A stretch of 64,000 bases of DNA, taken from positions 1-64,000 of the forward strand of contig CALWLH010000031.1 of the NCBI GenBank assembly GCA_944381475.1, read 5' to 3'. The notes beneath the pieces are model-generated. The model made no database searches and was not told where the DNA came from. It was given only the letters and a program-made list of their open reading frames with translations. Source of the DNA: an uncultured Lachnospiraceae bacterium. GTDB lineage: Bacteria; Bacillota; Clostridia; Lachnospirales; Lachnospiraceae. Each line of letters starts with the position of its first letter. Position 1 is the first letter of the stretch. This document shows positions 1 to 64,000 of this stretch, in pieces. Both the position numbers and the translations under genes were made by a program.

Positions 1-121
1 ACAGCTCAAATTCGCTCATTTTTCTGAGAAAAATGGCTACTTTTCGCTGTTTTGTGGGTCCCAAAGTCATGCATTACCATGCGAGCATGGCATGCATGAC
101 CTTTTGACCCTGATATCATAT
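1..121 (-). repeat. Palindromic intergenic repeat, copy A (runs off left edge)
   Basis: On the minus strand this reads core TGATATCAGGGTCAAAAG, then a hairpin (arms GTCATGCAT and ATGCATGAC with CCATG-CTCG-CATGG at the tip, 66-100), then ACTTTGGGACCC, then ACAAAACAGCG and an inner ATTTTTC/GAAAAAT hairpin. Nearly the same string occurs at 29673-29795 in the opposite orientation, and a divergent copy lies at 42226-42330. In all three the TGATATCA edge faces the gene that follows; here that is the 155-661 gene pair. The edge also supplies a TATAAT-like string at 119-124. The copy continues beyond base 1. Confidence 0.75.
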
Positions 122-154
122 AATAAAGAAGAAATGTGAAAAGAGGAGTCCTTC

Positions 155-322
155 GTGTGGATCAACCGCTTACATCGCAGACTGGAGATGGCCTGCTATG
201 ACAGGCGCAAGCTCAGCAGGGCCATCGCCTGCTTTTGTCAGTCGCTGCAGGATGTGTGCAGGATTTTAAACGAAGAGGATGGAAAGAAAAGACCACCGAA
301 AAGGTGTAAAAAGAAAAGATAA
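155..322 (+). CDS. Small basic protein, 55 aa, function unknown
   Basis: A GTG-started frame preceded by AGAGGAG at 142-148 (6 nt spacing). It encodes 55 residues with a Cys-containing middle and a Lys/Arg-rich tail ending KRCKKKR. Its stop codon is 15 nt before the preferred thioredoxin start, so the two would be co-transcribed. No family is recognised. The ribosome site and tight coupling to trxA support it, but the short length and non-ATG start leave real doubt; it may only be a leader for trxA. Confidence 0.4.
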   Translation: MWINRLHRRLEMACYDRRKLSRAIACFCQSLQDVCRILNEEDGKKRPPKRCKKKR

Positions 323-337
323 ATGGAGGAAAAAAAC

Positions 338-661
338 ATGGAGATCATCAAGGGAAACGAATTTGAGGAAAAGGTATTAAAAAGCGACAGACCTGTAATT
401 GTGGATTTTTTTGCCACATGGTGCGGGCCCTGTAAAGCGCTCGCCCCTATTCTGGAGGATATTTCCGGAACCATGCAGGAGAAGCTTCATATCTACAAGC
501 TGGATATTGACGAGCCGGAGAATATGAAGCTGGTTCAGACCTACGGGGTACAGGCTGTGCCCACCATGCTGTTTGTAAAGGATGGCAAGGTTGTAAAGAA
601 GATGGTGGGCTTTGAATCAAGAGCAGCTGTTGCCCAGGCTGCCATGGAGCTGGCTGAGTAA
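338..661 (+). CDS. trxA: Thioredoxin
   Basis: A 107-residue thioredoxin, the normal family length. The redox-active WCGPC motif is at residues 28-32, and the cis-proline loop appears as AVPTMLF near residue 74. It is a cytoplasmic dithiol reductant that recycles oxidised cysteines in enzymes such as ribonucleotide reductase and peroxiredoxins, fed by thioredoxin reductase, which is not in this window. An in-frame ATG at 323 exists, but the GGAGG at 326-330 lies inside that extension and is ideally spaced for the ATG at 338, so 338 is chosen. It follows a small basic ORF and faces the convergent permease gene at 698. Confidence 0.95.
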   Translation: MEIIKGNEFEEKVLKSDRPVIVDFFATWCGPCKALAPILEDISGTMQEKLHIYKLDIDEPENMKLVQTYGVQAVPTMLFVKDGKVVKKMVGFESRAAVAQAAMELAE

Positions 662-697
662 ACCTTCATGCGCCCGGCGGCGGGACTCTCAGAGTAA

Positions 698-1654
698 TCA
701 GAGGATATAGCCCATGCTTCTGGCAACATAGATCCAGAATGTCAGGGTCACAGACGCCAGCAGCGTGGTGACCACCACCGTACTGCTGGTGAGCACCCCA
801 TCCCCCTTCATATTCTGCGCCATCACGTAGCTGCTGGGGGTGGTGGGGGAGCCCAGCATGATGATGAGAGCCACCAGCTTCTGATCATAGAAGCCCATTT
901 TGACTGCGGCAAGCAGGAAGATTCCCGGAAGAAGGATCAGCTTGATAAACGCCGCCGCCAGAGTGGGCTTTATTTTTGCCAGGGCGGCCCTGCCTCTGAA
1001 ACCTGCGCCGATGGCAATCAGCGCTAAAGGAGAGGCCAGATCCGCCACCAGCGCCAGGGTTTTGTCTATGATAGCGGGAAAGCTGATATTCAAATAGGAA
1101 ACCAGCACACCCAGCAAAATACTGATGATGATGGGATTTGCTGCAATATTAACGCAGGCCCGTTTCAGTGTGGCCGCGGTGCTGCCCCGGAGGGCGTCGT
1201 CATTCGCCTCAAAGGTCAGCACCAGCACCGCATAGATATTAAAAAGAGGGACGCTGCCGATGATCATCAGGGGCGCCATGCCGCTGGTGCCGTAGATATT
1301 CTGAATGAATGCCACCCCCAAAACCGCAGCGCTGGAGCGGTAGCTGGCCTGCACGAAAGCGCCGATGATGGACTTATCCTTAATCAGCAGCTTTGCCCCG
1401 ATCCAGATGCCAAAGAAGGCGATGGTGGTGGCGCCGGCGCAGAACAGCACATAGCGCAGGTCAAAATTACTGCGGATATTTGTGGATGCGATATCTGTGA
1501 ATAGAAGCACCGGAAGGGTGCATTTGAAGTTAAACTGATTGGAAACCCGGACAAATTCATCATTTAGTAGATGAATCTGTCTTAGCCCATAGCCGATAAC
1601 CATGACTAGAAAAACCGGCATGGTGGCGTTCAGACTGAAAAGTAAATTTTCCAT
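698..1654 (-). CDS. AEC-family permease (auxin efflux carrier / malate permease type)
   Basis: A 318-residue, strongly hydrophobic protein with about ten predicted membrane segments, beginning MENLLFSLNATMPVFLVMV. The layout, with two hydrophobic halves and Asn/Pro-containing breaks such as GSPTTPSSYVMAQNM near the C-terminus, matches the AEC transporter family, whose bacterial members move organic acids such as malate. The substrate cannot be read from sequence. A longer frame starts upstream at 1780, but AGAGGGAC lies just before the Met at 1654, so the shorter start is preferred. It is transcribed alone, convergent with trxA. Confidence 0.85.
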   Translation of the reverse strand: MENLLFSLNATMPVFLVMVIGYGLRQIHLLNDEFVRVSNQFNFKCTLPVLLFTDIASTNIRSNFDLRYVLFCAGATTIAFFGIWIGAKLLIKDKSIIGAFVQASYRSSAAVLGVAFIQNIYGTSGMAPLMIIGSVPLFNIYAVLVLTFEANDDALRGSTAATLKRACVNIAANPIIISILLGVLVSYLNISFPAIIDKTLALVADLASPLALIAIGAGFRGRAALAKIKPTLAAAFIKLILLPGIFLLAAVKMGFYDQKLVALIIMLGSPTTPSSYVMAQNMKGDGVLTSSTVVVTTLLASVTLTFWIYVARSMGYIL

Positions 1655-1838
1655 GGATGTCCCTCTTCTTCGCTGTGATGTCAAATAAACCGCATACCAG
1701 TCTAGCACAAAGTTGGCGGAATGACAACAGGGGGTGCCAGCAGAAGGCGGTGAATGGAAATAATAAACAAATTCGGGCATAAACTGACGAAATCGAATAT
1801 TTTTCCGGAATAAATTGTAAAATTTTTAAAAAAAGTGC

Positions 1839-1867
1839 TTGACAATCCTGTTGTTTTGGGTTATCAT
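1839..1867 (+). promoter_or_regulatory. Sigma-A-type promoter of tRNA-Lys
   Basis: Consensus TTGACA at 1839-1844 and TATCAT at 1862-1867 with exactly 17 nt between them, 50 nt before the tRNA. It is a strong match, as expected for a stable RNA gene. Confidence 0.8.
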
Positions 1868-1917
1868 GGGCGAGTCGCAAGGGCAATAGCCCTAAAGACA
1901 TCAAAATTTCATAATCT

Positions 1918-1990
1918 GCGCTTCTAGCTCAGTTGGTAGAGCACCTGACTCTTAATCAGGGTGTCCAGGGTTCGAGTCCCTGGAGGCGCA
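1918..1990 (+). tRNA. tRNA-Lys (anticodon CTT)
   Basis: A complete 73-nt cloverleaf. Acceptor arms GCGCTTC and GAGGCGC pair with one G-U. The anticodon stem CCTGA/TCAGG encloses loop CTCTTAA, giving anticodon CTT, which reads AAG. The T-arm is CAGGG-TTCGAGT-CCCTG. CCA is not encoded. It has its own promoter and terminator. A decayed accessory island starts right after it, as expected if the tRNA 3' end once served as an integration site. Confidence 0.97.
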
Positions 1991-1992
1991 CG

Positions 1993-2037
1993 AAAGCACT
2001 CCTTTGGTGGTTTTATGACACTGGGGGAGTGCTTTTT
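1993..2037 (+). terminator. Rho-independent terminator of tRNA-Lys
   Basis: AAAGCACTCC pairs with GGGAGTGCTTT across a loop of about 20 nt and is followed by a T-run (GCTTTTTCG). It directly follows the tRNA. Confidence 0.85.
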
Positions 2038-2039
2038 CG

Positions 2040-2640
2040 TCCTTATATACTTAGCTTATCAAGATGCGAAATATTATTCTGTGCCGCCAAAATGTCATAG
2101 GCGTAATGCAGATATTTTTAGGATAGGGGCTTCCGCCCCTAGCCCGCAATGAACCCCCTATGGCTATGTGGGGCGGTGATGCTGCCCCACATAGCCATAG
2201 GGGGTTCAAAGCTTCCGGCATCACCCCTCTCCCTTTTTACACGTTCTAAAAAATGAGCTTTTATCTCTGCCGCTAGGCTAAGAGAAAGCAAGCTAGATTC
2301 ATCATTTTCGCGGAATCCATCAAGCACCATCAAAAACTTTTTGACTACCCCGCAAAAATGCTGCGGGGTTGCTTGACTTTTCGAGTAGGGGATGGGACTT
2401 CTGCTCCGCCGAAGGGGAAGCTAGAAAAGATAAAATAAAACTCCCCTTCGGACTTCTATTATACCACCCCCTACTCAAAAAGGGGTGTATTGATAGTATG
2501 TAGATTAAGTGCCTCCGGCGGGCCTCTAAAAAAGCTAGAGGGTGCGAGCCGAGAGGATTTCGCCGAGCCGATAGGATTCTATAAGTTTAGAGGGGTGAGG
2601 GTTGGCTAGTTTTTGAAATGCACATGACAACTAGAAAATC
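2040..2640. other. Non-coding, hairpin-rich stretch of the decayed island
   Basis: No convincing gene is seen. The segment carries many inverted repeats: TAGGGGC/GCCCCTA (2123-2140), a 25-bp perfect palindrome (2150-2208, listed separately), CCCCGCA/TGCGGGG (about 2350-2374), GAGTAGGGG/CCCCTACTC (about 2385-2476) enclosing CCGAAGGGGA/TCCCCTTCGG (about 2409-2451), and CCTCTA/TAGAGG (about 2524-2541). Such clusters are typical of the ends or intergenic parts of conjugative elements, so I read it as remnant mobile DNA. Confidence 0.55.
2150..2208. repeat. 25-bp perfect inverted repeat with 9-nt loop
   Basis: Left arm 2150-2174 (TGAACCCCCTATGGC...) and right arm 2184-2208 are exact reverse complements, separated by GGTGATGCT. 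There is no T-run on either side, so it is not an ordinary terminator. It may be the end of a miniature mobile element or a protein-binding or structured RNA site. Confidence 0.8.
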
Positions 2641-2644
2641 AAAA

Positions 2645-2674
2645 AATACACCCTATTTCAAAATAGAGTGTATT
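2645..2674 (-). terminator. Terminator of the SprT-like fragment
   Basis: AATACAC-CTATTT pairs with AAATAG-GTGTATT, with one mismatch and a 2-nt loop. On the minus strand the stem is followed by a T-rich tract (TATTTTTTG). It sits right after the stop codon of the minus-strand fragment at 2682. Confidence 0.7.
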
Positions 2675-2681
2675 TCACGAA

Positions 2682-2990
2682 TTATGCTAAAATCATGGTT
2701 TCTTGACAATCACCACAAATGATATTTAAGTTTTTTGTAGCTCTAACCGAATTTCCGCAGCAAGGACAAATATACTTGCGAGTGCTAGAGGGTTTTCTTG
2801 CACTTGCACCAGTAGGTGTATCACCGCCGCTTAAAGTGCCTGGGGAGGGCGGAATGAAGCGGAATCCCTCATCACGATAAACCTTTATATCTTGCCAACC
2901 TTTATCGCATATATATAGAATTAAATCATCACTATTAAGATTGATAACATCATTAATATCGATTTTATAAAAGAGCGCAGAGAATTGCAC
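2682..2990 (-). pseudogene. 3' fragment of a SprT-like / zinc-ribbon mobile-element protein
   Basis: This minus-strand frame encodes about 102 residues with only a GTG as possible start and no ribosome site. Its C-terminus has the two-CxxC ribbon KYICPCCGNSVRATKN...CGDC, the tail that follows SprT-like metallopeptidase domains in many Clostridia mobile-element proteins. The upstream HExxH-bearing part is absent. The frame collides head-on with the truncated cas4 at about 2925-2990, so both genes lost their 5' ends at one recombination junction. The family call is from memory of the ribbon signature. Confidence 0.6.
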
Positions 2991-3269
2991 GAAGTAAAAA
3001 AGAGTAAAGCAATAGAAGAGGCTGGAATATGGCAGGTAAAGTATTACCTTTATTATCTGGAAGAGCGTGGCGTTTCGGAGCTAAAGGCCAAAATTGATTA
3101 TCCGTTGATTAAGGAAAACAGAACAGTGGAACTTACAGAAGAAGATCGAATTAGATTAAGAGAGATAATAGAGAAAATATACGAAATCCAGGATATGGAA
3201 CAGCCACCGGACAGTCGGGAGAGAAAAATTTGCCGCAAATGTGCCTGCCAGGATCTGTGTTTGATATAA
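2925..3269 (+). pseudogene. cas4: 5'-truncated cas4 (CRISPR adaptation nuclease)
   Basis: Cas4 is a RecB-like nuclease with an iron-sulfur cluster that trims pre-spacers for Cas1-Cas2. The C-terminal two-thirds remains: IDFI (probable metal-binding Asp), HEVKKS (the ExK motif), the QxxxY-type WQVKYYLYYL, and the C-terminal cluster CRKCACQDLC. The N-terminal part, with the first cluster Cys and about 70 residues, is missing. The open frame reaches a stop at 2922 with only a TTG at 2985 as possible start. The fragment is 14 nt upstream of cas1. It is probably non-functional, though a short product could still be made. Confidence 0.8.
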
Positions 3270-3283
3270 AGGGAGATAAATAA

Positions 3284-4276
3284 ATGAAGCAAAGCTTCTA
3301 TGCGTACAATAGTGGAGATTTAAAAAGAAAGGATAACACCTTGCGTTTTACATCCTATGAGGGGGTAAAAAGAGATATACCTATTGAACGAATTTCGGAT
3401 ATATACATTATGTCGGAAATGTCGTTCAATACAGCTTTTATTAATTTTATTTCGGAATATGGGATATCGCTGCATTTTTTTAATTATTATAACTATTATT
3501 CTGGGAGTTATTATCCGAGGGAAAGTTTGCTTGCAGGACAGTTGCTGGTAAATCAGGTTAATCATTACATAGACCCTTCAAAGCGGCTTGTAATCGCAAA
3601 GAGGATCATAGAAGCAGCATCCTATAATATATACCGAAATTTGCGTTACTATAATGGAAGAGGCAAGGACGTATCCCAGCAAATGATTGAGATTGACACA
3701 TTGCGAAAAAGAATTCCATATGCGTCTGCAATCGATGAATTAAGGGGAATAGAAGGAAATATCTGTAAATCTTATTATCAGGCTTGGAATTTAGTAGTAT
3801 GCCAGGAAATTAATTTCGATAAGCGAGTGATGCATCCTCCGGACAATATGATTAACTCACTTATATCTTTTGTAAATGCTCTCGTTTATTCCAAAACGTT
3901 AAGTGAAATATATCATACACAGTTAAATCCAACAATTAGCTATTTACATGAGCCGGGGGTAAGAAGGTACTCGCTGTGCTTGGATGTATCGGAGATATTT
4001 AAACCATTAATTGGGGATCGATTGATTTTTTCTTTGCTAAATCGAAAGCAGATTACGGAAGATAGTTTTACAAAGGAATTAAACTTTCTTCACTTGAAAA
4101 AAGAGGCTTCAAAGATGATTGTTTCGGAAATGGAAACCCGGCTAAAAAAGACAATATTGCATAGAGATTTGGAGAGACAGGTTTCCTATCAGTATTTGAT
4201 ACGCTTGGAGGCTTATAAATTGATCAAACATCTGATTGGGGAAAAGGAATATACTGGTTTTACAATATGGTGGTGA
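3284..4276 (+). CDS. cas1: CRISPR-associated integrase Cas1 (type I-B-like)
   Basis: A full-length 330-residue Cas1, the integrase that with Cas2 inserts spacers at the leader end of an array. The three metal ligands are visible: Glu157 in RGIEG, His222 in LHEPG, and Asp234 in LDVSEIFKPLIGDR. It has an N-terminal beta domain and a helical catalytic domain. The ATG at 3284 follows GGGAG (3271-3275). It is followed after 3 nt by cas2. The base composition is clearly more AT-rich than the surrounding chromosome, consistent with transfer. No effector genes (cas3, cas5, cas7, cas8) are near. The gene looks intact although its system is not. Confidence 0.92.
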   Translation: MKQSFYAYNSGDLKRKDNTLRFTSYEGVKRDIPIERISDIYIMSEMSFNTAFINFISEYGISLHFFNYYNYYSGSYYPRESLLAGQLLVNQVNHYIDPSKRLVIAKRIIEAASYNIYRNLRYYNGRGKDVSQQMIEIDTLRKRIPYASAIDELRGIEGNICKSYYQAWNLVVCQEINFDKRVMHPPDNMINSLISFVNALVYSKTLSEIYHTQLNPTISYLHEPGVRRYSLCLDVSEIFKPLIGDRLIFSLLNRKQITEDSFTKELNFLHLKKEASKMIVSEMETRLKKTILHRDLERQVSYQYLIRLEAYKLIKHLIGEKEYTGFTIWW

Positions 4277-4279
4277 GGT

Positions 4280-4558
4280 ATGTATATAGTTCTGGTATAT
4301 GATATTAGTTTAGAGAATAAGGGGCGTAGACGCTGGTCCCATGTGTTTAAAATATGCAAAAAGTATTTATCTCATATTCAAAATTCGGTTTTTGAGGGGG
4401 AATTATCAAAAGTTCAGCTGGTGAAACTTCGTCAGGAGCTAAAACCTTATAGTGACAAAGAATTAGATTCTGTCATTATTTTTAAAACGAGACAGGAAAA
4501 GTGGCTGGATAAAGAATTTTGGGGAAAAGAGGATGATAATACAAGCTATCTTATATGA
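4280..4558 (+). CDS. cas2: CRISPR-associated protein Cas2
   Basis: A 92-residue Cas2 of standard length with the beta-strand opener MYIVLVYDIS, where the conserved Asp sits. Family features such as RRRWSHVFKICKKYL and QNSVFEGEL are seen. It bridges two Cas1 dimers in the spacer-integration complex. It starts 3 nt after cas1, so the two are translationally coupled. The leader and the single CRISPR repeat follow directly. Confidence 0.92.
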   Translation: MYIVLVYDISLENKGRRRWSHVFKICKKYLSHIQNSVFEGELSKVQLVKLRQELKPYSDKELDSVIIFKTRQEKWLDKEFWGKEDDNTSYLI

Positions 4559-4734
4559 CTGTCGACCAAAGAAAAAGTAAAAACAAGGGGGAATCGACAG
4601 CGCCGAAACTTACATAATATAAAAAGGAAGAGCAATGCAGATATACAAAACAGAGAAATAAGTGTTGGTGAAGGGGAGAGATAGACAAAACATGTTTGAT
4701 TTAGTCATTAAAATAAGTGTTGTTTGGTGAACGG
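4559..4734 (+). promoter_or_regulatory. CRISPR leader region
   Basis: This AT-rich, non-coding stretch lies between cas2 and the CRISPR repeat, where a leader belongs. It opens with an interrupted inverted repeat CTGTCGA (4559-4565) / TCGACAG (4594-4600). It also holds a near-duplicated string AAATAAGTGTTG...GGTGAA at 4656-4676 and 4711-4732; the second copy abuts the repeat. The leader role is inferred from position. Confidence 0.65.
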
Positions 4735-4790
4735 GTTTTAATTGGTACATAGTGGAATGTAAATCCGCACATATCCCTCCGGAGGGGGCG
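4735..4790 (+). CRISPR. Solitary CRISPR repeat with truncated spacer
   Basis: The 30-bp unit 4735-4764 begins GTTTTAATTGG and ends TGGAATGTAAAT. It resembles clostridial type I-B repeats, which I recall as beginning GTTTTA and ending GGAATGTAAAT. It occurs once only. The next 26 bp (4765-4790, containing CCCTCCGGAGGG) have a quite different, GC-rich composition and end exactly at the IS terminal inverted repeat, so they could be a spacer cut short. With one repeat no array can be proven; the call rests on repeat sequence and position after cas2. Confidence 0.7.
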
Positions 4791-4841
4791 TGCGAACAAA
4801 TTCCTGGACTCCCTAAGGACTTTAAAAGGAGCTAAATCAGC

Positions 4842-5264
4842 ATGTATTCACGAAACAAGATCGATATTGCGTTAAAGGTGTATCATCAATGCGGTTCTGT
4901 AACTACCTCTATACGAGTTCTTGGATATCCAATTCAGAGAGCGCTTTACGCGTGGATAGCTAATGAAGGCTCAGTCAAACCCGACCAAAAACCTTTGAAG
5001 CATGTCAACACAGCAGAGCATCCCCGAAACCCCTCAGCAAAAGTCAAAATGGATACAATTCATCGTTGCTTTGAGCTCGGGGAGAATTTAAAATTTCTAT
5101 CAGAAGATATCGGTTATACCAGAGCCAGCATTTACAGCTGGCGGAAAAAATGTCTTCAGGAAGGCGCCGCTGCTCTGATGAATGAACCTAACACATTGAC
5201 AGAAGTTTTTTCCACATCCGCTCCTGAGCTGGCACAAATACAGATTCAGAGCCGGGATATGTAA
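4842..5264 (+). CDS. IS3-family transposase OrfA (helix-turn-helix subunit)
   Basis: A 140-residue protein with two helix-turn-helix-like segments, one near residues 15-45 and one at about 85-120 (ENLKFLSEDIGYTRASIYSW), as in OrfA of the IS3/IS150 group. OrfA binds the terminal repeats and is normally fused to OrfB by programmed frameshifting. AAGGAG lies just before the ATG. The frame looks intact, but without a working OrfB it cannot support transposition; at most it could bind element ends. Confidence 0.8.
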   Translation: MYSRNKIDIALKVYHQCGSVTTSIRVLGYPIQRALYAWIANEGSVKPDQKPLKHVNTAEHPRNPSAKVKMDTIHRCFELGENLKFLSEDIGYTRASIYSWRKKCLQEGAAALMNEPNTLTEVFSTSAPELAQIQIQSRDM

Positions 5265-6060
5265 ATGGAGATAGACATTTTAAAGGAGACCATCAATGTC
5301 TTAAAAAAGGCTCAGGCATCGATCAGACAGCTCTCAAAAACAGGGAGAAGGCAGTGATTATCGATGCCCTGAAGAATAAATATTCACTGACAGATTTACT
5401 AAAACGACTTGAATTTTCAAAGAGCCGTTATTATTATCAGGAAGCTGCCATGAAAAGATCAATACGTATGAGGATGTGCGTTACTGGGTAGGTCAGCTTT
5501 TTCATGAGAACAAGCAGCGCTATGGGGATCGGCATTATTAAGACGTAAAAATATCACCGCTTCAGAAGAAGTAATGCGTCAAATCATGTGAGGAGAAGAT
5601 CTTATTGCCAGCAGCAATCGGCGCAGGAAGTATAGTTCCTATCAGGGCGAGATATCCCCATCTGTACCCAGCAAAATAAAACGGGATTTTCATGCTGATA
5701 AGCCAAATCAGAAATGGTCCACCGACATCACAGAGTTTGCCCTTCCAGCTGGTAAGGTCTATCTTTGTGCACTTGTGGATTGCTTTGATGGCCGGCTTCC
5801 CAGTTGGACTATAAGCACGACGCCTGATGGCGTACTTGTGGAAATGATGCCTGATCAGGCAATATCTCAGCTGCAGAAAGGTGAACGGCCGCTCATACAT
5901 TCTGACAGGGACTGTCATTGCCGATGGTCAAGCTGGATAGAGCATATGGAAAATGCAGGTTTGGAGGAACCCGCATGCCGTATTATACAAAAGGATTAAA
6001 GTATCACTTGGAAATATGAGCCCTTGAGAGTATCGGCAGAGCCTTGGTATAGCTGTATAA
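5265..6060 (+). pseudogene. IS3-family transposase OrfB, frameshifted and deleted
   Basis: It starts at the ATG directly after the orfA stop (MEIDILKETINVLKKAQA) and then breaks into pieces in different frames. At about 5671-5998 an rve integrase-core part is legible (HADKPNQKWSTDITEFALPA, then VDCFDG and HSDRDCH). The last legible piece is KRIKVSLGNMSP...EYRQSLGIAV at 5989-6060. Between GLEEP and that tail about 60 residues are missing, including the region that normally carries the final Glu of the DDE triad. It is clearly inactive. Confidence 0.85.
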
Positions 6061-6128
6061 TCAGTCCAGGAAAATGTCCGCACCTCCCAGTCACCTCCAG
6101 CCATAAAAGTCATCCCCCCTCCCCCAGC

Positions 6129-6195
6129 CTTAAGAAAATCTTAATCTCTTTACAATGCTTTCTAAATTGACTTCCCGCCGCCCCATTGATATAAT
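6129..6195 (+). promoter_or_regulatory. Promoter of the glycosyltransferase, with 11-bp direct repeats
   Basis: TTGACT at 6167-6172 and TATAAT at 6190-6195 with 17-nt spacing, about 110 nt before the gene. Just upstream are CTTAAGAAAAT (6129-6139) and CTTAATCTCTT (6140-6150), two 11-bp units in tandem. Tandem 11-bp units are the format bound by OmpR/PhoB-type response regulators; that regulator class is an inference. Confidence 0.65.
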
Positions 6196-6306
6196 CCCAT
6201 CAAGCAAATAAAGCAATAATCCGCATATCATAGAATTAAAAAAGAAGCCTCCCCTCTGTCAGTTCAGAGCGGGATGCTTATGAAAGAACGGGGCAGGGGG
6301 AGAAAA

Positions 6307-7668
6307 ATGTTTTTTGAGCTGATAATGAATTTGTGCCGCATTGCACTTGTAATCATGGGCGGAATGTATGCCTATATGGCGGTCTATGTGGTTGTAGGTT
6401 TTTTTGCCACCAAAAAGTTTCCCGGGGCCAAGAAAATGCACCGCTATGGAATTGTCATTGCCGCCAGAAATGAGGAAAATGTGATCGGGCAGCTTCTGGA
6501 TAGTATTCACGCCCAGGATTACCCCGGGGAGCTTGTGACCACCTTTGTGGTGGCGGATAACTGTACCGATGCTACTGCCCAGGTGGCAAGGGCCCACGGG
6601 GCGGTGTGCTATGAGCGCTTTGACAGTCGCCGCTGCACCAAGGGCTATGCCATGCAGTTTCTATTTGAGCATCTTTTCAGAGATTATGGAAAGGATGCCT
6701 TTGAGGCGTTTATTATGCTGGATGCGGATAATCTGCTGAAGGAGGATTATATCAGCCGGATGAATGACGCCTTTGACGCAGGAGAAAAGATCGTAACCTC
6801 TTATCGAAACACGAAGAATTTGGAAAACAGCTGCATCGCCGCATCCTATGCCTTTCACTGGATGAGAACCTGTCGCTGTGAAAACCGGGCAAAATCCATC
6901 TTACATACAGCCTGCCGTGTTCAGGGCACAGGCTTTCTCTTTGCCGCGGAGTTGGTGGAGAATGGCTGGAATTATACGAATCTTACAGAGGACCGGTCCT
7001 TCTGCGCGGATGCGGTGGCAAAAGGCTATCGCATTTCCTATCAGGATGCGGCGCAGTTCTATGACGAGCAGCCGGAAAGCCTGTCCATCGCCTTCCGACA
7101 GAGAAAACGGTGGGCAAAGGGGCATCTGCAGGCGTTTGTGTCCTTTGGGCCCGCATTGTTTGCCAGAATATTTAAATCCCTGATACCGTCGAAATGCGCT
7201 TCATTTTCTCCGGAGATGAATATGGAGCGAAAGACACAGCTAAGAGGAGGCAGGAGGCTTCTGGGCTGTCTGCATGACGCCTTTATGTGCTATGATATGT
7301 TTGCTATTACGCTGCCAAAGGCACTGCTGTCAGTGTGTGTGAAGCTGCTGGAGATCCTGGCCTGTATGGGGCTGATTCTGACAGCCGGAAGGCCCGCAAG
7401 CCTGCTGACGCTGCTGCTTGGGGGCTTCATGCTTTCATTTGCAAAAAGCTGCCTTGGAAATATCCTGACTGCCGCCTACCTGCTGGTGACGGAGCATGAC
7501 CGTTTGCCGAGGCTGACATTAGGCCGGATGCTGGCTTACTGCGTTACATTTCCCATTTTTGATATTATAGGGAAAATTACATATTGTATGGCGGCGGTTA
7601 TGCGGGTGGAGTGGAAGCCCATTCCCCATAACGCTGTGACGGCAAAGCATCTTGCGGCCAGCCGATGA
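6307..7668 (+). CDS. Processive family-2 glycosyltransferase, membrane-bound
   Basis: A 453-residue GT2 enzyme of the cellulose/hyaluronan synthase-like type. An N-terminal membrane segment (about residues 8-35) is followed by a GT-A catalytic domain with the nucleotide-sugar motif DADN at 139-142 and the processivity motif QRKRW at 265-269, then C-terminal membrane helices. Such enzymes polymerise a sugar and often extrude the chain; product and donor cannot be told. The ATG at 6307 is chosen over 6274 because AGGGGGAG lies just before it. It has its own promoter with putative response-regulator repeats and no partner genes, and ends in a terminator shared with mtnN. Confidence 0.85.
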   Translation: MFFELIMNLCRIALVIMGGMYAYMAVYVVVGFFATKKFPGAKKMHRYGIVIAARNEENVIGQLLDSIHAQDYPGELVTTFVVADNCTDATAQVARAHGAVCYERFDSRRCTKGYAMQFLFEHLFRDYGKDAFEAFIMLDADNLLKEDYISRMNDAFDAGEKIVTSYRNTKNLENSCIAASYAFHWMRTCRCENRAKSILHTACRVQGTGFLFAAELVENGWNYTNLTEDRSFCADAVAKGYRISYQDAAQFYDEQPESLSIAFRQRKRWAKGHLQAFVSFGPALFARIFKSLIPSKCASFSPEMNMERKTQLRGGRRLLGCLHDAFMCYDMFAITLPKALLSVCVKLLEILACMGLILTAGRPASLLTLLLGGFMLSFAKSCLGNILTAAYLLVTEHDRLPRLTLGRMLAYCVTFPIFDIIGKITYCMAAVMRVEWKPIPHNAVTAKHLAASR

Positions 7669-7676
7669 AAGGAGCT

Positions 7677-7700
7677 GGAGCCCCGAAGGGGCTCCTTTGC
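7677..7700. terminator. Terminator between glycosyltransferase and mtnN
   Basis: GGAGCCCC (7677-7684), loop GAA, GGGGCTCC (7688-7695), then TTT. It lies between two convergent genes and can serve both strands. Confidence 0.8.
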
Positions 7701-7705
7701 TGATC

Positions 7706-8398
7706 TCAAATATTGGAGACAAATTCCCTGAGGATATCAACAGAATTTTTGATGGCCATAGCCTCAAAGGTGGGATAGTCCATGGTGGCGCTGTTGTCCG
7801 CCTTGTCGGAAATTGCCCGCAGAATCAGGAAGGGCACATGGTTCAGGTAGGCTGTCTGGGCAATGGCGGCGCCCTCCATCTCCGTACACAGAGCGTCAAA
7901 ATTCTGTTTGATTCTGTCCTTTGCCCCCTGATCGGAGATAAACTGATCTCCGCTGACAATCCGCCCTACATGTACCCGCAGGTTTGGGGTGGCCTTTGCG
8001 CAGGCGATTTGGGCAACTGCCAGGAGATGCGGATCCGCCTTAAAGGAAAGGGTGTCCATGCGGGGAATCTGTCCCGGCGGATAGCCAAAGCCTGTGGCAT
8101 CCATATCGTGGTGGAGAATATCCCTGCTCAGCACGATGTCGCCGATGTCAATTTCTGCCTGAAGGGAACCGGCGATGCCGGTGTTGATTACCGCATCCAC
8201 GTTAAAATGGCCGCACAGGATCTGCGTGCAGACCGCCGCATTGACCTTGCCGATGCCGCTGCGCACGATCACCACATCCTTGCCGCCCAGCTTTCCCCTG
8301 TTAAACTCCATGTTCGCCTTTTGGCAGACTTCTTCCCTGTGCATTTCGCTGACGATTTGAGAAACCTCCTCGTCCATGGCGCCGATGATTCCAATCAT
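7706..8398 (-). CDS. mtnN: 5'-methylthioadenosine / S-adenosylhomocysteine nucleosidase
   Basis: A 230-residue enzyme of typical length that cleaves adenine from MTA and SAH, supporting methionine salvage and removal of SAH inhibition after methylation. The N-terminus MIGIIGAMDEEV, the GIAGSL phosphorylase-fold loop, the substrate-site motif MEGAA and the catalytic RAISDKAD are all present. The start at 8398 follows GGAGGAGC; the longer frame to 8467 lacks such a site. It is read from the same strand as the DUF815 gene, 91 nt downstream of it, and may share its transcript. Confidence 0.95.
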   Translation of the reverse strand: MIGIIGAMDEEVSQIVSEMHREEVCQKANMEFNRGKLGGKDVVIVRSGIGKVNAAVCTQILCGHFNVDAVINTGIAGSLQAEIDIGDIVLSRDILHHDMDATGFGYPPGQIPRMDTLSFKADPHLLAVAQIACAKATPNLRVHVGRIVSGDQFISDQGAKDRIKQNFDALCTEMEGAAIAQTAYLNHVPFLILRAISDKADNSATMDYPTFEAMAIKNSVDILREFVSNI

Positions 8399-8489
8399 AT
8401 AAGCTCCTCCTATATGTAATGAATTGATAGTAATTTCAAGACGTTCTTGCATTCCCTTTTTGCGCAAAAACTAATCCGCAAAGGGGCGT

Positions 8490-9800
8490 TTATGCATGAA
8501 TGCCCTGAAGATAGATGATAAACTGCTGGGCCGTCCGTCCGGAGATGCCTCCGTGGGAAAGCTCCCATTTGTTGGCTTCCTTCTTTAGATCCTCATCACT
8601 CATGGTGATTCCGGCCTTTCTTGCCAGCCCGATCACGATATCAAAATATTCCTTCTGACTGGGTTTGGAGTAGCAGATGGTGACGCCGAAGCGGTTTACC
8701 AATGAGAGCATTTCCTCCATGGTGTCGGAGCGGTGCATGCCGTTATCCTGCTCCATGTCATCCCGGTCATTCCAGGTTTCCTTGATCAGGTGCCTCCGGT
8801 TGGAGGTGGCATAGATGAGGATGTTTTCGGGCTTTGTCTCCACACCGCCCTCAATGACAGCCTTTAAAAACTTGTACTCAATCTCGAATTCCTCAAAGGA
8901 CAGATCGTCCATGTAGATGATGAATTTATAGTTGCGGTTCTTGATGCGGGCTATGACGGCGGACAGGTCCCGGAACTGGTGCTTGTAGATCTCGATCATG
9001 CGCAGCCCCTGGTCATAAAATTCATTGACAATGGCCTTGATACTGGTGGATTTTCCCGTTCCGCTGTCGCCAAAGAGCAGTACATTGTTTGCCCTGCGTC
9101 CTTCCACAAAGGCCCTTGTGTTCTCCACAAGCTTTGCCTTCTGGATTTCGTAGCCGATCAGGTCGGAGAGCATCACCTTTTCCATATTATTGATGGGAAG
9201 GAAGTGAAGGCTGCCCCCGTTCTGGTCACTGCTGATGCGGAATGCCTTGTTCAGTCCGAACATTCCCACGCCGTAGGCCTTGTAAAAGCCTGTAACCTCC
9301 GTAAAAAAGCTGTCCCTATCCTCACACCGTTCCAGGCGTCTGCTTAAGGTCTGAACCTTTTCGCTCACATTGTGGTTATACATCAGCTCCGGTTTTCCGA
9401 TGGCGTGATAGCTTGACAAAATGGAAAAGCACCGGGTGCCGAGCTGCTCCTCCAGCCAGGAAAAATCATAGTTGAACAGGGCGTGGAAGGCACCAAAATC
9501 ATTTTTGGCAAATTCGTTGACACTGCCGTCGCTGGCGCCCACCTTTTCGCATGTGACGCTGAAAGGATTCTCGTCGGTTATAAGAAGAAATGTCAGATAG
9601 TTGTGCCAAAGATTTTCGTCAAAGCCATAGTCCGTGGCCAGGGACAGCAGGCGTTTTACCTGGCTGTAAACATCTGTCAGCAGCTCGTCCTTGTTTCTTG
9701 CCTTGCTCTTAGCATCTGCGCAGATCTGCGCAAGCTGCATCAGAATGCTGTCCTTTGGCATACTGCCGTAAAGAATCAGCTTTGATATAATATGGTCCAT
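8490..9800 (-). CDS. DUF815-family AAA+ ATPase
   Basis: A 436-residue protein. The C-terminal half is an ATPase with Walker [10 protein letters not shown] at about residue 245 and Walker B-like [11 protein letters not shown] about 50 residues later, plus an arginine-rich RNRYG-like lid ([14 protein letters not shown]). The N-terminal half is helical and unrecognised. This matches the DUF815 family, widespread in Gram-positives and proteobacteria with no firm role that I know. It has a good promoter at 9902-9930. The neighbouring mtnN gives no clue to its function. Confidence 0.85.
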
Positions 9801-9901
9801 TGCGTTGTCCTCCCGTTTGAATCTACCGTCCGGTTCAGCATGTAAAATTTTATCCGGAAACCTCCATGTGCTGCCCGGCGCGGATTTTATGTATGGGTAC
9901 C

Positions 9902-9930
9902 ATCATAGCACGAAAAAAAGCGGTTTGCAA
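9902..9930 (-). promoter_or_regulatory. Promoter of the DUF815 gene
   Basis: On the minus strand TTGCAA (9930-9925), a 17-nt spacer and TATGAT (9907-9902), about 100 nt before the start codon. Confidence 0.65.
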
Positions 9931-10095
9931 TGCCTCCTGGAGCTGGTGAAAGCGCCATGGCTGCAAAAGGGGCTGTTATTTTAAAGGGTTTTGTGCTACA
10001 GTATCTTTAAGCACTCATTTGGCTATGTGGTGTGGTATGATAAATAAGGAAAGGACAGTCCGGCCTCCTTGGGAGGGGGACTTTTGGGTAATGAT

Positions 10096-10344
10096 ATGGC
10101 GATCAATCCAATGAAATTGTTGCAGATGAAGGCGGGATGGGAGAAATTTAAGGAAAATCACCCTCGGCTGGTGCCCTTTGTGCAGGCAGCAGGCAGGGAG
10201 CTTCGGGAGGACGCGGTGATCGAGATGGCCCTGGTGACTCCTGAGGGGCGGCGCCTGGAAACCAATCTGAAGGTGAAGGCCTCGGATATGGAGCTTATGA
10301 GGGACATCCTGGAGCTGGCAGAAGCCGAGAAGAAAGGACAATGA
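10096..10344 (+). CDS. Small conserved-looking protein, 82 aa, unknown
   Basis: A short protein starting MAINPMKLLQMKAGWEKF with an amphipathic N-terminal helix (basic/aromatic) and a charged C-terminal helix ending in AEAEKKGQ. A TTG-started extension to 10069 is possible, but the ATG at 10096 gives the natural opening. I recall similar proteins of about 80 residues in other Lachnospiraceae without known function. It lies alone upstream of rpmE. The middle block (VIEMALVTPEGRRLETNLKV) looks like a small beta hairpin. Confidence 0.6.
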   Translation: MAINPMKLLQMKAGWEKFKENHPRLVPFVQAAGRELREDAVIEMALVTPEGRRLETNLKVKASDMELMRDILELAEAEKKGQ

Positions 10345-10467
10345 TTCTGTCCGGGATGGGAGCGATGTTCTAAAGCCTCTGTGAGGAGACCGGGTAGGGG
10401 AAGCGTGTGTGGGTATAAAACAATCTTTATTTCAGCTCGTATGCCTGAAAAAACCTTCAAGATGCAC

Positions 10468-10496
10468 TTGCATTTTAGAAAGCCCTGTGCTATACT
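10468..10496 (+). promoter_or_regulatory. Promoter of the rpmE operon
   Basis: TTGCAT at 10468-10473 and TATACT at 10491-10496 with a 17-nt spacer, 75 nt before rpmE. Confidence 0.7.
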
Positions 10497-10571
10497 TGTT
10501 TAGCTGTTCTTCCCCATGGGGAGGACAAGTATTATATTGTCAAAGAACAATAGAAATCAGAGGTGAATAAA

Positions 10572-10778
10572 ATGAAAGAAGGGATCCATCCTGCCTACTA
10601 TCAGGCAAAGGTTACATGTAACTGTGGAAATGAATTCGTAACCGGCTCCACGAAGGAGAACATCCACGTAGAAATCTGCTCCAAGTGCCATCCGTTCTAC
10701 ACCGGACAGCAGAAGTCTGTACAGGCTCGTGGTAAGATTGATAAGTTCAACCGGAAGTATGGTCTGAACAATAACTAA
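10572..10778 (+). CDS. rpmE: 50S ribosomal protein L31 (zinc-binding type)
   Basis: A 68-residue L31 of the Cys-containing class: the pairs CNC (residues 16-18) and CSKC (36-39) form the zinc site. L31 sits at the subunit interface of the large ribosomal subunit. The ATG at 10572 follows AGAGGTG; a GTG at 10563 overlaps that site and is rejected. It heads the group rpmE-DUF1385-prmC-prfA, a recurrent order in Clostridia. Zinc-type L31 proteins also serve as a zinc store, replaced by Cys-free paralogues in zinc shortage; no such paralogue is in the window. Confidence 0.95.
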
Positions 10779-10792
10779 AACGGGATTTGCAG

Positions 10793-10826
10793 GGTTGGGG
10801 CAGTGGCTGTCTCAACCCTTTTCCTT
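10793..10826 (+). terminator. Terminator or attenuator after rpmE
   Basis: GGGTTG and CAACCC pair across a loop of about 17 nt and are followed by TTTTCC. It may separate high-level rpmE expression from the genes behind it. Confidence 0.6.
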
Positions 10827-10892
10827 ATAAAAATTGGTTTCTGAAATTCTGGGAAGCGGAGCCCGTATGGGCTGAAAAGAAAGGAGAACACC

Positions 10893-11942
10893 GTGAAATC
10901 ATCCGGTATCGGCGGACAGGCCGTTATGGAGGGAATCATGATGCGAAATGGGGGAAAATACTCCATCGCCGTGAGAAAGCCCGATCAGACAATTGATATC
11001 AAAATAGAGGAATACAAGGGAATTCTGCCCGGGGTGAAGCTGATACGGCTGCCCTTTATCCGGGGAATTTTCAACTTTGCGGATTCCCTGGTGGTGGGAA
11101 TGAAGACCCTGGAGTATTCCTCCAATGTTGCCCTGGATGAGACGGAGGAAGAGGAGCCGGGAAAATTTGAGCAGCTTCTGATGCGGATCTTTGGGGAAAA
11201 GCTGGAAAAGGTGATGACCGCCTTTATCATGTGCCTGTCCATCGTTCTGGCGGTGGGGATATTCCTGCTTCTTCCCGCATGGATCGGCAATCTGTTAAAC
11301 CGGGTGATTAAAAGCAGACTGCTGGTAAATTTTCTGGAGGGGATCATTCGGATTCTCATCTTTATACTATATGTGTGGGGCATCTCCTTTATGGAGGAGA
11401 TCCGCAGAACCTATATGTACCACGGGGCGGAGCACAAATGCATCAACTGTATCGAGCATGGGCTTCCCCTGACGGTGGAGAATGTGGCGAAAAGCTCCAA
11501 GGAGCACAAGCGCTGCGGCACCAGCTTCATGCTCATCGTCATGGTGATCTCGGTACTGGTGTTCATGCTGGTGGATACAAAGACGGTGCTGATGCGCTTT
11601 GTGAGCCGGATCCTGCTGATTCCCGTGGTGGCTGGCATCTCCTACGAGTTTCTGCGGCTGGCGGGAAACAGTGACAACTGTGTGGTGAATGCCCTGAGCC
11701 GCCCGGGACTTTGGCTTCAGGGGCTGACCACCAAGGAGCCGGATGAGGAGATGATCCAGGTGGGCATCGCGGCGGTGGAGGCGGTGTTTGACTGGAAGGC
11801 CTACCAGAGAGCCGTTTTTGGAACCGTGTTCCCGGAGGATGTATCCCAAGAGGAAAAGCCCGGGGAAAGCCAGACAACAGAAAGTGAAATAGACGAGGCG
11901 CCTGGCGCTGCGGCGGTTCCTGCCGGAGCAGGTGAGTCCTGA
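10893..11942 (+). CDS. DUF1385 family membrane protein (YqhQ-like)
   Basis: A 349-residue integral membrane protein. It opens SSGIGGQAVMEGIMMRNGG, the hallmark start of DUF1385, and contains the conserved YHGAEHKCINCIE with His/Cys residues in the middle, a possible metal or catalytic site. About four membrane segments lie between residues 95 and 260. The GTG start at 10893 follows AAAGGAG. Its stop overlaps the prmC start (TGATG), so the two are translationally coupled. The acidic tail after residue 310 is low-complexity. Biochemical function is not known to me. Confidence 0.9.
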   Translation: MKSSGIGGQAVMEGIMMRNGGKYSIAVRKPDQTIDIKIEEYKGILPGVKLIRLPFIRGIFNFADSLVVGMKTLEYSSNVALDETEEEEPGKFEQLLMRIFGEKLEKVMTAFIMCLSIVLAVGIFLLLPAWIGNLLNRVIKSRLLVNFLEGIIRILIFILYVWGISFMEEIRRTYMYHGAEHKCINCIEHGLPLTVENVAKSSKEHKRCGTSFMLIVMVISVLVFMLVDTKTVLMRFVSRILLIPVVAGISYEFLRLAGNSDNCVVNALSRPGLWLQGLTTKEPDEEMIQVGIAAVEAVFDWKAYQRAVFGTVFPEDVSQEEKPGESQTTESEIDEAPGAAAVPAGAGES

Positions 11943-12802
11943 TGCGTTATCTGCAGCTGTACCGGGAGGGGGTAAAACGCCTGGAAAAGGCCGGGGTGCA
12001 GGAGGCGGAGGCGGACTGCTTCATCCTCTTCTCAGAAGCGTTTTCCCTGAGCAGATCCTCCTTCTTTTTTAAGAAAGCGGAGGAGATCCCTGCCGGTGAG
12101 GGTGAGCGGATCGATTTGTATTTTTCCTGGCTTTTGCGCCGGGAAAATCATGAGCCGGTGCAGTACATCATCGGCAACCAGGAGTTCTGCGGGCTGAAAT
12201 TTTTTGTGAATGAGCATGTGCTTATTCCCAGGCTTGACACAGAGGTGCTGGTGGAGGAAATATTGAAACGGGAGAGTCAGGCGGAAAGCCTGTTGGACCT
12301 TTGCACCGGTTCCGGCTGCATCCTCATCAGCCTCATGAAGCTGGGAGGTTTTCGCCGGGGTGTGGGGACGGATATCTCCGAGAAAGCCCTGGAGGTGGCG
12401 GTTAGGAACGCTGCCCTAAATGAAGTGCGCCCAGTGTTTTTGCAGGGAGATTTGTTTCAGGCTTTGGAAGGGCTTTCGGATCAGGAAAAAAGATTTGACC
12501 TCATCGTATCAAATCCTCCCTATATCGCGGAATATGAAAAAAAGGAGCTGGCCCCGGAGGTGCTTGACCACGAGCCCTCCCTGGCCCTGTTTGCAGACCA
12601 TGAGGGGCTGCGGTTTTATGAGAGAATATTGGAAAGGGCGGGTGAATACCTGAAACCCCATGGAAAAATATATTTTGAGATTGGGTGCGCGCAGGGCGGA
12701 GCCGTAGCTGGGCTGTGTGAGAAAAACGGCTTTTGTGATGTGCAGATCAAGAAGGATTTGGCGGGACTTGACCGGGTGGTCAGCGCCCGTATGAAAGGAT
12801 AG
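11942..12802 (+). CDS. prmC: Release factor glutamine N5-methyltransferase
   Basis: A 286-residue SAM-dependent methyltransferase that modifies the Gln of the GGQ motif in peptide release factors. The SAM-binding LLDLCTGSGCI is at about residues 117-127 and the glutamine-binding NPPY is at 191-194. An N-terminal helical domain (about 1-85) recognises the factor. It overlaps the upstream DUF1385 gene by one base and is followed 3 nt later by its substrate gene prfA, the usual bacterial arrangement. Confidence 0.95.
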   Translation: MRYLQLYREGVKRLEKAGVQEAEADCFILFSEAFSLSRSSFFFKKAEEIPAGEGERIDLYFSWLLRRENHEPVQYIIGNQEFCGLKFFVNEHVLIPRLDTEVLVEEILKRESQAESLLDLCTGSGCILISLMKLGGFRRGVGTDISEKALEVAVRNAALNEVRPVFLQGDLFQALEGLSDQEKRFDLIVSNPPYIAEYEKKELAPEVLDHEPSLALFADHEGLRFYERILERAGEYLKPHGKIYFEIGCAQGGAVAGLCEKNGFCDVQIKKDLAGLDRVVSARMKG

Positions 12803-12805
12803 GAT

Positions 12806-13891
12806 ATGTTTGATAGATTAGAGGATCTCCTCATCCGGTATGAGGAGCTGTTGGCAGAGATGAATAACCCTGACCTGGCCCAGGATCAGGAGCGCTTTCG
12901 CAGGCTCATGAAGGAGCATGCGGACTTAACCCCCATTGTGGAGGCCTATAAGGCCTACAAGGAGGCAAAGAACACCGAGGCGGAGAGCCTGGAGATGCTG
13001 GAGAGTGAAAATGACGAGGAGATGCGGGAGCTTTTAAAAGAGGAGCTTGCCGGGGCGAAGGAGACAAAAGTCCGCTTGGAAAATGAGCTGAAGATCCTTC
13101 TGCTTCCAAAGGACCCCAACGATGACCGAAATGTGGTCATGGAGATCAGAGCCGGTGCCGGTGGGGACGAGGCGGCTCTGTTTTCCGCAGAGCTGTACCG
13201 GATGTACACCCATTATGCGGAATCCAGGCATTGGAAGTGCGAGCTGGTGGAGGTCAACGAGATCGGCATCGGCGGCATGAAGTCGGTGACCTTCATCGTC
13301 AGCGGCCAGGGGGCCTATTCTAGGCTGAAGTATGAAAGCGGCGTCCACCGGGTGCAGCGAGTGCCGGAGACTGAGAGCGGCGGCCGGATTCACACCAGCA
13401 CCAGCACTGTGGCGGTGATGCCCGAGGCGGACGAGGTGGACAGCGATATCGTCATCGACCCCAAGGACATTCGGGTTGATGTGTTCCGTTCCTCCGGAAA
13501 CGGCGGTCAGTGCGTTAACACCACGGATTCTGCGGTGCGACTAACCCACTACCCCACAGGAATCGTCATCTCCTGCCAGGATGAGAAGTCCCAGTTAAAG
13601 AACAGGGACAAGGCCATGAGGGTGCTGCGGGCCATGCTCTATGAGATGGAGCTGGAAAAGCAGGCCAGCGAGCAGGCAGAGGAGCGAAGGAGCCAGATTG
13701 GCACCGGGGACCGGTCGGAAAAGATCAGGACCTATAACTTCCCCCAGGGCCGTGTGACGGATCACCGGATCAAGCTGACGCTGTACCGCATCGAGCAGAT
13801 CATGAACGGGGATCTGGACGAGATCATTGACAGCCTCATCGCAGCGGATCAGGCGGCAAAGCTGGCGAACCTGAACGAGGAAGCGGTGTAG
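12806..13891 (+). CDS. prfA: Peptide chain release factor 1
   Basis: A 361-residue RF1 that ends translation at UAA and UAG. The catalytic GGQ is at residues 233-235, the Gln modified by PrmC. The codon-reading tripeptide is PET at 187-189, of the PxT form that marks RF1; RF2 has SPF. The N-terminal coiled-coil domain (about 1-110) and the C-terminal domain are complete. It follows prmC by 3 nt. Confidence 0.97.
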
Positions 13892-13976
13892 GACGCATCT
13901 GAGCCTGGCTCCAATTGATAAGAGGGGCCGGGCTGTTTTTGAACAGAAGGCAGCAAGTGCGCCGAAAGAGGTAAGT

Positions 13977-15194
13977 ATGAAGCAGATCAAGCAGGATGGG
14001 TATTACACTACCGGAGCGTTTGCGAAGATGGCCAATGTATCCCTGCGAACGATACGTTACTATGACAAGATGGGGCTTTTAAAGCCCTCGGCGTCCACCC
14101 AGGCGGGATACCGTCTGTACACGGACAGGGATTTTGTGCGTCTTCAGCGGATTTTGACCTTGAAATACCTGGGTTTTTCCCTGGAGGAGATCAGGGAGCT
14201 GTCTGTCCGGGATACGGATGCGGACTATGTGAAGCAGTCCTTAAAGCTTCAGCGGGATCTGATAGAGAAGAGAATAGAGGGGCTGCAGCTGGTTTGCGAG
14301 ACCCTGGGGCAGACGGTGGGACTGCTGGAGCAGGGGGCAAGCGTGGACTGGCAGCAGATTCTGAACCTGATCCATATGGTGAATATGGAGAGGACTCTGG
14401 TGGAGCAGTACAAGAACGGCAGCAACTTAAATATCCGCATCCAGCTGCACCAGGAGTATTCTGTCAACAGGCAGGGCTGGTTTCCCTGGATTTTTGAGCA
14501 GATGGCAGATATCTCCGGAAAGCGGATTTTGGAGGTGGGCTGCGGCAATGGAGAGCTTTGGAGATGGGTGAAGGATCACAGGCCCGATTTTCTTGCGGGC
14601 GCCCGCATTCTGCTTTCGGATGTTTCCGCCGGTATGGTCGCAGAGGCAGAAAAGCGCATCGGTGAGGATGCGCATTTTTCATATGCCTGCTTTGATTGTA
14701 TGCAGCTGCCTTTGCCGGATCAGTCCCAGGATATAGTGGTGGCAAACCATGTGATGTTCTACGTGAAGTATCCGGAGAAGGCGCTGGCAGAAATCCGGCG
14801 TGTTTTAAGGTCCGGGGGCGTGTTCGTATGCAGCACCTATGGGCGGAATCATATGAAGGAGATTTCCGCCTTGGTGCAGGAATTTGACCCCCAGATTTCC
14901 CTGTCCCAGGTGAAGCTCCATGAGGCCTTTGGGCTGGATGGGGGAGAGGAGCAGCTTCGGCCCTTCTTTGAGCACATTGAAAAAAGAAGGTATGTGGATG
15001 AACTGCGGGTGACGGACGTCATGCCTCTTTTAGACTACATCATGTCCTGCCATGGCAACCAGCATGAATATCTGGACGTCCGCTACGAACGGTTTAAATC
15101 CTTTTTGAGAGAGAAGCTGTCCAGAAAAGGATATATTAAAATCACAAAGGACGCAGGGATGTTCTACTGCATTAGTCCAGTCTCAGAGCGGTAG
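13977..15194 (+). CDS. MerR-type regulator fused to a SAM methyltransferase
   Basis: A 405-residue two-part protein. Residues 8-80 form a MerR winged helix (FAKMANVSLRTIRYYDKMGL, then the GYRLYTDRDF wing), followed by a helix at about 80-130 like the MerR dimerisation coil. From about residue 165 a class I methyltransferase begins, with SAM motif RILEVGCGNGELW at 183-195 and later VVANHVMFYV and LRSGGVFV as in the Methyltransf_11 group. It would sense a small molecule and methylate it or a related target. It lies 85 nt after prfA; neither the target gene nor the substrate is evident. Confidence 0.85.
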   Translation: MKQIKQDGYYTTGAFAKMANVSLRTIRYYDKMGLLKPSASTQAGYRLYTDRDFVRLQRILTLKYLGFSLEEIRELSVRDTDADYVKQSLKLQRDLIEKRIEGLQLVCETLGQTVGLLEQGASVDWQQILNLIHMVNMERTLVEQYKNGSNLNIRIQLHQEYSVNRQGWFPWIFEQMADISGKRILEVGCGNGELWRWVKDHRPDFLAGARILLSDVSAGMVAEAEKRIGEDAHFSYACFDCMQLPLPDQSQDIVVANHVMFYVKYPEKALAEIRRVLRSGGVFVCSTYGRNHMKEISALVQEFDPQISLSQVKLHEAFGLDGGEEQLRPFFEHIEKRRYVDELRVTDVMPLLDYIMSCHGNQHEYLDVRYERFKSFLREKLSRKGYIKITKDAGMFYCISPVSER

Positions 15195-15234
15195 GACGCT
15201 TATTGCATAAAAAGGGCGGAAAGGGCATAGAGAT

Positions 15235-16857
15235 ATGAACAGAAAAGTGACTGGGGTCATACTGGCAGGGACACTGCTGTTGGGAGGCTGCGTCAGAGTG
15301 ATCAGCGAAAGCCCGTACAGCCATGTGCCTTCCAGCTGGGAAATGACCGGGGAGGCGGAGATTAAAGAAACAAATACCCTTGCTCAATCCTCCACAGAAG
15401 AGACTTCACCCACAGCGCTGCTGACTCAGGCAGAAACGGGAACGCATACATATACCTCTCAGACAGACGGAGAAGCAGGGCAGGGAGACACAGAAATACA
15501 GGAGACGGCAAAGAAAACAGAGCCGGCGGATACAGATACAACCCAGCTGACGGAGGAGCCCTCATCGGAGCATGGGGATGGGTGGAAGGAAATGGCCCTG
15601 GGGAGGCCCCTTCCTGAAACCCTGCGTCAGATCAATGCCGCTACTATGGAAAATCCTGCATCTGGTGTAAGGGATCTGTTTTCCATGACATTTACTCCCG
15701 CCGGTGTAAAAGAGATGATTGAGGGATATGTATTCCCGGATGAGCCTTACATTTCAGGGCGCCCCGTCACAGAGGCGGATCGTCTGCGGATAGAAGGAAA
15801 CCGGAACCTGGAGGCGTTGGCTGGGCAGAAGGCATTTGCTGTCACCTACGGTATTCTTATAAAAAACGCCTCGGTGAGAAGCTTTCCCACAGAGGAGCGC
15901 ATAACCAAGGCGGGGGGAGACAGCGCGGCGGATTTTGACTATTTTCAGGAAAGTCTGTTGCTGGTGGGGGAGCCTGTGGCGCTGCTTCACCAGTCCCTTG
16001 ACGGCCTGTATACCTTTGTGCAGGGACGTAATTACAGCGGATGGATGCTGACGGACTGCATCCAGGTCTGTGACAGGGATTTGGCCCAGGCAGTCGTCAG
16101 CTGTTCGGATTTTGTGGTGATTACAGACAGTTTTTGCCAGGTCAGCGGCACAGATCACGGAAGTCTTTTGCGGATGGGCACCGCCCTCCCCCTCTTGGAG
16201 GAGACAGACGAAAGCTGTCTGACAGCGATCTTTTGCGCCAAGGAGGAGGCAGAGGGCTGCTTTGCCTTTCTTGAGGGGGAGCTGCGCTATTTTAAGGCGG
16301 CGTATGCGCCCCAGGATGCATCGGTGCTGTGGGTGTGCGAGCGGGTGATTTCAAAGTCCTCCGCCCATGTGGGATATGTGGCGTTTCTGGAGACCAATCT
16401 GCTGCGCCTTGCGGAAAATATGCTCGGCAGCAGCTATTCCTGGGGGGATGAGGGCATCGGCTATGACTGCTCCTCCACAGTGGGGGGCATTTACCGCTGC
16501 TTTGGAATCATCCTGCCAAGAAATTCCGGAATATTAAAATATACCGGCGCGCAGGTCACAGATCTGACAGCCATGACCGCCGATGAGAAGCGGAGCTTTA
16601 TCACAAGCCTCCCTGCGGGAACAATCCTAGTGCTTCCCGGCCATGTCATGATGTATATGGGGCAGCAGAGGGTCGCCCTTTCAGGCCAGAGCCTGGAATG
16701 CCCGGCCATGCTCCACTGCGTCACCGGGTATGTGGACATCGATGGCGCGGCGGTCGAAGTCTATTCCTGCGTCCTCACCTCCATCGACATACGCACCCGG
16801 GGAGCAGAAAGCTACCTGGATCTTATGAACGTCTGCGTCAGCTTCAGGTTAGACTGA
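15235..16857 (+). CDS. SH3 and NlpC/P60 domain lipoprotein (cell-wall hydrolase)
   Basis: A 540-residue secreted lipoprotein: the signal peptide ends in lipobox LLGGC (Cys19). A Thr/Glu-rich linker (about 35-115) follows, then two SH3-like beta modules at about 200-370 and a C-terminal NlpC/P60 domain. The catalytic Cys412 lies in YDCSSTV and His470 in PGHVMMYMG. NlpC/P60 enzymes cut the peptide part of peptidoglycan, typically gamma-D-Glu to diamino acid bonds. The SH3 modules may bind wall peptides. It starts 40 nt after the MerR-methyltransferase gene and converges with the small gene at 16882. Confidence 0.85.
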   Translation: MNRKVTGVILAGTLLLGGCVRVISESPYSHVPSSWEMTGEAEIKETNTLAQSSTEETSPTALLTQAETGTHTYTSQTDGEAGQGDTEIQETAKKTEPADTDTTQLTEEPSSEHGDGWKEMALGRPLPETLRQINAATMENPASGVRDLFSMTFTPAGVKEMIEGYVFPDEPYISGRPVTEADRLRIEGNRNLEALAGQKAFAVTYGILIKNASVRSFPTEERITKAGGDSAADFDYFQESLLLVGEPVALLHQSLDGLYTFVQGRNYSGWMLTDCIQVCDRDLAQAVVSCSDFVVITDSFCQVSGTDHGSLLRMGTALPLLEETDESCLTAIFCAKEEAEGCFAFLEGELRYFKAAYAPQDASVLWVCERVISKSSAHVGYVAFLETNLLRLAENMLGSSYSWGDEGIGYDCSSTVGGIYRCFGIILPRNSGILKYTGAQVTDLTAMTADEKRSFITSLPAGTILVLPGHVMMYMGQQRVALSGQSLECPAMLHCVTGYVDIDGAAVEVYSCVLTSIDIRTRGAESYLDLMNVCVSFRLD

Positions 16858-16881
16858 ATCTGGCGCGGGCGGTCGGCTCCG

Positions 16882-17253
16882 TCACTTCTGCGGATGCGCC
16901 GGAGAGAACGCCTCCTGCCCCGCTTTATGTAGAAGCGCGTCGTATTGGCGGTACATATACTGCACACTGTTCTCCAGAAGGTAATAGTGTCCTACATAGG
17001 GAACCAGCAGCACCAGAATCAGGAAAAAAAGCGCAGCGATCGGAATAGAGAATGAAGTAACCACCAGGGTCAGAACCACGCATTCCATCAGTGCGAAGGT
17101 GATGGTGACGATCAGATGGATCAGCCGCTCGTGCATAAAAAATTCCAGCTGGATCAGGTGCTGCCGGATGACCTCCTCCCAGTCTGTGCCGGGTTCCTCC
17201 TTTTCAAGCAGTGCATCGATATAGGCCTTATAGGCGTTGATTCGGTTTTTCAT
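16882..17253 (-). CDS. Small two-pass membrane protein, 123 aa, unknown
   Basis: A 123-residue protein with a cytosolic-looking N-terminus (MKNRINAYKAYIDALLEKEE) and two closely spaced membrane helices at about residues 42-62 and 68-88. A basic/polar tail follows. The strong AAGGAGGCACC site lies right before the ATG at 17253. I do not recognise a family. It is encoded alone on the minus strand between an NlpC/P60 lipoprotein and citrate synthase. Confidence 0.7.
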   Translation of the reverse strand: MKNRINAYKAYIDALLEKEEPGTDWEEVIRQHLIQLEFFMHERLIHLIVTITFALMECVVLTLVVTSFSIPIAALFFLILVLLVPYVGHYYLLENSVQYMYRQYDALLHKAGQEAFSPAHPQK

Positions 17254-17353
17254 AGGTGCCTCCTTTGTCTAACTTATCTGAAATTTTATTCCCAAAAGAG
17301 GGAAAAATCAATAATTTTAATGAAATATTTATAAACTATGTGTCAAACTGCCC

Positions 17354-17383
17354 TTGACCAGTTCGCCTTTTTGGGATTAAAAT
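17354..17383 (+). promoter_or_regulatory. Probable promoter of citrate synthase
   Basis: TTGACC at 17354-17359 and TAAAAT at 17378-17383, 18-nt spacer, about 80 nt before the gene. Confidence 0.5.
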
Positions 17384-17462
17384 AAAAAAGATAGATCAAT
17401 TTGGAAAAGCTGAAGGAAGAGACCGGTCGTCAGTGAGGACCTGGCCCTTTTAGAGAGGGGGA

Positions 17463-18836
17463 ATGAGAATGGCAAAAACAGAACAGATTTTAGATTATGA
17501 GCAGATCAGGGAGCTGTCCGCACTGTGCTTGGAGCACAGCACGATCGACCCGTCGCTTTACGAAAAGTATAACGTAAAGAGGGGGCTTCGGGATATAAAC
17601 GGAAAAGGCGTGCTGTCGGGGCTGACAAAAATCTCAAAGATCGAATCCAGTAAGATGGTGGATGGAAAAAGCGTGCCCTGTGATGGAAGGCTCTTTTATA
17701 GAGGGATCGATATCAGGGAGCTGGTGGACGGCTTTATCAAGGATGACAGACCGGGATTTGAAGAGACCGCCTATCTGCTGCTGTTTGGGAAGCTCCCCGA
17801 TAAGAGGGAGCTGGCAAACTTTACCAGGCTGTTGGCAGAGAGCAGAACACTGCCCACGAATTTCACCCGGGATGTGATCATGAAGGCTCCCAGCAAGGAT
17901 ATGATGACGATGCTCTCTAAATGTGTGCTGACCCTGGCCTCATACGACGACAACACGGACGAGCTGGAGCTGTCAAACGTTCTGCGTCAGTGCCTGAACC
18001 TGATCAGCACGTTCCCCATGATGGCGGTCTACTGCTATCACGCCTATAACCATTATGAGTGCGGCGACAGCTTTTACATCCATTACCCGGATCCAAACCT
18101 AAGCACGGCGGCGAACTTCCTGCGGATGCTTAGACCCGATAAGCAGTACACAGCCCTGGAGGCACGGGTGCTGGATCTGGCGCTGATTCTACATATGGAG
18201 CATGGCGGCGGTAATAATTCTACATTTACCACCCATGTGGTATCCTCCTCCGGTACGGATACCTATTCCGCCATCGCAGCGGCGCTGGGCTCCCTGAAGG
18301 GCCCCAAGCATGGCGGCGCCAATATCAAGGTTGTGCAGATGGTGGCCGATTTAAAGAAGAATGTGAAGGATACCACCGACCGGGAGGCTGTGTCGGAGTA
18401 TCTGCATAAGCTGCTGCACAAGGAGGCCTTTGACAGAAAGGGCCTGATCTATGGTATGGGTCATGCGGTTTATTCCATCTCCGACCCCAGAGCCCTGATC
18501 TTTAAGCGCTTTGTGAAGGATCTGGCGGTAGAAAAGAACAGGATGGAGGATTTTGCCCTCTACTCCATGATCGAGGAGGACGCCCCCAAGGTGATCGCCA
18601 GCGAGCGTCATATCTATAAAGGCGTCAGTGCCAATGTGGACTTTTACAGCGGATTTGTGTACAGTATGCTGGACATTCCGGAGGAGCTGTTTACCCCCAT
18701 GTTTGCGGTTGCCAGGATTGTGGGCTGGTCGGCTCACCGCCTGGAGGAGCTGATCAATGTGGATAAGATCATCCGTCCGGCATATATGAGCGTATCGGAT
18801 CCTCTGACCTATGAACCCCTGGAAAGCCGTCCCTAG
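17463..18836 (+). CDS. gltA: Citrate synthase
   Basis: A 457-residue citrate/2-methylcitrate synthase that condenses acetyl-CoA (or propionyl-CoA) with oxaloacetate. Active-site features: the first His region MEHGGGNNSTF, the GPKHGGAN loop and YGMGHAVYSISDPRA. The N-terminal extension of about 60 residues before RDINGKG is longer than in classical dimeric enzymes, a form I recall from Clostridia. The start could be 17463 or the ATG at 17469; both follow GAGAGGGGG. It stands alone. In an anaerobe it most likely feeds glutamate synthesis through a partial TCA cycle. Specificity for acetyl- over propionyl-CoA cannot be told. Confidence 0.92.
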   Translation: MRMAKTEQILDYEQIRELSALCLEHSTIDPSLYEKYNVKRGLRDINGKGVLSGLTKISKIESSKMVDGKSVPCDGRLFYRGIDIRELVDGFIKDDRPGFEETAYLLLFGKLPDKRELANFTRLLAESRTLPTNFTRDVIMKAPSKDMMTMLSKCVLTLASYDDNTDELELSNVLRQCLNLISTFPMMAVYCYHAYNHYECGDSFYIHYPDPNLSTAANFLRMLRPDKQYTALEARVLDLALILHMEHGGGNNSTFTTHVVSSSGTDTYSAIAAALGSLKGPKHGGANIKVVQMVADLKKNVKDTTDREAVSEYLHKLLHKEAFDRKGLIYGMGHAVYSISDPRALIFKRFVKDLAVEKNRMEDFALYSMIEEDAPKVIASERHIYKGVSANVDFYSGFVYSMLDIPEELFTPMFAVARIVGWSAHRLEELINVDKIIRPAYMSVSDPLTYEPLESRP

Positions 18837-18877
18837 TGGTGTTGATATTAATGGATCATTGAACCTGGAGAGTGAAA

Positions 18878-18923
18878 AAGTGAGAACGGACGATCGGCAA
18901 TGAATGGCCGCCTGTTCTCACTT
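18878..18923 (+). terminator. Hairpin after citrate synthase
   Basis: AAGTGAGAAC (18878-18887) pairs perfectly with GTTCTCACTT (18914-18923), with a CGGC/GCCG extension inside the loop. The T-run after it is poor, so terminator function is likely but not certain. Confidence 0.55.
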
Positions 18924-18936
18924 GTCAGTTGTAAAT

Positions 18937-18972
18937 TTGACATTGACAAGTGTGTATAGCACACGTTATAAT
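18937..18972 (+). promoter_or_regulatory. Promoter with operator-like palindrome
   Basis: TTGACA occurs twice in tandem (18937-18942 and 18943-18948); the second is 18 nt from TATAAT at 18967-18972. Between them lies GTGTG-TATAG-CACAC (18950-18964), an inverted repeat filling the spacer, the classic place for a repressor site or for a regulator that re-twists a long spacer. It drives the surface protein at 19024. Confidence 0.7.
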
Positions 18973-19023
18973 TATACCTTAAGACAAGTTTGCATTTTAT
19001 CTTACGAAGGTGGGAGGAACGAC

Positions 19024-20379
19024 ATGAAATTGAACGGATTGTTTCATAAGGCTGTGGCTTTTGGGGCAGCAGTATGCATGACCCTGGGAGGGCTTTCCCA
19101 GGCGGCGTTTGCAGATTATGTAAGCACCGGGGATCTGCTGGAAAACTGGGTGTGCCAGGTGGTGGTGCAGAACGGCTCCAGCGAGCAGAATGCGAATCTC
19201 TGGATGAATGACGGCGAGTGTGATGCGATTTACTACAAGACCGAGCAGCATGTGGTGCTGGATCCGGCGGAGGGGGCCTTTGCAAATGCGGAGGATGCCT
19301 TAAATTTTGCAGCCATTTATTTCAGCTACTACGGCGAATATTCTGAAGGCGCCCAGTTTGATATTACGCTGACCAATGTAACCATCTACAGCACAGACTA
19401 TGATCCCATTGTGCTGGCGGATTACAGCTCCGTGGACGCAGGCACCAATTATCCTGTTTCCGGCAATGATTTCGCGATTCGCTATGATTTTCAAGAGCAG
19501 CTGGACGCCTCCATCCGCACGGACGTGTTAAGGAAGCTGGACCGCATTGAATTTGATTTGTATGTGGACCGGGCGAACTTCTCGGATGCGCCCCAGGTGG
19601 ACGGCTCTGCTGCGCCGGGCGAGGACTATACAGAACTGGCGGTTGCGGGACAGGATTCCAGCATTGATGTGACCTTCTACGCTATGGACGGCTCCTGGAC
19701 CTGGAAGGACGGCGGCTCTGCCAGACTGGTATATCAGACGGATGAGCATGCGGTGATGGAGGTGGATGGCGCCACCATTTTTGCGGAGCTTGGCGATACG
19801 GTCAATACCGCCGGCCTGCAGCTGGGATATTATAATAATCAGATCCCCTCAGATGCAGTATACAGCATATCCTGCCTTTTGACCAATGTGGTGCTGAATT
19901 TTGACGGGTATGATCCGATCGTCATCGAGAGTATGAGCTGGGAAAATGCGGAGCATGATTCCGGCGTGACCCATGCAGGCCGCCTTTCGGTTAAGGATTA
20001 CCTGCCTGCGGATGCGGATCAGATGGATATGCTTCGCCACTTGGTCAGCGTGGAGTTTGACTACAGGGTGGATTATCTGGGAGTAACCGGCGTGAATATG
20101 GGAGGAAATGAGTCCGACGAGACTACACAAGCTCCTGAGGAGACCACAACAGAGCCTGAGGAGGAGACCACGACAGAGCCGGAGGAGACGGAAGCTCCCG
20201 CCACGGAAGAGGCTGAGGAAAGTACAGCTGCACCCCAGACAACAGCTGCTTCCACAGAAAACCAGGGCTCTGACAGCAACACCGCCAGGATCGTGGTTAC
20301 CATCGTCGCAGGAGTCCTGCTGTTTGCGGCGCTTATAGTGGTTGGGGTGATGTATATCAAAAAGAGCAAGCAGATCTGA
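19024..20379 (+). CDS. Secreted, membrane-anchored surface protein with duplicated beta domain
   Basis: A 451-residue protein. A signal peptide (residues 1-30, cleavage near AFA-DY) is followed by two related beta-rich units. Unit 1 (about 35-185) contains LTNVTIYSTDYDPIVL and later LDRIEFDLYVD. Unit 2 (about 205-360) contains LTNVVLNFDGYDPIVI and VSVEFDYRVD. A Thr/Glu-rich stalk (about 362-415), one membrane helix and the tail KKSKQI follow. The pattern resembles carbohydrate-binding jelly rolls on a stalk, but I recognise no named family. The ATG at 19024 follows GGTGGGAGG; the earlier in-frame ATG at 18904 lies upstream of the promoter. Confidence 0.8.
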   Translation: MKLNGLFHKAVAFGAAVCMTLGGLSQAAFADYVSTGDLLENWVCQVVVQNGSSEQNANLWMNDGECDAIYYKTEQHVVLDPAEGAFANAEDALNFAAIYFSYYGEYSEGAQFDITLTNVTIYSTDYDPIVLADYSSVDAGTNYPVSGNDFAIRYDFQEQLDASIRTDVLRKLDRIEFDLYVDRANFSDAPQVDGSAAPGEDYTELAVAGQDSSIDVTFYAMDGSWTWKDGGSARLVYQTDEHAVMEVDGATIFAELGDTVNTAGLQLGYYNNQIPSDAVYSISCLLTNVVLNFDGYDPIVIESMSWENAEHDSGVTHAGRLSVKDYLPADADQMDMLRHLVSVEFDYRVDYLGVTGVNMGGNESDETTQAPEETTTEPEEETTTEPEETEAPATEEAEESTAAPQTTAASTENQGSDSNTARIVVTIVAGVLLFAALIVVGVMYIKKSKQI

Positions 20380-20447
20380 CAGATTAAAAGCGATACATAA
20401 ACGCTACAAAAGGAATATAGAAATAAATACAAAGAATATAAAATAAA

Positions 20448-20482
20448 AGAGCGGGATGCGCGCAGGCGTCCCGCTCTGATTT
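20448..20482. terminator. Bidirectional terminator, surface protein / SRP RNA
   Basis: AGAGCGGGA and TCCCGCTCT form a 9-bp stem. On the plus strand GATTTTG follows; on the minus strand CTTTTATTTTAT follows, a good T-run for ending the SRP RNA. Confidence 0.85.
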
Positions 20483-20489
20483 TGTGAAA

Positions 20490-20757
20490 TATAAAAATGC
20501 GCATTCCACGTTGTTGTCCTCCAATGAGCGTTACTTAAGACAGCCAACTCAGCCCAAGCAACCTTACGGCACACAGAGAGCACTGCTTAGTGCTGCTTCA
20601 TTCCTGACCTGACACGGTTCACAGGTCTCTGTTGCGCAAGACTCAGACGTCAGCGTCGCTTATCTAAGGCAGCCTCACCGGAAATACCCCGCGGTGGAAT
20701 ATCACCCCTGCTGTAGCGGATTGCAGGTACAGGGCACCGCTATCTCCCCGGCTGCGC
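20490..20757 (-). ncRNA. ffs: Signal recognition particle RNA (large gram-positive form)
   Basis: On the minus strand the conserved helix-8 region GTCAGGTCAGGAATGAAGCA followed by GCACTAAG is read at about 20578-20610, the part bound by Ffh. The 5' portion near 20660-20757 (GGGGAGATAGCGGTGCC...) would form the Alu-like domain, making an RNA of roughly 265 nt like the Bacillus scRNA. It has a strong promoter and a terminator. In Bacillus scr lies next to dnaX; here it is divergent from pfkA-dnaX. The exact ends are estimates. Confidence 0.9.
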
Positions 20758-20763
20758 TTTTAT

Positions 20764-20792
20764 AATATAATTGACGGAAAAACATTTGTCAA
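20764..20792 (-). promoter_or_regulatory. SRP RNA promoter
   Basis: On the minus strand TTGACA (20792-20787), a 17-nt spacer and TATATT (20769-20764), placing the start near 20757. Confidence 0.8.
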
Positions 20793-20922
20793 CCGAAAGT
20801 TTTGTGTCGGACCTCAAAAATACATGGAATTTTCTGCTTTTCTGGTAGTATTTTGATGAAATCTGGTGTATACTAAAGCTTAGCTTTAAACCGTGAATTC
20901 CAAAAACAGGGAGGATATGCGT

Positions 20923-21996
20923 ATGTTGCGAGTAGGTATGCTTACCAGCGGAGGAGACTGTCAGAGTCTGAACGCCACCATGAGGGGGGTGGCGAAAACC
21001 CTGTACAGTTCAGGCAAGGATGTGGAAATCATAGGCTTTATAGACGGCTATAAGGGACTGATGTACGGAGATTACAAGGTGATGAAGCCCCAGGACTTTT
21101 CGGGAATCCTGACAGAGGGAGGGACAATCCTGGGTACCTCCAGGCAGCCCTTTAAGCTGATGCGCACCCCCGACGCAGAAGGCCGGGATAAGGTGGAGGA
21201 GATGAAGAAAACCTATAACCGGCTGAAGCTGGATTGCCTGGTGGTTCTGGGAGGCAATGGCAGCCAGAAAACCTCGAACCTGTTAAGCGCAGAGGGGCTG
21301 AATGTGATCGGACTGCCAAAGACCATCGACAATGATCTCTGGGGTACAGACATGACCTTCGGCTTCCAGTCTGCGGTGAATATTGCCACCAACGCCATCG
21401 ACTGCATCCACACCACCGCCGCATCCCATGGCAGAGTGTTCATTGTAGAGATCATGGGGCATAAGGTGGGGTGGCTGACACTGCATGCAGGAATTGCAGG
21501 GGGAGCGGATATCATTCTGCTGCCCGAAATCCCCTATGATATCAAAAAGATTGCCAAAGCCCTGGACAAGCGGGCAAAGGAGGGAAAACGGTTCTCCATT
21601 ATCGCTGTGGCGGAGGGCGCCATCAGCAAGGAGGATGCGGCTCTTTCAAAAAAGGAGTATAAGAAGAAGCTGGCTGAAAGGCCCTACCCCTCCGTTTCCT
21701 ATGAGCTGGGAGCGCAGATCCTGGAGACCACAGGCCAGGAGGTGCGGGTCACTGTCCCGGGGCATATGCAGAGAGGCGGCGAGCCCTGTCCCTATGACCG
21801 GGTGCTTTCCTCAAGACTGGGCGCCACGGCAGGAAGCATGATTTTAAAGAAGGAATACGGCAATCTGGTCTGCTTAAAGGACGGGGAGATTATCGGGGTG
21901 CCCTTAAGCGAAATTGCAGGGAAGCTTAAGAGCGTGGACCCGGACTGCAGTATGATCAGGGAGGCAAAGGCCATGGGCATCAGCTTTGGCGACTGA
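20923..21996 (+). CDS. pfkA: 6-phosphofructokinase
   Basis: A 357-residue phosphofructokinase making fructose 1,6-bisphosphate in glycolysis. The N-terminal loop is TSGGDCQSLNATMRG instead of the common GGDAPGMN. The donor-site residues read GGNGSQ (110-115) and PKTIDND (132-138). The Gly after GGN favours ATP, while Lys in PKTIDND is common in PPi-type and related clades, so the phosphoryl donor stays open. The ATG at 20923 is 8 nt after AGGGAGG; the ATG at 20917 is too close. It ends 11 nt before dnaX and is probably co-transcribed with it. Confidence 0.9.
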   Translation: MLRVGMLTSGGDCQSLNATMRGVAKTLYSSGKDVEIIGFIDGYKGLMYGDYKVMKPQDFSGILTEGGTILGTSRQPFKLMRTPDAEGRDKVEEMKKTYNRLKLDCLVVLGGNGSQKTSNLLSAEGLNVIGLPKTIDNDLWGTDMTFGFQSAVNIATNAIDCIHTTAASHGRVFIVEIMGHKVGWLTLHAGIAGGADIILLPEIPYDIKKIAKALDKRAKEGKRFSIIAVAEGAISKEDAALSKKEYKKKLAERPYPSVSYELGAQILETTGQEVRVTVPGHMQRGGEPCPYDRVLSSRLGATAGSMILKKEYGNLVCLKDGEIIGVPLSEIAGKLKSVDPDCSMIREAKAMGISFGD

Positions 21997-22007
21997 CGGA
22001 GTGATTT

Positions 22008-23600
22008 ATGGCATATACAGCACTATATCGTAAATGGAGGCCGGGGAGCTTTCCGGAGGTGGTCGGTCAGGAGCCGGTGGTGCAGACCCTGACCAATCAG
22101 GTGAAATCGGGGCGGATCGGACATGCCTATCTTTTTTGCGGAACCAGGGGAACTGGTAAGACCACCATCGCAAAAATATTTGCCAGGGCTGTAAACTGTG
22201 AGCATCCGGTGGATGGAAGCCCCTGCAATGCATGTCCCACCTGCAGGTCGATTCTGGAGGGCTCCTCCATGAATGTGGTGGAGATTGACGCTGCCTCCAA
22301 CAACGGGGTGGACAATATACGAGAGATCAGGGATGAGGTAAGATATTCACCCACGGAGGGGCATTATCGGGTTTATATCATCGACGAGGTTCATATGCTG
22401 TCCGCCGGCGCATATAATGCATTATTGAAAACCCTGGAGGAACCGCCCTCCTATGTCATATTCATTCTGGCCACCACGGAGGTACATAAGATACCAGTGA
22501 CGGTTCTTTCCAGATGCCAGAGATATGATTTTAAGAGGATCAGCGGGGCTCAGATTTTAGGGCAGCTGAAGAAGCTGACGGACGCTGAAGGAATCCCTGC
22601 GGAGGAAAAGGCATTAAAATACATTGCCAGGGCGGCGGATGGAGCCATGCGTGATGCCCTGAGTATTCTGGAGGAATGCGTCTCCTACTATTACGGTCAG
22701 ACTCTCACATACGAGAATGTGCTGGAGGTGGTGGGGGCTGTTGATACCTCGGTCTTTACAGGTCTTTTAAAGAGCATTCGGGGCAGTGACGTGACGTCAG
22801 CCATGAAGCTTATCTCAGAGCTGGTTTATTCCGGAAGGGATATCACCCAGGCGGTGGGCGATTTTGTCTGGTTTCTCAGGAACCTGCTGCTCATACAGAC
22901 CTCAGAGGTCACAGAGGATGAGCTGGGAATGAGCGGGGAGAATTTTGAACTCCACAAAAAAATTGCCCTGCAGATCAATATGGAGCAGCTGATGGGGTAT
23001 ATCCGCACCTTCTCAGATCTGCAGAACAGTATGCGCTACGCCGCAGATAAGCGCACGCTTTTGGAAATGGCCGTCATACGGGCCATGAATCCCAGGACGG
23101 AGCGGGATCTTAACGGCCTTTTGGAGCGTGTGCGCACACTGGAGCAGACGGTTGCGGAGCTGACAGCGGGCGGTGCGGCAAAGCCTGCTTCGCAGTCAGT
23201 ACAGGCTTCGCGGGAAGCGGATAGGAAAGAGGAAGCGGAGCCGGTGAGGGAAGAGCAGATTTCGGAGGCGGTATATGAGGATCTGGGACAGCTGAAGAAG
23301 CGCTGGAAGGAGATTGTCAGAGCCTGCGGCGGTGCGGCAGCGGGCTTTTTGGAGGGGACGTATCCGACCTATCGAAATGATATCGGTTTTATAATTCCCT
23401 TTGAAAATATCTTTTATATGAAACAGATCGAATCGCCGGAGCGGATGGAGCTTTTAAAACAGACGGCCGCAAAGGCGCTTGGAAAAGAATTTCATTTTAA
23501 GCTGATGCTTTCGGAGCAGCTGGACCCGAATGTACATCTGGTAAAGGGGGATGGCGCTTCATCCCATGAGGGCATCGGCATAGAAATGGGAGAAGAATAA
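22008..23600 (+). CDS. dnaX: DNA polymerase III subunit gamma/tau
   Basis: The 530-residue clamp-loader ATPase. Walker A GTRGTGKTT is at residues 45-53, the zinc-binding cysteines are in CEHPVDGSPCNACPTC, the DEVHMLS Walker B and the LSRCQRYDF sensor loop are present. The C-terminal tau-like part after about residue 375 is short and ends in an acidic tail. It loads the beta clamp at the replication fork. It leads the dnaX-ybaB-recR block with a short gap to ybaB. No obvious slippery A-run for a shorter gamma form was noticed. Confidence 0.96.
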   Translation: MAYTALYRKWRPGSFPEVVGQEPVVQTLTNQVKSGRIGHAYLFCGTRGTGKTTIAKIFARAVNCEHPVDGSPCNACPTCRSILEGSSMNVVEIDAASNNGVDNIREIRDEVRYSPTEGHYRVYIIDEVHMLSAGAYNALLKTLEEPPSYVIFILATTEVHKIPVTVLSRCQRYDFKRISGAQILGQLKKLTDAEGIPAEEKALKYIARAADGAMRDALSILEECVSYYYGQTLTYENVLEVVGAVDTSVFTGLLKSIRGSDVTSAMKLISELVYSGRDITQAVGDFVWFLRNLLLIQTSEVTEDELGMSGENFELHKKIALQINMEQLMGYIRTFSDLQNSMRYAADKRTLLEMAVIRAMNPRTERDLNGLLERVRTLEQTVAELTAGGAAKPASQSVQASREADRKEEAEPVREEQISEAVYEDLGQLKKRWKEIVRACGGAAAGFLEGTYPTYRNDIGFIIPFENIFYMKQIESPERMELLKQTAAKALGKEFHFKLMLSEQLDPNVHLVKGDGASSHEGIGIEMGEE

Positions 23601-23615
23601 GGAGGCAAGACTGCT

Positions 23616-23969
23616 ATGTCAAAAAGAGGCGGATATAACGGGGGAATGCCCGGAAACATGAGTAATCTGATGAAGCAGGCGCAGCGTATGCAGAAGCAGA
23701 TGGAGGAGCAGCAGAAGGAGTTTGAGACAAAGGAATTCAGCGCTTCGGCAGGAGGCGGAGCAGTGGAGGTGACCCTAACAGGAAAGAGAGAGATTACTTC
23801 CGTAAAGCTGTCCCCCGAGGTGGTGGATCCCGATGACATCGAGATGCTCCAGGATCTGATCATGGCTGCGGCAAACGAGGCCCTGAGAAAGGTGGAAGAG
23901 GAAAGCGCTGCCAATATGAACAAGCTTGCCGGAGGGCTGGGCAATATGGGTATCGGAGGCCTGCTGTAA
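23616..23969 (+). CDS. ybaB: YbaB/EbfC nucleoid-associated protein
   Basis: A 117-residue protein of the YbaB/EbfC family, a small dimeric DNA-binding protein. It has the usual MSNLMKQAQRMQKQMEEQQK helix near the N-terminus and the GGGAVEVTLTGKREI strand. It starts 15 nt after dnaX with an AAGGAGG site. Its stop overlaps by one base with the M20 peptidase gene. The N-terminal Gly-rich stretch (RGGYNGGMPGN) and the C-terminal Gly-rich tail are variable family features. Confidence 0.95.
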   Translation: MSKRGGYNGGMPGNMSNLMKQAQRMQKQMEEQQKEFETKEFSASAGGGAVEVTLTGKREITSVKLSPEVVDPDDIEMLQDLIMAAANEALRKVEEESAANMNKLAGGLGNMGIGGLL

Positions 23970-25396
23970 TGATGAAGGAGCGGATTTTAGAGTGGCTGTA
24001 TGCCCATCAGGAGGAGATGATTTCTGATATCAGCGACCTGATCTGCATCAACAGTGAGAAGATGCCGGCGGAGCCGGGAAAACCCTACGGCCCTGGCCCG
24101 GCAGCGGCTCTGGAGCTGGCCCTTGCTAAGGCGGCAGCCTATGGTTTCTCAGTGAAGAATTATGACAATTATGTAGGCTGCGCGGACTTCTGCGACGCCC
24201 CCCGCCAGCTGGACATCCTGGCCCACCTGGATGTTGTTCCGGTGGAGCCTGAGAGGTGGACGGTGACGGCGCCTTTTACTCCTCTTGTGAAGGATGGATG
24301 TTTATATGGCAGGGGAAGCGCGGACGATAAGGGCCCTGCCATCGCGGCGCTCTATGCCATGAGAGCAGTGAAGGAGCTGGGGATTCCTCTGAAGAAGAAT
24401 GTGCGGCTGATTTTGGGCTGTGATGAGGAGTGCGGAAGCTCCGACATCGACTACTATTACGCCCGGGAGCCGGAGTCACCCATGACATTTTCGCCGGATG
24501 CGGAATTTCCGGTCATTAATCTGGAAAAGGGCCACTATGTGGCGGATTTTACAGCCAGCTGGGAGGAAAGCCCACAAAAGGGCATGGCGCTCAGGGAAAT
24601 CCAGTGCGGAACCAAGTTTAACGTGATTCCCGGCGAGTGTATGCTTCGAATCGCGAATATGGATTCGGGGGTGCTTTCGAATGCCATCTCTGCTGGGGCG
24701 AAGCTGGAGGTTGGCGTTGTAAGCCAGCAGACAGGGGATGAGACTGTGCTGCATATTACCGGAAAGAGCGGACACGCCGCTTCTCCTGAGACAGCCAATA
24801 ATGCCCTGACAGCTGCGCTGCAGCTGCTGGCGGCTATGCCCCTTTGCGACAGCCCCGCTGCGGCTGCGGTCAGAGCGCTTTCACGGATGTTTCCCCATGG
24901 GGATTACGAGGGCGCTGCGGCGGGAGTAAAAATGAAGGATGAGCTTTCCGGGGCTCTGACCATCAGCCTGAATATGATGACGCTGGATGAAAAGGGTCTA
25001 AGCGCATGCTTCGACTGCCGCTTTCCAGTATGCGGAAACCAGGAAAATATCCCTGAGGTGTTAAAAGTCAGAGGCGCGGAGGCCGGACTGCGGCTTTCAG
25101 ACAGCCCCATGACCATGCCCCACTATGTACCGGCAGATACGCCCTTTATAAAAACCCTTCTCCGGTGCTATGAGATGTATAAGGGAAGACCGGGAACATG
25201 CGTTGCCATTGGCGGCGGAACCTATGTGCATAATTTGAAAAACGGTGTGGCCTTCGGACCGGTTGAGATGGATACCCAGACAAATCTCCATGGAAATGAC
25301 GAGCGCATTCCTGTGGAGGAGCTGATCATCAGCGCTGCCATCTATGCACAGTCCATCATTCTGCTCTGCGGGGAGGATGGACAAGAAGGAAACTGA
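23969..25396 (+). CDS. M20-family dipeptidase (PepV/Sapep-like)
   Basis: A 475-residue metallopeptidase of the M20 family, long form of the PepV/Sapep type. Zinc-site features: HLDVV (first His and Asp), [10 protein letters not shown] (bridging Asp), CDEECGSSD (catalytic Glu pair), and a late His in VHNLKNG or LHGND. The lid domain spans about residues 190-360. It would hydrolyse dipeptides in the cytosol. It starts within the ybaB stop codon and ends 2 nt before recR, so it sits inside the dnaX-ybaB-recR operon, which is unusual. Substrate is not predictable. Confidence 0.88.
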
Positions 25397-25398
25397 AA

Positions 25399-25995
25399 AT
25401 GAATTACTACAGTGAACAGATTACAAACCTGATAGGAGAGCTGTCCCAGCTTCCGGGTATCGGAACCAAATCGGCCCAGCGTCTGGCCTTTCACATTATC
25501 AGTATGCCAAGGGAAAAGGTGGAGAGGCTGACGACAGCCATCAGCACCGCCAGGGAAAACATACGCTACTGCAAGTGCTGCTGCACCCTGACGGACAGGG
25601 AGCTGTGCCCCATATGCGCCAGCGAGAAACGGGATCATGCCACGATTATGGTGGTGGAGACCACCAGAGATCTGGCAGCATATGAAAAGACCGGGAAGTA
25701 TGAGGGGGTTTACCATGTACTGCATGGAGCCATTTCTCCCATGCTGGGAATTGGTCCCGCGGATATCAGGCTGAAGGAGCTGATGGTAAGGCTCCAGGGG
25801 GATGTGAGGGAGGTCATCATTGCCACCAACTCCAGCCTGGAGGGAGAGACGACAGCCATGTATATCAGCAAGCTTATCAAGCCTACAGGCATCAAATGCA
25901 CTCGGATTGCCAGCGGCGTTCCCGTGGGCGGTGATCTGGAATATATCGATGAAGTCACTTTGCTTCGGGCATTGGAAGGAAGAACAGAGCTTTGA
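25399..25995 (+). CDS. recR: Recombination mediator RecR
   Basis: A 198-residue RecR. It has the N-terminal helix-hairpin-helix ([19 protein letters not shown]), the four-cysteine zinc module [16 protein letters not shown] and a Toprim domain beginning [14 protein letters not shown]. With RecO it loads RecA on single-stranded gaps. It is complete at standard length. It starts 2 nt after the M20 peptidase gene; the next gene follows after 51 nt. Confidence 0.96.
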
Positions 25996-26046
25996 GGGAG
26001 GCCGGCAGGAAAACGGCTTCCGGCATTCAAATACGGAGGTCTAGCT

Positions 26047-27843
26047 GTGGACAAGTTTGAGTATGAACTGAAGGTGGAGCAGATCGAAAAGCTGATCGGT
26101 CGGGAGGATTATTCCACCGCAAAGAAAATCGCCGATACCATGGAATGGAAGAGGGAAAAGGACCCGAAGCTTTTGTCCCATGTGGCAGAGATCTATGCTC
26201 AGGCCGGGGATATCGAAAAGGCGCTGAAAATATACAATTTTGCATATAATGTATCCTCCAGGGGACTGCTGATTCTGGAGAGGATGACGGAGCTGGCGCT
26301 GATCTATGGTCAGCTTGATTTGGCAGAGGAGCTGTGCGAGGAATACCGGTCTGCGGGGGCCTATGAGTCGGATTATTATCTGTTTCGTTTCCAGATCGCG
26401 GAGAGCAGAGGAGAGGATTTGGACAAAAGAATTTCCTGGCTCGAAAAATATTGCGGCAAGGAGCTGGATGAGGAGGCCCTTTACCGTCTGGCATGGATGT
26501 ATGACAGGGCAGGGCGGGATCAGGACTGCGTAAGGATATGTGACTACATCATAGACTTTTTCTGTTCAGGGGAATCAGTGGAGCGCGCTATTCAGCTAAA
26601 AAGGAATCATGCCCCCCTTACAAAATATCAGGAGCGCCGTGTGACGGATGCCGCTAAGTATGAGGAGAATTACCAGAGGTATCTTAAGTCCCAGGAAGAG
26701 GAGGAACGGCGCACCCGCAGGGAAAGAAAGCATGAAGAGCAGATCCGCGAGGATGCCTTGATGGAAGAGCAGGAAAATGACCTTGGGAAGCAGATCAGCC
26801 GCATTGTGGAGCAGGAAGAGCAGGAGAAGCAGGAGGTACATTTGGAGGGCCTTGTTGCAGACGAGGAGCTGATGGCAAGTCTGTCATTTCCCACCGCGGC
26901 AAGTGAGGTTCCCGAAGAGGAAGTGCCTGTGGAAGATACGCCTGTAAAGCAAATACAAGCCGGGACAGAAAAGATGGAGCCGGAGGAGCCCGCTGAGCCG
27001 GCGGAGAGCCCGGAGACCGAGGAGGAACAGGAGCCGGAGGAGCCCGCCGAGCTAGCGGAGAGCCCGGAGACCGAGGAGGAACAGGAAGCGGAGGAGCCCG
27101 CTGAGTTAGCGGAGAGCCTGGAGTCCGAGGAGGAACAGGAGCCGGAGAAGCCCGCTGCGGGAAGGAGACCGTTCAGGAAGGACTTGGATCTGTCGGCACT
27201 GGATCTGGTGGCGCCGGAAGGCAGCTTTAAAGTGGTATGCAGCGATACGGAGATGGGGGTGAAATACGCTCTGGAGCTGGTGCGCATGGTTCCTGAGGAG
27301 GAGCGAAGCGACCGTGTGGCAAAGATATCCGCCCGTCAGGTGAATAAGGTCAAGTTTTCCGCCATTGAGAACCAGCTGGACCGGGACATTCTTCTGATCA
27401 CAGATGCAGGCCAGCTGACAAATGGGGCCCTGGAAAGCATTTATACGTGGATGAAGAAGAGCATGGATAACAGGGTGATTCTTGTGGATGATCAGGAGCA
27501 GATGAGCGGGCTTGAAAAGCGCAAGCCCAAGCTGATGAAGCGATTTGCCAAAGCCTATCCATACGAAAAAAAGGACACCCAGGAGTGGCTGGAGCTGGTT
27601 GACTGCTATGTGGATGAGAACGGCTGCGTTTTGGCAGATGACGCCTATCAGCTTTTTGAAACCTATCTGCGAGATAAGGAGGAAAAGGGCGATGTGGTGC
27701 TGGGGGTCAATCTGAAGGATGCCGTCCAGGATGCCCTGCACCAGGCCACAAAGATTTCCTTGGGAAATATTCTGGCATCCATACTGGATACAAAATATGA
27801 TGAGGATGGACTGCTGATTTTGAGAGACCGGCATTTTATCTAA
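26047..27843 (+). CDS. TPR-like protein with Glu-rich repeats and a degenerate AAA-type C-terminus
   Basis: A 598-residue protein of unknown role. Residues 1-185 are helical and TPR-like (AEIYAQAGDIEKALKIYNFA). A coiled, highly charged stretch follows at about 200-275. Three 18-residue Pro/Glu repeats (about 312-365) come next, then a C-terminal domain at 375-598. That domain has a strand like Walker B (DILLITDAG, near 446) and a region recalling the CbbX/SpoVK lid (VILVDDQEQMSGLEKRKPKL, then LMKRFAKAYPY), but no Walker A. A GTG start at 26047 follows GGAGG. It lies between recR and a CvpA-like gene. The AAA relation is an inference. Confidence 0.65.
   Translation: MDKFEYELKVEQIEKLIGREDYSTAKKIADTMEWKREKDPKLLSHVAEIYAQAGDIEKALKIYNFAYNVSSRGLLILERMTELALIYGQLDLAEELCEEYRSAGAYESDYYLFRFQIAESRGEDLDKRISWLEKYCGKELDEEALYRLAWMYDRAGRDQDCVRICDYIIDFFCSGESVERAIQLKRNHAPLTKYQERRVTDAAKYEENYQRYLKSQEEEERRTRRERKHEEQIREDALMEEQENDLGKQISRIVEQEEQEKQEVHLEGLVADEELMASLSFPTAASEVPEEEVPVEDTPVKQIQAGTEKMEPEEPAEPAESPETEEEQEPEEPAELAESPETEEEQEAEEPAELAESLESEEEQEPEKPAAGRRPFRKDLDLSALDLVAPEGSFKVVCSDTEMGVKYALELVRMVPEEERSDRVAKISARQVNKVKFSAIENQLDRDILLITDAGQLTNGALESIYTWMKKSMDNRVILVDDQEQMSGLEKRKPKLMKRFAKAYPYEKKDTQEWLELVDCYVDENGCVLADDAYQLFETYLRDKEEKGDVVLGVNLKDAVQDALHQATKISLGNILASILDTKYDEDGLLILRDRHFI
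26980..27141 (+). repeat. In-frame 54-bp tandem repeat, three copies
   Basis: Units begin at 26980, 27034 and 27088, with a partial fourth at 27142. Each encodes PEEPAE.AES.E.EEEQE (18 residues). The copies differ by only a few bases, so they arose recently and copy number may vary between strains. Confidence 0.9.
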
Positions 27844-27972
27844 ACCTTCATGCGCCCGATGACCGGACATACCACCGTACAATGAAAGTCTGGCGGACGC
27901 ACTCGGCATACCTGAATGGATGCCGCCTATCCGGCGGCGGAACCTTCATAGTAAAAACAATTCGGGAGGGAA

Positions 27973-28677
27973 ATGATTGTGAATTGGTTGGAGATTCTGG
28001 TTCTGGTGGTGACGGTCATCATGGCTCTGGTGGGTTATCACAGGGGCTTTGTAAAGATGATTGTGGGTTTTGCCGCCATGGTCATCGCGCTGGCAGGCAC
28101 GGCCCTGCTGGCGCCGATGCTTTCTGATTATATCAATGATCAGACACAGCTGCGGCAGCAGATTGCCGGTGAGATCGATGATTACCTGACGGAGCAGATT
28201 GGTGAAAAGCTGGAGCAAACAACCGAGGCTGCCCAGCAGGAGGCGGTAGAAAAGCTTTCTCTGCCGGACAATGTGAAAAACGCGCTTTTGAAAAACAATA
28301 CAGCAGAAATGTACCAGCGCCTGGGCGTCAGTACATTCTCTGAATATGTAAGCAATTATGTTGCCCGGACGGGTATTTCTGCGCTGTCCTATCTCATCGT
28401 GTTTCTGGCCGTTTACATTGGGCTGCGGATCATTTTTGCAGTGCTGAACATCGTGGCCTTGCTGCCCTTCCTTAAGGGAATTAACAAGCTTGCCGGCGGA
28501 TTGCTGGGCGTTGCCCATGCTGTGATTTATATCTGGGTGTTTTTTGCCATTGTCACAGCAGCCATGAATACAGAATGGGGGATGGAGGTGCTTGCTTTGA
28601 TCGGAAGCAGCAAATTCCTGACATTTTTATATCACTACAATCTGATTCTGGCTGCTATCCTGGGCATGAATCTGTAA
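27973..28677 (+). CDS. CvpA-family membrane protein
   Basis: A 234-residue protein with four membrane helices. The first two at the N-terminus (LEILVLVVTVIMALVGYHRGFVKM) fit the CvpA/colicin-V-production family, with the conserved GYxRGF turn. A soluble helical insert (about 55-130) separates them from a second hydrophobic pair (about 135-205). GGGAGG lies upstream of the ATG at 27973. It follows the TPR/AAA-like gene after about 130 nt and converges with lepB. CvpA proteins are poorly understood, linked to bacteriocin export and envelope stress. Confidence 0.75.
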   Translation: MIVNWLEILVLVVTVIMALVGYHRGFVKMIVGFAAMVIALAGTALLAPMLSDYINDQTQLRQQIAGEIDDYLTEQIGEKLEQTTEAAQQEAVEKLSLPDNVKNALLKNNTAEMYQRLGVSTFSEYVSNYVARTGISALSYLIVFLAVYIGLRIIFAVLNIVALLPFLKGINKLAGGLLGVAHAVIYIWVFFAIVTAAMNTEWGMEVLALIGSSKFLTFLYHYNLILAAILGMNL

Positions 28678-28721
28678 TGATGCGGATGGGAATGCAGTAC
28701 TTGCTGGGCGTATCACACAAA

Positions 28722-28767
28722 AACAGGGCAGATATGGGAGTTTTCCCGTATCTGCCCTGTTCTATTG
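28722..28767. terminator. Strong bidirectional terminator, CvpA-like / lepB
   Basis: AACAGGGCAGATA (28722-28734) pairs perfectly with TATCTGCCCTGTT (28749-28761), extended by GGGA/TCCC. T-rich sequence lies outside on the plus side. Confidence 0.9.
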
Positions 28768-28770
28768 ATT

Positions 28771-29502
28771 TTATTCTGCGTCAAGGGCGTAATCATAATC
28801 CTGATCAAGCCATTTGATATCCTGAAAGGGGAAATAGATAAACAGTGCTTTGCCCAGGATATCTTCACGCTTTACGCATGTGTTGTTCCAGACCCGTGAG
28901 TCCGCGGAATTGTTGCGGTGATCCCCAAGCATGAAGTAGGAATCCTCCGGTATGGTGTAGGGACCAAAATCTCTGGAGCCCAGAAGGTAGATTTCGTTTA
29001 AATAGGGTTCATCCAGCGGTGTATCGCTTTCATTGATATAAACACGTCCGTTCCTTACCTCAATGGTTTCTCCCGGAAGGCCCAGAATCCGCTTGATATA
29101 TATTTTGGATTCGTCATCGGGTGCGGGAAAAATAATGATATCTCCCCGCTCCGGCTGCTCGTCCCAGATATATGAGAGCCGGCTGCCTATAATGCGGTCG
29201 TTGAGCTGGATGGTATCCAGCATGGAACCGGTGGGAACCCGGCAGTTGATGATAAAAAAGTGGGTCAGAATGTAGGCGATGACAAAGGCGGCTGCAAAGA
29301 TTTTTACATAACTGAGAAACTCCCGCCAAAAGCGGGTTTTTTTTTCGCTTGCGTCTGGGCCGGTTTCGCTGTCAGACTGCTGTAGGTCCTGTTCGCCGCC
29401 GTCAGATTTTAATGCTTCCTCCTGCTTTTCTTCGGTTTCTGCGCCTTTAACGGGAGTCGTGTCTTCCTTTGTTATAGTATTTTCAGTATGCTTCTCGGTC
29501 AT
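28771..29502 (-). CDS. lepB: Signal peptidase I
   Basis: A 243-residue membrane peptidase that removes signal peptides from exported proteins. It has a long acidic cytoplasmic N-terminus (about 65 residues), one membrane helix (about 70-88), catalytic Ser93 in VPTGSML and Lys137 in YIKRILGLPGE, then LGDHRNNSADSR. The ATG at 29502 is preferred over the 29541 ATG because AGGAG lies 12 nt before it. It is a lone minus-strand gene with repeat copy B lying upstream. It is the likely processing enzyme for the secreted proteins at 19024 and 61491. Confidence 0.95.
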   Translation of the reverse strand: MTEKHTENTITKEDTTPVKGAETEEKQEEALKSDGGEQDLQQSDSETGPDASEKKTRFWREFLSYVKIFAAAFVIAYILTHFFIINCRVPTGSMLDTIQLNDRIIGSRLSYIWDEQPERGDIIIFPAPDDESKIYIKRILGLPGETIEVRNGRVYINESDTPLDEPYLNEIYLLGSRDFGPYTIPEDSYFMLGDHRNNSADSRVWNNTCVKREDILGKALFIYFPFQDIKWLDQDYDYALDAE

Positions 29503-29672
29503 AATAATATATCGCTCCTGTTTGTTGATCATGGACGGCATAACACATTTTCATTTATGCCAAACTGTGTTATATCATACCACATTTTTGCCTGTATGTC
29601 TTGTCCTAATTTCTTAAAAATGAAGAAAACTGAAAAACAGATTGCCAAAGCAGAAGGATAATAGTAAAATGG

Positions 29673-29795
29673 TATGATATCAGGTTCAAAAGCTCATACA
29701 TGCCATGCTCGCATGGCAATGTATGACTTTGGAACCCACAAAACAGCGAAAAGTAGCCATTTTTCGCAGAAAAATGAGCGAATCCCCGCTGTTTT
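29673..29795 (+). repeat. Palindromic intergenic repeat, copy B
   Basis: Starts TATGATATCAGGTTCAAAAG, then a hairpin TCATACAT-GCCATG-CTCG-CATGGC-ATGTATGA, then ACTTTGGAACCC and AAAACAGCG (29740-29748). An inner hairpin ATTTTTC/GAAAAAT follows, and the unit closes with CGCTGTTTT (29787-29795), the complement of AAAACAGCG. Copy A at 1-121 is its inverse with only scattered changes. Viewed from lepB, the TGATATCA edge faces that gene. Confidence 0.85.
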
Positions 29796-29797
29796 AG

Positions 29798-29895
29798 GGC
29801 GCTAGGCGCCGGTGGCGCCTGGTTAGCGCCGACCGGAGCGGAGACTTGCGAGAGTGCTTCAGCACGGAGCAATCCGTGATATCGGGGAGAAGGCT
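29798..29895. other. Nested hairpins downstream of repeat B
   Basis: GGCGCTA (29798-29804) pairs with TAGCGCC (29824-29830) and encloses GGCGCC-GGT-GGCGCC. Then come AGCGGAGAC and ACGGAGCAATCCGTG. A string with the same AGCGGAGAC...GGAGCAATCCG skeleton occurs at 53415-53440, hinting at a second small repeat type. No coding potential is seen. Confidence 0.6.
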
Positions 29896-29931
29896 CAGGG
29901 AGCCGGAAATTTCAGGAAAGGATGAGTGATC

Positions 29932-31749
29932 ATGGGGCTGGAAACGGCAGTAAACAGATGCAGACGGGCCGCTGCGCTGGCGCATGAGTACGGCAGCAGT
30001 TATTTTATAAGGCGCACGGTTTGGTATAGAAGATACAATCATAAATCAGATAGAAGGATTTCCTATGAGGAGTGGAGACGATTAAATACATTGACTGTGA
30101 CAAGGGCCAGGAATCAGCGCAGGAGGTATGAGGAACGGCCGGAGGACGCACCCAGGTTTTTGGTGGCAGTGGATACTGAAGGGAAAACGGAGGGAGCCAT
30201 TTTAAGAACCAAAGAGTCTGTCCGCCGCCAGACATGGCTTCCTGAGAAGGTGTTTATCGGAAAAGGCGAGTCCCTGGCAGAACGGATGGCATCATACCTT
30301 AAGGACAGGAACCGGCAGCAGTACTGGGTGCTGCATGTGCCTGCGGGGGACGAGCTGGAGACAGAATTTTTCTATCAGTTTGCCCGGGCCATCGAAAGAG
30401 AGCCGGAAAAAATGCTCTGGTACACGGACCGGGAGCTGTGGAAAGCGCCCCAGGTGGAGGCAGGCCAGCATCAGGTATGCCTTCTCCCGGATTATTCTTT
30501 GGAATATCTGTGTGGGTGGGATTATATCGGCGCCGCATTTATGGCAAGGTGCAGTCTTTTGGGGGAGGATTTGCGAAAAATCCTTGATCCCTCCTATCTG
30601 TTTTTGCTGGGCTGCGCTGGAGACGGGCTGGAATTCGGACATATCCCGAAGCTCTTGTATCATGTAAAACAGTATGACGCCATTGAAAAGGAAAAAAAGG
30701 CCGCTGAACAGCAGATTGACGAAGCGGTTCGGCGAATATACAGAAATGCCAACAGGGGCGAGGGGAATTATACGCTTTCGGAGGTAAAAATCCTGCCAGG
30801 GCCCGCAGGGATCAGAAGGGTGCGTCTTTTCTGGAAGGAGAAGCCGATGATATCGGTAATCATTCCCAATAAGGATCATCTGGAGGATCTGCAGATATGC
30901 CTGAAATCCCTGCAAAAGCAGACCATTGTTCAGCAGCTGGAGGTGCTGATTGTTGAAAATAACAGTCAGGAGCCCAGGACATTTGAGTATTATGAATGGC
31001 TGGACACAGGAAAAAGGGGAAGCTCTCTGCGGGATATGGAGCTGGATGAAAGCCTTAGACAGGACTTAAGAATCAGGGTATTGTACTGGAAGGAGGCCTT
31101 TAATTACTCCGCCATCAATAATTTTGCAGTGGAGAAGGCTGCGGGGGAGTTTCTGCTGCTTTTAAATAATGATGTGGAGCTTATTGGGGAGGATGGCGTC
31201 GAATGGCTTCTCTCAACCTGCATGGGCCAAAATGTGGGGGTTGTCGGCGCAAAGCTCTATTATGAGGATGAGACGATTCAGCACGGAGGCGTGATCGTAG
31301 GATTTCAGGATGTGGGAGGCCATGCCTTTGCGGGGCTGCCCATGGACGACAGCGGATATTTGAAGCAGGCAGACTGTGTCAGGCGCCTCAGCGCTGTGAC
31401 GGCAGCGTGTCTTCTGGTGCGGACATCTTTGTATAAGGAGGTGGGAGGCATGGAAGAGGGATTGGCCATCGCCTTCAACGATGTTGATTTCTGTCTCAGG
31501 GTGTTCGGGACCGGCGCAAGAATCATTTATCAGCCGGCCTGCGAAGGCTGGCATGCAGAATCCAAATCCCGGGGACAGGATCTGGAAGGAGAGAGGCTGA
31601 AACGCTTTCAGCGGGAGATAAAGCTCTTTGTAAAGACCTGGAAGGATTTTCTGCAGAAGGGCGATCCCTATTACAATGCAAACCTGTCCCTGATGTATGG
31701 GGATTTTTCATCCTATCGGGCGCCCTATGCCTATGATGATCAGTTTTAA
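29932..31749 (+). CDS. Family-2 glycosyltransferase, two-domain
   Basis: A 605-residue protein. The catalytic GT2 domain begins at residue 306 (MISVIIPNKDHLEDL) and carries NNDVE at 412-416, the DxD-type metal/nucleotide site, and later AFNDVDFCLRV. The first 300 residues have weak GT-like features (LPEKVFIGKGESLAERM, PAGDELETEF) and may be a degenerate first GT module, as in rhamnan-type polymerases. No membrane helices are seen. It likely adds sugars to a cell-wall polysaccharide. The ATG at 29932 follows AGGAAAGG. A 12-nt gap leads to the next gene, so both are probably one operon. Confidence 0.8.
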   Translation: MGLETAVNRCRRAAALAHEYGSSYFIRRTVWYRRYNHKSDRRISYEEWRRLNTLTVTRARNQRRRYEERPEDAPRFLVAVDTEGKTEGAILRTKESVRRQTWLPEKVFIGKGESLAERMASYLKDRNRQQYWVLHVPAGDELETEFFYQFARAIEREPEKMLWYTDRELWKAPQVEAGQHQVCLLPDYSLEYLCGWDYIGAAFMARCSLLGEDLRKILDPSYLFLLGCAGDGLEFGHIPKLLYHVKQYDAIEKEKKAAEQQIDEAVRRIYRNANRGEGNYTLSEVKILPGPAGIRRVRLFWKEKPMISVIIPNKDHLEDLQICLKSLQKQTIVQQLEVLIVENNSQEPRTFEYYEWLDTGKRGSSLRDMELDESLRQDLRIRVLYWKEAFNYSAINNFAVEKAAGEFLLLLNNDVELIGEDGVEWLLSTCMGQNVGVVGAKLYYEDETIQHGGVIVGFQDVGGHAFAGLPMDDSGYLKQADCVRRLSAVTAACLLVRTSLYKEVGGMEEGLAIAFNDVDFCLRVFGTGARIIYQPACEGWHAESKSRGQDLEGERLKRFQREIKLFVKTWKDFLQKGDPYYNANLSLMYGDFSSYRAPYAYDDQF

Positions 31750-31761
31750 TGGGAATGTGAT

Positions 31762-34293
31762 ATGAAAAAAGTAATATGGGCTGTGGCTGCGGGGCTGCTT
31801 CTGTTTGCCGCGGTCATTGCCGCGGTAATGTGGAAAAATTTTAGAACAGACAGGGTTGAGACGGATTATGCCGGGGAGGTAAATCCGGCTCTTCCCGTCA
31901 TATCCTTTGACCTCCTTGGATGGGATGCGGATGTGCTTTTGGGATACCGCAGCCAGGAGGACAGCGTACGTATGACCGATTCTCTTCTTCCGGTGCGGGA
32001 AACGGGAGAAATTTCCTTAAAGATCCTAAAGGGCGGCACGCTGGTTGATTCTGCCAGAGCGCTGCTTTACAGTCTGGACGGAACCCGGCTGATCGAGCAG
32101 GTATCCCTCACTCTCTCTGGCGCGGAGGAGCTCACAGCGAAATATCAAATGACCGCCCTGGCAGAATCCGGTACGGATTATCTTCTGACCTTGGAGCTTC
32201 AGCTTTCAGACAAGTCTGTCTGCTATTATTCTGTAAAGGTCTGCCAGTACCCGGATGAAGCCTTCCAAAATAAGGAGAGGCTTTTGAATTTTGCCGCAGA
32301 TTTATCGGATGCTGCCTGTGAGAAGGACAGCGAAGCTCTGAATTCCTACATTTCCTATGATCGGGACAGGGCGGGAACAGACCTGCATTTCGTGAATATG
32401 AATTCAGAAGTGTCACTGGTTTCCTGGGCAGGACTGGAGGTAAAAAAGCAAAAAGAGTATCTGCGGATTTACGAATGGTACGACACGCAGGTGAGTGTTT
32501 CCTTACAATATGATGCCCAGCTGAGCTATGATCAGGAGCGTAGTTTGGCCGCTGTAGATGAAGCCTTTTGCATCCGGGAGAGGGATGATCAGCTTTACCT
32601 TTTAAATTATGAGCGTTCTGCCAGTGAATATTTTGCCGGAGATGCCGCCAACGTGGGAAACACCTCCATTTTACTGGGAATTCAGCAGCCGGACACCATG
32701 GAGCTTTTATATACCGACTATGGCATGAATGTGTATTTTACTGTGGATGGAGGCGTGTGGCACTATGATTACAATGCCAATGAGCTGATATGCGTGTTTA
32801 CGTACGGCAGAGAAAGGCAGGACATAAGGCTGGATGCAGACAAATATGAGCTGAGGCTTTTAGGCATCCGAGAGGGAATATTGTATTTTACCGCGCAGGG
32901 CTATATGGAGAGCGGGGCCCATGAGGGATGCTGCGGTCTGTCTCTCTATGGCTACAGTATTGCGAACCGGGAATGCCGGGAATATTTCTACGCCGCCTTT
33001 ACAGGCGCTGAAAATGAAGGCGCCCTTACTGCTCTTACGGAGGAAGGGCTGTTTTATACAAATATTGGAAACTGCGTCTATGGACTGGATCTGACAGGAA
33101 CCGAGGTTTTAAAGCTCTATGAGGGGCTTGACCCATCCTCCATACTTGTAAACGAGAGCAGGACACTGGCAGTATGGCAGTACGAGAATCTGGATACGCA
33201 GCTTTGCGTTTTGGATACCGGCGCCGGCACCATGGAGACCATCACCGGGGACAGGGCTCTAAAAGGCTTTGGCTTTATCGAGGATGATCTGGTTTACGGC
33301 CGGAGAGCTTCGGAGCAGCTTTCAAAGGAAGGCTTTGTATACCAGGAGTTATTTGACCAGATCTGCATTGTGGACAGTGCTCTTGAAGAAAAGGCGGTTT
33401 ATGAAAAGCAGGATGTGCTGATTGGAGAGGTGACGGTGCAGGATACCAGCGTCACCCTATCCCGCTATGAGGTGGAAGGCCAATTTTGCACACCTATTTC
33501 AGATGACGTGCTCACCCTTGCAAGGGAAGAGGCAGCCGCTGGTCTGGTGGAGCTGAAGGTGGCCGCCTCCCAGGTAAAGAGAAATTATTATTATATCAAT
33601 CTGGGCAGGACCGTGACACAGGGCGATCCCGCAACAGCCCAGGCCCAAATGCTTTTAAGAGAGCCGGTGCATATGACGGATATAGCATCCTCCGGTCAGG
33701 AGGAAGCGTTCTACGAAGCCAGCATCTTTGGAACCTGTGTGAGCAGGACAGATATCTTTACAGAAGCGGTGGAGGCGGCGTATGACCGTATGGGGGCTGT
33801 TTACAGGAACGGCTATTTATCCGAGGTGCTTTGGAACCGGGACGCCAGGGATTTATATCTGACCATGACGCTTCCTGCCATGAGCTGGACCCAGGAAGGG
33901 CACGAGGAGGAGATGGCGGCCATGAGCGCTCTGGAGCGCGGGGTGGATATCTTTATCTACGCAGGGGTGAATGCAGGGATCGTGGATGCTTCTGCTGCAG
34001 AGAGCGAGGAAAGAGCTGCCTGCGCTTCGGTTTACGAGGAGCTGCGTCTGACATTTGGGGAGCACCTGGTGAATCTGACCGGCAGCAGGATCGGATATCT
34101 TCTGTACTATATCAATCTGCGCCATCCGGTGCTTTGCCTGACGCAGGAGGACGAATCCCTGATTATTACAGGCTATACCTCCTCGGAGCTGATGATTTAT
34201 GATCCTGCCACAAGGGAGACCAGCAGGATTGCGCAGGATGAGGCGCAGGAATACTTTGACAGTCTGAATACAATTTTTGTTAGCTTTTGGTAG
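31762..34293 (+). CDS. Membrane-anchored extracytoplasmic protein, 843 aa, unknown
   Basis: One N-terminal membrane helix (residues 4-24) anchors a large outer part. Residues about 250-600 contain strand-rich repeats resembling a beta-propeller (LLYTDYGMNVYFTVDGGVW, GLFYTNIGNCVYGLDLTG). The last 150 residues recall a C39-like papain fold (HPVLCLT, then SLIITGYTSSELMIYDP near 800), but the usual catalytic His before the ITGY strand is not there, so it may be inactive. No family is recognised with certainty. It follows the GT2 gene by 12 nt, suggesting a role in envelope glycan assembly. It is followed by the ptb promoter. Confidence 0.65.
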   Translation: MKKVIWAVAAGLLLFAAVIAAVMWKNFRTDRVETDYAGEVNPALPVISFDLLGWDADVLLGYRSQEDSVRMTDSLLPVRETGEISLKILKGGTLVDSARALLYSLDGTRLIEQVSLTLSGAEELTAKYQMTALAESGTDYLLTLELQLSDKSVCYYSVKVCQYPDEAFQNKERLLNFAADLSDAACEKDSEALNSYISYDRDRAGTDLHFVNMNSEVSLVSWAGLEVKKQKEYLRIYEWYDTQVSVSLQYDAQLSYDQERSLAAVDEAFCIRERDDQLYLLNYERSASEYFAGDAANVGNTSILLGIQQPDTMELLYTDYGMNVYFTVDGGVWHYDYNANELICVFTYGRERQDIRLDADKYELRLLGIREGILYFTAQGYMESGAHEGCCGLSLYGYSIANRECREYFYAAFTGAENEGALTALTEEGLFYTNIGNCVYGLDLTGTEVLKLYEGLDPSSILVNESRTLAVWQYENLDTQLCVLDTGAGTMETITGDRALKGFGFIEDDLVYGRRASEQLSKEGFVYQELFDQICIVDSALEEKAVYEKQDVLIGEVTVQDTSVTLSRYEVEGQFCTPISDDVLTLAREEAAAGLVELKVAASQVKRNYYYINLGRTVTQGDPATAQAQMLLREPVHMTDIASSGQEEAFYEASIFGTCVSRTDIFTEAVEAAYDRMGAVYRNGYLSEVLWNRDARDLYLTMTLPAMSWTQEGHEEEMAAMSALERGVDIFIYAGVNAGIVDASAAESEERAACASVYEELRLTFGEHLVNLTGSRIGYLLYYINLRHPVLCLTQEDESLIITGYTSSELMIYDPATRETSRIAQDEAQEYFDSLNTIFVSFW

Positions 34294-34300
34294 GTTTGAC

Positions 34301-34329
34301 TTGACCGAAAAGATACAAAATGCTAAGAT
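34301..34329 (+). promoter_or_regulatory. Promoter of ptb-buk
   Basis: TTGACC at 34301-34306, a 17-nt spacer and TAAGAT at 34324-34329, 62 nt before ptb. A TTGACT overlaps just upstream. Confidence 0.65.
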
Positions 34330-34391
34330 GAAGGTTAGGCAATGCATAAAGATACAATGCCCACAAACGGGTGGAAAGGATAGGTTACAAA

Positions 34392-35303
34392 ATGAGCAAA
34401 AGCTTTGACGATTTACTCTCAAAGGTATCCCAGTGCGGGATGAAGAAGGTTGCGGTGGCAGTGGCCCAGGACAGCGCGGTGCTGGAGGCTGTCATAGCGG
34501 CAAAGGAGAAAAGGATTGCGGACGCAATCCTTGTAGGCGATGAGGTAAAGATTAAAGAGGTGGCAGCCGAGATCGGCGCAGATGTTTCCGGGTTTGAAAT
34601 TATTAACGAAACGGATATGATCGAAGCCGCTGCAAAGGCTGTAGCCCTTGTTCACGATGGCAGGGCGGATATGTATATGAAGGGACTCATCGACACAAAG
34701 AACTTTCTGAAGAGCGTGCTGAACAAGGAGGTTGGCCTTCGCACGGAAAAGACGCTGTCCCACGTGGCGGTATTTGAGGTGGAGGGATATGAGAAGCTCT
34801 GGTTTTTGACAGACGTTGCCTTTGTTCCCTATCCGGATCTGGCTGCAAAAGCCCAGATTATTGCGAATACAGTGGAGGTTGCGCAGGCCTGCGGCATCCA
34901 GGTGCCAAAGGTGGCGCCTCTGGCGGCGGTTGAGGTTGTCAATCCTAAGATGCCCGCCACAGTGGATGCGGCAGAGCTCACAAGGATGAACGAGGAGGGC
35001 GAAATCACAGGCTGTATCGTGGATGGTCCGTTAAGCATGGATCTGGCCATCGACCCGGAGGCTGCAAAGCATAAGGGCGCCACAGACCGAAAGATCGTGG
35101 GAGACGCGGATATTTTACTGTTCCCCGATATCCATGCGGGCAACATCACCTATAAGACCCTGGTTCACACTGCAAAGGTGAAGAACGGCTGTATCCTGAC
35201 CGGAACAAAGGCTCCGGTGATTCTTACATCCAGATCCGATTCCTTTGAGACAAAGGTGAACTCCATTGCGCTGGCTGCGGTAGTGGCAAATAACATGAAA
35301 TAG
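34392..35303 (+). CDS. ptb: Phosphate butyryltransferase
   Basis: A 303-residue enzyme of the phosphate acetyl/butyryltransferase family that converts butyryl-CoA and phosphate to butyryl phosphate. Family features: the ILVGDE opening, [19 protein letters not shown] and [14 protein letters not shown]. The butyryl assignment rests on the short form and the butyrate kinase gene 16 nt downstream. GGAAAGG lies upstream of the ATG at 34392, which is preferred over the earlier in-frame 34371. Together with buk it makes ATP in the last steps of butyrate fermentation. Confidence 0.9.
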
Positions 35304-35319
35304 GGAAGGAGTACAGATC

Positions 35320-36384
35320 ATGTATAAGATTTTGATTATCAATCCCGGTTCCACATCCACCAAGATTGGTGTGTATGAGGATGAGACGCAGGTTCTGGAG
35401 GAAACGCTGCGCCACTCCACGGAGGAGCTGGCGCCCTTTGGGCTGATCGTGGAACAGAAGGATTTCCGCAAGGAGGTTATCTTAAAGGTTCTGGCAGAAA
35501 AGAATGTGGATTTAAAGAGCATTGACGTGGTGGTGGGCCGTGGCGGTATGTTAAAGCCCATCTCCGGCGGCACCTATGCAGTCAGCGATGAGCTGCTGGA
35601 GGATTTAAAGGTCGGCAGGCAGGGGCAGCATGCGTCAAATCTGGGAGGCATCCTCGCAAGAGAGATTGCAGACTCCATCGGCGTCCCCTCCTATATTGTG
35701 GATCCGGTTGTTGTGGATGAGCTGGAGCCCGTTGCCAGATATTCCGGTGTTCCGGAGCTTCCCAGAAGAAGCGTTTTCCATGCCCTGAATCAGAAGGCGG
35801 TGGCAAAGCGCTATGCAAAGGAACAGAACGTGCCCTATGAGAGCCTGAATCTGATCGTTGTGCACATGGGCGGCGGCGTTTCGGTGGGAGCCCATACCGG
35901 CGGCAGGGTTGTGGATGTGAACAATGCCCTCGACGGAGAGGGAGCGTTCTCCCCTGAAAGAGCAGGCGGTGTGCCCAGCGGCGATCTTGTAAAGCTGTGC
36001 TTTTCCGGGAAGTATGACCAGAAGCAGGTGATGAAAAAGCTGGTGGGCGGCGGCGGCTTTAATGCCTATGTGGGCACCAATGATATGAGAGATCTGGTGA
36101 AGATGGCCCATGAGGGGAATAAAGAGGCCGCAAATGTTATTGAGGCATTCCACTATCAGGTGGCAAAGGAGATCGGCGCTGCTGCCACAGTGTTAAAGGG
36201 CAGGGTGGATCAGATCATCCTGACCGGCGGCATCGCCTATAACAAGATTACCACGGATACATTAAAGGAGCGGGCAGGCTGGATTGCCCCCATGACTGTA
36301 TATCCCGGTGAGGACGAGCTTTTGGCGCTGGCCCAGGGCGCGATCCGGGTCATGAGCGGCGAAGAGAAGGTCATGGAATACTAA
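35320..36384 (+). CDS. buk: Butyrate kinase
   Basis: A 354-residue acetate/butyrate kinase of the ASKHA fold. It starts [19 protein letters not shown], has [20 protein letters not shown] in the middle and GGIAYNK near the end, all as in Buk and not the shorter motif set of AckA. It transfers phosphate from butyryl phosphate to ADP. It sits 16 nt after ptb with AGGGAAGGAG upstream, so the pair is one operon. No thiolase or butyryl-CoA dehydrogenase genes are nearby. Confidence 0.93.
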
Positions 36385-36605
36385 AGACCATTTCGATTTA
36401 ACCGAAAGGACAAATAAACAACCCGACGGAATAAAATTTTAACCAGAGCTGGAAGTAAGCCCAGGACACAAAGGGTTCGAGCCCTGGAGTGAAGGTATCA
36501 AAATTTGTTTCCGGGGAAAAATGAAGACAGCGTGTATAGAGCTATACACGCTGTCCGGCTTGTGGGGTGTTTCCCCCATAAACGGCAAAATGGAGGAGTA
36601 GAAGG
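36385..36605 (+). promoter_or_regulatory. Region between buk and asnS with a perfect hairpin
   Basis: Holds ACAGCGTGTATAG (36527-36539) and CTATACACGCTGT (36542-36554), a 13-bp-armed palindrome with a 2-nt centre, and GGGG/CCCC at 36565-36577. There is no T-run, so it may be an operator or RNA structure acting on asnS. A string at 36472-36489 resembles the T-arm of a tRNA. No T-box signature was found. A ribosome site GGAGGAG precedes asnS. Confidence 0.5.
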
Positions 36606-37997
36606 ATGAATTTGGTAACAGTAAGGGACATATACAGGAACAGAGAGCGCTACATTGACCAGAAGATCAGCGTGGGGGGCTGGGTCAGGAGCATCAGGGA
36701 CTCCAAGAGCTTCGGCTTTTTGGTACTCCATGACGGAACCTTTTTTGAGACGCTGCAGGTGGTGATTCATGATCAGATGGAAAATTACGCCCAGATCGTC
36801 AAGCAGAATGTGGGGGCTGCCGTTCTTGTGACAGGTACGCTGGTGGCAACCCCTGGGGCCAAGCAGCCCTTTGAAATCCAGGCAGAGAGCGTGGAGGTGG
36901 AGGGAACCTCCACGCCGGATTATCCTCTGCAGAAAAAGCGCCATTCCCTGGAATATCTGCGGACAATCTCTCATTTAAGACCCCGAACCAACACCTTTCA
37001 GGCGGTTTTCCGGGTGCGCTCCCTTCTTGCCTATGCCATTCACCAGTTTTTCCAGGAGCGGGACTTTGTATATGTGCACACGCCCCTGATTACCGGAAGT
37101 GACTGTGAGGGGGCCGGGGAGATGTTCCAGGTAACCACCATGGATTTAAAGAATATTCCCATGAATGGGGATGGAAGCATTGATTATACCCAGGACTTTT
37201 TCGGAAAACCCACCAACCTTACCGTATCCGGTCAGTTAAACGGGGAAACCTACGCCTGCGCCTTCAGAAATATCTACACCTTCGGGCCCACCTTCCGGGC
37301 GGAAAATTCCAACACCACCAGACATGCGGCGGAATTCTGGATGATCGAGCCGGAGATCGCCTTTGCGGATTTACAGGATGATATGGAGCTGGCGGAGAGT
37401 ATGTTAAAGTACATCATCCGGTATGTGCTGGAGCATGCGCCGGAGGAGATGAATTTCTTTAACAGCTTTGTGGATAAGGGGTTGCTGGACCGATTAAATC
37501 ATGTGGTGAACAGCGAGTTTGCCCGGGTCACCTACACCGAGGCCATTGATCTGCTTGCAAAGCACAATGACAATTTTGAATACAAGGTCAGCTGGGGCTG
37601 TGATTTGCAGACGGAGCACGAGCGTTACCTGACGGAGGAAATCTTTAAGCGTCCCGTGTTTGTCACCGACTATCCCAAGGAGATTAAGGCCTTCTACATG
37701 AAGCAAAACCCAGATGGCAAAACCGTTGCCGCGGTGGACTGTCTTGTGCCGGGAATCGGAGAAATTATCGGCGGCAGCCAGCGTGAGGATGACTACGGGA
37801 AGCTGGTGAAGAGAATGCAGGAGCTGGGGCTCCGGGAGGAGGACTATCAGTTTTACCTGGATCTTCGGAAATTCGGTTCCGTGCGCCATGCGGGCTTTGG
37901 CCTGGGCTTTGAGCGGGCAGTGATGTATGTGACGGGTATGGGAAACATCAGGGATGTGATTCCCTTCCCCAGAACTGTGAATAACTGCGAGCTCTGA
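36606..37997 (+). CDS. asnS: Asparagine-tRNA ligase
   Basis: A 463-residue class II aminoacyl-tRNA synthetase charging tRNA-Asn. The N-terminal OB domain ([23 protein letters not shown]), motif 2 ([20 protein letters not shown]) and the C-terminal [15 protein letters not shown] are present. The ending [11 protein letters not shown] is typical of AsnS rather than AspS. It is preceded by a hairpin-containing leader but no recognisable T-box. It is 15 nt upstream of the SbcD-like gene, which may be read from the same transcript. Confidence 0.95.
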
Positions 37998-38012
37998 TAA
38001 AGGAGCGTTTCT

Positions 38013-39068
38013 ATGAAATTCATTCACATGGCGGATATGCATCTGGGAGCTTTGCCCGATGGGGGAAAGCCCTGGTCAGAGGCCAGGGCCAAGGAGCTTT
38101 GGGATACTTTTTCAGATATCTGCGACGCCTGCAACAGAGAGCGGGCGGATCTTTTGCTGATCGCAGGGGATTTGTTTGACCGACAGCCCCTAAAAAAGGA
38201 ACTCAAGCAGGCGGCCTATCATTTGGGCAGGCTGAACAGAACACAGGTTGTCTGGATGGCGGGGGATGCGGATCATCTTCGGGAAAAGGATATCTATGCC
38301 GCCTATCCCTGGCCGGAGCATGTGCATTTTTTCTCCGGCGAACAGGTAGACAAGGTGTATTTCCCCTTCCTGGATACGGAGGTTTGGGGTATGAGCTACG
38401 GGCATAGCCATATCAGCGAGCCGATATATGACGAGCTTTCCCCGGAAATAAACGAAACATACCACATCCTTCTGGCACACGGGGGCGACGAGGAGCATAT
38501 TCCCATCAGGCGCCAGATGCTTGCCACTGCGGGCTTTGACTATGTGGCTTTGGGACATGTGCATACACCCCAAATTTGGGAGAGGGAAAAATGTGCCTAC
38601 GCAGGAAGCCCGGAGCCTTTAAGTCCAAAGGACCTTGGTCCCCATGGTTATATTCTGGGGGAGATTACCTCTGAGGGCACAAGACTTCGGCTGGTACCGG
38701 CGGCCAGACGTACATATAAACGGCTGGAGCTGTCTGTGAATCCTCACACCACCACCCGGGAGCTTCTGGAGGAGCTGCGTGAAGACCTTGCTTCGGAGGG
38801 AATGGCAAATATTTTTACCCTGGTTCTTACGGGAAGCGCTGTCTCCGGGGAAGAGATAGACCTGGAGGCGCTCCTTGGAGCGGGAAATATACTGGAGGTA
38901 ATTGACGAAACACGGCCGGAGCTGAACCTGGCGGAGATAGCCAGGGAGCATGCGGGGGATATTATTGGAAAATATATCGAGAGAATGAGAGCGTATCCTG
39001 AAAAGGACGAGGTGGCCGAAAAGGCACTGGAATACGGCGTATTGGCGCTGCTTGGAGGTTTAAAGTGA
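38013..39068 (+). CDS. SbcD/YhaO-like metallophosphatase with altered motif III
   Basis: A 351-residue calcineurin-like phosphoesterase of the SbcD/Mre11/YhaO group, the nuclease partner of the Rad50-like gene behind it. Motifs I (DMHLGA), II (GDLFDR), IV (LLAHGG) and V (LGHVHTP) are in place. Motif III, normally GNHD, reads GDAD at residues 84-87: Asn is changed to Asp and the catalytic His to Ala. That could abolish or change nuclease action. It overlaps the SbcC-like gene by 4 nt (ATGA-type overlap with a GTG start), so the two subunits are made together. Confidence 0.82.
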   Translation: MKFIHMADMHLGALPDGGKPWSEARAKELWDTFSDICDACNRERADLLLIAGDLFDRQPLKKELKQAAYHLGRLNRTQVVWMAGDADHLREKDIYAAYPWPEHVHFFSGEQVDKVYFPFLDTEVWGMSYGHSHISEPIYDELSPEINETYHILLAHGGDEEHIPIRRQMLATAGFDYVALGHVHTPQIWEREKCAYAGSPEPLSPKDLGPHGYILGEITSEGTRLRLVPAARRTYKRLELSVNPHTTTRELLEELREDLASEGMANIFTLVLTGSAVSGEEIDLEALLGAGNILEVIDETRPELNLAEIAREHAGDIIGKYIERMRAYPEKDEVAEKALEYGVLALLGGLK

Positions 39069-40846
39069 GGATACTGGAGCTGCACCTGACAGATTTTGGA
39101 AAATTTCATGATAAGGTTGTGAAGCTTCAGCCGGGTATGAATATCATCCAGGGCAGAAATGAGGCGGGAAAGAGCACGATTCACAGCTTTATATATGCCA
39201 TGCTTTTCGGACTGGAGGGCGGGAAGGAAAAACAACGGATATATGATCATTATCTGCCCTGGGACAACACGGGAGCCTACGGGGGCGCCCTGCGTTTGGA
39301 AGAGGGAGGACATACCTATTTCCTTCAGCGAAGCTTTTTAAGAGATCACGCTTATGTGGCTCTGCGGGATGAGACCCTTCAGGAGAACCTGACGCCTGCC
39401 GGGGAAGCGCTGAAAAGCCTTCTGGGGGGACTTACAGAGAGCGGCTACCGCAACACGGTGAGCATCGGCCAGATGGAGGGGGCAACGGATGACCGACTCT
39501 TAGCAGAGCTGAAAAATAGTATTGCCAGCCTGGGAATGGCCAAAAATATGGAAATCAGCCTTCAGATGGCGTCGGACAGTCTGATGCGCAAGCGAAAAAG
39601 TCTGGAGCGCCAGCTTGTCTCCGGCCAGGAGGAGGAGCGGGAAAGGCTTCTGGCGTCCATCTACCAGATCAGCCAGGAGCTTACGGACCAGCAGGATGAG
39701 GCGGCGGGACTGGAAGCAGAGATGAGCGCAGGCCGTGCCAGAGAGTTTGAGGAATTTTCCGCAAAGCACCAGGAGCGGGAACAGCAGAAAAAGCAGCTGG
39801 AGGATATCAACCAGGAATATTCGCGTCTCCTTCACGAAAAGGAACGCTGGCAGAAGGAAAGGGATCATGCGGGGGGCCAGCTTGGCAGACAGTTTAGTCG
39901 GATAAAGGATGAAGACCTTGACAGCGGACGATTACCCTCTTTTATGAGGTCACCGGCTCCGAAGCTTCTGGCAGCCGGGGTTTTGGCGCTGCTTCTTTCC
40001 CAGCTGTGTCTTATGAGTTATGGGAGGCTTTTGGCTGGAAAAGAGGAGCTGTTTTCCAACAGTCTGTATTTTGCAATAGGCGGGGGCGCGGTTGGAATAA
40101 TGGCGCTGATATTTGCCGCCGCCGTTCACAAAAACCATAAAAAGCATTTGAATTATTACCGTCTGGTTGTGGATAAGCATCGGCGCTTTAAGGAGGCGTC
40201 CTCTGCCCTGCATTCCATAGAAAACAGAAGAACCCAGCTTCTGGCGGAGCTTTCCGGAGAAAGTCAGGAGGAGTACAGCGCACTCCATACAAAAAATGAA
40301 GAGCTGGAAAAAGAGGTCATGCGCCTGGAATGGGAGCAGGAGCAGACGGCCCTGCGTTTGAATGAGGCAAAAAGACAGCTTGCCATAGCCGATGAGCTAT
40401 GCGCAAGAAATGAGAAGCTTCGCCGGGAAATTCAGGCTGTGCGGACGGCTCTTGAAAACATCTATGCTGCTGCGGATGAGATACAGGATACCTTCGGAGA
40501 CGAGATGAATGAGAAGGCGTCAGGATATCTCTCAGAGCTGACAGATGGGGCCTATACAGAGCTTCGCCTGGAGGGGGAGATGCGGATCACCCTGAAATCA
40601 AAAGAAAGACATGTGCCCTTAGAAGGGGTCAGCCGCGGAACCATCGAGCAGGTTTATCTCTGTATCAGGCTTGCTGCCGCAGAATGCTTAAGCCCGAAGG
40701 TCAGCTTGCCCCTGCTTTTGGATGACACCTTTGCCTTTTATGACGACGCCCGCACCAAAAGAGCCATGGAGCTGCTGAAAAACTCCGGACACCAGGTTCT
40801 GATCATGACCTGCCAGGGCAGGGAGAAGAAGCTGTTAAGGCAGTAG
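39065..40846 (+). CDS. SbcC/YhaN-like Rad50-family ATPase, with membrane segments
   Basis: A 593-residue SMC-like ATPase. Walker A GRNEAGKST is near residue 32, followed by coiled coils (about 180-290 and 350-480). A hydrophobic pair lies in the middle (about 300-350, LLAAGVLALLLSQLCLM and YFAIGGGAVGIMALIFAA), replacing the zinc-hook tip. The signature VSRGTIEQVYLCIRLAA and Walker B LLLDDTFAFYDD complete the ATPase. YhaN-type proteins, unlike E. coli SbcC, have such hydrophobic inserts. It starts inside the SbcD-like stop. Its stop codon lies within a 15-bp duplication (about 40839-40868). Confidence 0.85.
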   Translation: MRILELHLTDFGKFHDKVVKLQPGMNIIQGRNEAGKSTIHSFIYAMLFGLEGGKEKQRIYDHYLPWDNTGAYGGALRLEEGGHTYFLQRSFLRDHAYVALRDETLQENLTPAGEALKSLLGGLTESGYRNTVSIGQMEGATDDRLLAELKNSIASLGMAKNMEISLQMASDSLMRKRKSLERQLVSGQEEERERLLASIYQISQELTDQQDEAAGLEAEMSAGRAREFEEFSAKHQEREQQKKQLEDINQEYSRLLHEKERWQKERDHAGGQLGRQFSRIKDEDLDSGRLPSFMRSPAPKLLAAGVLALLLSQLCLMSYGRLLAGKEELFSNSLYFAIGGGAVGIMALIFAAAVHKNHKKHLNYYRLVVDKHRRFKEASSALHSIENRRTQLLAELSGESQEEYSALHTKNEELEKEVMRLEWEQEQTALRLNEAKRQLAIADELCARNEKLRREIQAVRTALENIYAAADEIQDTFGDEMNEKASGYLSELTDGAYTELRLEGEMRITLKSKERHVPLEGVSRGTIEQVYLCIRLAAAECLSPKVSLPLLLDDTFAFYDDARTKRAMELLKNSGHQVLIMTCQGREKKLLRQ

Positions 40847-40868
40847 AATATAAGGCAGTAGAATATAA
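40839..40868 (+). repeat. 15-bp direct duplication across the SbcC-like stop codon
   Basis: GGCAGTAGAATATAA occurs twice head-to-tail. The first copy contains the stop codon of the ATPase gene, so the duplication lengthens only the untranslated end. Confidence 0.85.
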
Positions 40869-40916
40869 AAACCCGGCAAGCCTTGATGTAAAGGGGCCTG
40901 CCGGGGGTTTTTATTA
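40867..40916. terminator. Terminator between SbcC-like gene and prs
   Basis: AAAAACCCGGCA pairs with TGCCGGGGGTTTTT (a 2-nt bulge) across about 18 nt. A-run before and T-run after allow termination on both strands. Confidence 0.85.
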
Positions 40917-42095
40917 TTTTTGAAGTTCTCTCTCGTGCTTTTCTAATAGGCGGTTGATCCGGTCCGTGGGATTTAAGAGGGAGTGGAGAGATACATTGTG
41001 GTTCAGATGTTCAATAATCAGCGCTATATATTTGGTCATGTCCACATTTACATAGTAGGGCTTCGAGAGGAGCTCCGGCGTCTGGTAGACCAGATTCGTA
41101 GTCAGCAGATAGTCGATGATGCCATCATGGTATGCGGCGTCAAATTTTGCCAGACCGTTGGTAAACAGACCAAAGGTGGAGAGGGCGAACACACGCTTTG
41201 CCTTGCGGCGCTTTAACTCCTTTGCCACATCCAGCATGCTGTCTCCCGAGGAGATCATGTCGTCGATGATCAGTACATCCTGATCCTCCACGGAGGAGCC
41301 GAGAAACTCATGTGCCACGATGGGATTGCGCCCGTCCACCACCCTTGTGAAGTCCCGGCGCTTGTAAAACATACCCATATCCACGCCCAGATGGTTTGCA
41401 TAGTAGATGGCTCTGCTGGTACCGCCCTCATCGGGGCTGATGATCATCATGTGATCCTTGTCAAAAACAATGTCCGGAACCGCCCGGACCAGTGCCTTTA
41501 AAAACTGGTAGATGCATGGGACGCTCTCAAAGCTTGAAAGAGGGATGGCGTTCTGCACCCGGGGGTCGTGGGCGTCAAAGGTAATGATGTTTGAAACCCC
41601 CATTTGAACAAGCTCCTGCAGGGCAAGGGCGCAGTCCATGGATTCCCGGCCGGTTTTTCTGTGCTGCCTGCTCTCGTATAAAAATGGCATAATCACATTG
41701 ATGCGCTTGGCTTTTCCGCCTGCGGCGGCGATCATCCGCTTTAAGTCCTGAAAATGGTCGTCCGGGGACATGTGGTTTACGCTGCCGCAGAGACTGTATG
41801 TCAGGCTGTAGTTGCATACATCCACCAGCAGGAATACATCGTCCCCCCGCACGGAAGCATTGATCACGCCCTTGGCTTCACCGGAACCAAACCGGGGCGT
41901 CTGGGCGGGGATGATATAGTTCTCCCGCTGATAGCCGTTAAAGGTCATCAGGTCATGGTATTCATTGTTGCGCTCCCTGCGCCATTCTACCAGATAGTCG
42001 TTGATACGCTCCCCCATGCTGACGCAGCTTTTCAAGGGAATCAGCGCCAGCGGGCCCACCGGGATGGTGCGCAGTAAATCATCTGTTTGGTTCAT
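40914..42095 (-). CDS. prs: Ribose-phosphate pyrophosphokinase (long form)
   Basis: A 393-residue PRPP synthetase, longer than the usual 315. It makes PRPP from ribose 5-phosphate and ATP for nucleotides, His and Trp. The PRPP-binding loop VLIIDDMISSGDSML is clear, as is the flexible-loop region MIISPDEGGTSRAIYYAN. Inserts and the N-terminal extension (MNQTDDLLRTIPVGPLALIPL) make it the long form that I recall from Lachnospiraceae. The start at 42095 follows AGGAGAAAGGAAG. It has its own promoter immediately beside repeat copy C. Catalytic details of this long form cannot be judged here. Confidence 0.88.
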   Translation of the reverse strand: MNQTDDLLRTIPVGPLALIPLKSCVSMGERINDYLVEWRRERNNEYHDLMTFNGYQRENYIIPAQTPRFGSGEAKGVINASVRGDDVFLLVDVCNYSLTYSLCGSVNHMSPDDHFQDLKRMIAAAGGKAKRINVIMPFLYESRQHRKTGRESMDCALALQELVQMGVSNIITFDAHDPRVQNAIPLSSFESVPCIYQFLKALVRAVPDIVFDKDHMMIISPDEGGTSRAIYYANHLGVDMGMFYKRRDFTRVVDGRNPIVAHEFLGSSVEDQDVLIIDDMISSGDSMLDVAKELKRRKAKRVFALSTFGLFTNGLAKFDAAYHDGIIDYLLTTNLVYQTPELLSKPYYVNVDMTKYIALIIEHLNHNVSLHSLLNPTDRINRLLEKHERELQK

Positions 42096-42196
42096 AGTTC
42101 TTCCTTTCTCCTGTAAGCAGATATTTTGCAGGGGAAGCATTCTGATTGCTTTGGGATTAATATGCGTTCCTGCAGCTTGGCCTGCAAAGCTCTTTT

Positions 42197-42225
42197 ATAG
42201 TACCCCATTTTTTGACAAAATGCAA
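42197..42225 (-). promoter_or_regulatory. Promoter of prs
   Basis: On the minus strand TTGCAT (42225-42220), a 17-nt spacer and TACTAT (42202-42197). The TGATGTCATA edge of repeat copy C directly abuts the -35 box. Confidence 0.65.
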
Positions 42226-42330
42226 TATGACATCAGGGCCAAAAAGCCATGTTTTTCATGCCTGCGGGAAAAACATGCGAGAGCGTGCCCCCTTATCCGA
42301 TATGCTTTTCACGGCAGGGTATGACTTAGG
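42226..42330 (+). repeat. Palindromic intergenic repeat, divergent copy C
   Basis: Plus strand: TGACATCAGGGCCAAAAAG, a hairpin CATGTTTTTC/GAAAAACATG, extra sequence, then GGTATGACTTAGGGATGCG. The order and edges match copies A and B (core TGATATCAGGGTCAAAAG, hairpin, ATGACTTTGGGACCC), but the hairpin sequence differs and the AAAACAGCG part is gone. It lies upstream of prs, which is on the minus strand. Confidence 0.6.
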
Positions 42331-42349
42331 GATGCGCAGGTACAGGCTT

Positions 42350-43336
42350 CTAATTGGAATATCGCTTCAAGATCCGTATGTCCTGCCCATAAAAAGAAAA
42401 GCACTGGTAATTTCCCAGAATTCTGGAATAGATTCGGTCCGAATAGGTGTCCCGGATGCCTGCCAGGGACAGGTTTGTGGAAATGATGGTGCCGTTTTTT
42501 CTGGACAGCCTTTCATTGATGCAGGTAAAAAGCTTTGAATTGGTAAAGCTGTTTGAAAGCTCTGTTCCAAGATCATCCAGTATCAGGAGGTCGCAGTCAT
42601 AAACATACTGGCTGACGTCCGTCTCCTGCTCCTCATCCTGTTTAAACTGCTCCCGGCTAAACAAATCAAAAAGCTGCGCGGCTGTCATATAGACCACACT
42701 GTAGTATTGATCCATGACGGCCTTTGCGATGCAGTTTGAGAGAAAGGTCTTGCCGCAGCCGGCGGAACCGGTGAAAAGAAGACTGCCCTTTGCTGAGGGG
42801 AAATCCCTGACATATCTATGACAGGCATCCACAACCATGGTCATATTTTCGTAGACCGTACGCCCGTGCCGGGCGTATTTTTCATCCTTTGAATAGTAGT
42901 CAAAGGACAGCGTGTCAAAATTTTCCTTTTCCAAAATCCCCGCCAGGCCGGATTGGTTGTACAGGAGACTGGCGGCCGCCTGCAGGTAGCAGGTACACTT
43001 CTGCCCGTGAATGTAGCCCGTGTCCCTGCATTTGGGACAGGTGTAGGTCAGCTCCAGGTAATCTTCGGGAAAGCCCCCCTCCTTCAGAAGCCTTTGCTTT
43101 TCCTTTTTTAATTTTTCCAGATGGCCTTTGAATTCCTCCATGGAGAAGGCTTCCCTGCGGATGGCGCGCTTGGCGTAGGCGGCAGAGGAGGAGGAGATTT
43201 CCTCGTCAATCTGCCGGATTCTGGGAAGGGCCTTGTAAACCTCCTGAATATGGGCGATACGGAGGTTCTCGTGCATAAGCTGTCTGCGGTTATATTCCCG
43301 CATCAAAGCGTCATATTGTGAATTTTTCAGGGGCAT
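42350..43336 (-). CDS. DnaC/DnaI-like helicase loader ATPase
   Basis: A 328-residue AAA+ protein with Walker A LFTGSAGCGKTFLS and Walker B DLLILDDLGTE. The N-terminus (about 1-130) is helical, with a Cys cluster CPKCRDTGYIHGQKCTC like the zinc site of DnaC/DnaI-type loaders. It would place the replicative helicase on DNA. The gene follows the DnaD-like gene on the same strand with a 17-nt gap, together a helicase-loading module. The ATG at 43336 is followed by PLKNSQYDALMREYNRRQ. Confidence 0.87.
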   Translation of the reverse strand: MPLKNSQYDALMREYNRRQLMHENLRIAHIQEVYKALPRIRQIDEEISSSSAAYAKRAIRREAFSMEEFKGHLEKLKKEKQRLLKEGGFPEDYLELTYTCPKCRDTGYIHGQKCTCYLQAAASLLYNQSGLAGILEKENFDTLSFDYYSKDEKYARHGRTVYENMTMVVDACHRYVRDFPSAKGSLLFTGSAGCGKTFLSNCIAKAVMDQYYSVVYMTAAQLFDLFSREQFKQDEEQETDVSQYVYDCDLLILDDLGTELSNSFTNSKLFTCINERLSRKNGTIISTNLSLAGIRDTYSDRIYSRILGNYQCFSFYGQDIRILKRYSN

Positions 43337-43353
43337 AGGGCTTGAAATCCTTT

Positions 43354-44445
43354 CTATTCTGTGCGGCCAAATACCAGGGCCTCCATCTCGTCAAAATCTG
43401 TTTCCCGCTGCTCAAAATTGTTGAATTTGTTGGAGGAGCGGGAAGAGGCAGGGCTGTTTTTCGAAGGATGGGATTTCTTTCGCTCCTTAAACTGTAAATC
43501 CCGTTCGGCCACCTGGGCCATGCTGAATATTTTCTCCTCATACCAGGAGGTGAGAACCTTATTGGTATATTCAAACCGTCCCGTCTCCGTATTTCTGACT
43601 GCCCTGGCACAGGCCTCCTTTACAAGAGCCTCGTCAAAGCCCAGCTCCTCAAACCATCGGCGCACAAAGCGCTGCTCCGTGGCGGCAAGAACCTTTTTTG
43701 AAACACCCAGGGCCTCCTTTACCAGCTGGCAGTGATCCTCGTGCATGAGATGGGCTCGGATATCCTTTGCTGAATGAAGCTCCTGCTCGATGCAGCGGCA
43801 GGCCAGATTTTCCAGCTGGCGCATGGGTTTCCCTCTTTTGGGCTTTTCGGCGCAGTACTCCACCAGCACCTCGCAGGCATCAAAATCCTTTCCAAGATGA
43901 AAATAGATCCAGATCAGCCTCTCATAATCCATGCTGTTCAGGGGCTTCTTAAAGTAAATATTTGTCAGATTTAAGAGGTTTCTGAAGCCCTCGCTTTCCT
44001 CTGCCTCCCTGATCATGGCGGGAGTCAGGGCAAAGGAAGAAACCGCGTTCTCCGGGGCCGCTTCCTTTCCGGCGGCAGGCGGCTCATATTCCATATTTAC
44101 AGGTGTTCCTTCAAGGGTGGCAGCGGTTTCGGGTACTGCCCCAGGGGTCTGCTCCCAGGGCGAGAGCAAGGTTATATGGCTGATGGCCTTTCCCTCATAT
44201 GTAAGTGCGAGAACGCCCTTGCTGTCCCAGTATTTTAAGGCCCTGGTCACGTCCTTTTCCGTCATCTCAAAGATGTCTGCCATATCTGACAGGGAAAAAT
44301 CCATTTGAAGCTGGAGCGCCTGCAGCAGATAAAGATAAAGCTTTACATATTCCCCGTTGGCGGCGGGCATATATTGGGTTATAAAACCGGAAGAAACGAG
44401 AACGTCCGTATTTGGGCGTTCCCGGCTGATACTGATGAATGACAT
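43354..44445 (-). CDS. DnaD-domain replication protein
   Basis: A 363-residue protein with an N-terminal winged-helix (about 20-95; LYLLQALQLQMDFSLSDMADIFEMTEKDV), a proline-rich linker and two DnaD-type helical repeats at about 165-320 (SMDYERLIWIYFHLGKDFDACEVLVEYC, YTNKVLTSWYEEKIFS). The tail is Ser/Lys-rich. DnaD proteins open the origin and recruit the helicase loader, in line with the DnaC-like gene just downstream. AAGGAAAACC precedes the ATG at 44445. The earlier ATG at 44484 lacks a ribosome site. Confidence 0.85.
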   Translation of the reverse strand: MSFISISRERPNTDVLVSSGFITQYMPAANGEYVKLYLYLLQALQLQMDFSLSDMADIFEMTEKDVTRALKYWDSKGVLALTYEGKAISHITLLSPWEQTPGAVPETAATLEGTPVNMEYEPPAAGKEAAPENAVSSFALTPAMIREAEESEGFRNLLNLTNIYFKKPLNSMDYERLIWIYFHLGKDFDACEVLVEYCAEKPKRGKPMRQLENLACRCIEQELHSAKDIRAHLMHEDHCQLVKEALGVSKKVLAATEQRFVRRWFEELGFDEALVKEACARAVRNTETGRFEYTNKVLTSWYEEKIFSMAQVAERDLQFKERKKSHPSKNSPASSRSSNKFNNFEQRETDFDEMEALVFGRTE

Positions 44446-44505
44446 ATGGTTTTCCTTGTTTTTCGTATCTGGTTGCATGCACAAACGAGCATAGGGGAAG
44501 GCTGG

Positions 44506-45903
44506 TCAAAAGACTTTTGACAAAAGCTCCTCTCCAATGTTTACAACATCTCCTGCCCCCATGGTGATTAAAAGATCCCCAGGCTGGCAGCGGCTCATCG
44601 CAAACTCCTCGATTTCTGCAAAGGTTTCAAAGGATGCGGCGGGGGTGCCCCGGGAGGCGATGGCGGCCGCCAGCTGAGATGAATCCATCCCTAAGGTATC
44701 GGTCTCCCTGGCAGGGTAGATTTTTGCCAGAATCACTTCGTCTGCCGCCGACAGGGAATCTGCAAAATCATCAAAGAAGGCCTTTGTGCGGGAGTAGGTG
44801 TGGGGCTGAAAGATCACCCACAGCTTTTTGTGGGGGTATTTTTTTGCCGCCTCCAGCGTCGCGCTTATTTCTCTGGGATGATGGGCGTAGTCGTCGATGA
44901 TGGTGACGCCCCGAACCTCCCCCTTTTTCTGGAAACGACGGTCTGTTCCGGAAAATTCTCCTAAGGAGGAGGCGATCACCTCCGGCTTTATCCCCATTTC
45001 TGTACAGGCGGCGATAACTGCCAGTGCATTGGCTACATTGTGGAGCCCGGGAACCTGAAGCTGTACGAAGCACCCATCCGAGGGCTTGCCGGGGGCAGTC
45101 ACAGTGAAGCTATAGCAGCCGGTGGCGTCCGGCATGGCATTTTTATAAGAGTAGCCGCTTTTTTTCGGGTCCATACCGAAGGTGGAAATGCTCCTGCAGG
45201 CCAGACCCTCTGTCAGCTCCTCCAGATTCGGTATGCTGCTGTTGATAATTAAATGTCCCTTCTCCGGCAGAAGCTCCATATATCTGCGGAAGGAGCGGCG
45301 AATGTCCTCAATATCCTTAAAAAAGTCCAGGTGATCCTCCTCGATATTTAAAATAATCTCCAGGGTGGGGTAAAGGGACAGAAAGCGGTTGGTGTATTCG
45401 CAGGCCTCTGTCAGGAAGGTATCCCCTGTTCCCACGTGAATATTGCCTCCTATGCGGGGAAGCATGCCTCCCACCGAAATGGTGGGGTCTGTGCCGGCGT
45501 TTAGCAGCACATAGCTCATCATGGAAGTGACGGTGGTCTTTCCGTGGGTGCCGGACACGCCGATGGCAGTGGGGTAGTTTTTCATGATCTGTCCCAGAAG
45601 CTGGGCGCGGGTCAGCATGGGAATCCCCAGCTCCTTTGCCCGGGCAAATTCCGGGTTATCCGGGTGGACTGCCGCGGTATAAACCACCACATCCGGCTCT
45701 GCGTCCAGGTTGGAGGGGCGGTTGCCCTCATAGATGCGTATGCCCCTTGATGCCAGCTCCTCTGTGAGAGGGCTTAAATGCGCATCGGAGCCGGATACCG
45801 CAAAGCCGTTCCGGCTTAAAATAACAGCCAGCCCGCTCATACTGATACCGCCGATGCCGATAAAATGTACCTTTATGGGATGATCGAAATTGATCTGATA
45901 CAT
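44506..45903 (-). CDS. murC: UDP-N-acetylmuramate-L-alanine ligase
   Basis: A 465-residue Mur ligase joining L-Ala to UDP-MurNAc, the first peptide step of peptidoglycan synthesis. It opens with the nucleotide loop VHFIGIGGISMSGLA, has the ATP site GVSGTHGKTTVTSM near residue 115 and the Mur motif DDYAHHPREI. The ATG at 45903 follows AAGGAGG; the longer frame to 46065 crosses that ribosome site and is rejected. A promoter lies about 110 nt upstream. DnaD-like and DnaC-like genes follow on the same strand after about 60 nt. Confidence 0.95.
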   Translation of the reverse strand: MYQINFDHPIKVHFIGIGGISMSGLAVILSRNGFAVSGSDAHLSPLTEELASRGIRIYEGNRPSNLDAEPDVVVYTAAVHPDNPEFARAKELGIPMLTRAQLLGQIMKNYPTAIGVSGTHGKTTVTSMMSYVLLNAGTDPTISVGGMLPRIGGNIHVGTGDTFLTEACEYTNRFLSLYPTLEIILNIEEDHLDFFKDIEDIRRSFRRYMELLPEKGHLIINSSIPNLEELTEGLACRSISTFGMDPKKSGYSYKNAMPDATGCYSFTVTAPGKPSDGCFVQLQVPGLHNVANALAVIAACTEMGIKPEVIASSLGEFSGTDRRFQKKGEVRGVTIIDDYAHHPREISATLEAAKKYPHKKLWVIFQPHTYSRTKAFFDDFADSLSAADEVILAKIYPARETDTLGMDSSQLAAAIASRGTPAASFETFAEIEEFAMSRCQPGDLLITMGAGDVVNIGEELLSKVF

Positions 45904-46011
45904 ACTGAAATCCTCCTTCATGGGCTGTTCAAAATTAATAAGGAATAAATGCGGAGCATAATCAATCCTTTTTGAAAATCTGCCGGAAATCCTGCTTTGT
46001 GAATTAGTAAC

Positions 46012-46039
46012 ATTATAGCATTCTTCCCCAAAAATGCAA
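46012..46039 (-). promoter_or_regulatory. Promoter of murC
   Basis: On the minus strand TTGCAT (46039-46034), a 16-nt spacer and TATAAT (46017-46012). Confidence 0.65.
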
Positions 46040-46250
46040 TGGCTTCTTCTTTGCGGCTTGCCCATTGATTGCGGCGTTTTTCTGCTGCGGCCGGGACAAG
46101 AAAGCGCTTATGTAAAATTGCACGATACGCCCGGAAAAAAAGAAAACGATTTCTGTAAAAAATTGACAAAATTAGAGTAAAAAAAAGGCGCAAAACCTAA
46201 AAAATAGACAAAAAAATCGAAAAATTTTTTGCAAAAAACCAAATAAAGTG

Positions 46251-46279
46251 TTCACAATTAAAAAAAGGTGTGTTATAAT
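46251..46279 (+). promoter_or_regulatory. Promoter of glgC-glgD
   Basis: TTCACA at 46251-46256, 17-nt spacer, TATAAT at 46274-46279, with an A-rich tract upstream (about 46180-46250) that could act as an UP element. Confidence 0.75.
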
Positions 46280-46310
46280 GTACCCATCTTATACACGAAG
46301 GGGTGATCAT

Positions 46311-47582
46311 GTGATTAAGAAAGAAATGATTGCGATGCTGCTGGCAGGCGGACAGGGAAGTCGTTTAGGCGTTTTGACATCTAAAGTGGCAAAGCCCGCC
46401 GTGGCATTCGGAGGGAAATATCGGATCATCGATTTTCCCCTGAGCAACTGTATCAATTCCGGTATAGATACTGTGGGCGTTCTGACCCAGTATCAGCCGC
46501 TGCAGCTGAATTCCCATATCGGTATCGGCGTACCATGGGATTTGGACCGCAACATTGGCGGCGTATCCGTACTGCCTCCCTACGAGAAGAGCAAGGGAAC
46601 AGACTGGTATACCGGCACTGCCAATGCGATTTTTCAGAACATAGACTACATTGACAGCTTTAATCCCGAGTATGTCCTGATTCTTTCAGGAGACCATATT
46701 TACAAGATGGACTATGAGGTGATGCTTGACTATCACAAGTCCAATAACGCGGATCTGACTATCGCTGTTATGCCCGTCCCCATCGAGGAGGCCAGCCGTT
46801 TTGGCGTAGTCATCACGGACGATAATGGACGGATCGCGGAGTTTGAGGAGAAGCCTCCCAAGCCCCGTTCCAATCTGGCATCCATGGGTATTTACATTTT
46901 TACATGGAAGGTACTTAGAGAGGCGCTTATTGCCACAGGGGACGTGCCCAACTGTGATTTTGGAAAGCATGTGATTCCCTACATCCATGAGAGAAAGCAG
47001 CCCATCTACGCATACGAGTTTAACGGCTACTGGAAGGATGTTGGAACCCTGGGCTCCTACTGGGAGGCCAACATGGAGCTCATCGACATTATTCCGGTGT
47101 TTAACCTTTATGAGGAGTTCTGGAAGATTTATACAAAGACAGAGAGCCTGCAGCCGCAGTATGTGTCTGGAGAGGCGAAGATTGAGCGGACCATCATCGG
47201 GGATGGCTCGGAGATTTACGGTGAGGTCTATAACTCCGTCATAGGCTCAGGGGTTACCATTGAGCCGGGGGCGGTTGTGCGGGATTCCATCATTATGCAG
47301 AATGCGGTGATTGGAGCCGGTACGCAGCTGAACAAGGCCATCGTCGCGGAAAATGTACGGGTGGGAGCCGGCGCCCAGATCGGCGTGGGGGAATACGCCG
47401 AAAGTCAGCTGGACAAGAAGGTTTACGCATTTGACCTAGTAACCATCGGCGCAAATTCCGTTATTCCGGAGGGCGTGACCATTGGTAAGAATGTAGCCAT
47501 TTCCGGCGTCACCACAGCGGAGGATTATCCTGATGGAGCATTACCGAGCGGTGGATATATCATAAAGGCAGGTGATAAATAA
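46311..47582 (+). CDS. glgC: Glucose-1-phosphate adenylyltransferase, catalytic subunit
   Basis: A 423-residue ADP-glucose pyrophosphorylase, committing glucose 1-phosphate to glycogen. The nucleotidyl loop [11 protein letters not shown], the [18 protein letters not shown] block and the [14 protein letters not shown] sugar-nucleotide site are intact, followed by a left-handed beta helix. The GTG start at 46311 follows AAGGGG; the frame from 46248 runs through the promoter -10 box and is rejected. It overlaps the regulatory partner glgD by one base, so the two are translated together. Confidence 0.95.
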
Positions 47583-48703
47583 TGAGAGCGGTTGGTATAG
47601 TTTTGGCAGGAGGCAACAATAAGCGCATGAAGGAGCTGTCCGAGAAACGGGCAATCGCTGCCATGCCCATTGCCGGGAGCTACAGGGCGATTGATTTTGT
47701 CCTCAGCAATATGACGAATTCCAGCGTGAATAAGGTGGCTGTGCTGACGCAGTACAACTCCCGTTCCTTGAACGAGCATTTAAGCTCCTCCAAGTGGTGG
47801 AATTTCGGACGCAAGCAGGGGGGCATGTTTCTGTTCACCCCTACCATCACAGCGGAAAATTCCAACTGGTTCAGAGGCACAGCGGATTCCATCTACCAGA
47901 ATCTGCACTTTTTAAAGACCAGCCATGAACCCTATGTGGTAATCGCATCCGGTGATGCGGTTTACAAGCTGGATTACGGCAAGGTTTTAGAGTATCACAT
48001 TGAAAAAAAGGCGGATATCACCATTGTGTGCAAAGATATGCCCGAGGGTACGGATCTGACGCGTTTTGGGCTGGTTAAGACAGATGATGACGGCCGGATT
48101 GTGGATTTTGAGGAGAAGCCCATGGTTGGCTCCTACAGTACGGTTTCCTGTGGAATTTATATTATCAGAAGAAGGCTTCTTATCGAGCTGATTGAGCGCT
48201 GCGCCCAGGAGGACCGGTACGACTTTGTGAACGATATCCTGATACGCTATAAGAATTTAAAGAGGATCTATGCTTACCGCATGGAAGGATACTGGAGCAG
48301 CATCTCCAGCGTGGACGCCTACTACCATACAAATCTGGATTTCTTAAAGCCGGAAGTTCGGAATTACTTCTTCAAGGAGTATCCCAACATTTACTCTAAG
48401 GTGGACGACCTTCCGCCTGCAAAGTATAATCCGGGAAGTCAGGTCCGAAACAGTCTGGTTTCCAGCGGCTCCATTATTAATGGTACAGTGGAGAATTCTG
48501 TGCTCTTTAAGAGCGCGTTTATAGGAACGAACTGCGTCATCAGAAATTCCATTATTTTAAACGACGTATATATCGGTGACAATACGGTGATCGAAAACTG
48601 CATTGTGGAGAGCCGGGATACGATCCGGGCCAATACCAGCTATATCGGCACGCCGGAGGATATCAAGATCGTGGTGGAAAAAAGCGAGAGATACATGATC
48701 TGA
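47582..48703 (+). CDS. glgD: GlgD, partner subunit of ADP-glucose pyrophosphorylase
   Basis: A 373-residue GlgC paralogue. The loop reads LAGGNNKRMKELSEKRAIAA, so the catalytic GGxGxRL pattern is altered, as in firmicute GlgD, which forms a heterotetramer with GlgC and stimulates it. The C-terminal beta helix is shorter. It starts in the glgC stop codon (TAATG). Its stop codon overlaps the core of a small repeat copy (48701-48718). Glycogen phosphorylase lies 9 kb downstream; no glycogen synthase is in the window. Confidence 0.93.
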   Translation: MRAVGIVLAGGNNKRMKELSEKRAIAAMPIAGSYRAIDFVLSNMTNSSVNKVAVLTQYNSRSLNEHLSSSKWWNFGRKQGGMFLFTPTITAENSNWFRGTADSIYQNLHFLKTSHEPYVVIASGDAVYKLDYGKVLEYHIEKKADITIVCKDMPEGTDLTRFGLVKTDDDGRIVDFEEKPMVGSYSTVSCGIYIIRRRLLIELIERCAQEDRYDFVNDILIRYKNLKRIYAYRMEGYWSSISSVDAYYHTNLDFLKPEVRNYFFKEYPNIYSKVDDLPPAKYNPGSQVRNSLVSSGSIINGTVENSVLFKSAFIGTNCVIRNSIILNDVYIGDNTVIENCIVESRDTIRANTSYIGTPEDIKIVVEKSERYMI

Positions 48704-48743
48704 TATCAGGCTCAAAAGACCGCTTAAAAAGGGTATTTTAAGC
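48701..48743 (+). repeat. Palindromic intergenic repeat, minimal copy D
   Basis: The core TGATATCAGGCTCAAAAG (48701-48718) overlaps the glgD stop codon. A hairpin GCTTAAAA/TTTTAAGC (48722-48743) follows. It is the same core-plus-variable-hairpin layout as copies A to C, but in the reverse orientation relative to its neighbour, spoVG. Confidence 0.5.
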
Positions 48744-48763
48744 AAGTAAGAGGGGGAACCAGT

Positions 48764-49033
48764 ATGAATATTACAGATGTACGTATACGAAAAGTCGCTA
48801 AGGATGGAAAGATGAAGGCCGTTGTATCCGTGACACTGGACGATGAGTTTGTTGTCCATGATATCAAGGTGATTGAGGGGGATAAGGGTCTGTTTATCGC
48901 CATGCCCAGCAGAAAAAGCGCGGAGGGGGAGTACAAGGATATTGCTCATCCCATCAACTCATCCACCAGGATGCAGCTGCAAAATATTATCATCGACGCA
49001 TACGAGAAGGCGCTTGAGCAGCAGCCGGAATAA
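48764..49033 (+). CDS. spoVG: SpoVG, sporulation/RNA-binding regulator
   Basis: An 89-residue SpoVG, complete. The [20 protein letters not shown] opener and the [21 protein letters not shown] block are diagnostic. SpoVG is a small nucleic-acid-binding regulator that affects septation, capsule and sporulation in Firmicutes. GAGGGGG lies before the ATG. It is 60 nt after glgD and precedes pth. Its presence supports a Firmicute host but not sporulation by itself. Confidence 0.96.
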
Positions 49034-49118
49034 AAAAGGCTTGTATGGATTTCGATGATTGAAGGTAGACAAAAGCAGATGCCTGTGCTATAATTTGGCG
49101 TCAGGACATGAACGGTTC

Positions 49119-49180
49119 AAAAAAACTGTGTTTCCAGTAAACTTTTCCGGTGTGCTTGAGACACAGTCTTTTTTGTGTGT
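49119..49180 (+). terminator. Probable terminator after spoVG
   Basis: AAAAAACTGTGT and ACACAGTCTTTTTT pair across about 30 nt, with a T-run at the end. Confidence 0.6.
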
Positions 49181-49249
49181 TAAGCCTGAAAACCGTTAAC
49201 CGTTTGCGCCGATGGATGAATAATAGAAGTAATATAGAAGGGCAGGGAT

Positions 49250-49819
49250 ATGAAGATCATCGTGGGACTGGGAAATCCAGAGGAGAAATTTACAGGGACA
49301 AGGCATAATATCGGATTTGACGTCGTTGACCGTTTGGCGTCCGACCATGGCATCGCAGTCAATACAAGAAAGCATCAGGCCCTGGTGGGAACAGGCGTGA
49401 TCGCAGGTCAGAAATGCGTACTGGTGAAGCCGCTGACCTATATGAATCTTAGCGGAAACAGTGTTAGGGCGGTGGTGGATTTTTACAAATGTGATCCTGC
49501 AAAGGACGTCATCATTATTCACGATGACATCAGTCTCCCGGTGGGGCAGCTTCGTCTCCGGGCAAAGGGAAGCGCAGGGGGGCATAACGGGATAAAGAGC
49601 GTGATTGCCAATATTGGAGATGAGTTTTACAGGATTAAGTTCGGCGTGGGAGAAAAGCCAGCCCAGATGGACCTGGCGAATTATGTGCTGGGACGGTTTC
49701 CTGAAAGCGAGTGGCCCAGGATTAAGGAGGGTGTGCTGGACGCTGTAAAGGCGGTGGACGTTATTTTGTCCCAGGGCTTTCACGCTGCCCAGAATATCTT
49801 TAACCAGAAAAAAGAATAA
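49250..49819 (+). CDS. pth: Peptidyl-tRNA hydrolase
   Basis: A 189-residue Pth that frees tRNA from stalled peptidyl-tRNA. The conserved GLGNPEEKFTGTRHNIGF with the catalytic His, KPLTYMNLSG and GSAGGHNGIKS are present. It begins after GAAGGGCAGGGAT. It is followed after 34 nt by mfd, the usual firmicute order pth-mfd. Length and motifs are complete. Confidence 0.96.
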   Translation: MKIIVGLGNPEEKFTGTRHNIGFDVVDRLASDHGIAVNTRKHQALVGTGVIAGQKCVLVKPLTYMNLSGNSVRAVVDFYKCDPAKDVIIIHDDISLPVGQLRLRAKGSAGGHNGIKSVIANIGDEFYRIKFGVGEKPAQMDLANYVLGRFPESEWPRIKEGVLDAVKAVDVILSQGFHAAQNIFNQKKE

Positions 49820-49853
49820 AATCATAAATTTCCATAAAAGCAATGGAGTGAGT

Positions 49854-52800
49854 ATGGCGGATTTGTTTGTAAGTCCTCTGGGAGAGCTGGCAAGCTTTAA
49901 TGAAATGGAACGCTGCCTCAGGGAGGGCGTTACCCCCGTGCAGATGACAGGCTGCGTGGCTTCCCAGAGGGTTCATCTGATGTATGAGGCGGGGAAGGCC
50001 TATAAATGGCGGCTCATTGTGGCGGGGAATGACCTGACCGCAAGGGAAATTTACGAGGATTATATGCAGCTGGATGACCAGGTGTTTTACTACCCGGCAA
50101 AGGATCTGATCTTTTATCAGGCGGATCTCCAGGGGGGGCTCCAGCTGGGAGAACGTCTGAATGTTCTCCGATGCTTATATGAAAACAAGGGCGGGACGAT
50201 TATCACCACCATGGATGGGCTGATGAATGTGCTGCCTTCCTTTGATTCCTGGAGAAGGCAGGTAATCTATGTGACAGGCGCCCAGGAACTGCCCCCGGAT
50301 CAGTTTTGCCAGAACCTGGTGCAGATGGGTTATAGCCGTGTATCTGCTGTCACGGCTCCGGGAGAGTTTGCCCATAGAGGGGATATACTGGATATATATC
50401 CCTATACGGAGGAAAATCCGGTTCGCATCGAGCTTTGGGGTGACGAGGTGGATTCCATCCGTTTCTTTGACCCGGAGAGCCAGCGTTCCATTGCGAATGT
50501 GGATGAAATCTACATTTTTCCTGCAAGAGAGCTGGTTCTTACAGCTCCGGAGCAGAAAAGAGGGCTCTCCAGAATACAGAAGGAGTACGAGGCGCAGTAT
50601 AAGCTCTTTAAGGAGCAGGACAAATATGACGAGGCTCTGAATCTGAAGCAGAACGCAGGAGCTTTTATTGACGAGCTTTCCGGCGGGATTGTCCCCGGGA
50701 ACCTTTACAGCTTTCTCGGATATTTCTGCGATGACAGAAGAAGCCTTTTGGACTATGTTCCTGAGGATGCTGTGGTTTTTGCGGTGGAGCCCGTACAGAT
50801 GCGGGAGAAGGGTGACGCGGTGGAGGCGGAGTTTGTGGACAGCTGCAGCCACAGACTGGAAAAGGGGTATATTCTTCCCGGACAGACGGGATTGATTTAT
50901 AAACAAAGGATCATCATGGATCAGCTGGCGAAGCGCAGGACGGTGGCCGTCACCGGGCTGGATGTGCGGCTGCCCTTTCTTAATATAAAGGAGCGTTTTG
51001 GCGTCAATGTCCAGAGCATCAGCCCCTATAAGGAGAATACAGCTCTTTTATTAAAGGATCTGGAGAAATGGCATAAGGGAGGCTACAGGGTGGTGATCCT
51101 TTATGCCAGCAGAACCAGGGCAAAACGCATGGCCCAGTATCTTCAGGACTATGATCTGGATGTATTTTACTGTGAGCGTTCGGAGGAGCAGGTGCTCCCC
51201 GGTCAGGCCATGATCACATGGGGGAAGCTTCGCAAGGGCTTTTCCTATCCCTATCTGAAATTTGTGGTTCTCACAGAGGCGGATATGTTCGGCGCTGAAA
51301 AGAAGAAAAAGACAAAGCGCAGCGCCTACAAGGGCACAAAGATTAACTCCCTAAGCGACCTGAAGGTGGGAGACTACGTCGTACACGAAAATTACGGGCT
51401 GGGAATTTACAGGGGAATCGAAAGACGCCTGGTGGACCATGTGAGCCGGGATTACATCCGGGTGGAATATGGGGACAATTCCAGTCTTTTCGTGCCGGCA
51501 ACCCAGTTTGAATTTATACAAAAATATGCGTCCTCGGACAAAAAAGTGGAAAAGCTCAACACCCTTTACGGCAATGAGTGGAAAAAAACCAAGACAAAGG
51601 TCAAGGCCGCAGTGGAGAAGGTAGCTGCCGAGCTGGTAACACTCTACGCAGCCAGGCAGAAGCAGCAGGGCTATGCCTATGGGGCGGACACCCTGTGGCA
51701 GAAGGAGTTTGAGGAGAGCTTTCCCTACGAGGAGACCCAGGATCAGCTGGAAGCCATCAAGGCTGTGAAAAAGGACATGGAAAGCAATAAGATCATGGAC
51801 CGTCTGATCTGCGGGGATGTGGGCTTTGGAAAGACGGAGATCGCCATCCGGGCAGCCTTTAAGGCGGTGCAGGAGGGAAAACAGGTGGTTTATCTGGTTC
51901 CCACAACCATTCTGTGCCAGCAGCACTACAATACGTTCCGGGAGAGGATGAAGGATTATCCCGTGCGGGTGGACATGATGAGCAGGTTCTGCACAAAAAA
52001 GCAGATGGCACAGACCGTGGCGGATCTGAAGAAGGGCCTTGTAGATATCGTTATCGGAACACACCGGGTGCTGAGCAGGGATGTGGAGTTTAAGGATCTG
52101 GGGCTTCTCATTATCGACGAGGAGCAGCGCTTTGGCGTGACCCATAAGGAAAAAATCAAGCAGATGAAGCAAACGGTGGATGTGATGACCCTCACGGCGA
52201 CCCCCATTCCCAGAACCCTGCACATGAGTCTCATTGGGGTGCGGGATATGTCCGTTCTGGAGGAGGCGCCCAGTGAGCGCCTGCCCATCCAGACCTATGT
52301 CTGTGAGAGTAGCAAGGAGATGGTGAGAGAGGCTATCGCCAGGGAGCTGGCAAGGGATGGCCAGGTATACTATGTTTACAACCGGGTGTCCGGTATTGCG
52401 CGGGTGACGGAGGAAATCAGCCAGATGCTGCCCCAGGCCAATGTGGCCTATGCCCACGGGCAGATGAGCGAGCGGGAGCTGGAACGGATCATGCTGGATT
52501 TTGTGAATGGGGAGATCGACGTGCTGGTTTCCACCACCATTATCGAGACGGGCCTTGATATCCCCCGGGTCAATACAATCATCATCGATGATGCGGACCG
52601 TCTGGGCCTGTCCCAGCTATACCAGCTCCGGGGGCGTGTGGGGCGCTCCAGCCGTACCGCCTACGCCTTTATCATGTATAAAAAGGATAAGCAGCTGAAG
52701 GAGGAGGCGGAAAAGCGCCTGATGGCCATCCGGGAATTTACGGAGCTGGGCAGCGGGGTCAGGATTGCCTTAAAGGATTTGGAAATCCGAGGGGCGGGCA

Positions 52801-53381
52801 ATCTCCTGGGTCATGATCAGCACGGGCACATGGAAGCTGTTGGGTACGATTTGTACTGTAAGCTGTTAAACGAGGCGGTGCTTCGCCTCCAGGGCGGCGT
52901 AAAGGAGGAGGAAGACTTTGAAACAAGTATTGACATTCCCCTGGACGCTTATATTCCGGAGAGCTATATTAAAAATGAGAGCCTGCTTCTGGAGATGTAC
53001 AAGCGCATTACCACCATTGAGAGCCAGGAGGAGTACGAGGATATTCAGGATGAGCTCATCGACCGTTTCGGCGAGCCTCCGGTTCCCTGCGCAAACCTGC
53101 TGACAGTGGCTCTTTTAAAGGCGCTGGCCCATGGGGCCGGTGTGGAAGCCGTACATGCCGACGGCAGGGAGGCCCGTCTAGTGATGTATCCAAAGGCAAA
53201 AATCAATACGCAGCGGATTGAGGAACTCCTGAATCTGTATCATGGAAATCTTCGGATTATGACTGGAAGCAAGCCTGCCTTTGTATTTTATGAACGAAAA
53301 CAGGAGAAAATGACATTGGAAAACATGTGTATCTCTTTAAAAACGCTTTTAAATGACATAAAAATGTTGCTAGTTGATTGA
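49854..53381 (+). CDS. mfd: Transcription-repair coupling factor
   Basis: A 1175-residue Mfd that removes RNA polymerase stalled at lesions and recruits UvrA. It has the UvrB-like N-terminal region (about 1-330), the RNA polymerase-binding CarD-like domain starting LKVGDYVVHENYGLGIYRGI near residue 500, and RecG-like helicase motifs: Walker A GDVGFGKTEIA, DEEQ Walker B (IIDEEQRFG) and motif VI QLRGRVGRSSRTAYA. The C-terminal autoinhibitory TRCF domain is present. The ATG at 49854 follows GGAG; the GTG at 49848 is an alternative. Confidence 0.96.
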   Translation: MADLFVSPLGELASFNEMERCLREGVTPVQMTGCVASQRVHLMYEAGKAYKWRLIVAGNDLTAREIYEDYMQLDDQVFYYPAKDLIFYQADLQGGLQLGERLNVLRCLYENKGGTIITTMDGLMNVLPSFDSWRRQVIYVTGAQELPPDQFCQNLVQMGYSRVSAVTAPGEFAHRGDILDIYPYTEENPVRIELWGDEVDSIRFFDPESQRSIANVDEIYIFPARELVLTAPEQKRGLSRIQKEYEAQYKLFKEQDKYDEALNLKQNAGAFIDELSGGIVPGNLYSFLGYFCDDRRSLLDYVPEDAVVFAVEPVQMREKGDAVEAEFVDSCSHRLEKGYILPGQTGLIYKQRIIMDQLAKRRTVAVTGLDVRLPFLNIKERFGVNVQSISPYKENTALLLKDLEKWHKGGYRVVILYASRTRAKRMAQYLQDYDLDVFYCERSEEQVLPGQAMITWGKLRKGFSYPYLKFVVLTEADMFGAEKKKKTKRSAYKGTKINSLSDLKVGDYVVHENYGLGIYRGIERRLVDHVSRDYIRVEYGDNSSLFVPATQFEFIQKYASSDKKVEKLNTLYGNEWKKTKTKVKAAVEKVAAELVTLYAARQKQQGYAYGADTLWQKEFEESFPYEETQDQLEAIKAVKKDMESNKIMDRLICGDVGFGKTEIAIRAAFKAVQEGKQVVYLVPTTILCQQHYNTFRERMKDYPVRVDMMSRFCTKKQMAQTVADLKKGLVDIVIGTHRVLSRDVEFKDLGLLIIDEEQRFGVTHKEKIKQMKQTVDVMTLTATPIPRTLHMSLIGVRDMSVLEEAPSERLPIQTYVCESSKEMVREAIARELARDGQVYYVYNRVSGIARVTEEISQMLPQANVAYAHGQMSERELERIMLDFVNGEIDVLVSTTIIETGLDIPRVNTIIIDDADRLGLSQLYQLRGRVGRSSRTAYAFIMYKKDKQLKEEAEKRLMAIREFTELGSGVRIALKDLEIRGAGNLLGHDQHGHMEAVGYDLYCKLLNEAVLRLQGGVKEEEDFETSIDIPLDAYIPESYIKNESLLLEMYKRITTIESQEEYEDIQDELIDRFGEPPVPCANLLTVALLKALAHGAGVEAVHADGREARLVMYPKAKINTQRIEELLNLYHGNLRIMTGSKPAFVFYERKQEKMTLENMCISLKTLLNDIKMLLVD

Positions 53382-53514
53382 TTTGGTGTTATATTACTAT
53401 GAAAGCCCAGTCTCAGAGCGGAGACGGGCGGAGCAATCCGCGGGCTTACTTTTATGCAGCTGTCCGCCCCGCCGGACCTGCATATTTATTTACTTTGAAA
53501 GGCTGGTTAATTAT
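53382..53514 (+). other. Hairpin-rich gap between mfd and the lipoprotein gene
   Basis: GCCC-GTCTC/GAGAC-GGGC (about 53406-53429) and GCAG-TGTCCG/CGGAC-CTGC (about 53456-53484) form two hairpins. It also holds the GGAGCAATCCG string shared with 29870. No T-run; the role is unknown. Confidence 0.45.
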
Positions 53515-54696
53515 ATGAAACGTATGAGACAGGCGGTGTCATTCTGCCTTAGCGCGGCTTTGGGCGCAGCGGCCCTTACCGGCTGCTCCGGCAGACTGAC
53601 AGCGGAGGATTATGCAACAACGGTGGTGGCCACCTTTGGCGATCAGGACATCTATCTCAATGAAGTGAATTTTTATCTGAAGATGATGCAGGTAACCTAC
53701 GATTCCTACTATGATTATTTCTATGAGCCCTACTATGGCTTCACCAGTAAGGAGCAGTTTTATGAATTTACAGGTATGACAGATAACGGCGCGACCATCT
53801 GGAACGCCATGAAGGAGGACTCCATGGCGGCGGTGATGCAGACCTATATTCTCTGTGAGCATGCGGAGGAGTACGGCATATCCCTATCCGAGGAGGATCA
53901 GCAGAAGGTTGAGGCTTCCGTGGAGGAGTTTCTGACAGAGACGGATGAAGGGATTGTAAGCGCCTGCATGGTGGATGAGGAAGTGCTGACGGGCATATTT
54001 ACAAGAAATGCCCTGGCAAACCGGGTATATGAGTACCTGGTATCCGATATCGACACAGAGGTGAACGAGGAGGATTTCCGTTACACAGATGTGGCTTATC
54101 TGGCTATAAGAGAGGCAGCCGACACCTCCTCCAACGATGCGGATGAGGCGGAGGAAGAAGCAGAAAGCGTGGATCTGGAGGCAAAGGCAGAGGAGGTTCT
54201 GGAGGCTTTAAAGGAGCAGATGGAGATTTATGCAGAATCCGGTGAGGATGACGACTCCATCCCCTATAACGCCGTGATTGATCAGTATGAGGATGAGACG
54301 GATATCACCATTACCTTCACTGCTTCCCAGCAGTATGCGAAGCCTGCGGAAAGCGCCGAGGGAGAGACAGCGCAAACTCTGCAGAGCGTGTGCTGGAATA
54401 ATCTGAAAACAGGGGATTACACCACCTGGTATAACGAAAGCGCGTCCACTGCATATGTCATTTATTGTACCGACGATGATGTGGAGGACGCAAAGGAATC
54501 CGCTATCGAAGCCGAGCTGGACAGCCGCAGATCCGACAGATTTGAGGAGAAATACCCGGATATTGTGGAGAATAGTTCCGCATTTAAAGTGAAGTCCAGC
54601 GTATATGACAAATTGACCTATGAGGAGATCCAGTATGCTTCCACAGGAGATACGGATGCCTCCGGCAATGATGTGGACGCGTCCGGCAATGACTGA
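53515..54696 (+). CDS. Foldase-like lipoprotein (SurA/PrsA-type)
   Basis: A 393-residue lipoprotein with lipobox LTGC (Cys23). After it, an N-terminal helical domain with FGDQDIYLNEVNFYLKMMQ resembles SurA/PrsA chaperone domains. The central region (about 190-330) is acidic, and a parvulin-like core is not convincingly visible. The extreme C-terminus repeats GDTDASGNDVDASGND. A lipoprotein of this type after mfd is a common firmicute arrangement. The start at 53515 follows GAAAGG; the longer frame overlaps mfd. It ends 23 nt before ileS and may share its transcript. Confidence 0.7.
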   Translation: MKRMRQAVSFCLSAALGAAALTGCSGRLTAEDYATTVVATFGDQDIYLNEVNFYLKMMQVTYDSYYDYFYEPYYGFTSKEQFYEFTGMTDNGATIWNAMKEDSMAAVMQTYILCEHAEEYGISLSEEDQQKVEASVEEFLTETDEGIVSACMVDEEVLTGIFTRNALANRVYEYLVSDIDTEVNEEDFRYTDVAYLAIREAADTSSNDADEAEEEAESVDLEAKAEEVLEALKEQMEIYAESGEDDDSIPYNAVIDQYEDETDITITFTASQQYAKPAESAEGETAQTLQSVCWNNLKTGDYTTWYNESASTAYVIYCTDDDVEDAKESAIEAELDSRRSDRFEEKYPDIVENSSAFKVKSSVYDKLTYEEIQYASTGDTDASGNDVDASGND

Positions 54697-54719
54697 TAAC
54701 GACAGATGGAGGTGAGGAG

Positions 54720-57700
54720 ATGTATCGCAAGGTTTCAGCAGACATGAACTTCGTGGAGAGAGAAGAACGGGTTGAAAAATTCTGGCGGGAGAATCATATA
54801 TTTGAGAAAAGCATGGAGCAGAGAGAGGGCTGCCCCCAATATATGTTTTATGACGGACCGCCCACGGCAAATGGAAAGCCGCACATCGGTCATGTGCTGA
54901 CCAGAACCATCAAGGATATGATTCCCCGTTACCGCACCATGAAGGGATATGAGGTCCCAAGAAAGGCAGGATGGGATACCCACGGACTTCCGGTGGAGCT
55001 GGAGGTGGAGAAGGAGCTTGGCCTTGACGGCAAGGAGCAGATCGAGGAGTACGGTCTGGAGCCCTTTATCAACCGCTGTAAGGAAAATGTCTGGAAGTAT
55101 AAGGGCATGTGGGAGGAATTCTCCTACAAGGTGGGCTTCTGGGCGGATATGGAGCATCCCTATGTCACATACCATGACGACTTTATCGAATCCGAGTGGT
55201 GGGCATTAAAGCAGATCTGGGACAAGAAGCTTTTGTATAAGGGGTTTAAGATCGTTCCCTACTGTCCCAGATGCGGAACCCCCCTGTCCTCCCACGAGGT
55301 AGCGCAGGGATACAAGGAGGTAAAGGAGCGCTCCGCCATCGTCCGCTTCAAGTGCGCGGGGGAGGACGCCTACATCCTGGCATGGACCACCACCCCCTGG
55401 ACGCTGCCCAGCAACGTGGCTCTCTGCGTGCACCCGGAGGAGACTTACGTGAAGGTAAAGACCGCAGACGGATATATCTATTATCTGGCGGAGGCTCTCT
55501 GCGAAAAGATTCTTGGAAGCGAGCCTACGGCACCCTTCGAGATTTTGGAGCGATATAAGGGTACCGACCTGGAGGGCAAGGAATACGAGCCTCTGTATGC
55601 ATGCGCCGGGGAGGCGGCCGCAAAGCAGCGCAAGAAGGGTCATTATGTGACCTGCGACACCTATGTCACCATGGAAGACGGTACCGGCGTGGTTCACATC
55701 GCCCCTGCCTTCGGTGAGGACGATGCAAAGGTTGGAAGAAAGTACGACCTGCCCTTTGTTCAGTTTGTGGACAGCAAAGGCGATATGACCCAGGAAACGC
55801 CCTTTGCGGGGTTGTTTGTGAAGAAGGCGGATCCGGAGGTGTTAAAGGATCTGGATGCAAGAGGACTGCTCTTTGCGGCGCCGAAATTTGAGCACAGCTA
55901 TCCCTTCTGCTGGAGGTGCGACACGCCCCTGATCTACTATGCAAGGGAATCCTGGTTTATCAAGATGACTGCGGTACGGGAGGACCTGATCGCAAACAAT
56001 AACACCATCAACTGGATACCCAAGAGCATCGGCGAGGGGCGTTTTGGAGATTGGCTGAAGAATGTACAGGACTGGGGCGTTTCCAGAAACCGCTACTGGG
56101 GAACACCCTTGAATATCTGGGAGTGCGACTGCGGTTATCAGCACTCCATCGGCAGCAAAGAGGAATTAAAGAGCATGTCCCCGGACTATCCGGAGGGGGG
56201 CGTGGAGCTCCACAGACCCTATATCGACGCTGTTCACATCACCTGCCCCAAGTGCGGGAAGCTGATGAAGCGTGTGCCGGAGGTTATCGACTGCTGGTTT
56301 GACTCCGGCTCCATGCCCTTTGCACAGTACCACTATCCTTTTGAGAATCAGGAGCTGTTTGAAAAGCATTTTCCCGCTGACTTTATCAGTGAGGCGGTGG
56401 ATCAGACCAGAGGGTGGTTTTACTCTCTGCTTGCCATCTCCACCCTGATCTTTAACAAGGCCCCCTATAAGAACGTCATTGTTCTGGGCCATGTGCAGGA
56501 TGAGAACGGGCAGAAAATGAGCAAGTCCAAGGGTAATGCGGTGGATCCCATGGAGGCCTTAAGCACCCTGGGGGCGGACGCCATCCGCTGGTATTTCTAT
56601 TCCAACAGCGCCCCCTGGCTGCCGAACCGTTTTCATGCAAAGGCTGTAACCGAGGGCCAGAGAAAATTTATGGGTACTCTCTGGAATACCTATGCCTTTT
56701 ATGTCCTGTACGCAAATATTGATGAATTTGACCCTACAAAGCATAAGCTGGAATATGACAAGCTGTCCGTGATGGATCAGTGGCTTCTCTCCAGGCTCAA
56801 CACACTGGTAAAAACCGTGGACAATAACCTGGAAAACTACAAGATCACCGAGACCACAAAGGTTTTGCAGGATTTTGTGGATGATTTAAGCAACTGGTAT
56901 GTGAGAAGAAGCCGGGAGCGCTACTGGGCCAAGGGTATGGAGCAGGACAAAATCAACGCTTACATGACCCTGTACACAGCCCTTGTGACTGTGTGCAAAT
57001 GCGCGGCGCCCATGATCCCCTTTATCACAGAGGACATCTACCAGAACCTGGTGAGAAGCGTTGACAAGTCTGCCCCTGAGAGCATTCACCTGTGCGACTT
57101 CCCCGTGGCAGATGAGAATATGATTGATCCGGAGCTGGAAAGGGATATGGATCTGGTGCTGAAGGTGGTTGTGATGGGACGTGCGGCCAGAAATGCCGCA
57201 AGCCTGAAAAACCGCCAGCCTCTTGCAAAGATGTTTATCAAGGCGCCTTTCAGCCTGCCGGAGTATTTTGTGGAGATCATCGAGAGCGAACTGAATGTGA
57301 AGGACGCAGAGTTTACCGATGACGTCCGGGCATTTACAACCTACACCTTTAAACCCCAGCTTCGGACCGTGGGACCCAAGTATGGAAAACAGCTGGGAGC
57401 CATCAAACAGGCTCTTTCCGCCCTGGACGGGAACGCAGCCATGGATGAGCTAAGGTCCGCGGGATATCTGACTCTTCTTGACGGAACCGTTCAGCTTACT
57501 GAGGAGGATCTGCTTATCGAGATGGAGCAGAAGGCGGGCTATGCCTCCGAGAACAATGGGGATGTGACCGTTGTGCTGGATGGCAATCTCACCACAGAGC
57601 TTCTGGAGGAGGGATTTGTAAGAGAGATTATCTCTAAGCTTCAGACTATGAGGAAGGAAGCGGACTTTGAGGTGACAGATCACATCTTCGTATACTATTT

Positions 57701-57866
57701 TGGAAATGATAAGCTGGCGGATATCTTTAACCGCTATGCCGCTGATATTGCAGGGGATGTGCTTGCAGACAGTATCAGCGAAGGCCAGAAGGGCTCTTAC
57801 AGCAAGGAGTGGAGTATCAATGGCGAGACAGTAACCCTTGGCATTGCCCGGGTAGATGGAAAATAG
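54720..57866 (+). CDS. ileS: Isoleucine-tRNA ligase (long, eukaryote-like form)
   Basis: A 1048-residue class I synthetase charging tRNA-Ile. The HIGH signature is at residues 55-58 and KMSKS at 599-603. The editing domain (CP1) holds the zinc-like YCPRCGTPLSSHEV. Its length and the local motifs are those of the IleS2 type, less sensitive to mupirocin in other species; this is family knowledge, not tested here. AGGTGAGGAG precedes the ATG. No T-box lies upstream; transcription likely starts further up, with the lipoprotein. The anticodon-binding domain is complete. Confidence 0.93.
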   Translation: MYRKVSADMNFVEREERVEKFWRENHIFEKSMEQREGCPQYMFYDGPPTANGKPHIGHVLTRTIKDMIPRYRTMKGYEVPRKAGWDTHGLPVELEVEKELGLDGKEQIEEYGLEPFINRCKENVWKYKGMWEEFSYKVGFWADMEHPYVTYHDDFIESEWWALKQIWDKKLLYKGFKIVPYCPRCGTPLSSHEVAQGYKEVKERSAIVRFKCAGEDAYILAWTTTPWTLPSNVALCVHPEETYVKVKTADGYIYYLAEALCEKILGSEPTAPFEILERYKGTDLEGKEYEPLYACAGEAAAKQRKKGHYVTCDTYVTMEDGTGVVHIAPAFGEDDAKVGRKYDLPFVQFVDSKGDMTQETPFAGLFVKKADPEVLKDLDARGLLFAAPKFEHSYPFCWRCDTPLIYYARESWFIKMTAVREDLIANNNTINWIPKSIGEGRFGDWLKNVQDWGVSRNRYWGTPLNIWECDCGYQHSIGSKEELKSMSPDYPEGGVELHRPYIDAVHITCPKCGKLMKRVPEVIDCWFDSGSMPFAQYHYPFENQELFEKHFPADFISEAVDQTRGWFYSLLAISTLIFNKAPYKNVIVLGHVQDENGQKMSKSKGNAVDPMEALSTLGADAIRWYFYSNSAPWLPNRFHAKAVTEGQRKFMGTLWNTYAFYVLYANIDEFDPTKHKLEYDKLSVMDQWLLSRLNTLVKTVDNNLENYKITETTKVLQDFVDDLSNWYVRRSRERYWAKGMEQDKINAYMTLYTALVTVCKCAAPMIPFITEDIYQNLVRSVDKSAPESIHLCDFPVADENMIDPELERDMDLVLKVVVMGRAARNAASLKNRQPLAKMFIKAPFSLPEYFVEIIESELNVKDAEFTDDVRAFTTYTFKPQLRTVGPKYGKQLGAIKQALSALDGNAAMDELRSAGYLTLLDGTVQLTEEDLLIEMEQKAGYASENNGDVTVVLDGNLTTELLEEGFVREIISKLQTMRKEADFEVTDHIFVYYFGNDKLADIFNRYAADIAGDVLADSISEGQKGSYSKEWSINGETVTLGIARVDGK

Positions 57867-57924
57867 ACAATGCCGGACAACGCTTTTATTTTGGAGGGCA
57901 TTACAGCTAAAGGAGGAGGAAACG

Positions 57925-60390
57925 ATGGCAATTAAATTTGACAAAGCAGAGTTTCAGAAAAATGTAAAGCAAAATGTAAAAAATCTGTACCGCAGAAATT
58001 TAGACGAGGCGACTCCGCAGCAGCTGTTCCAGGCAGTGGCATATTCCATCAAGGACTATATCATCGACCAGTGGATCGCGTCCCAGAAGGTCTATGAAAA
58101 GCAGGACGCAAAAACCGTCTATTATCTCTCCATGGAGTTTCTCATGGGCCGCGCCCTGGGAAACAACATTATCAACCTGGGGGCATGGGACGAGGTGAAG
58201 GAGGCCCTGGATGAGATCGGCATCGACTTAAATGCCATCGAGGATGAGGAGCCGGATGCAGCCCTTGGAAACGGCGGTCTTGGCCGTCTGGCGGCATGCT
58301 TTCTGGATTCCCTGGCTACTCTGGGCTATCCCGCCTATGGCGCGGGTATCCGTTACAGATACGGCATGTTTGCCCAGAAGATCGAGGATGGGTATCAGGT
58401 GGAGGTTCCGGATAACTGGCTGAAGTACGGCAATCCCTTTGAGCTTCGCCGTCCCGAGTATGCCTGTGAGGTGAAGTTTGGAGGCTATACCAGAGTGGAG
58501 CATGACCCGGAGACGGGCCGCGATCACTTCTATCAGGATGGCTACCAGTCCGTCCGCGCCATTCCCTATGACCTTCCCATTGTTGGATATGGCAACAATG
58601 TGGTGAATACCCTTCGTATCTGGGACGCAGAGCCCATCAATGTATTCAGTCTGGATGACTTTGACAAGGGAGATTACCACAAGGCTGTGGAGCAGGAGAA
58701 TCTGGCAAAGAATCTGGTTGAGGTGCTCTATCCCAACGACAACCACTATGCCGGGAAGGAGCTGCGCTTAAAGCAGCAGTATTTCTTCATTTCCGCCACC
58801 CTGCAGACCGCGGTAAAGAAGTACAAGGCTGCCCATAACGGCGATGTGAGAAAGCTTTATGAGAAGATTGTCATCCAGATGAATGATACCCATCCCACCA
58901 TGTCCGTGGCGGAGCTGATGCGAATTCTCATGGATGAGGAGAACCTTACCTGGGAAGAGGCATGGAATATTACCACCAAAACCTGTGCCTACACCAACCA
59001 CACCATCATGAGCGAGGCTTTGGAGAAATGGCCCATCGAGCTGTTTTCAAGGCTTCTCCCCAGAATTTACCAGATTGTGGAGGAGATTAACCGCCGCTTT
59101 ATCTTAGATATTGAGAAGGAGTATCCGGGCAACCAGGAAAAGATCAGAAAGATGGCCATTGTCTATGACGGACAGGTAAAGATGGCGCATCTTGCCATTG
59201 TGGGCGGCTTCTCCGTAAACGGCGTGGCAAGACTCCACACGGAAATCCTAAAGAAGCAGGAGCTGAAGGACTTTTACGAGATGTTCCCGGAGAAGTTCAA
59301 CAATAAGACCAACGGTATCACCCAGAGAAGATTCCTTCTTCACGGAAACCCGCTCCTTGCAAAGTGGGTGACGGATCATATCGGCGACGAGTGGATCACG
59401 GATCTGTCCTATATCGGAGAGCTGAAGATCTACGCGGATGATGAGAAGGCCCAGAAGGAGTTCATGAACATCAAGTACCAGAATAAGGTGGCTCTGGCCA
59501 AGTACATCAAGGAGCACAACGGAATCGATGTGAACCCTCGTTCCATCTTTGATGTGCAGGTAAAGCGCCTCCACGAGTACAAGAGACAGCTCATGAACAT
59601 CCTCCATGTGATGTATCTGTACAACATGCTGAAGGATAATCCGAATATGGACTTCTATCCCAGAACCTTCATTTTTGGCGCAAAGGCTGCGGCGGGCTAT
59701 CATCTTGCAAAGATGACCATCAAGCTCATCAATTCCGTAGCGGAGGTCATCAACAATGATAAGTCCATCGGCGGAAAGATCAAGGTGGTATTTATCGAGA
59801 ACTACCGGGTATCCAATGCAGAGAAGATTTTTGCCGCAGCGGATATCTCCGAGCAGATTTCCACAGCATCCAAGGAGGCTTCAGGAACAGGAAACATGAA
59901 GTTCATGTTAAACGGCGCCGTCACCCTTGGAACCATGGACGGCGCAAATGTGGAGATTGTGGAGGAGGTAGGCGCAGAGAACGCTGTGATCTTCGGTCTC
60001 TCCTCCGATGAGGTCATCAAGTACGAAAATGAGGGGGGCTATGACCCCATGGAGATCTTCAACAGCGACCCGGAGATCCGGCGCGTGCTGATGCAGCTGA
60101 TCAATGGCTTCTATTCCCCTAATGATCCGGAGCTGTTCAGAGGGCTGTATAACTCTCTGTTAAACACCTACAACACAGCCAAGGCTGACACGTACTTTAT
60201 TTTGAAGGATTTCCGCTCCTACCATGAGGCGCATATGAAGATTGAGCAGATGTACAGAGACGAGAAGGGCTGGGCTCGTTCCGCCATCCTGAATACCGCC
60301 AGCTGCGGCAAATTCTCCTCTGACAGAACCATCCAGGAGTATGTGGATGATATCTGGCATCTGGACAAGGTGACGGTGGAGATGGAATAA
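57925..60390 (+). CDS. glgP: Glycogen phosphorylase
   Basis: An 821-residue phosphorylase releasing glucose 1-phosphate from glycogen or maltodextrins. The PLP-binding Lys659 sits in GTGNMKFMLNGA, followed by GTMDGANVEI. Upstream regions EDEEPDAALGNGGLGRLAACF and TNGITQRRFL are fully conserved. The start at 57925 follows AGGAGGAAACG; the earlier in-frame ATG at 57856 lies inside ileS. It is about 60 nt after ileS. With glgC-glgD it gives both sides of glycogen turnover. Confidence 0.96.
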   Translation: MAIKFDKAEFQKNVKQNVKNLYRRNLDEATPQQLFQAVAYSIKDYIIDQWIASQKVYEKQDAKTVYYLSMEFLMGRALGNNIINLGAWDEVKEALDEIGIDLNAIEDEEPDAALGNGGLGRLAACFLDSLATLGYPAYGAGIRYRYGMFAQKIEDGYQVEVPDNWLKYGNPFELRRPEYACEVKFGGYTRVEHDPETGRDHFYQDGYQSVRAIPYDLPIVGYGNNVVNTLRIWDAEPINVFSLDDFDKGDYHKAVEQENLAKNLVEVLYPNDNHYAGKELRLKQQYFFISATLQTAVKKYKAAHNGDVRKLYEKIVIQMNDTHPTMSVAELMRILMDEENLTWEEAWNITTKTCAYTNHTIMSEALEKWPIELFSRLLPRIYQIVEEINRRFILDIEKEYPGNQEKIRKMAIVYDGQVKMAHLAIVGGFSVNGVARLHTEILKKQELKDFYEMFPEKFNNKTNGITQRRFLLHGNPLLAKWVTDHIGDEWITDLSYIGELKIYADDEKAQKEFMNIKYQNKVALAKYIKEHNGIDVNPRSIFDVQVKRLHEYKRQLMNILHVMYLYNMLKDNPNMDFYPRTFIFGAKAAAGYHLAKMTIKLINSVAEVINNDKSIGGKIKVVFIENYRVSNAEKIFAAADISEQISTASKEASGTGNMKFMLNGAVTLGTMDGANVEIVEEVGAENAVIFGLSSDEVIKYENEGGYDPMEIFNSDPEIRRVLMQLINGFYSPNDPELFRGLYNSLLNTYNTAKADTYFILKDFRSYHEAHMKIEQMYRDEKGWARSAILNTASCGKFSSDRTIQEYVDDIWHLDKVTVEME

Positions 60391-60410
60391 ACCACAAGCT
60401 TCAATTTTAC

Positions 60411-60440
60411 GGCCGGGGCCTTTTGCGCTCCGGCTGATTT
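60411..60440 (+). terminator. Possible weak terminator after glgP
   Basis: GCCGG and CCGGC pair across about 14 nt, followed by TGATTTT. It is a weak stem, but the position fits. Confidence 0.4.
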
Positions 60441-60511
60441 TATAGTAGCAAAGCCGCCAGGCGAAAGGGTGGTTCCTGGGAGAGAAAAAGTAAAAAACGT
60501 GGGAGGCGGAT

Positions 60512-61297
60512 ATGAGGCTGAATGTGATTTATGAGGATGGGGCGCTGCTGGTGGTGGAAAAACCTGCAGGCCTTGAATCCCAGACAGCCGGGGGCTTTCG
60601 CCCGGATATGGTAAGCCTCATCAAAAAGCATCTGGTTAGGGACGGCGCAGGGACAACCCCATATGTGGGGGTGGTACACCGGCTGGACAGGCCGGTGAGA
60701 GGCGTGATGGTATACGGAAAGACCAGGGAGGCCACAGCCCTTCTGTCTAAGCAGCTGGCTCAGGCCGGACATATGGATAAGGAATATCTGGCTCTGGTTT
60801 GTGGACAACCTGCAAAAAAATGGGGGCGGCTGGTGGACAACCTGTTTTTTGATAGAGAAAGCAACACCTCCCGGGTGGTGGAGCACCCGGAGGAGCCGGA
60901 AGAAATCTCCGGAGAATGCAAAAGGGCGGAGCTGACCTATGAGCTGAGGGCAGAGTATCCGGGGCAGGCACTTATAGAAGGAGGGAAGATCCTGGGGAGG
61001 GAAGCGGCGGCAGGGCTGAGCAGCTGGGAAATATTCGGCAAAGAGATACAAAGGCTTTCCCAGGCAGGACGGATTGCTGAGGATGGTCGGTACGGGCTTT
61101 TGCGCATTCAGCTTTTAACCGGCCGCCATCACCAGATCCGTGTCCAGCTGGCTCATGCCGGAATGCCGATTTTGGGAGATATGAAATATAATCCGTGCAT
61201 GGAAGGGTATCGGGGCTTGTCAGCCCTGTGTCTTTGCGGGTGGAGCATTGGCTTTTCCCATCCGGAGACGGGAGCAGAGATGAAATTTCATCTTTGA
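60512..61297 (+). CDS. RluA-family pseudouridine synthase
   Basis: A 261-residue RNA pseudouridine synthase. The catalytic Asp59 is in HRLDRPVRGVMVYGKT and the late motif LTGRHHQIRVQLAHAGMPI is typical of the RluA/RluD group. No N-terminal S4 domain is present, so it is a short RluA-like form. It would modify uridines in rRNA or tRNA. GGGAGGCGG precedes the ATG. A middle insert (about 145-190) is variable. The exact target site cannot be predicted. Confidence 0.9.
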   Translation: MRLNVIYEDGALLVVEKPAGLESQTAGGFRPDMVSLIKKHLVRDGAGTTPYVGVVHRLDRPVRGVMVYGKTREATALLSKQLAQAGHMDKEYLALVCGQPAKKWGRLVDNLFFDRESNTSRVVEHPEEPEEISGECKRAELTYELRAEYPGQALIEGGKILGREAAAGLSSWEIFGKEIQRLSQAGRIAEDGRYGLLRIQLLTGRHHQIRVQLAHAGMPILGDMKYNPCMEGYRGLSALCLCGWSIGFSHPETGAEMKFHL

Positions 61298-61400
61298 CAG
61301 AGTTTTTTCGGAAATGCAGGGGTTGTCGGCAGAATCATGGACAGGTACTTGAATAATTTGTAACAAAATTGTAAACAAAGTTGAAAATGCTGAAAAACAG

Positions 61401-61430
61401 TTGACAAAATTTATTTTTAGGTGATAGAAT
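61401..61430 (+). promoter_or_regulatory. Promoter of the sortase-type surface protein
   Basis: TTGACA at 61401-61406, 18-nt spacer, TAGAAT at 61425-61430. It lies in an AT-rich gap 60 nt before the gene. Confidence 0.65.
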
Positions 61431-61490
61431 TCACGCTGGAACCGTTTCGTCTAAAAATACGGAACATAGATATCAAAGGGAGGGATTTTT

Positions 61491-62252
61491 ATGAATTTTA
61501 AGAAGCTTTTGGCCGGCGCATGTGCTGGCGCAATGGTGCTTGGTATGTGTGCGATGCCGGCATATGCAGCCATTGAGGGCGCAGATGGTAATGGAAATTA
61601 TCTTGTTGACGTGGCTACCCTTATAGGCAATGCAGATATCAATGATGTATACGGTGTGAAGATAACCTTTACAGAGGAGTCCGTTGCGGATATGATGACT
61701 AATGGCGCTGGCGGAGGATTTATTTTCAGCACTGCATCAAATAACTGGAATCAGCTCCAGTGGTGCAACGGATGTGCAGAAGAAATCCACGACATTCAGT
61801 TGGATGCAGACACCAACTCTATTACCAGAATGGAGGAGACCCCATTTTTTACAGCTGAGGACATCTCCGGCGCAGATGGTACATATGGTCAGATTGTGCT
61901 GTGCCAGTGGTGGGGCGGAGATATTGTTATTGAAAACATTGAACTTTTAGACAAGGATGGTAATGTAATAGATACTGCAGCAGAAAGCGATCCTACGGTG
62001 GAGGAACCCGCAACCGAGGAACCTGCCACAGAAGAGTCTACAGTGGAGAAACCTGCCACAGAAGAGTCTACAGTGGAGGAACCTGCCACAGAAGAGTCTA
62101 CAGTGGAGGAACCTACAACCGTGGATCCTTCTGGTAATGATACCACAGACACTCCTACGGGTGATACCGCTCCGATAGCTATTCTTGCAGTGGCTGCAGT
62201 TGCAGCTATGGGCGCAGCAGTTGTTACTCTCAGGAAAAAGGAAAACGCATAA
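61491..62252 (+). CDS. Small surface protein with sorting-like C-terminus
   Basis: A 253-residue secreted protein. The signal peptide (1-26, cleavage near AYA-AI) is followed by one beta-rich unit (about 30-160; NNWNQLQWCNGC, QIVLCQWWGGDIVIENIELL) that resembles a carbohydrate-binding jelly roll. A repetitive stalk of EPATEESTVE units (about 165-215) follows, then TPTGDTAPIAILAVAAVAAM and RKKENA, a sorting signal of the PTGD type. It differs from the 19024 protein, which has no sortase motif, but the plan is alike. No family is recognised. Confidence 0.75.
   Translation: MNFKKLLAGACAGAMVLGMCAMPAYAAIEGADGNGNYLVDVATLIGNADINDVYGVKITFTEESVADMMTNGAGGGFIFSTASNNWNQLQWCNGCAEEIHDIQLDADTNSITRMEETPFFTAEDISGADGTYGQIVLCQWWGGDIVIENIELLDKDGNVIDTAAESDPTVEEPATEEPATEESTVEKPATEESTVEEPATEESTVEEPTTVDPSGNDTTDTPTGDTAPIAILAVAAVAAMGAAVVTLRKKENA
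62019..62108 (+). repeat. In-frame 30-bp tandem repeat, three copies
   Basis: Units start at 62019, 62049 and 62079, each encoding (E/K)PATEESTVE. The copies are almost identical, so length variation between strains is likely. Confidence 0.9.
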
Positions 62253-62284
62253 TCCGGCAGGGAATTACATAGCTTAAGCAAATG

Positions 62285-62318
62285 AGCTGGAACCGTATAA
62301 GCGGTTCCAGCTTTTTCT
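62285..62318 (+). terminator. Terminator of the surface protein
   Basis: AGCTGGAACCG and CGGTTCCAGCT form an 11-bp stem with loop TATAAG, followed by TTTTT. Confidence 0.93.
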
Positions 62319-62483
62319 ACTATAATGAGGCAGCGCGTGTGTCAGAATGAGGTAACAATGAGATTCATTACCAGCATAAGCAAAACCTTAAAGGGGCATC
62401 CTTTCTTGTGCAGCATCAGCAGTATCACAGGAATCCAGTAGGCGTCGTTCTGCTGGGGCAGCAAACAGGAAAGGATGTACCAA

Positions 62484-63524
62484 ATGATTCAAAAGGATAA
62501 ATTGACAAAAAAACAAAAGAAAATACTCATAGTATTGACGGTTTCTCTGGCGGTATACCTGGCGTTTCGGTTTCTCCTGCCCATACTCCTTCCTTTTCTC
62601 ATCAGCTATCTGCTGGCGGTTCTCTGCGAACCGGCGGCGAATTGGGTGCAGAAAAAGACAAAATGCCCCAGGCTGGTGACCACGGGCGCCATTCTTTTGC
62701 TGGCGGGAGGATTGCTGCTGCTTCTGGGAGGCTTCCTGTGCAAAAAGCTGGCGGAGCAGGTGGGCAATCTGGTGGATTCTCTGCCTCAGTATGAGCAGAT
62801 GATTCATACCTGGCTGATGAAAATCAGCGGATACGCGGAGAAATGGTTTCATATGGAGCAGGCGGATGTTTTTGAAAGGATATGGGGGATGCTGACGGAG
62901 GGCGTGGAAAGCGCCAGAGAGCGTATCATGCCCTGGATCATTGACCACAGTGCGGGAATGCTGTCAGGCTTTGTGCGCGTTACCACTGTTTTTGTACTGG
63001 TGCAGGTGGCGGTGCTGCTCTGCGTAAAGGAAATGGAGAATATTCGCCGCTTAGAGAAGAACAGCCTGTTTGCAGAGGAAATACGAATGATTAAGAATCC
63101 CATGGCCAGGGTGGGAAAGGCTTATCTGAAAACCCAGCTGATCATCATCATGGTGGTGATCAGTGAGCTCATATTCGGCCTGTCCCTGATGGGAAACCGT
63201 TACAGCATGCTCCTGGGAATTTTGATCGGCATACTGGATGCCCTGCCTCTTTTTGGAACCGGAACAGTGCTTATTCCATGGATTCTGGTGGAATTGGTAA
63301 TGGGAAATTTTGGAAGAATGGCCATGGTGGCGGCTTTGTATCTGGTGTGCTATTTTACCAGGGAGCTCTTAGAACCCAAGCTCATGGGAGATGGCACCGG
63401 GCTGTCATCCCTGGAGTCCCTGATTGCGATTTATGGAGGGCTTCAGCTTTTTGGACTCTGGGGCTTGTTTTTAGGGCCCATCGGCTGGATGCTGGTCAAG
63501 GAATGTACCAGCACTTACTCCTGA
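62484..63524 (+). CDS. AI-2E/YtvI-type membrane protein
   Basis: A 346-residue protein with about seven membrane helices and a soluble helical stretch (about 80-165). Late motifs LGILIGILDALPLFGTG, LEPKLMGDGTGLSSLESL and the end GLWGLFLGPIGWMLVKE are those of the AI-2E exporter superfamily; the size fits YtvI, a sporulation-linked member. AGGAAAGG lies 9 nt before the ATG at 62484, better than the ATG at 62475. It converges with the gene leaving the window. A direct role in AI-2 export is not implied. Confidence 0.8.
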   Translation: MIQKDKLTKKQKKILIVLTVSLAVYLAFRFLLPILLPFLISYLLAVLCEPAANWVQKKTKCPRLVTTGAILLLAGGLLLLLGGFLCKKLAEQVGNLVDSLPQYEQMIHTWLMKISGYAEKWFHMEQADVFERIWGMLTEGVESARERIMPWIIDHSAGMLSGFVRVTTVFVLVQVAVLLCVKEMENIRRLEKNSLFAEEIRMIKNPMARVGKAYLKTQLIIIMVVISELIFGLSLMGNRYSMLLGILIGILDALPLFGTGTVLIPWILVELVMGNFGRMAMVAALYLVCYFTRELLEPKLMGDGTGLSSLESLIAIYGGLQLFGLWGLFLGPIGWMLVKECTSTYS

Positions 63525-64000
63525 CGGGCATGGGCGCTGACACAGCCTGCTATGGTAAAGAGCAGAGGCGTGGATATGATATTCATAAAGGAAAACAGAT
63601 TGTTGAAGAGAAAGCCCACGATGCCTGCGGACAGCGCCAGCAGAATAGGCTTTCTCTTTTTCTGCTTCCAGGTTTCCCACAGGAGACTTACAAAGATGCC
63701 GTAATAGCAGACAGCGCCCAGCAGCCCGGTGTCCACAAGGGCGGTCAGAAACTCGTTGTGGGCGTTGCAGATGGCGCTGCTCCAAACAGCAGTAAAATCC
63801 GGGTGATGGGCATGTACATAAGGGTAATAGCAGTCCGGCCCGATTCCAAAGAGCTTCTGCCAGAAATTCAGCTCCCCATAGGAGGTAACCGCCATGGACC
63901 AGTTCATGCCCCGCCAGGTTCCCCATGCATCGTCAAACATAAAGTATTTGCTTTCCGATAAAGAGCCAAAGTTGATCTGATCGCTGAAATTGGTCACCAG
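63515..64000 (-). CDS. O-antigen-ligase-like membrane protein (3' part)
   Basis: The last 160 or so residues of a polytopic membrane protein, open at the window end. It includes LFGIGPDCYYPYVHAHHPDF and CNAHNEFLTALVDTGLLGAV, which match the Wzy/WaaL O-antigen-ligase domain with its conserved GxG, His and NxxL features. It then has two more membrane helices and ends in AHARQE. Such proteins join or polymerise surface polysaccharide. It overlaps the 3' end of the YtvI-like gene by 10 nt on the opposite strand. Confidence 0.75.
   Translation of the reverse strand: MVTNFSDQINFGSLSESKYFMFDDAWGTWRGMNWSMAVTSYGELNFWQKLFGIGPDCYYPYVHAHHPDFTAVWSSAICNAHNEFLTALVDTGLLGAVCYYGIFVSLLWETWKQKKRKPILLALSAGIVGFLFNNLFSFMNIISTPLLFTIAGCVSAHARQE

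Follow-up and report, generated by a model that had tools for sequence, protein, structure and literature searches.

How does a CRISPR locus come to be left with one repeat, right beside a decayed IS element? The question is raised by a 64,000-nucleotide stretch of an uncultured Lachnospiraceae genome, referred to below as the window (genome G000, contig C31, positions 1–64000), which belongs to a draft assembly of 2.69 Mb in 147 contigs with a completeness of 97.5. An initial annotation of the window had proposed that the IS erased the rest of the array and that the deletion stopped inside the first spacer. The repeat, the neighboring cas genes, the ends of the IS, the short gap between repeat and IS, and the surrounding site were compared with related loci and with other copies of the element. 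The features are listed in Table 1.

Table 1. Features of the CRISPR remnant and its surroundings (window coordinates)
Feature	Position	Strand	Remarks
tRNA-Lys (anticodon ctt)	1918..1991	+	ARAGORN; Rfam tRNA 70.1 bits; anchor of the variable site
cas4 remnant	2934..3269	+	About 56 N-terminal codons gone; sole listed start TTG at 2985
cas1, type I-B	3284..4276	+	Open frame, 330 aa
cas2	4280..4558	+	Open frame, 92 aa; NCBIfam cas2; PADLOC Cas2b 4.1e-39
Leader	4559..4734	+	176 bp; shares GTCGAC-type motifs on alignment with six relatives
CRISPR repeat, leader-proximal	4735..4764	+	30 bp; sole copy found
Gap between repeat and IS	4765..4785		21 bp, or 16 bp if the longer IS ends apply
CCTCC, left copy	4776..4780		Candidate duplication, GAG-class model only
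IS3-family relic	4786..6087 (core model) or 4781–6093 (GAG-class model)	+	
CCTCC, right copy	6094..6098		Candidate duplication, GAG-class model only
Glycosyltransferase gene	6274..7668	+	First gene past the IS; Pfam PF13641 4.9e-22

A single canonical repeat

The window holds one copy of the repeat, and this is also the sole copy found in the whole assembly (one forward and no reverse match at ≤3 mismatches); a reversed-pattern control gave no match in the same assembly. Neither beyond the IS nor elsewhere in the 2.69 Mb was a further repeat found at this threshold. The claim of a single repeat is thereby borne out, and a search for the rest of the array elsewhere, as the initial annotation had suggested, yielded no other repeat.

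For comparison, 22 loci with a related cas1 were used, namely 21 scan loci (47–80% Cas1 identity) and the locus of genome G011. Allowing up to eight substitutions, arrays of 5–117 similar repeats were present in nine of them, a single match in four and none in the remaining nine. Because arrays of similar repeats occur in nine of these 22 loci, the window repeat is taken as real; judged by this resemblance, it is a genuine type I-B CRISPR repeat. The arrays lie 3' of cas1 in 7/9 cases and 5' of it in L037 and L041. In three of the four single-match loci the contig breaks off 0, 1 or 5 bases past the repeat, and in the fourth (L043) the match lies 2.3 kb beyond cas1. The distance from cas1 to the repeat is 458 bp in the window, compared to 461–491 bp in nine relatives and 611 bp in a tenth (G011). 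As this spacing is like that of the relatives, the window repeat is the leader-proximal one.

The cas genes and the loss on the cas4 side

The cas4 remnant matches positions 68–159 of the 160 positions of Pfam Cas_Cas4 and PADLOC Cas4b (4.1e-33); stop codons lie upstream of 2934, and the 169-aa Cas4 of G011 served as a visual reference for the remnant. Cas1 scores 430.8 bits against the I-B model NCBIfam TIGR03641 (cut-off 304.1). With the Cas3 of G011 as query, no match was obtained in the window's own genome, while the same search was positive in 4/4 control genomes. Of the effector genes, this genome-wide search covered cas3. A type I-B system calls for effector genes, at least cas3, and for an array in which a spacer lies between two or more repeats; the genome holds no cas3 match and one repeat in 2.69 Mb (≤3 mismatches). 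What is left in the window is a ruined type I-B CRISPR-Cas locus and not a minimal system. On the side of the truncated cas4, no IS end was found among the best 25 IS-end matches in the window.

Three Cas1 substitutions (M154R, R161C, and I171V) affect sites that do not vary among 20 other sequences; such substitutions number 0–1 in the ten closest relatives and 0–4 overall. Cas2 carries one substitution at invariant sites, compared to 0–3 in the others. M154R and R161C flank the GIEGN motif of Cas1, which holds a catalytic glutamate. Their position beside this motif possibly indicates early decay of Cas1, and the Cas1 substitutions at invariant sites would speak against strong selection on the cas genes.

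On the minus strand, a zinc-ribbon-like frame (window 2682–2990), the start of which overlaps the cas4 remnant, has no Pfam or NCBIfam match; it resembles the tail of a mobile-element gene.

The IS3-family relic and its ends

Four separate pieces of the relic can be aligned with the intact 466-aa IS3-family transposase of genome G052, which scores 378 bits against NCBIfam NF033516 (cut-off 160); the OrfA piece of the window alone reaches 22.9 and stays under the cut-off. The relic has lost some 140 bp in one deletion, changes frame two to three times, and contains up to three stops, although OrfA could naturally end at the first of these. The inverted repeats (26 nt, 81% complementary) are the second pair listed in 1900–9900. 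Matches to the IS were found in 1,545 plasmid records, all at 60–80% identity and none over more than 80% of the query, with a coverage of 9–11% in the 20 listed rows, and in one phage record, which covers 9%. About five lesions in the IS stand against none in about 1.3 kb of cas1 and cas2, an imbalance with a chance near 0.03 by simple arithmetic if lesions fall evenly. Either selection preserved the cas genes once the event had taken place, or the IS was dead by then. Elsewhere in the genome (L026:905-1041, on contig C59) lies a relic of the same IS, the interior of which is gone, so that the right end follows the start of OrfA almost at once.

The ends of the element were placed by means of a consensus of 29 ends from other copies, including two in the window's own genome. 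A core, GGGG[GA]TGCGGACA, is conserved in 24–29 of the 29 ends per column; by hand count, 13/29 ends carry a full GAG at -9 to -7. The ends given by the initial annotation (4791 on the left, 6082 on the right) fall within the inverted repeat, and the conserved core puts them further out. The distance from repeat to IS, previously 26 bp, accordingly shrinks to 16–21 bp.

Target duplication in the IS3 family amounts to 3–5 bp, and two placements of the ends were examined for it by comparing the window copy with seven other two-ended copies; a mosaic copy in G015 was left out. At the core ends (4786–6087) the flanks read AGG and CAG, without duplication. Three of the seven other copies show 3-bp repeats at offset 4/4 (GGT in G347, CAG in G179, and AAA on an Enterococcus plasmid), compared to 2/56 mismatched pairings in the control at offset 4. 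One copy (G598, TTC) has a 3-bp repeat at offset 9/9, one each was seen at offsets 11 and 12, and the copy in G052 has an 8-bp repeat at 7/9. GAG is absent from the three offset-4 copies, present on both sides in G598 and on one side in G052. The window IS ends read GGAGGGGGC and GACTGGGAG and resemble the GAG class, a class with longer ends to which the window copy may belong. At the ends of that class (4781–6093) the IS is flanked by the 5-bp CCTCC at offset 9/10.

A match of at least 5 bp occurred in 1/56 mismatched pairings. With narrow offsets, controls on the C-rich right flank reached at least 5 bp in 2.4% of cases for random window DNA, in 8% for the shuffled flank, and in 13% for C-matched sequence; with wide offsets the shares were 7%, 15%, and 19%, respectively. 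Repeat lengths within the GAG class disagree (3, 5, 8). The absence of a target duplication, as initially reported, is therefore plausible but not secure: it stands at the better-backed core ends, and the longer ends give a candidate duplication, CCTCC, an outcome that the initial annotation had counted against its own proposal and that is weak against controls of 2–19%. As a caution, an IS takes on the look of an agent or of a bystander according to how its ends are set.

Across L077, L102, L103, L120, and L100, the IS group itself seems to be split into two end classes, one without GAG and with 3-bp repeats at the core ends, the other with GAG and with repeats further out.

The gap between repeat and IS

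All 495 spacers in the arrays of six relatives measure 34–39 bp, and the gap of 16–21 bp is shorter than every one of them. The earlier remark that it is shorter than a usual I-B spacer thus holds, and by its length the gap does not qualify as a whole spacer. The match to phage or plasmid sequence that might have been hoped for was not obtained on the viral side: neither the 25-mer 4765–4789 nor a 21-mer including the last three repeat bases has an exact match in IMG/VR, so that a spacer origin of the gap finds no viral counterpart there. The one IMG/VR match of a 16-mer was taken as chance, as the identity ends at 16 bases; the reversed control gave none, and the frames of the matching contig show no visible tie to this host.

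Other origins of the gap were also considered. A dispersed repeat was rejected, the 29-mer 4766–4794 being unique in the own genome (≤3 mismatches). An array trailer was likewise rejected, the exact 25-mer occurring in 7/113 loci, all from the window's own region. At ≤3 mismatches the 16-mer has seven matches, counted wherever they lie relative to arrays, in 125 other loci (134 minus nine of the own region); three of the seven sit in overlapping loci of one place. The sequence after the last repeat found in six arrays is unlike the window gap.

Together with the left end of the IS, the gap forms a palindrome, CGCAC..CCCTCCGGAGGG..GTGCG, the outer half of which resembles an outward-facing IS end. 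Read outward, the gap gives GAGGGATAT-GTGCGGA, and so has the frame GAG + 6 + GTGCGGA in common with IS ends. In a weight matrix built from the 29 ends, the gap site scores 6.5 and ranks 83 of 127,968 window positions, or about 0.02 if some 30 places near the repeat are allowed; the accepted left end, in an ungapped reading, scores only 7.6 in the same matrix and the right end 16.7. The gap site could be a second IS end, a target resembling an IS end, or chance. A fold as stable as the palindrome was found in 218/20,000 random 30-mers, in 803/20,000 random 16-mers placed before the fixed IS end, and in 5,970/20,000 shuffles of the left 16 bp, and the window contains 28 perfect palindromes of at least 12 bp. 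Since shuffles fold as stably and palindromes are common in the window, the palindrome alone proves little.

The site in congeners

Region 2600–6300 has no match in the congeners G001, G002, and G003 (completeness 76, 98, and 71, respectively), and CRISPR locus and IS are both absent from the three at this site. In all of them the tRNA-Lys is followed by an AAA-ATPase gene in the same direction, and in G002 and G003 a small frame (window 10069) comes next. In the window the AAA-ATPase gene (8490–9800) is inverted and displaced by about 6.5 kb compared to the three congeners, and between it and the tRNA-Lys lie the cas genes, the IS, the glycosyltransferase gene, and one more gene. The inversion indicates that the site has been rearranged more than once, and the lone repeat marks one breakpoint among several at this unstable place. 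For the right flank (6093–6273), the best match in other loci, with ten loci of the own region excluded, has an E value of 0.23. The tRNA end was rejected as an island boundary, no second copy being found in the window (≤3 mismatches).

Three further elements lie in this part of the window: a perfect inverted repeat of 25 bp around a 9-nt loop in the gene-poor stretch past the tRNA-Lys (2150–2208), a Clostridiales-1 sRNA match on the minus strand (1–118) with similar sequence at many places of the own genome, and a short GC-rich element of REP-like look (653–706) with at least 13 further matches in the own genome.

How the array may have been lost

That the array was lost beside the IS is supported by these data. 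The account that we rank first, while granting it rather less than an even chance, is that the IS landed in a spacer and that the array beyond it was deleted from the right end of the IS. The IS3-family element, then active, would have inserted within a spacer 16–21 bp past a repeat. A deletion from its right end would have taken the remaining spacer and all repeats beyond, so that the IS came to adjoin the DNA that precedes the glycosyltransferase gene. Had the insertion hit a spacer other than the first, repeat-repeat recombination would have reduced the leader-side repeats to one. On the opposite side, a separate loss would have removed the effector genes together with the front of cas4, and decay of the IS would have followed. 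One canonical repeat survives in full, correctly spaced from cas1, and none is found beyond the IS. The gap, being shorter than every measured spacer, fits a broken spacer as an insertion would leave it, and the unlike flanks AGG and CAG at the best-supported ends are expected if one flank was replaced. Against this order of events stand the CCTCC at the longer ends, the wrecked state of the IS next to open cas1 and cas2, the gap without a viral match, and the loss on the cas4 side, where no IS end was recognized; the inverted AAA-ATPase gene, a sign of more than one rearrangement, also counts against the IS as the remover of the array. Of the original proposal, the loss of the array beside the IS thus holds up, the IS as its remover is ranked first and tentatively so, and an IS lying inside a spacer agrees with the gap, although the spacer need not have been the first.

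The strongest of the rivals, if on balance an unlikely one, is that the array collapsed by its own repeat-repeat recombination, of which one repeat is the natural end state, and that the IS, a bystander, had inserted just past the last repeat and duplicated CCTCC. The rarity of 5-bp matches among mismatched pairings speaks for it, as does the likeness of the window ends to the GAG class, in which G598 and G052 carry their repeats further out. The flank controls, the lack of a duplication at the core ends, and the disagreeing repeat lengths of that class weigh on the other side; moreover, the IS would have to lie within 16 bp of the far end of the array. The last repeat found is degenerate in some arrays (L035), whereas the window repeat is canonical, and the few matches of the 16 bp outside the own region, together with the unlike sequence after other arrays, do not point to such a position. 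Deletion linked to the IS is ranked above this collapse because the two-ended copies back the shorter IS ends better. Less probable again is a passive juxtaposition, in which an unrelated deletion or inversion brought the lone repeat to about 20 bp before an already dead IS. The decay of the IS beside open cas genes, the displaced AAA-ATPase gene, the independent truncation of cas4, and the unlike core-model flanks would all suit it, but a breakpoint so near the IS end would be a coincidence. An artefact of assembly or binning, either a contig misjoin or the compression of a longer array at a point that assemblers mishandle, is more doubtful still. The assembly is a draft, and the contig stops within five bases (0, 1 or 5) of the leader repeat in 3/10 relatives; on the other hand, no other repeat is present in the assembly, and the window's contig continues to 77 kb.

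The remaining weight is given to readings outside these four. Very improbably, the palindrome is the remnant of two IS3-family ends back to back (CTC-CG-GAG), that is, of an IR-IR junction at the leader-proximal repeat, from which a deletion would have swept away the array along with one copy of the IS. Such a deletion would have been aided by the resemblance between IS end and repeat edge. If true, this would mean an adaptation module left blind but still readable; if an IR-IR junction consuming an array were shown, it would offer a concrete route for transposons to disarm CRISPR.

Comparison with known systems

The closest complete counterpart is the type I-B locus on contig C5 of G011, with the order cas3-cas4-cas1-cas2-leader-repeat, in which the genes ahead of cas4 are putatively named from their order. 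The window shares cas1, cas2, leader, repeat, and their spacing with it but lacks cas3 and the front of cas4, and has one repeat and no complete spacer. The relic, in turn, shares inverted repeats and a transposase homology in pieces with IS3-family elements (NF033516) such as the intact relative in G052, and differs from the latter by its stops, frame changes, and deletion; it is inactive.

In Staphylococcus epidermidis RP62a, 13/16 large deletions were transposon-facilitated, alongside repeat-to-repeat losses of one, two or three spacers (PMC3784566). An IS at or near the edge of the lost CRISPR region and the loss of spacers between repeats, both within that one study, recall the window; there the deletion was shown against the parent strain, whereas in the window it is a proposal. 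In E. coli Crooks, an IS inside a CRISPR array is recorded (PMC3032704). IR-IR junctions of IS30 are described as deletion-prone (PMC9333248), and the two outward-facing, IS-end-like sequences that nearly abut in the window resemble such a junction, except that the second end is a partial match only. CRISPR loss via deletions and IS elements is already documented, and the window holds a fossil example of this known kind of event.
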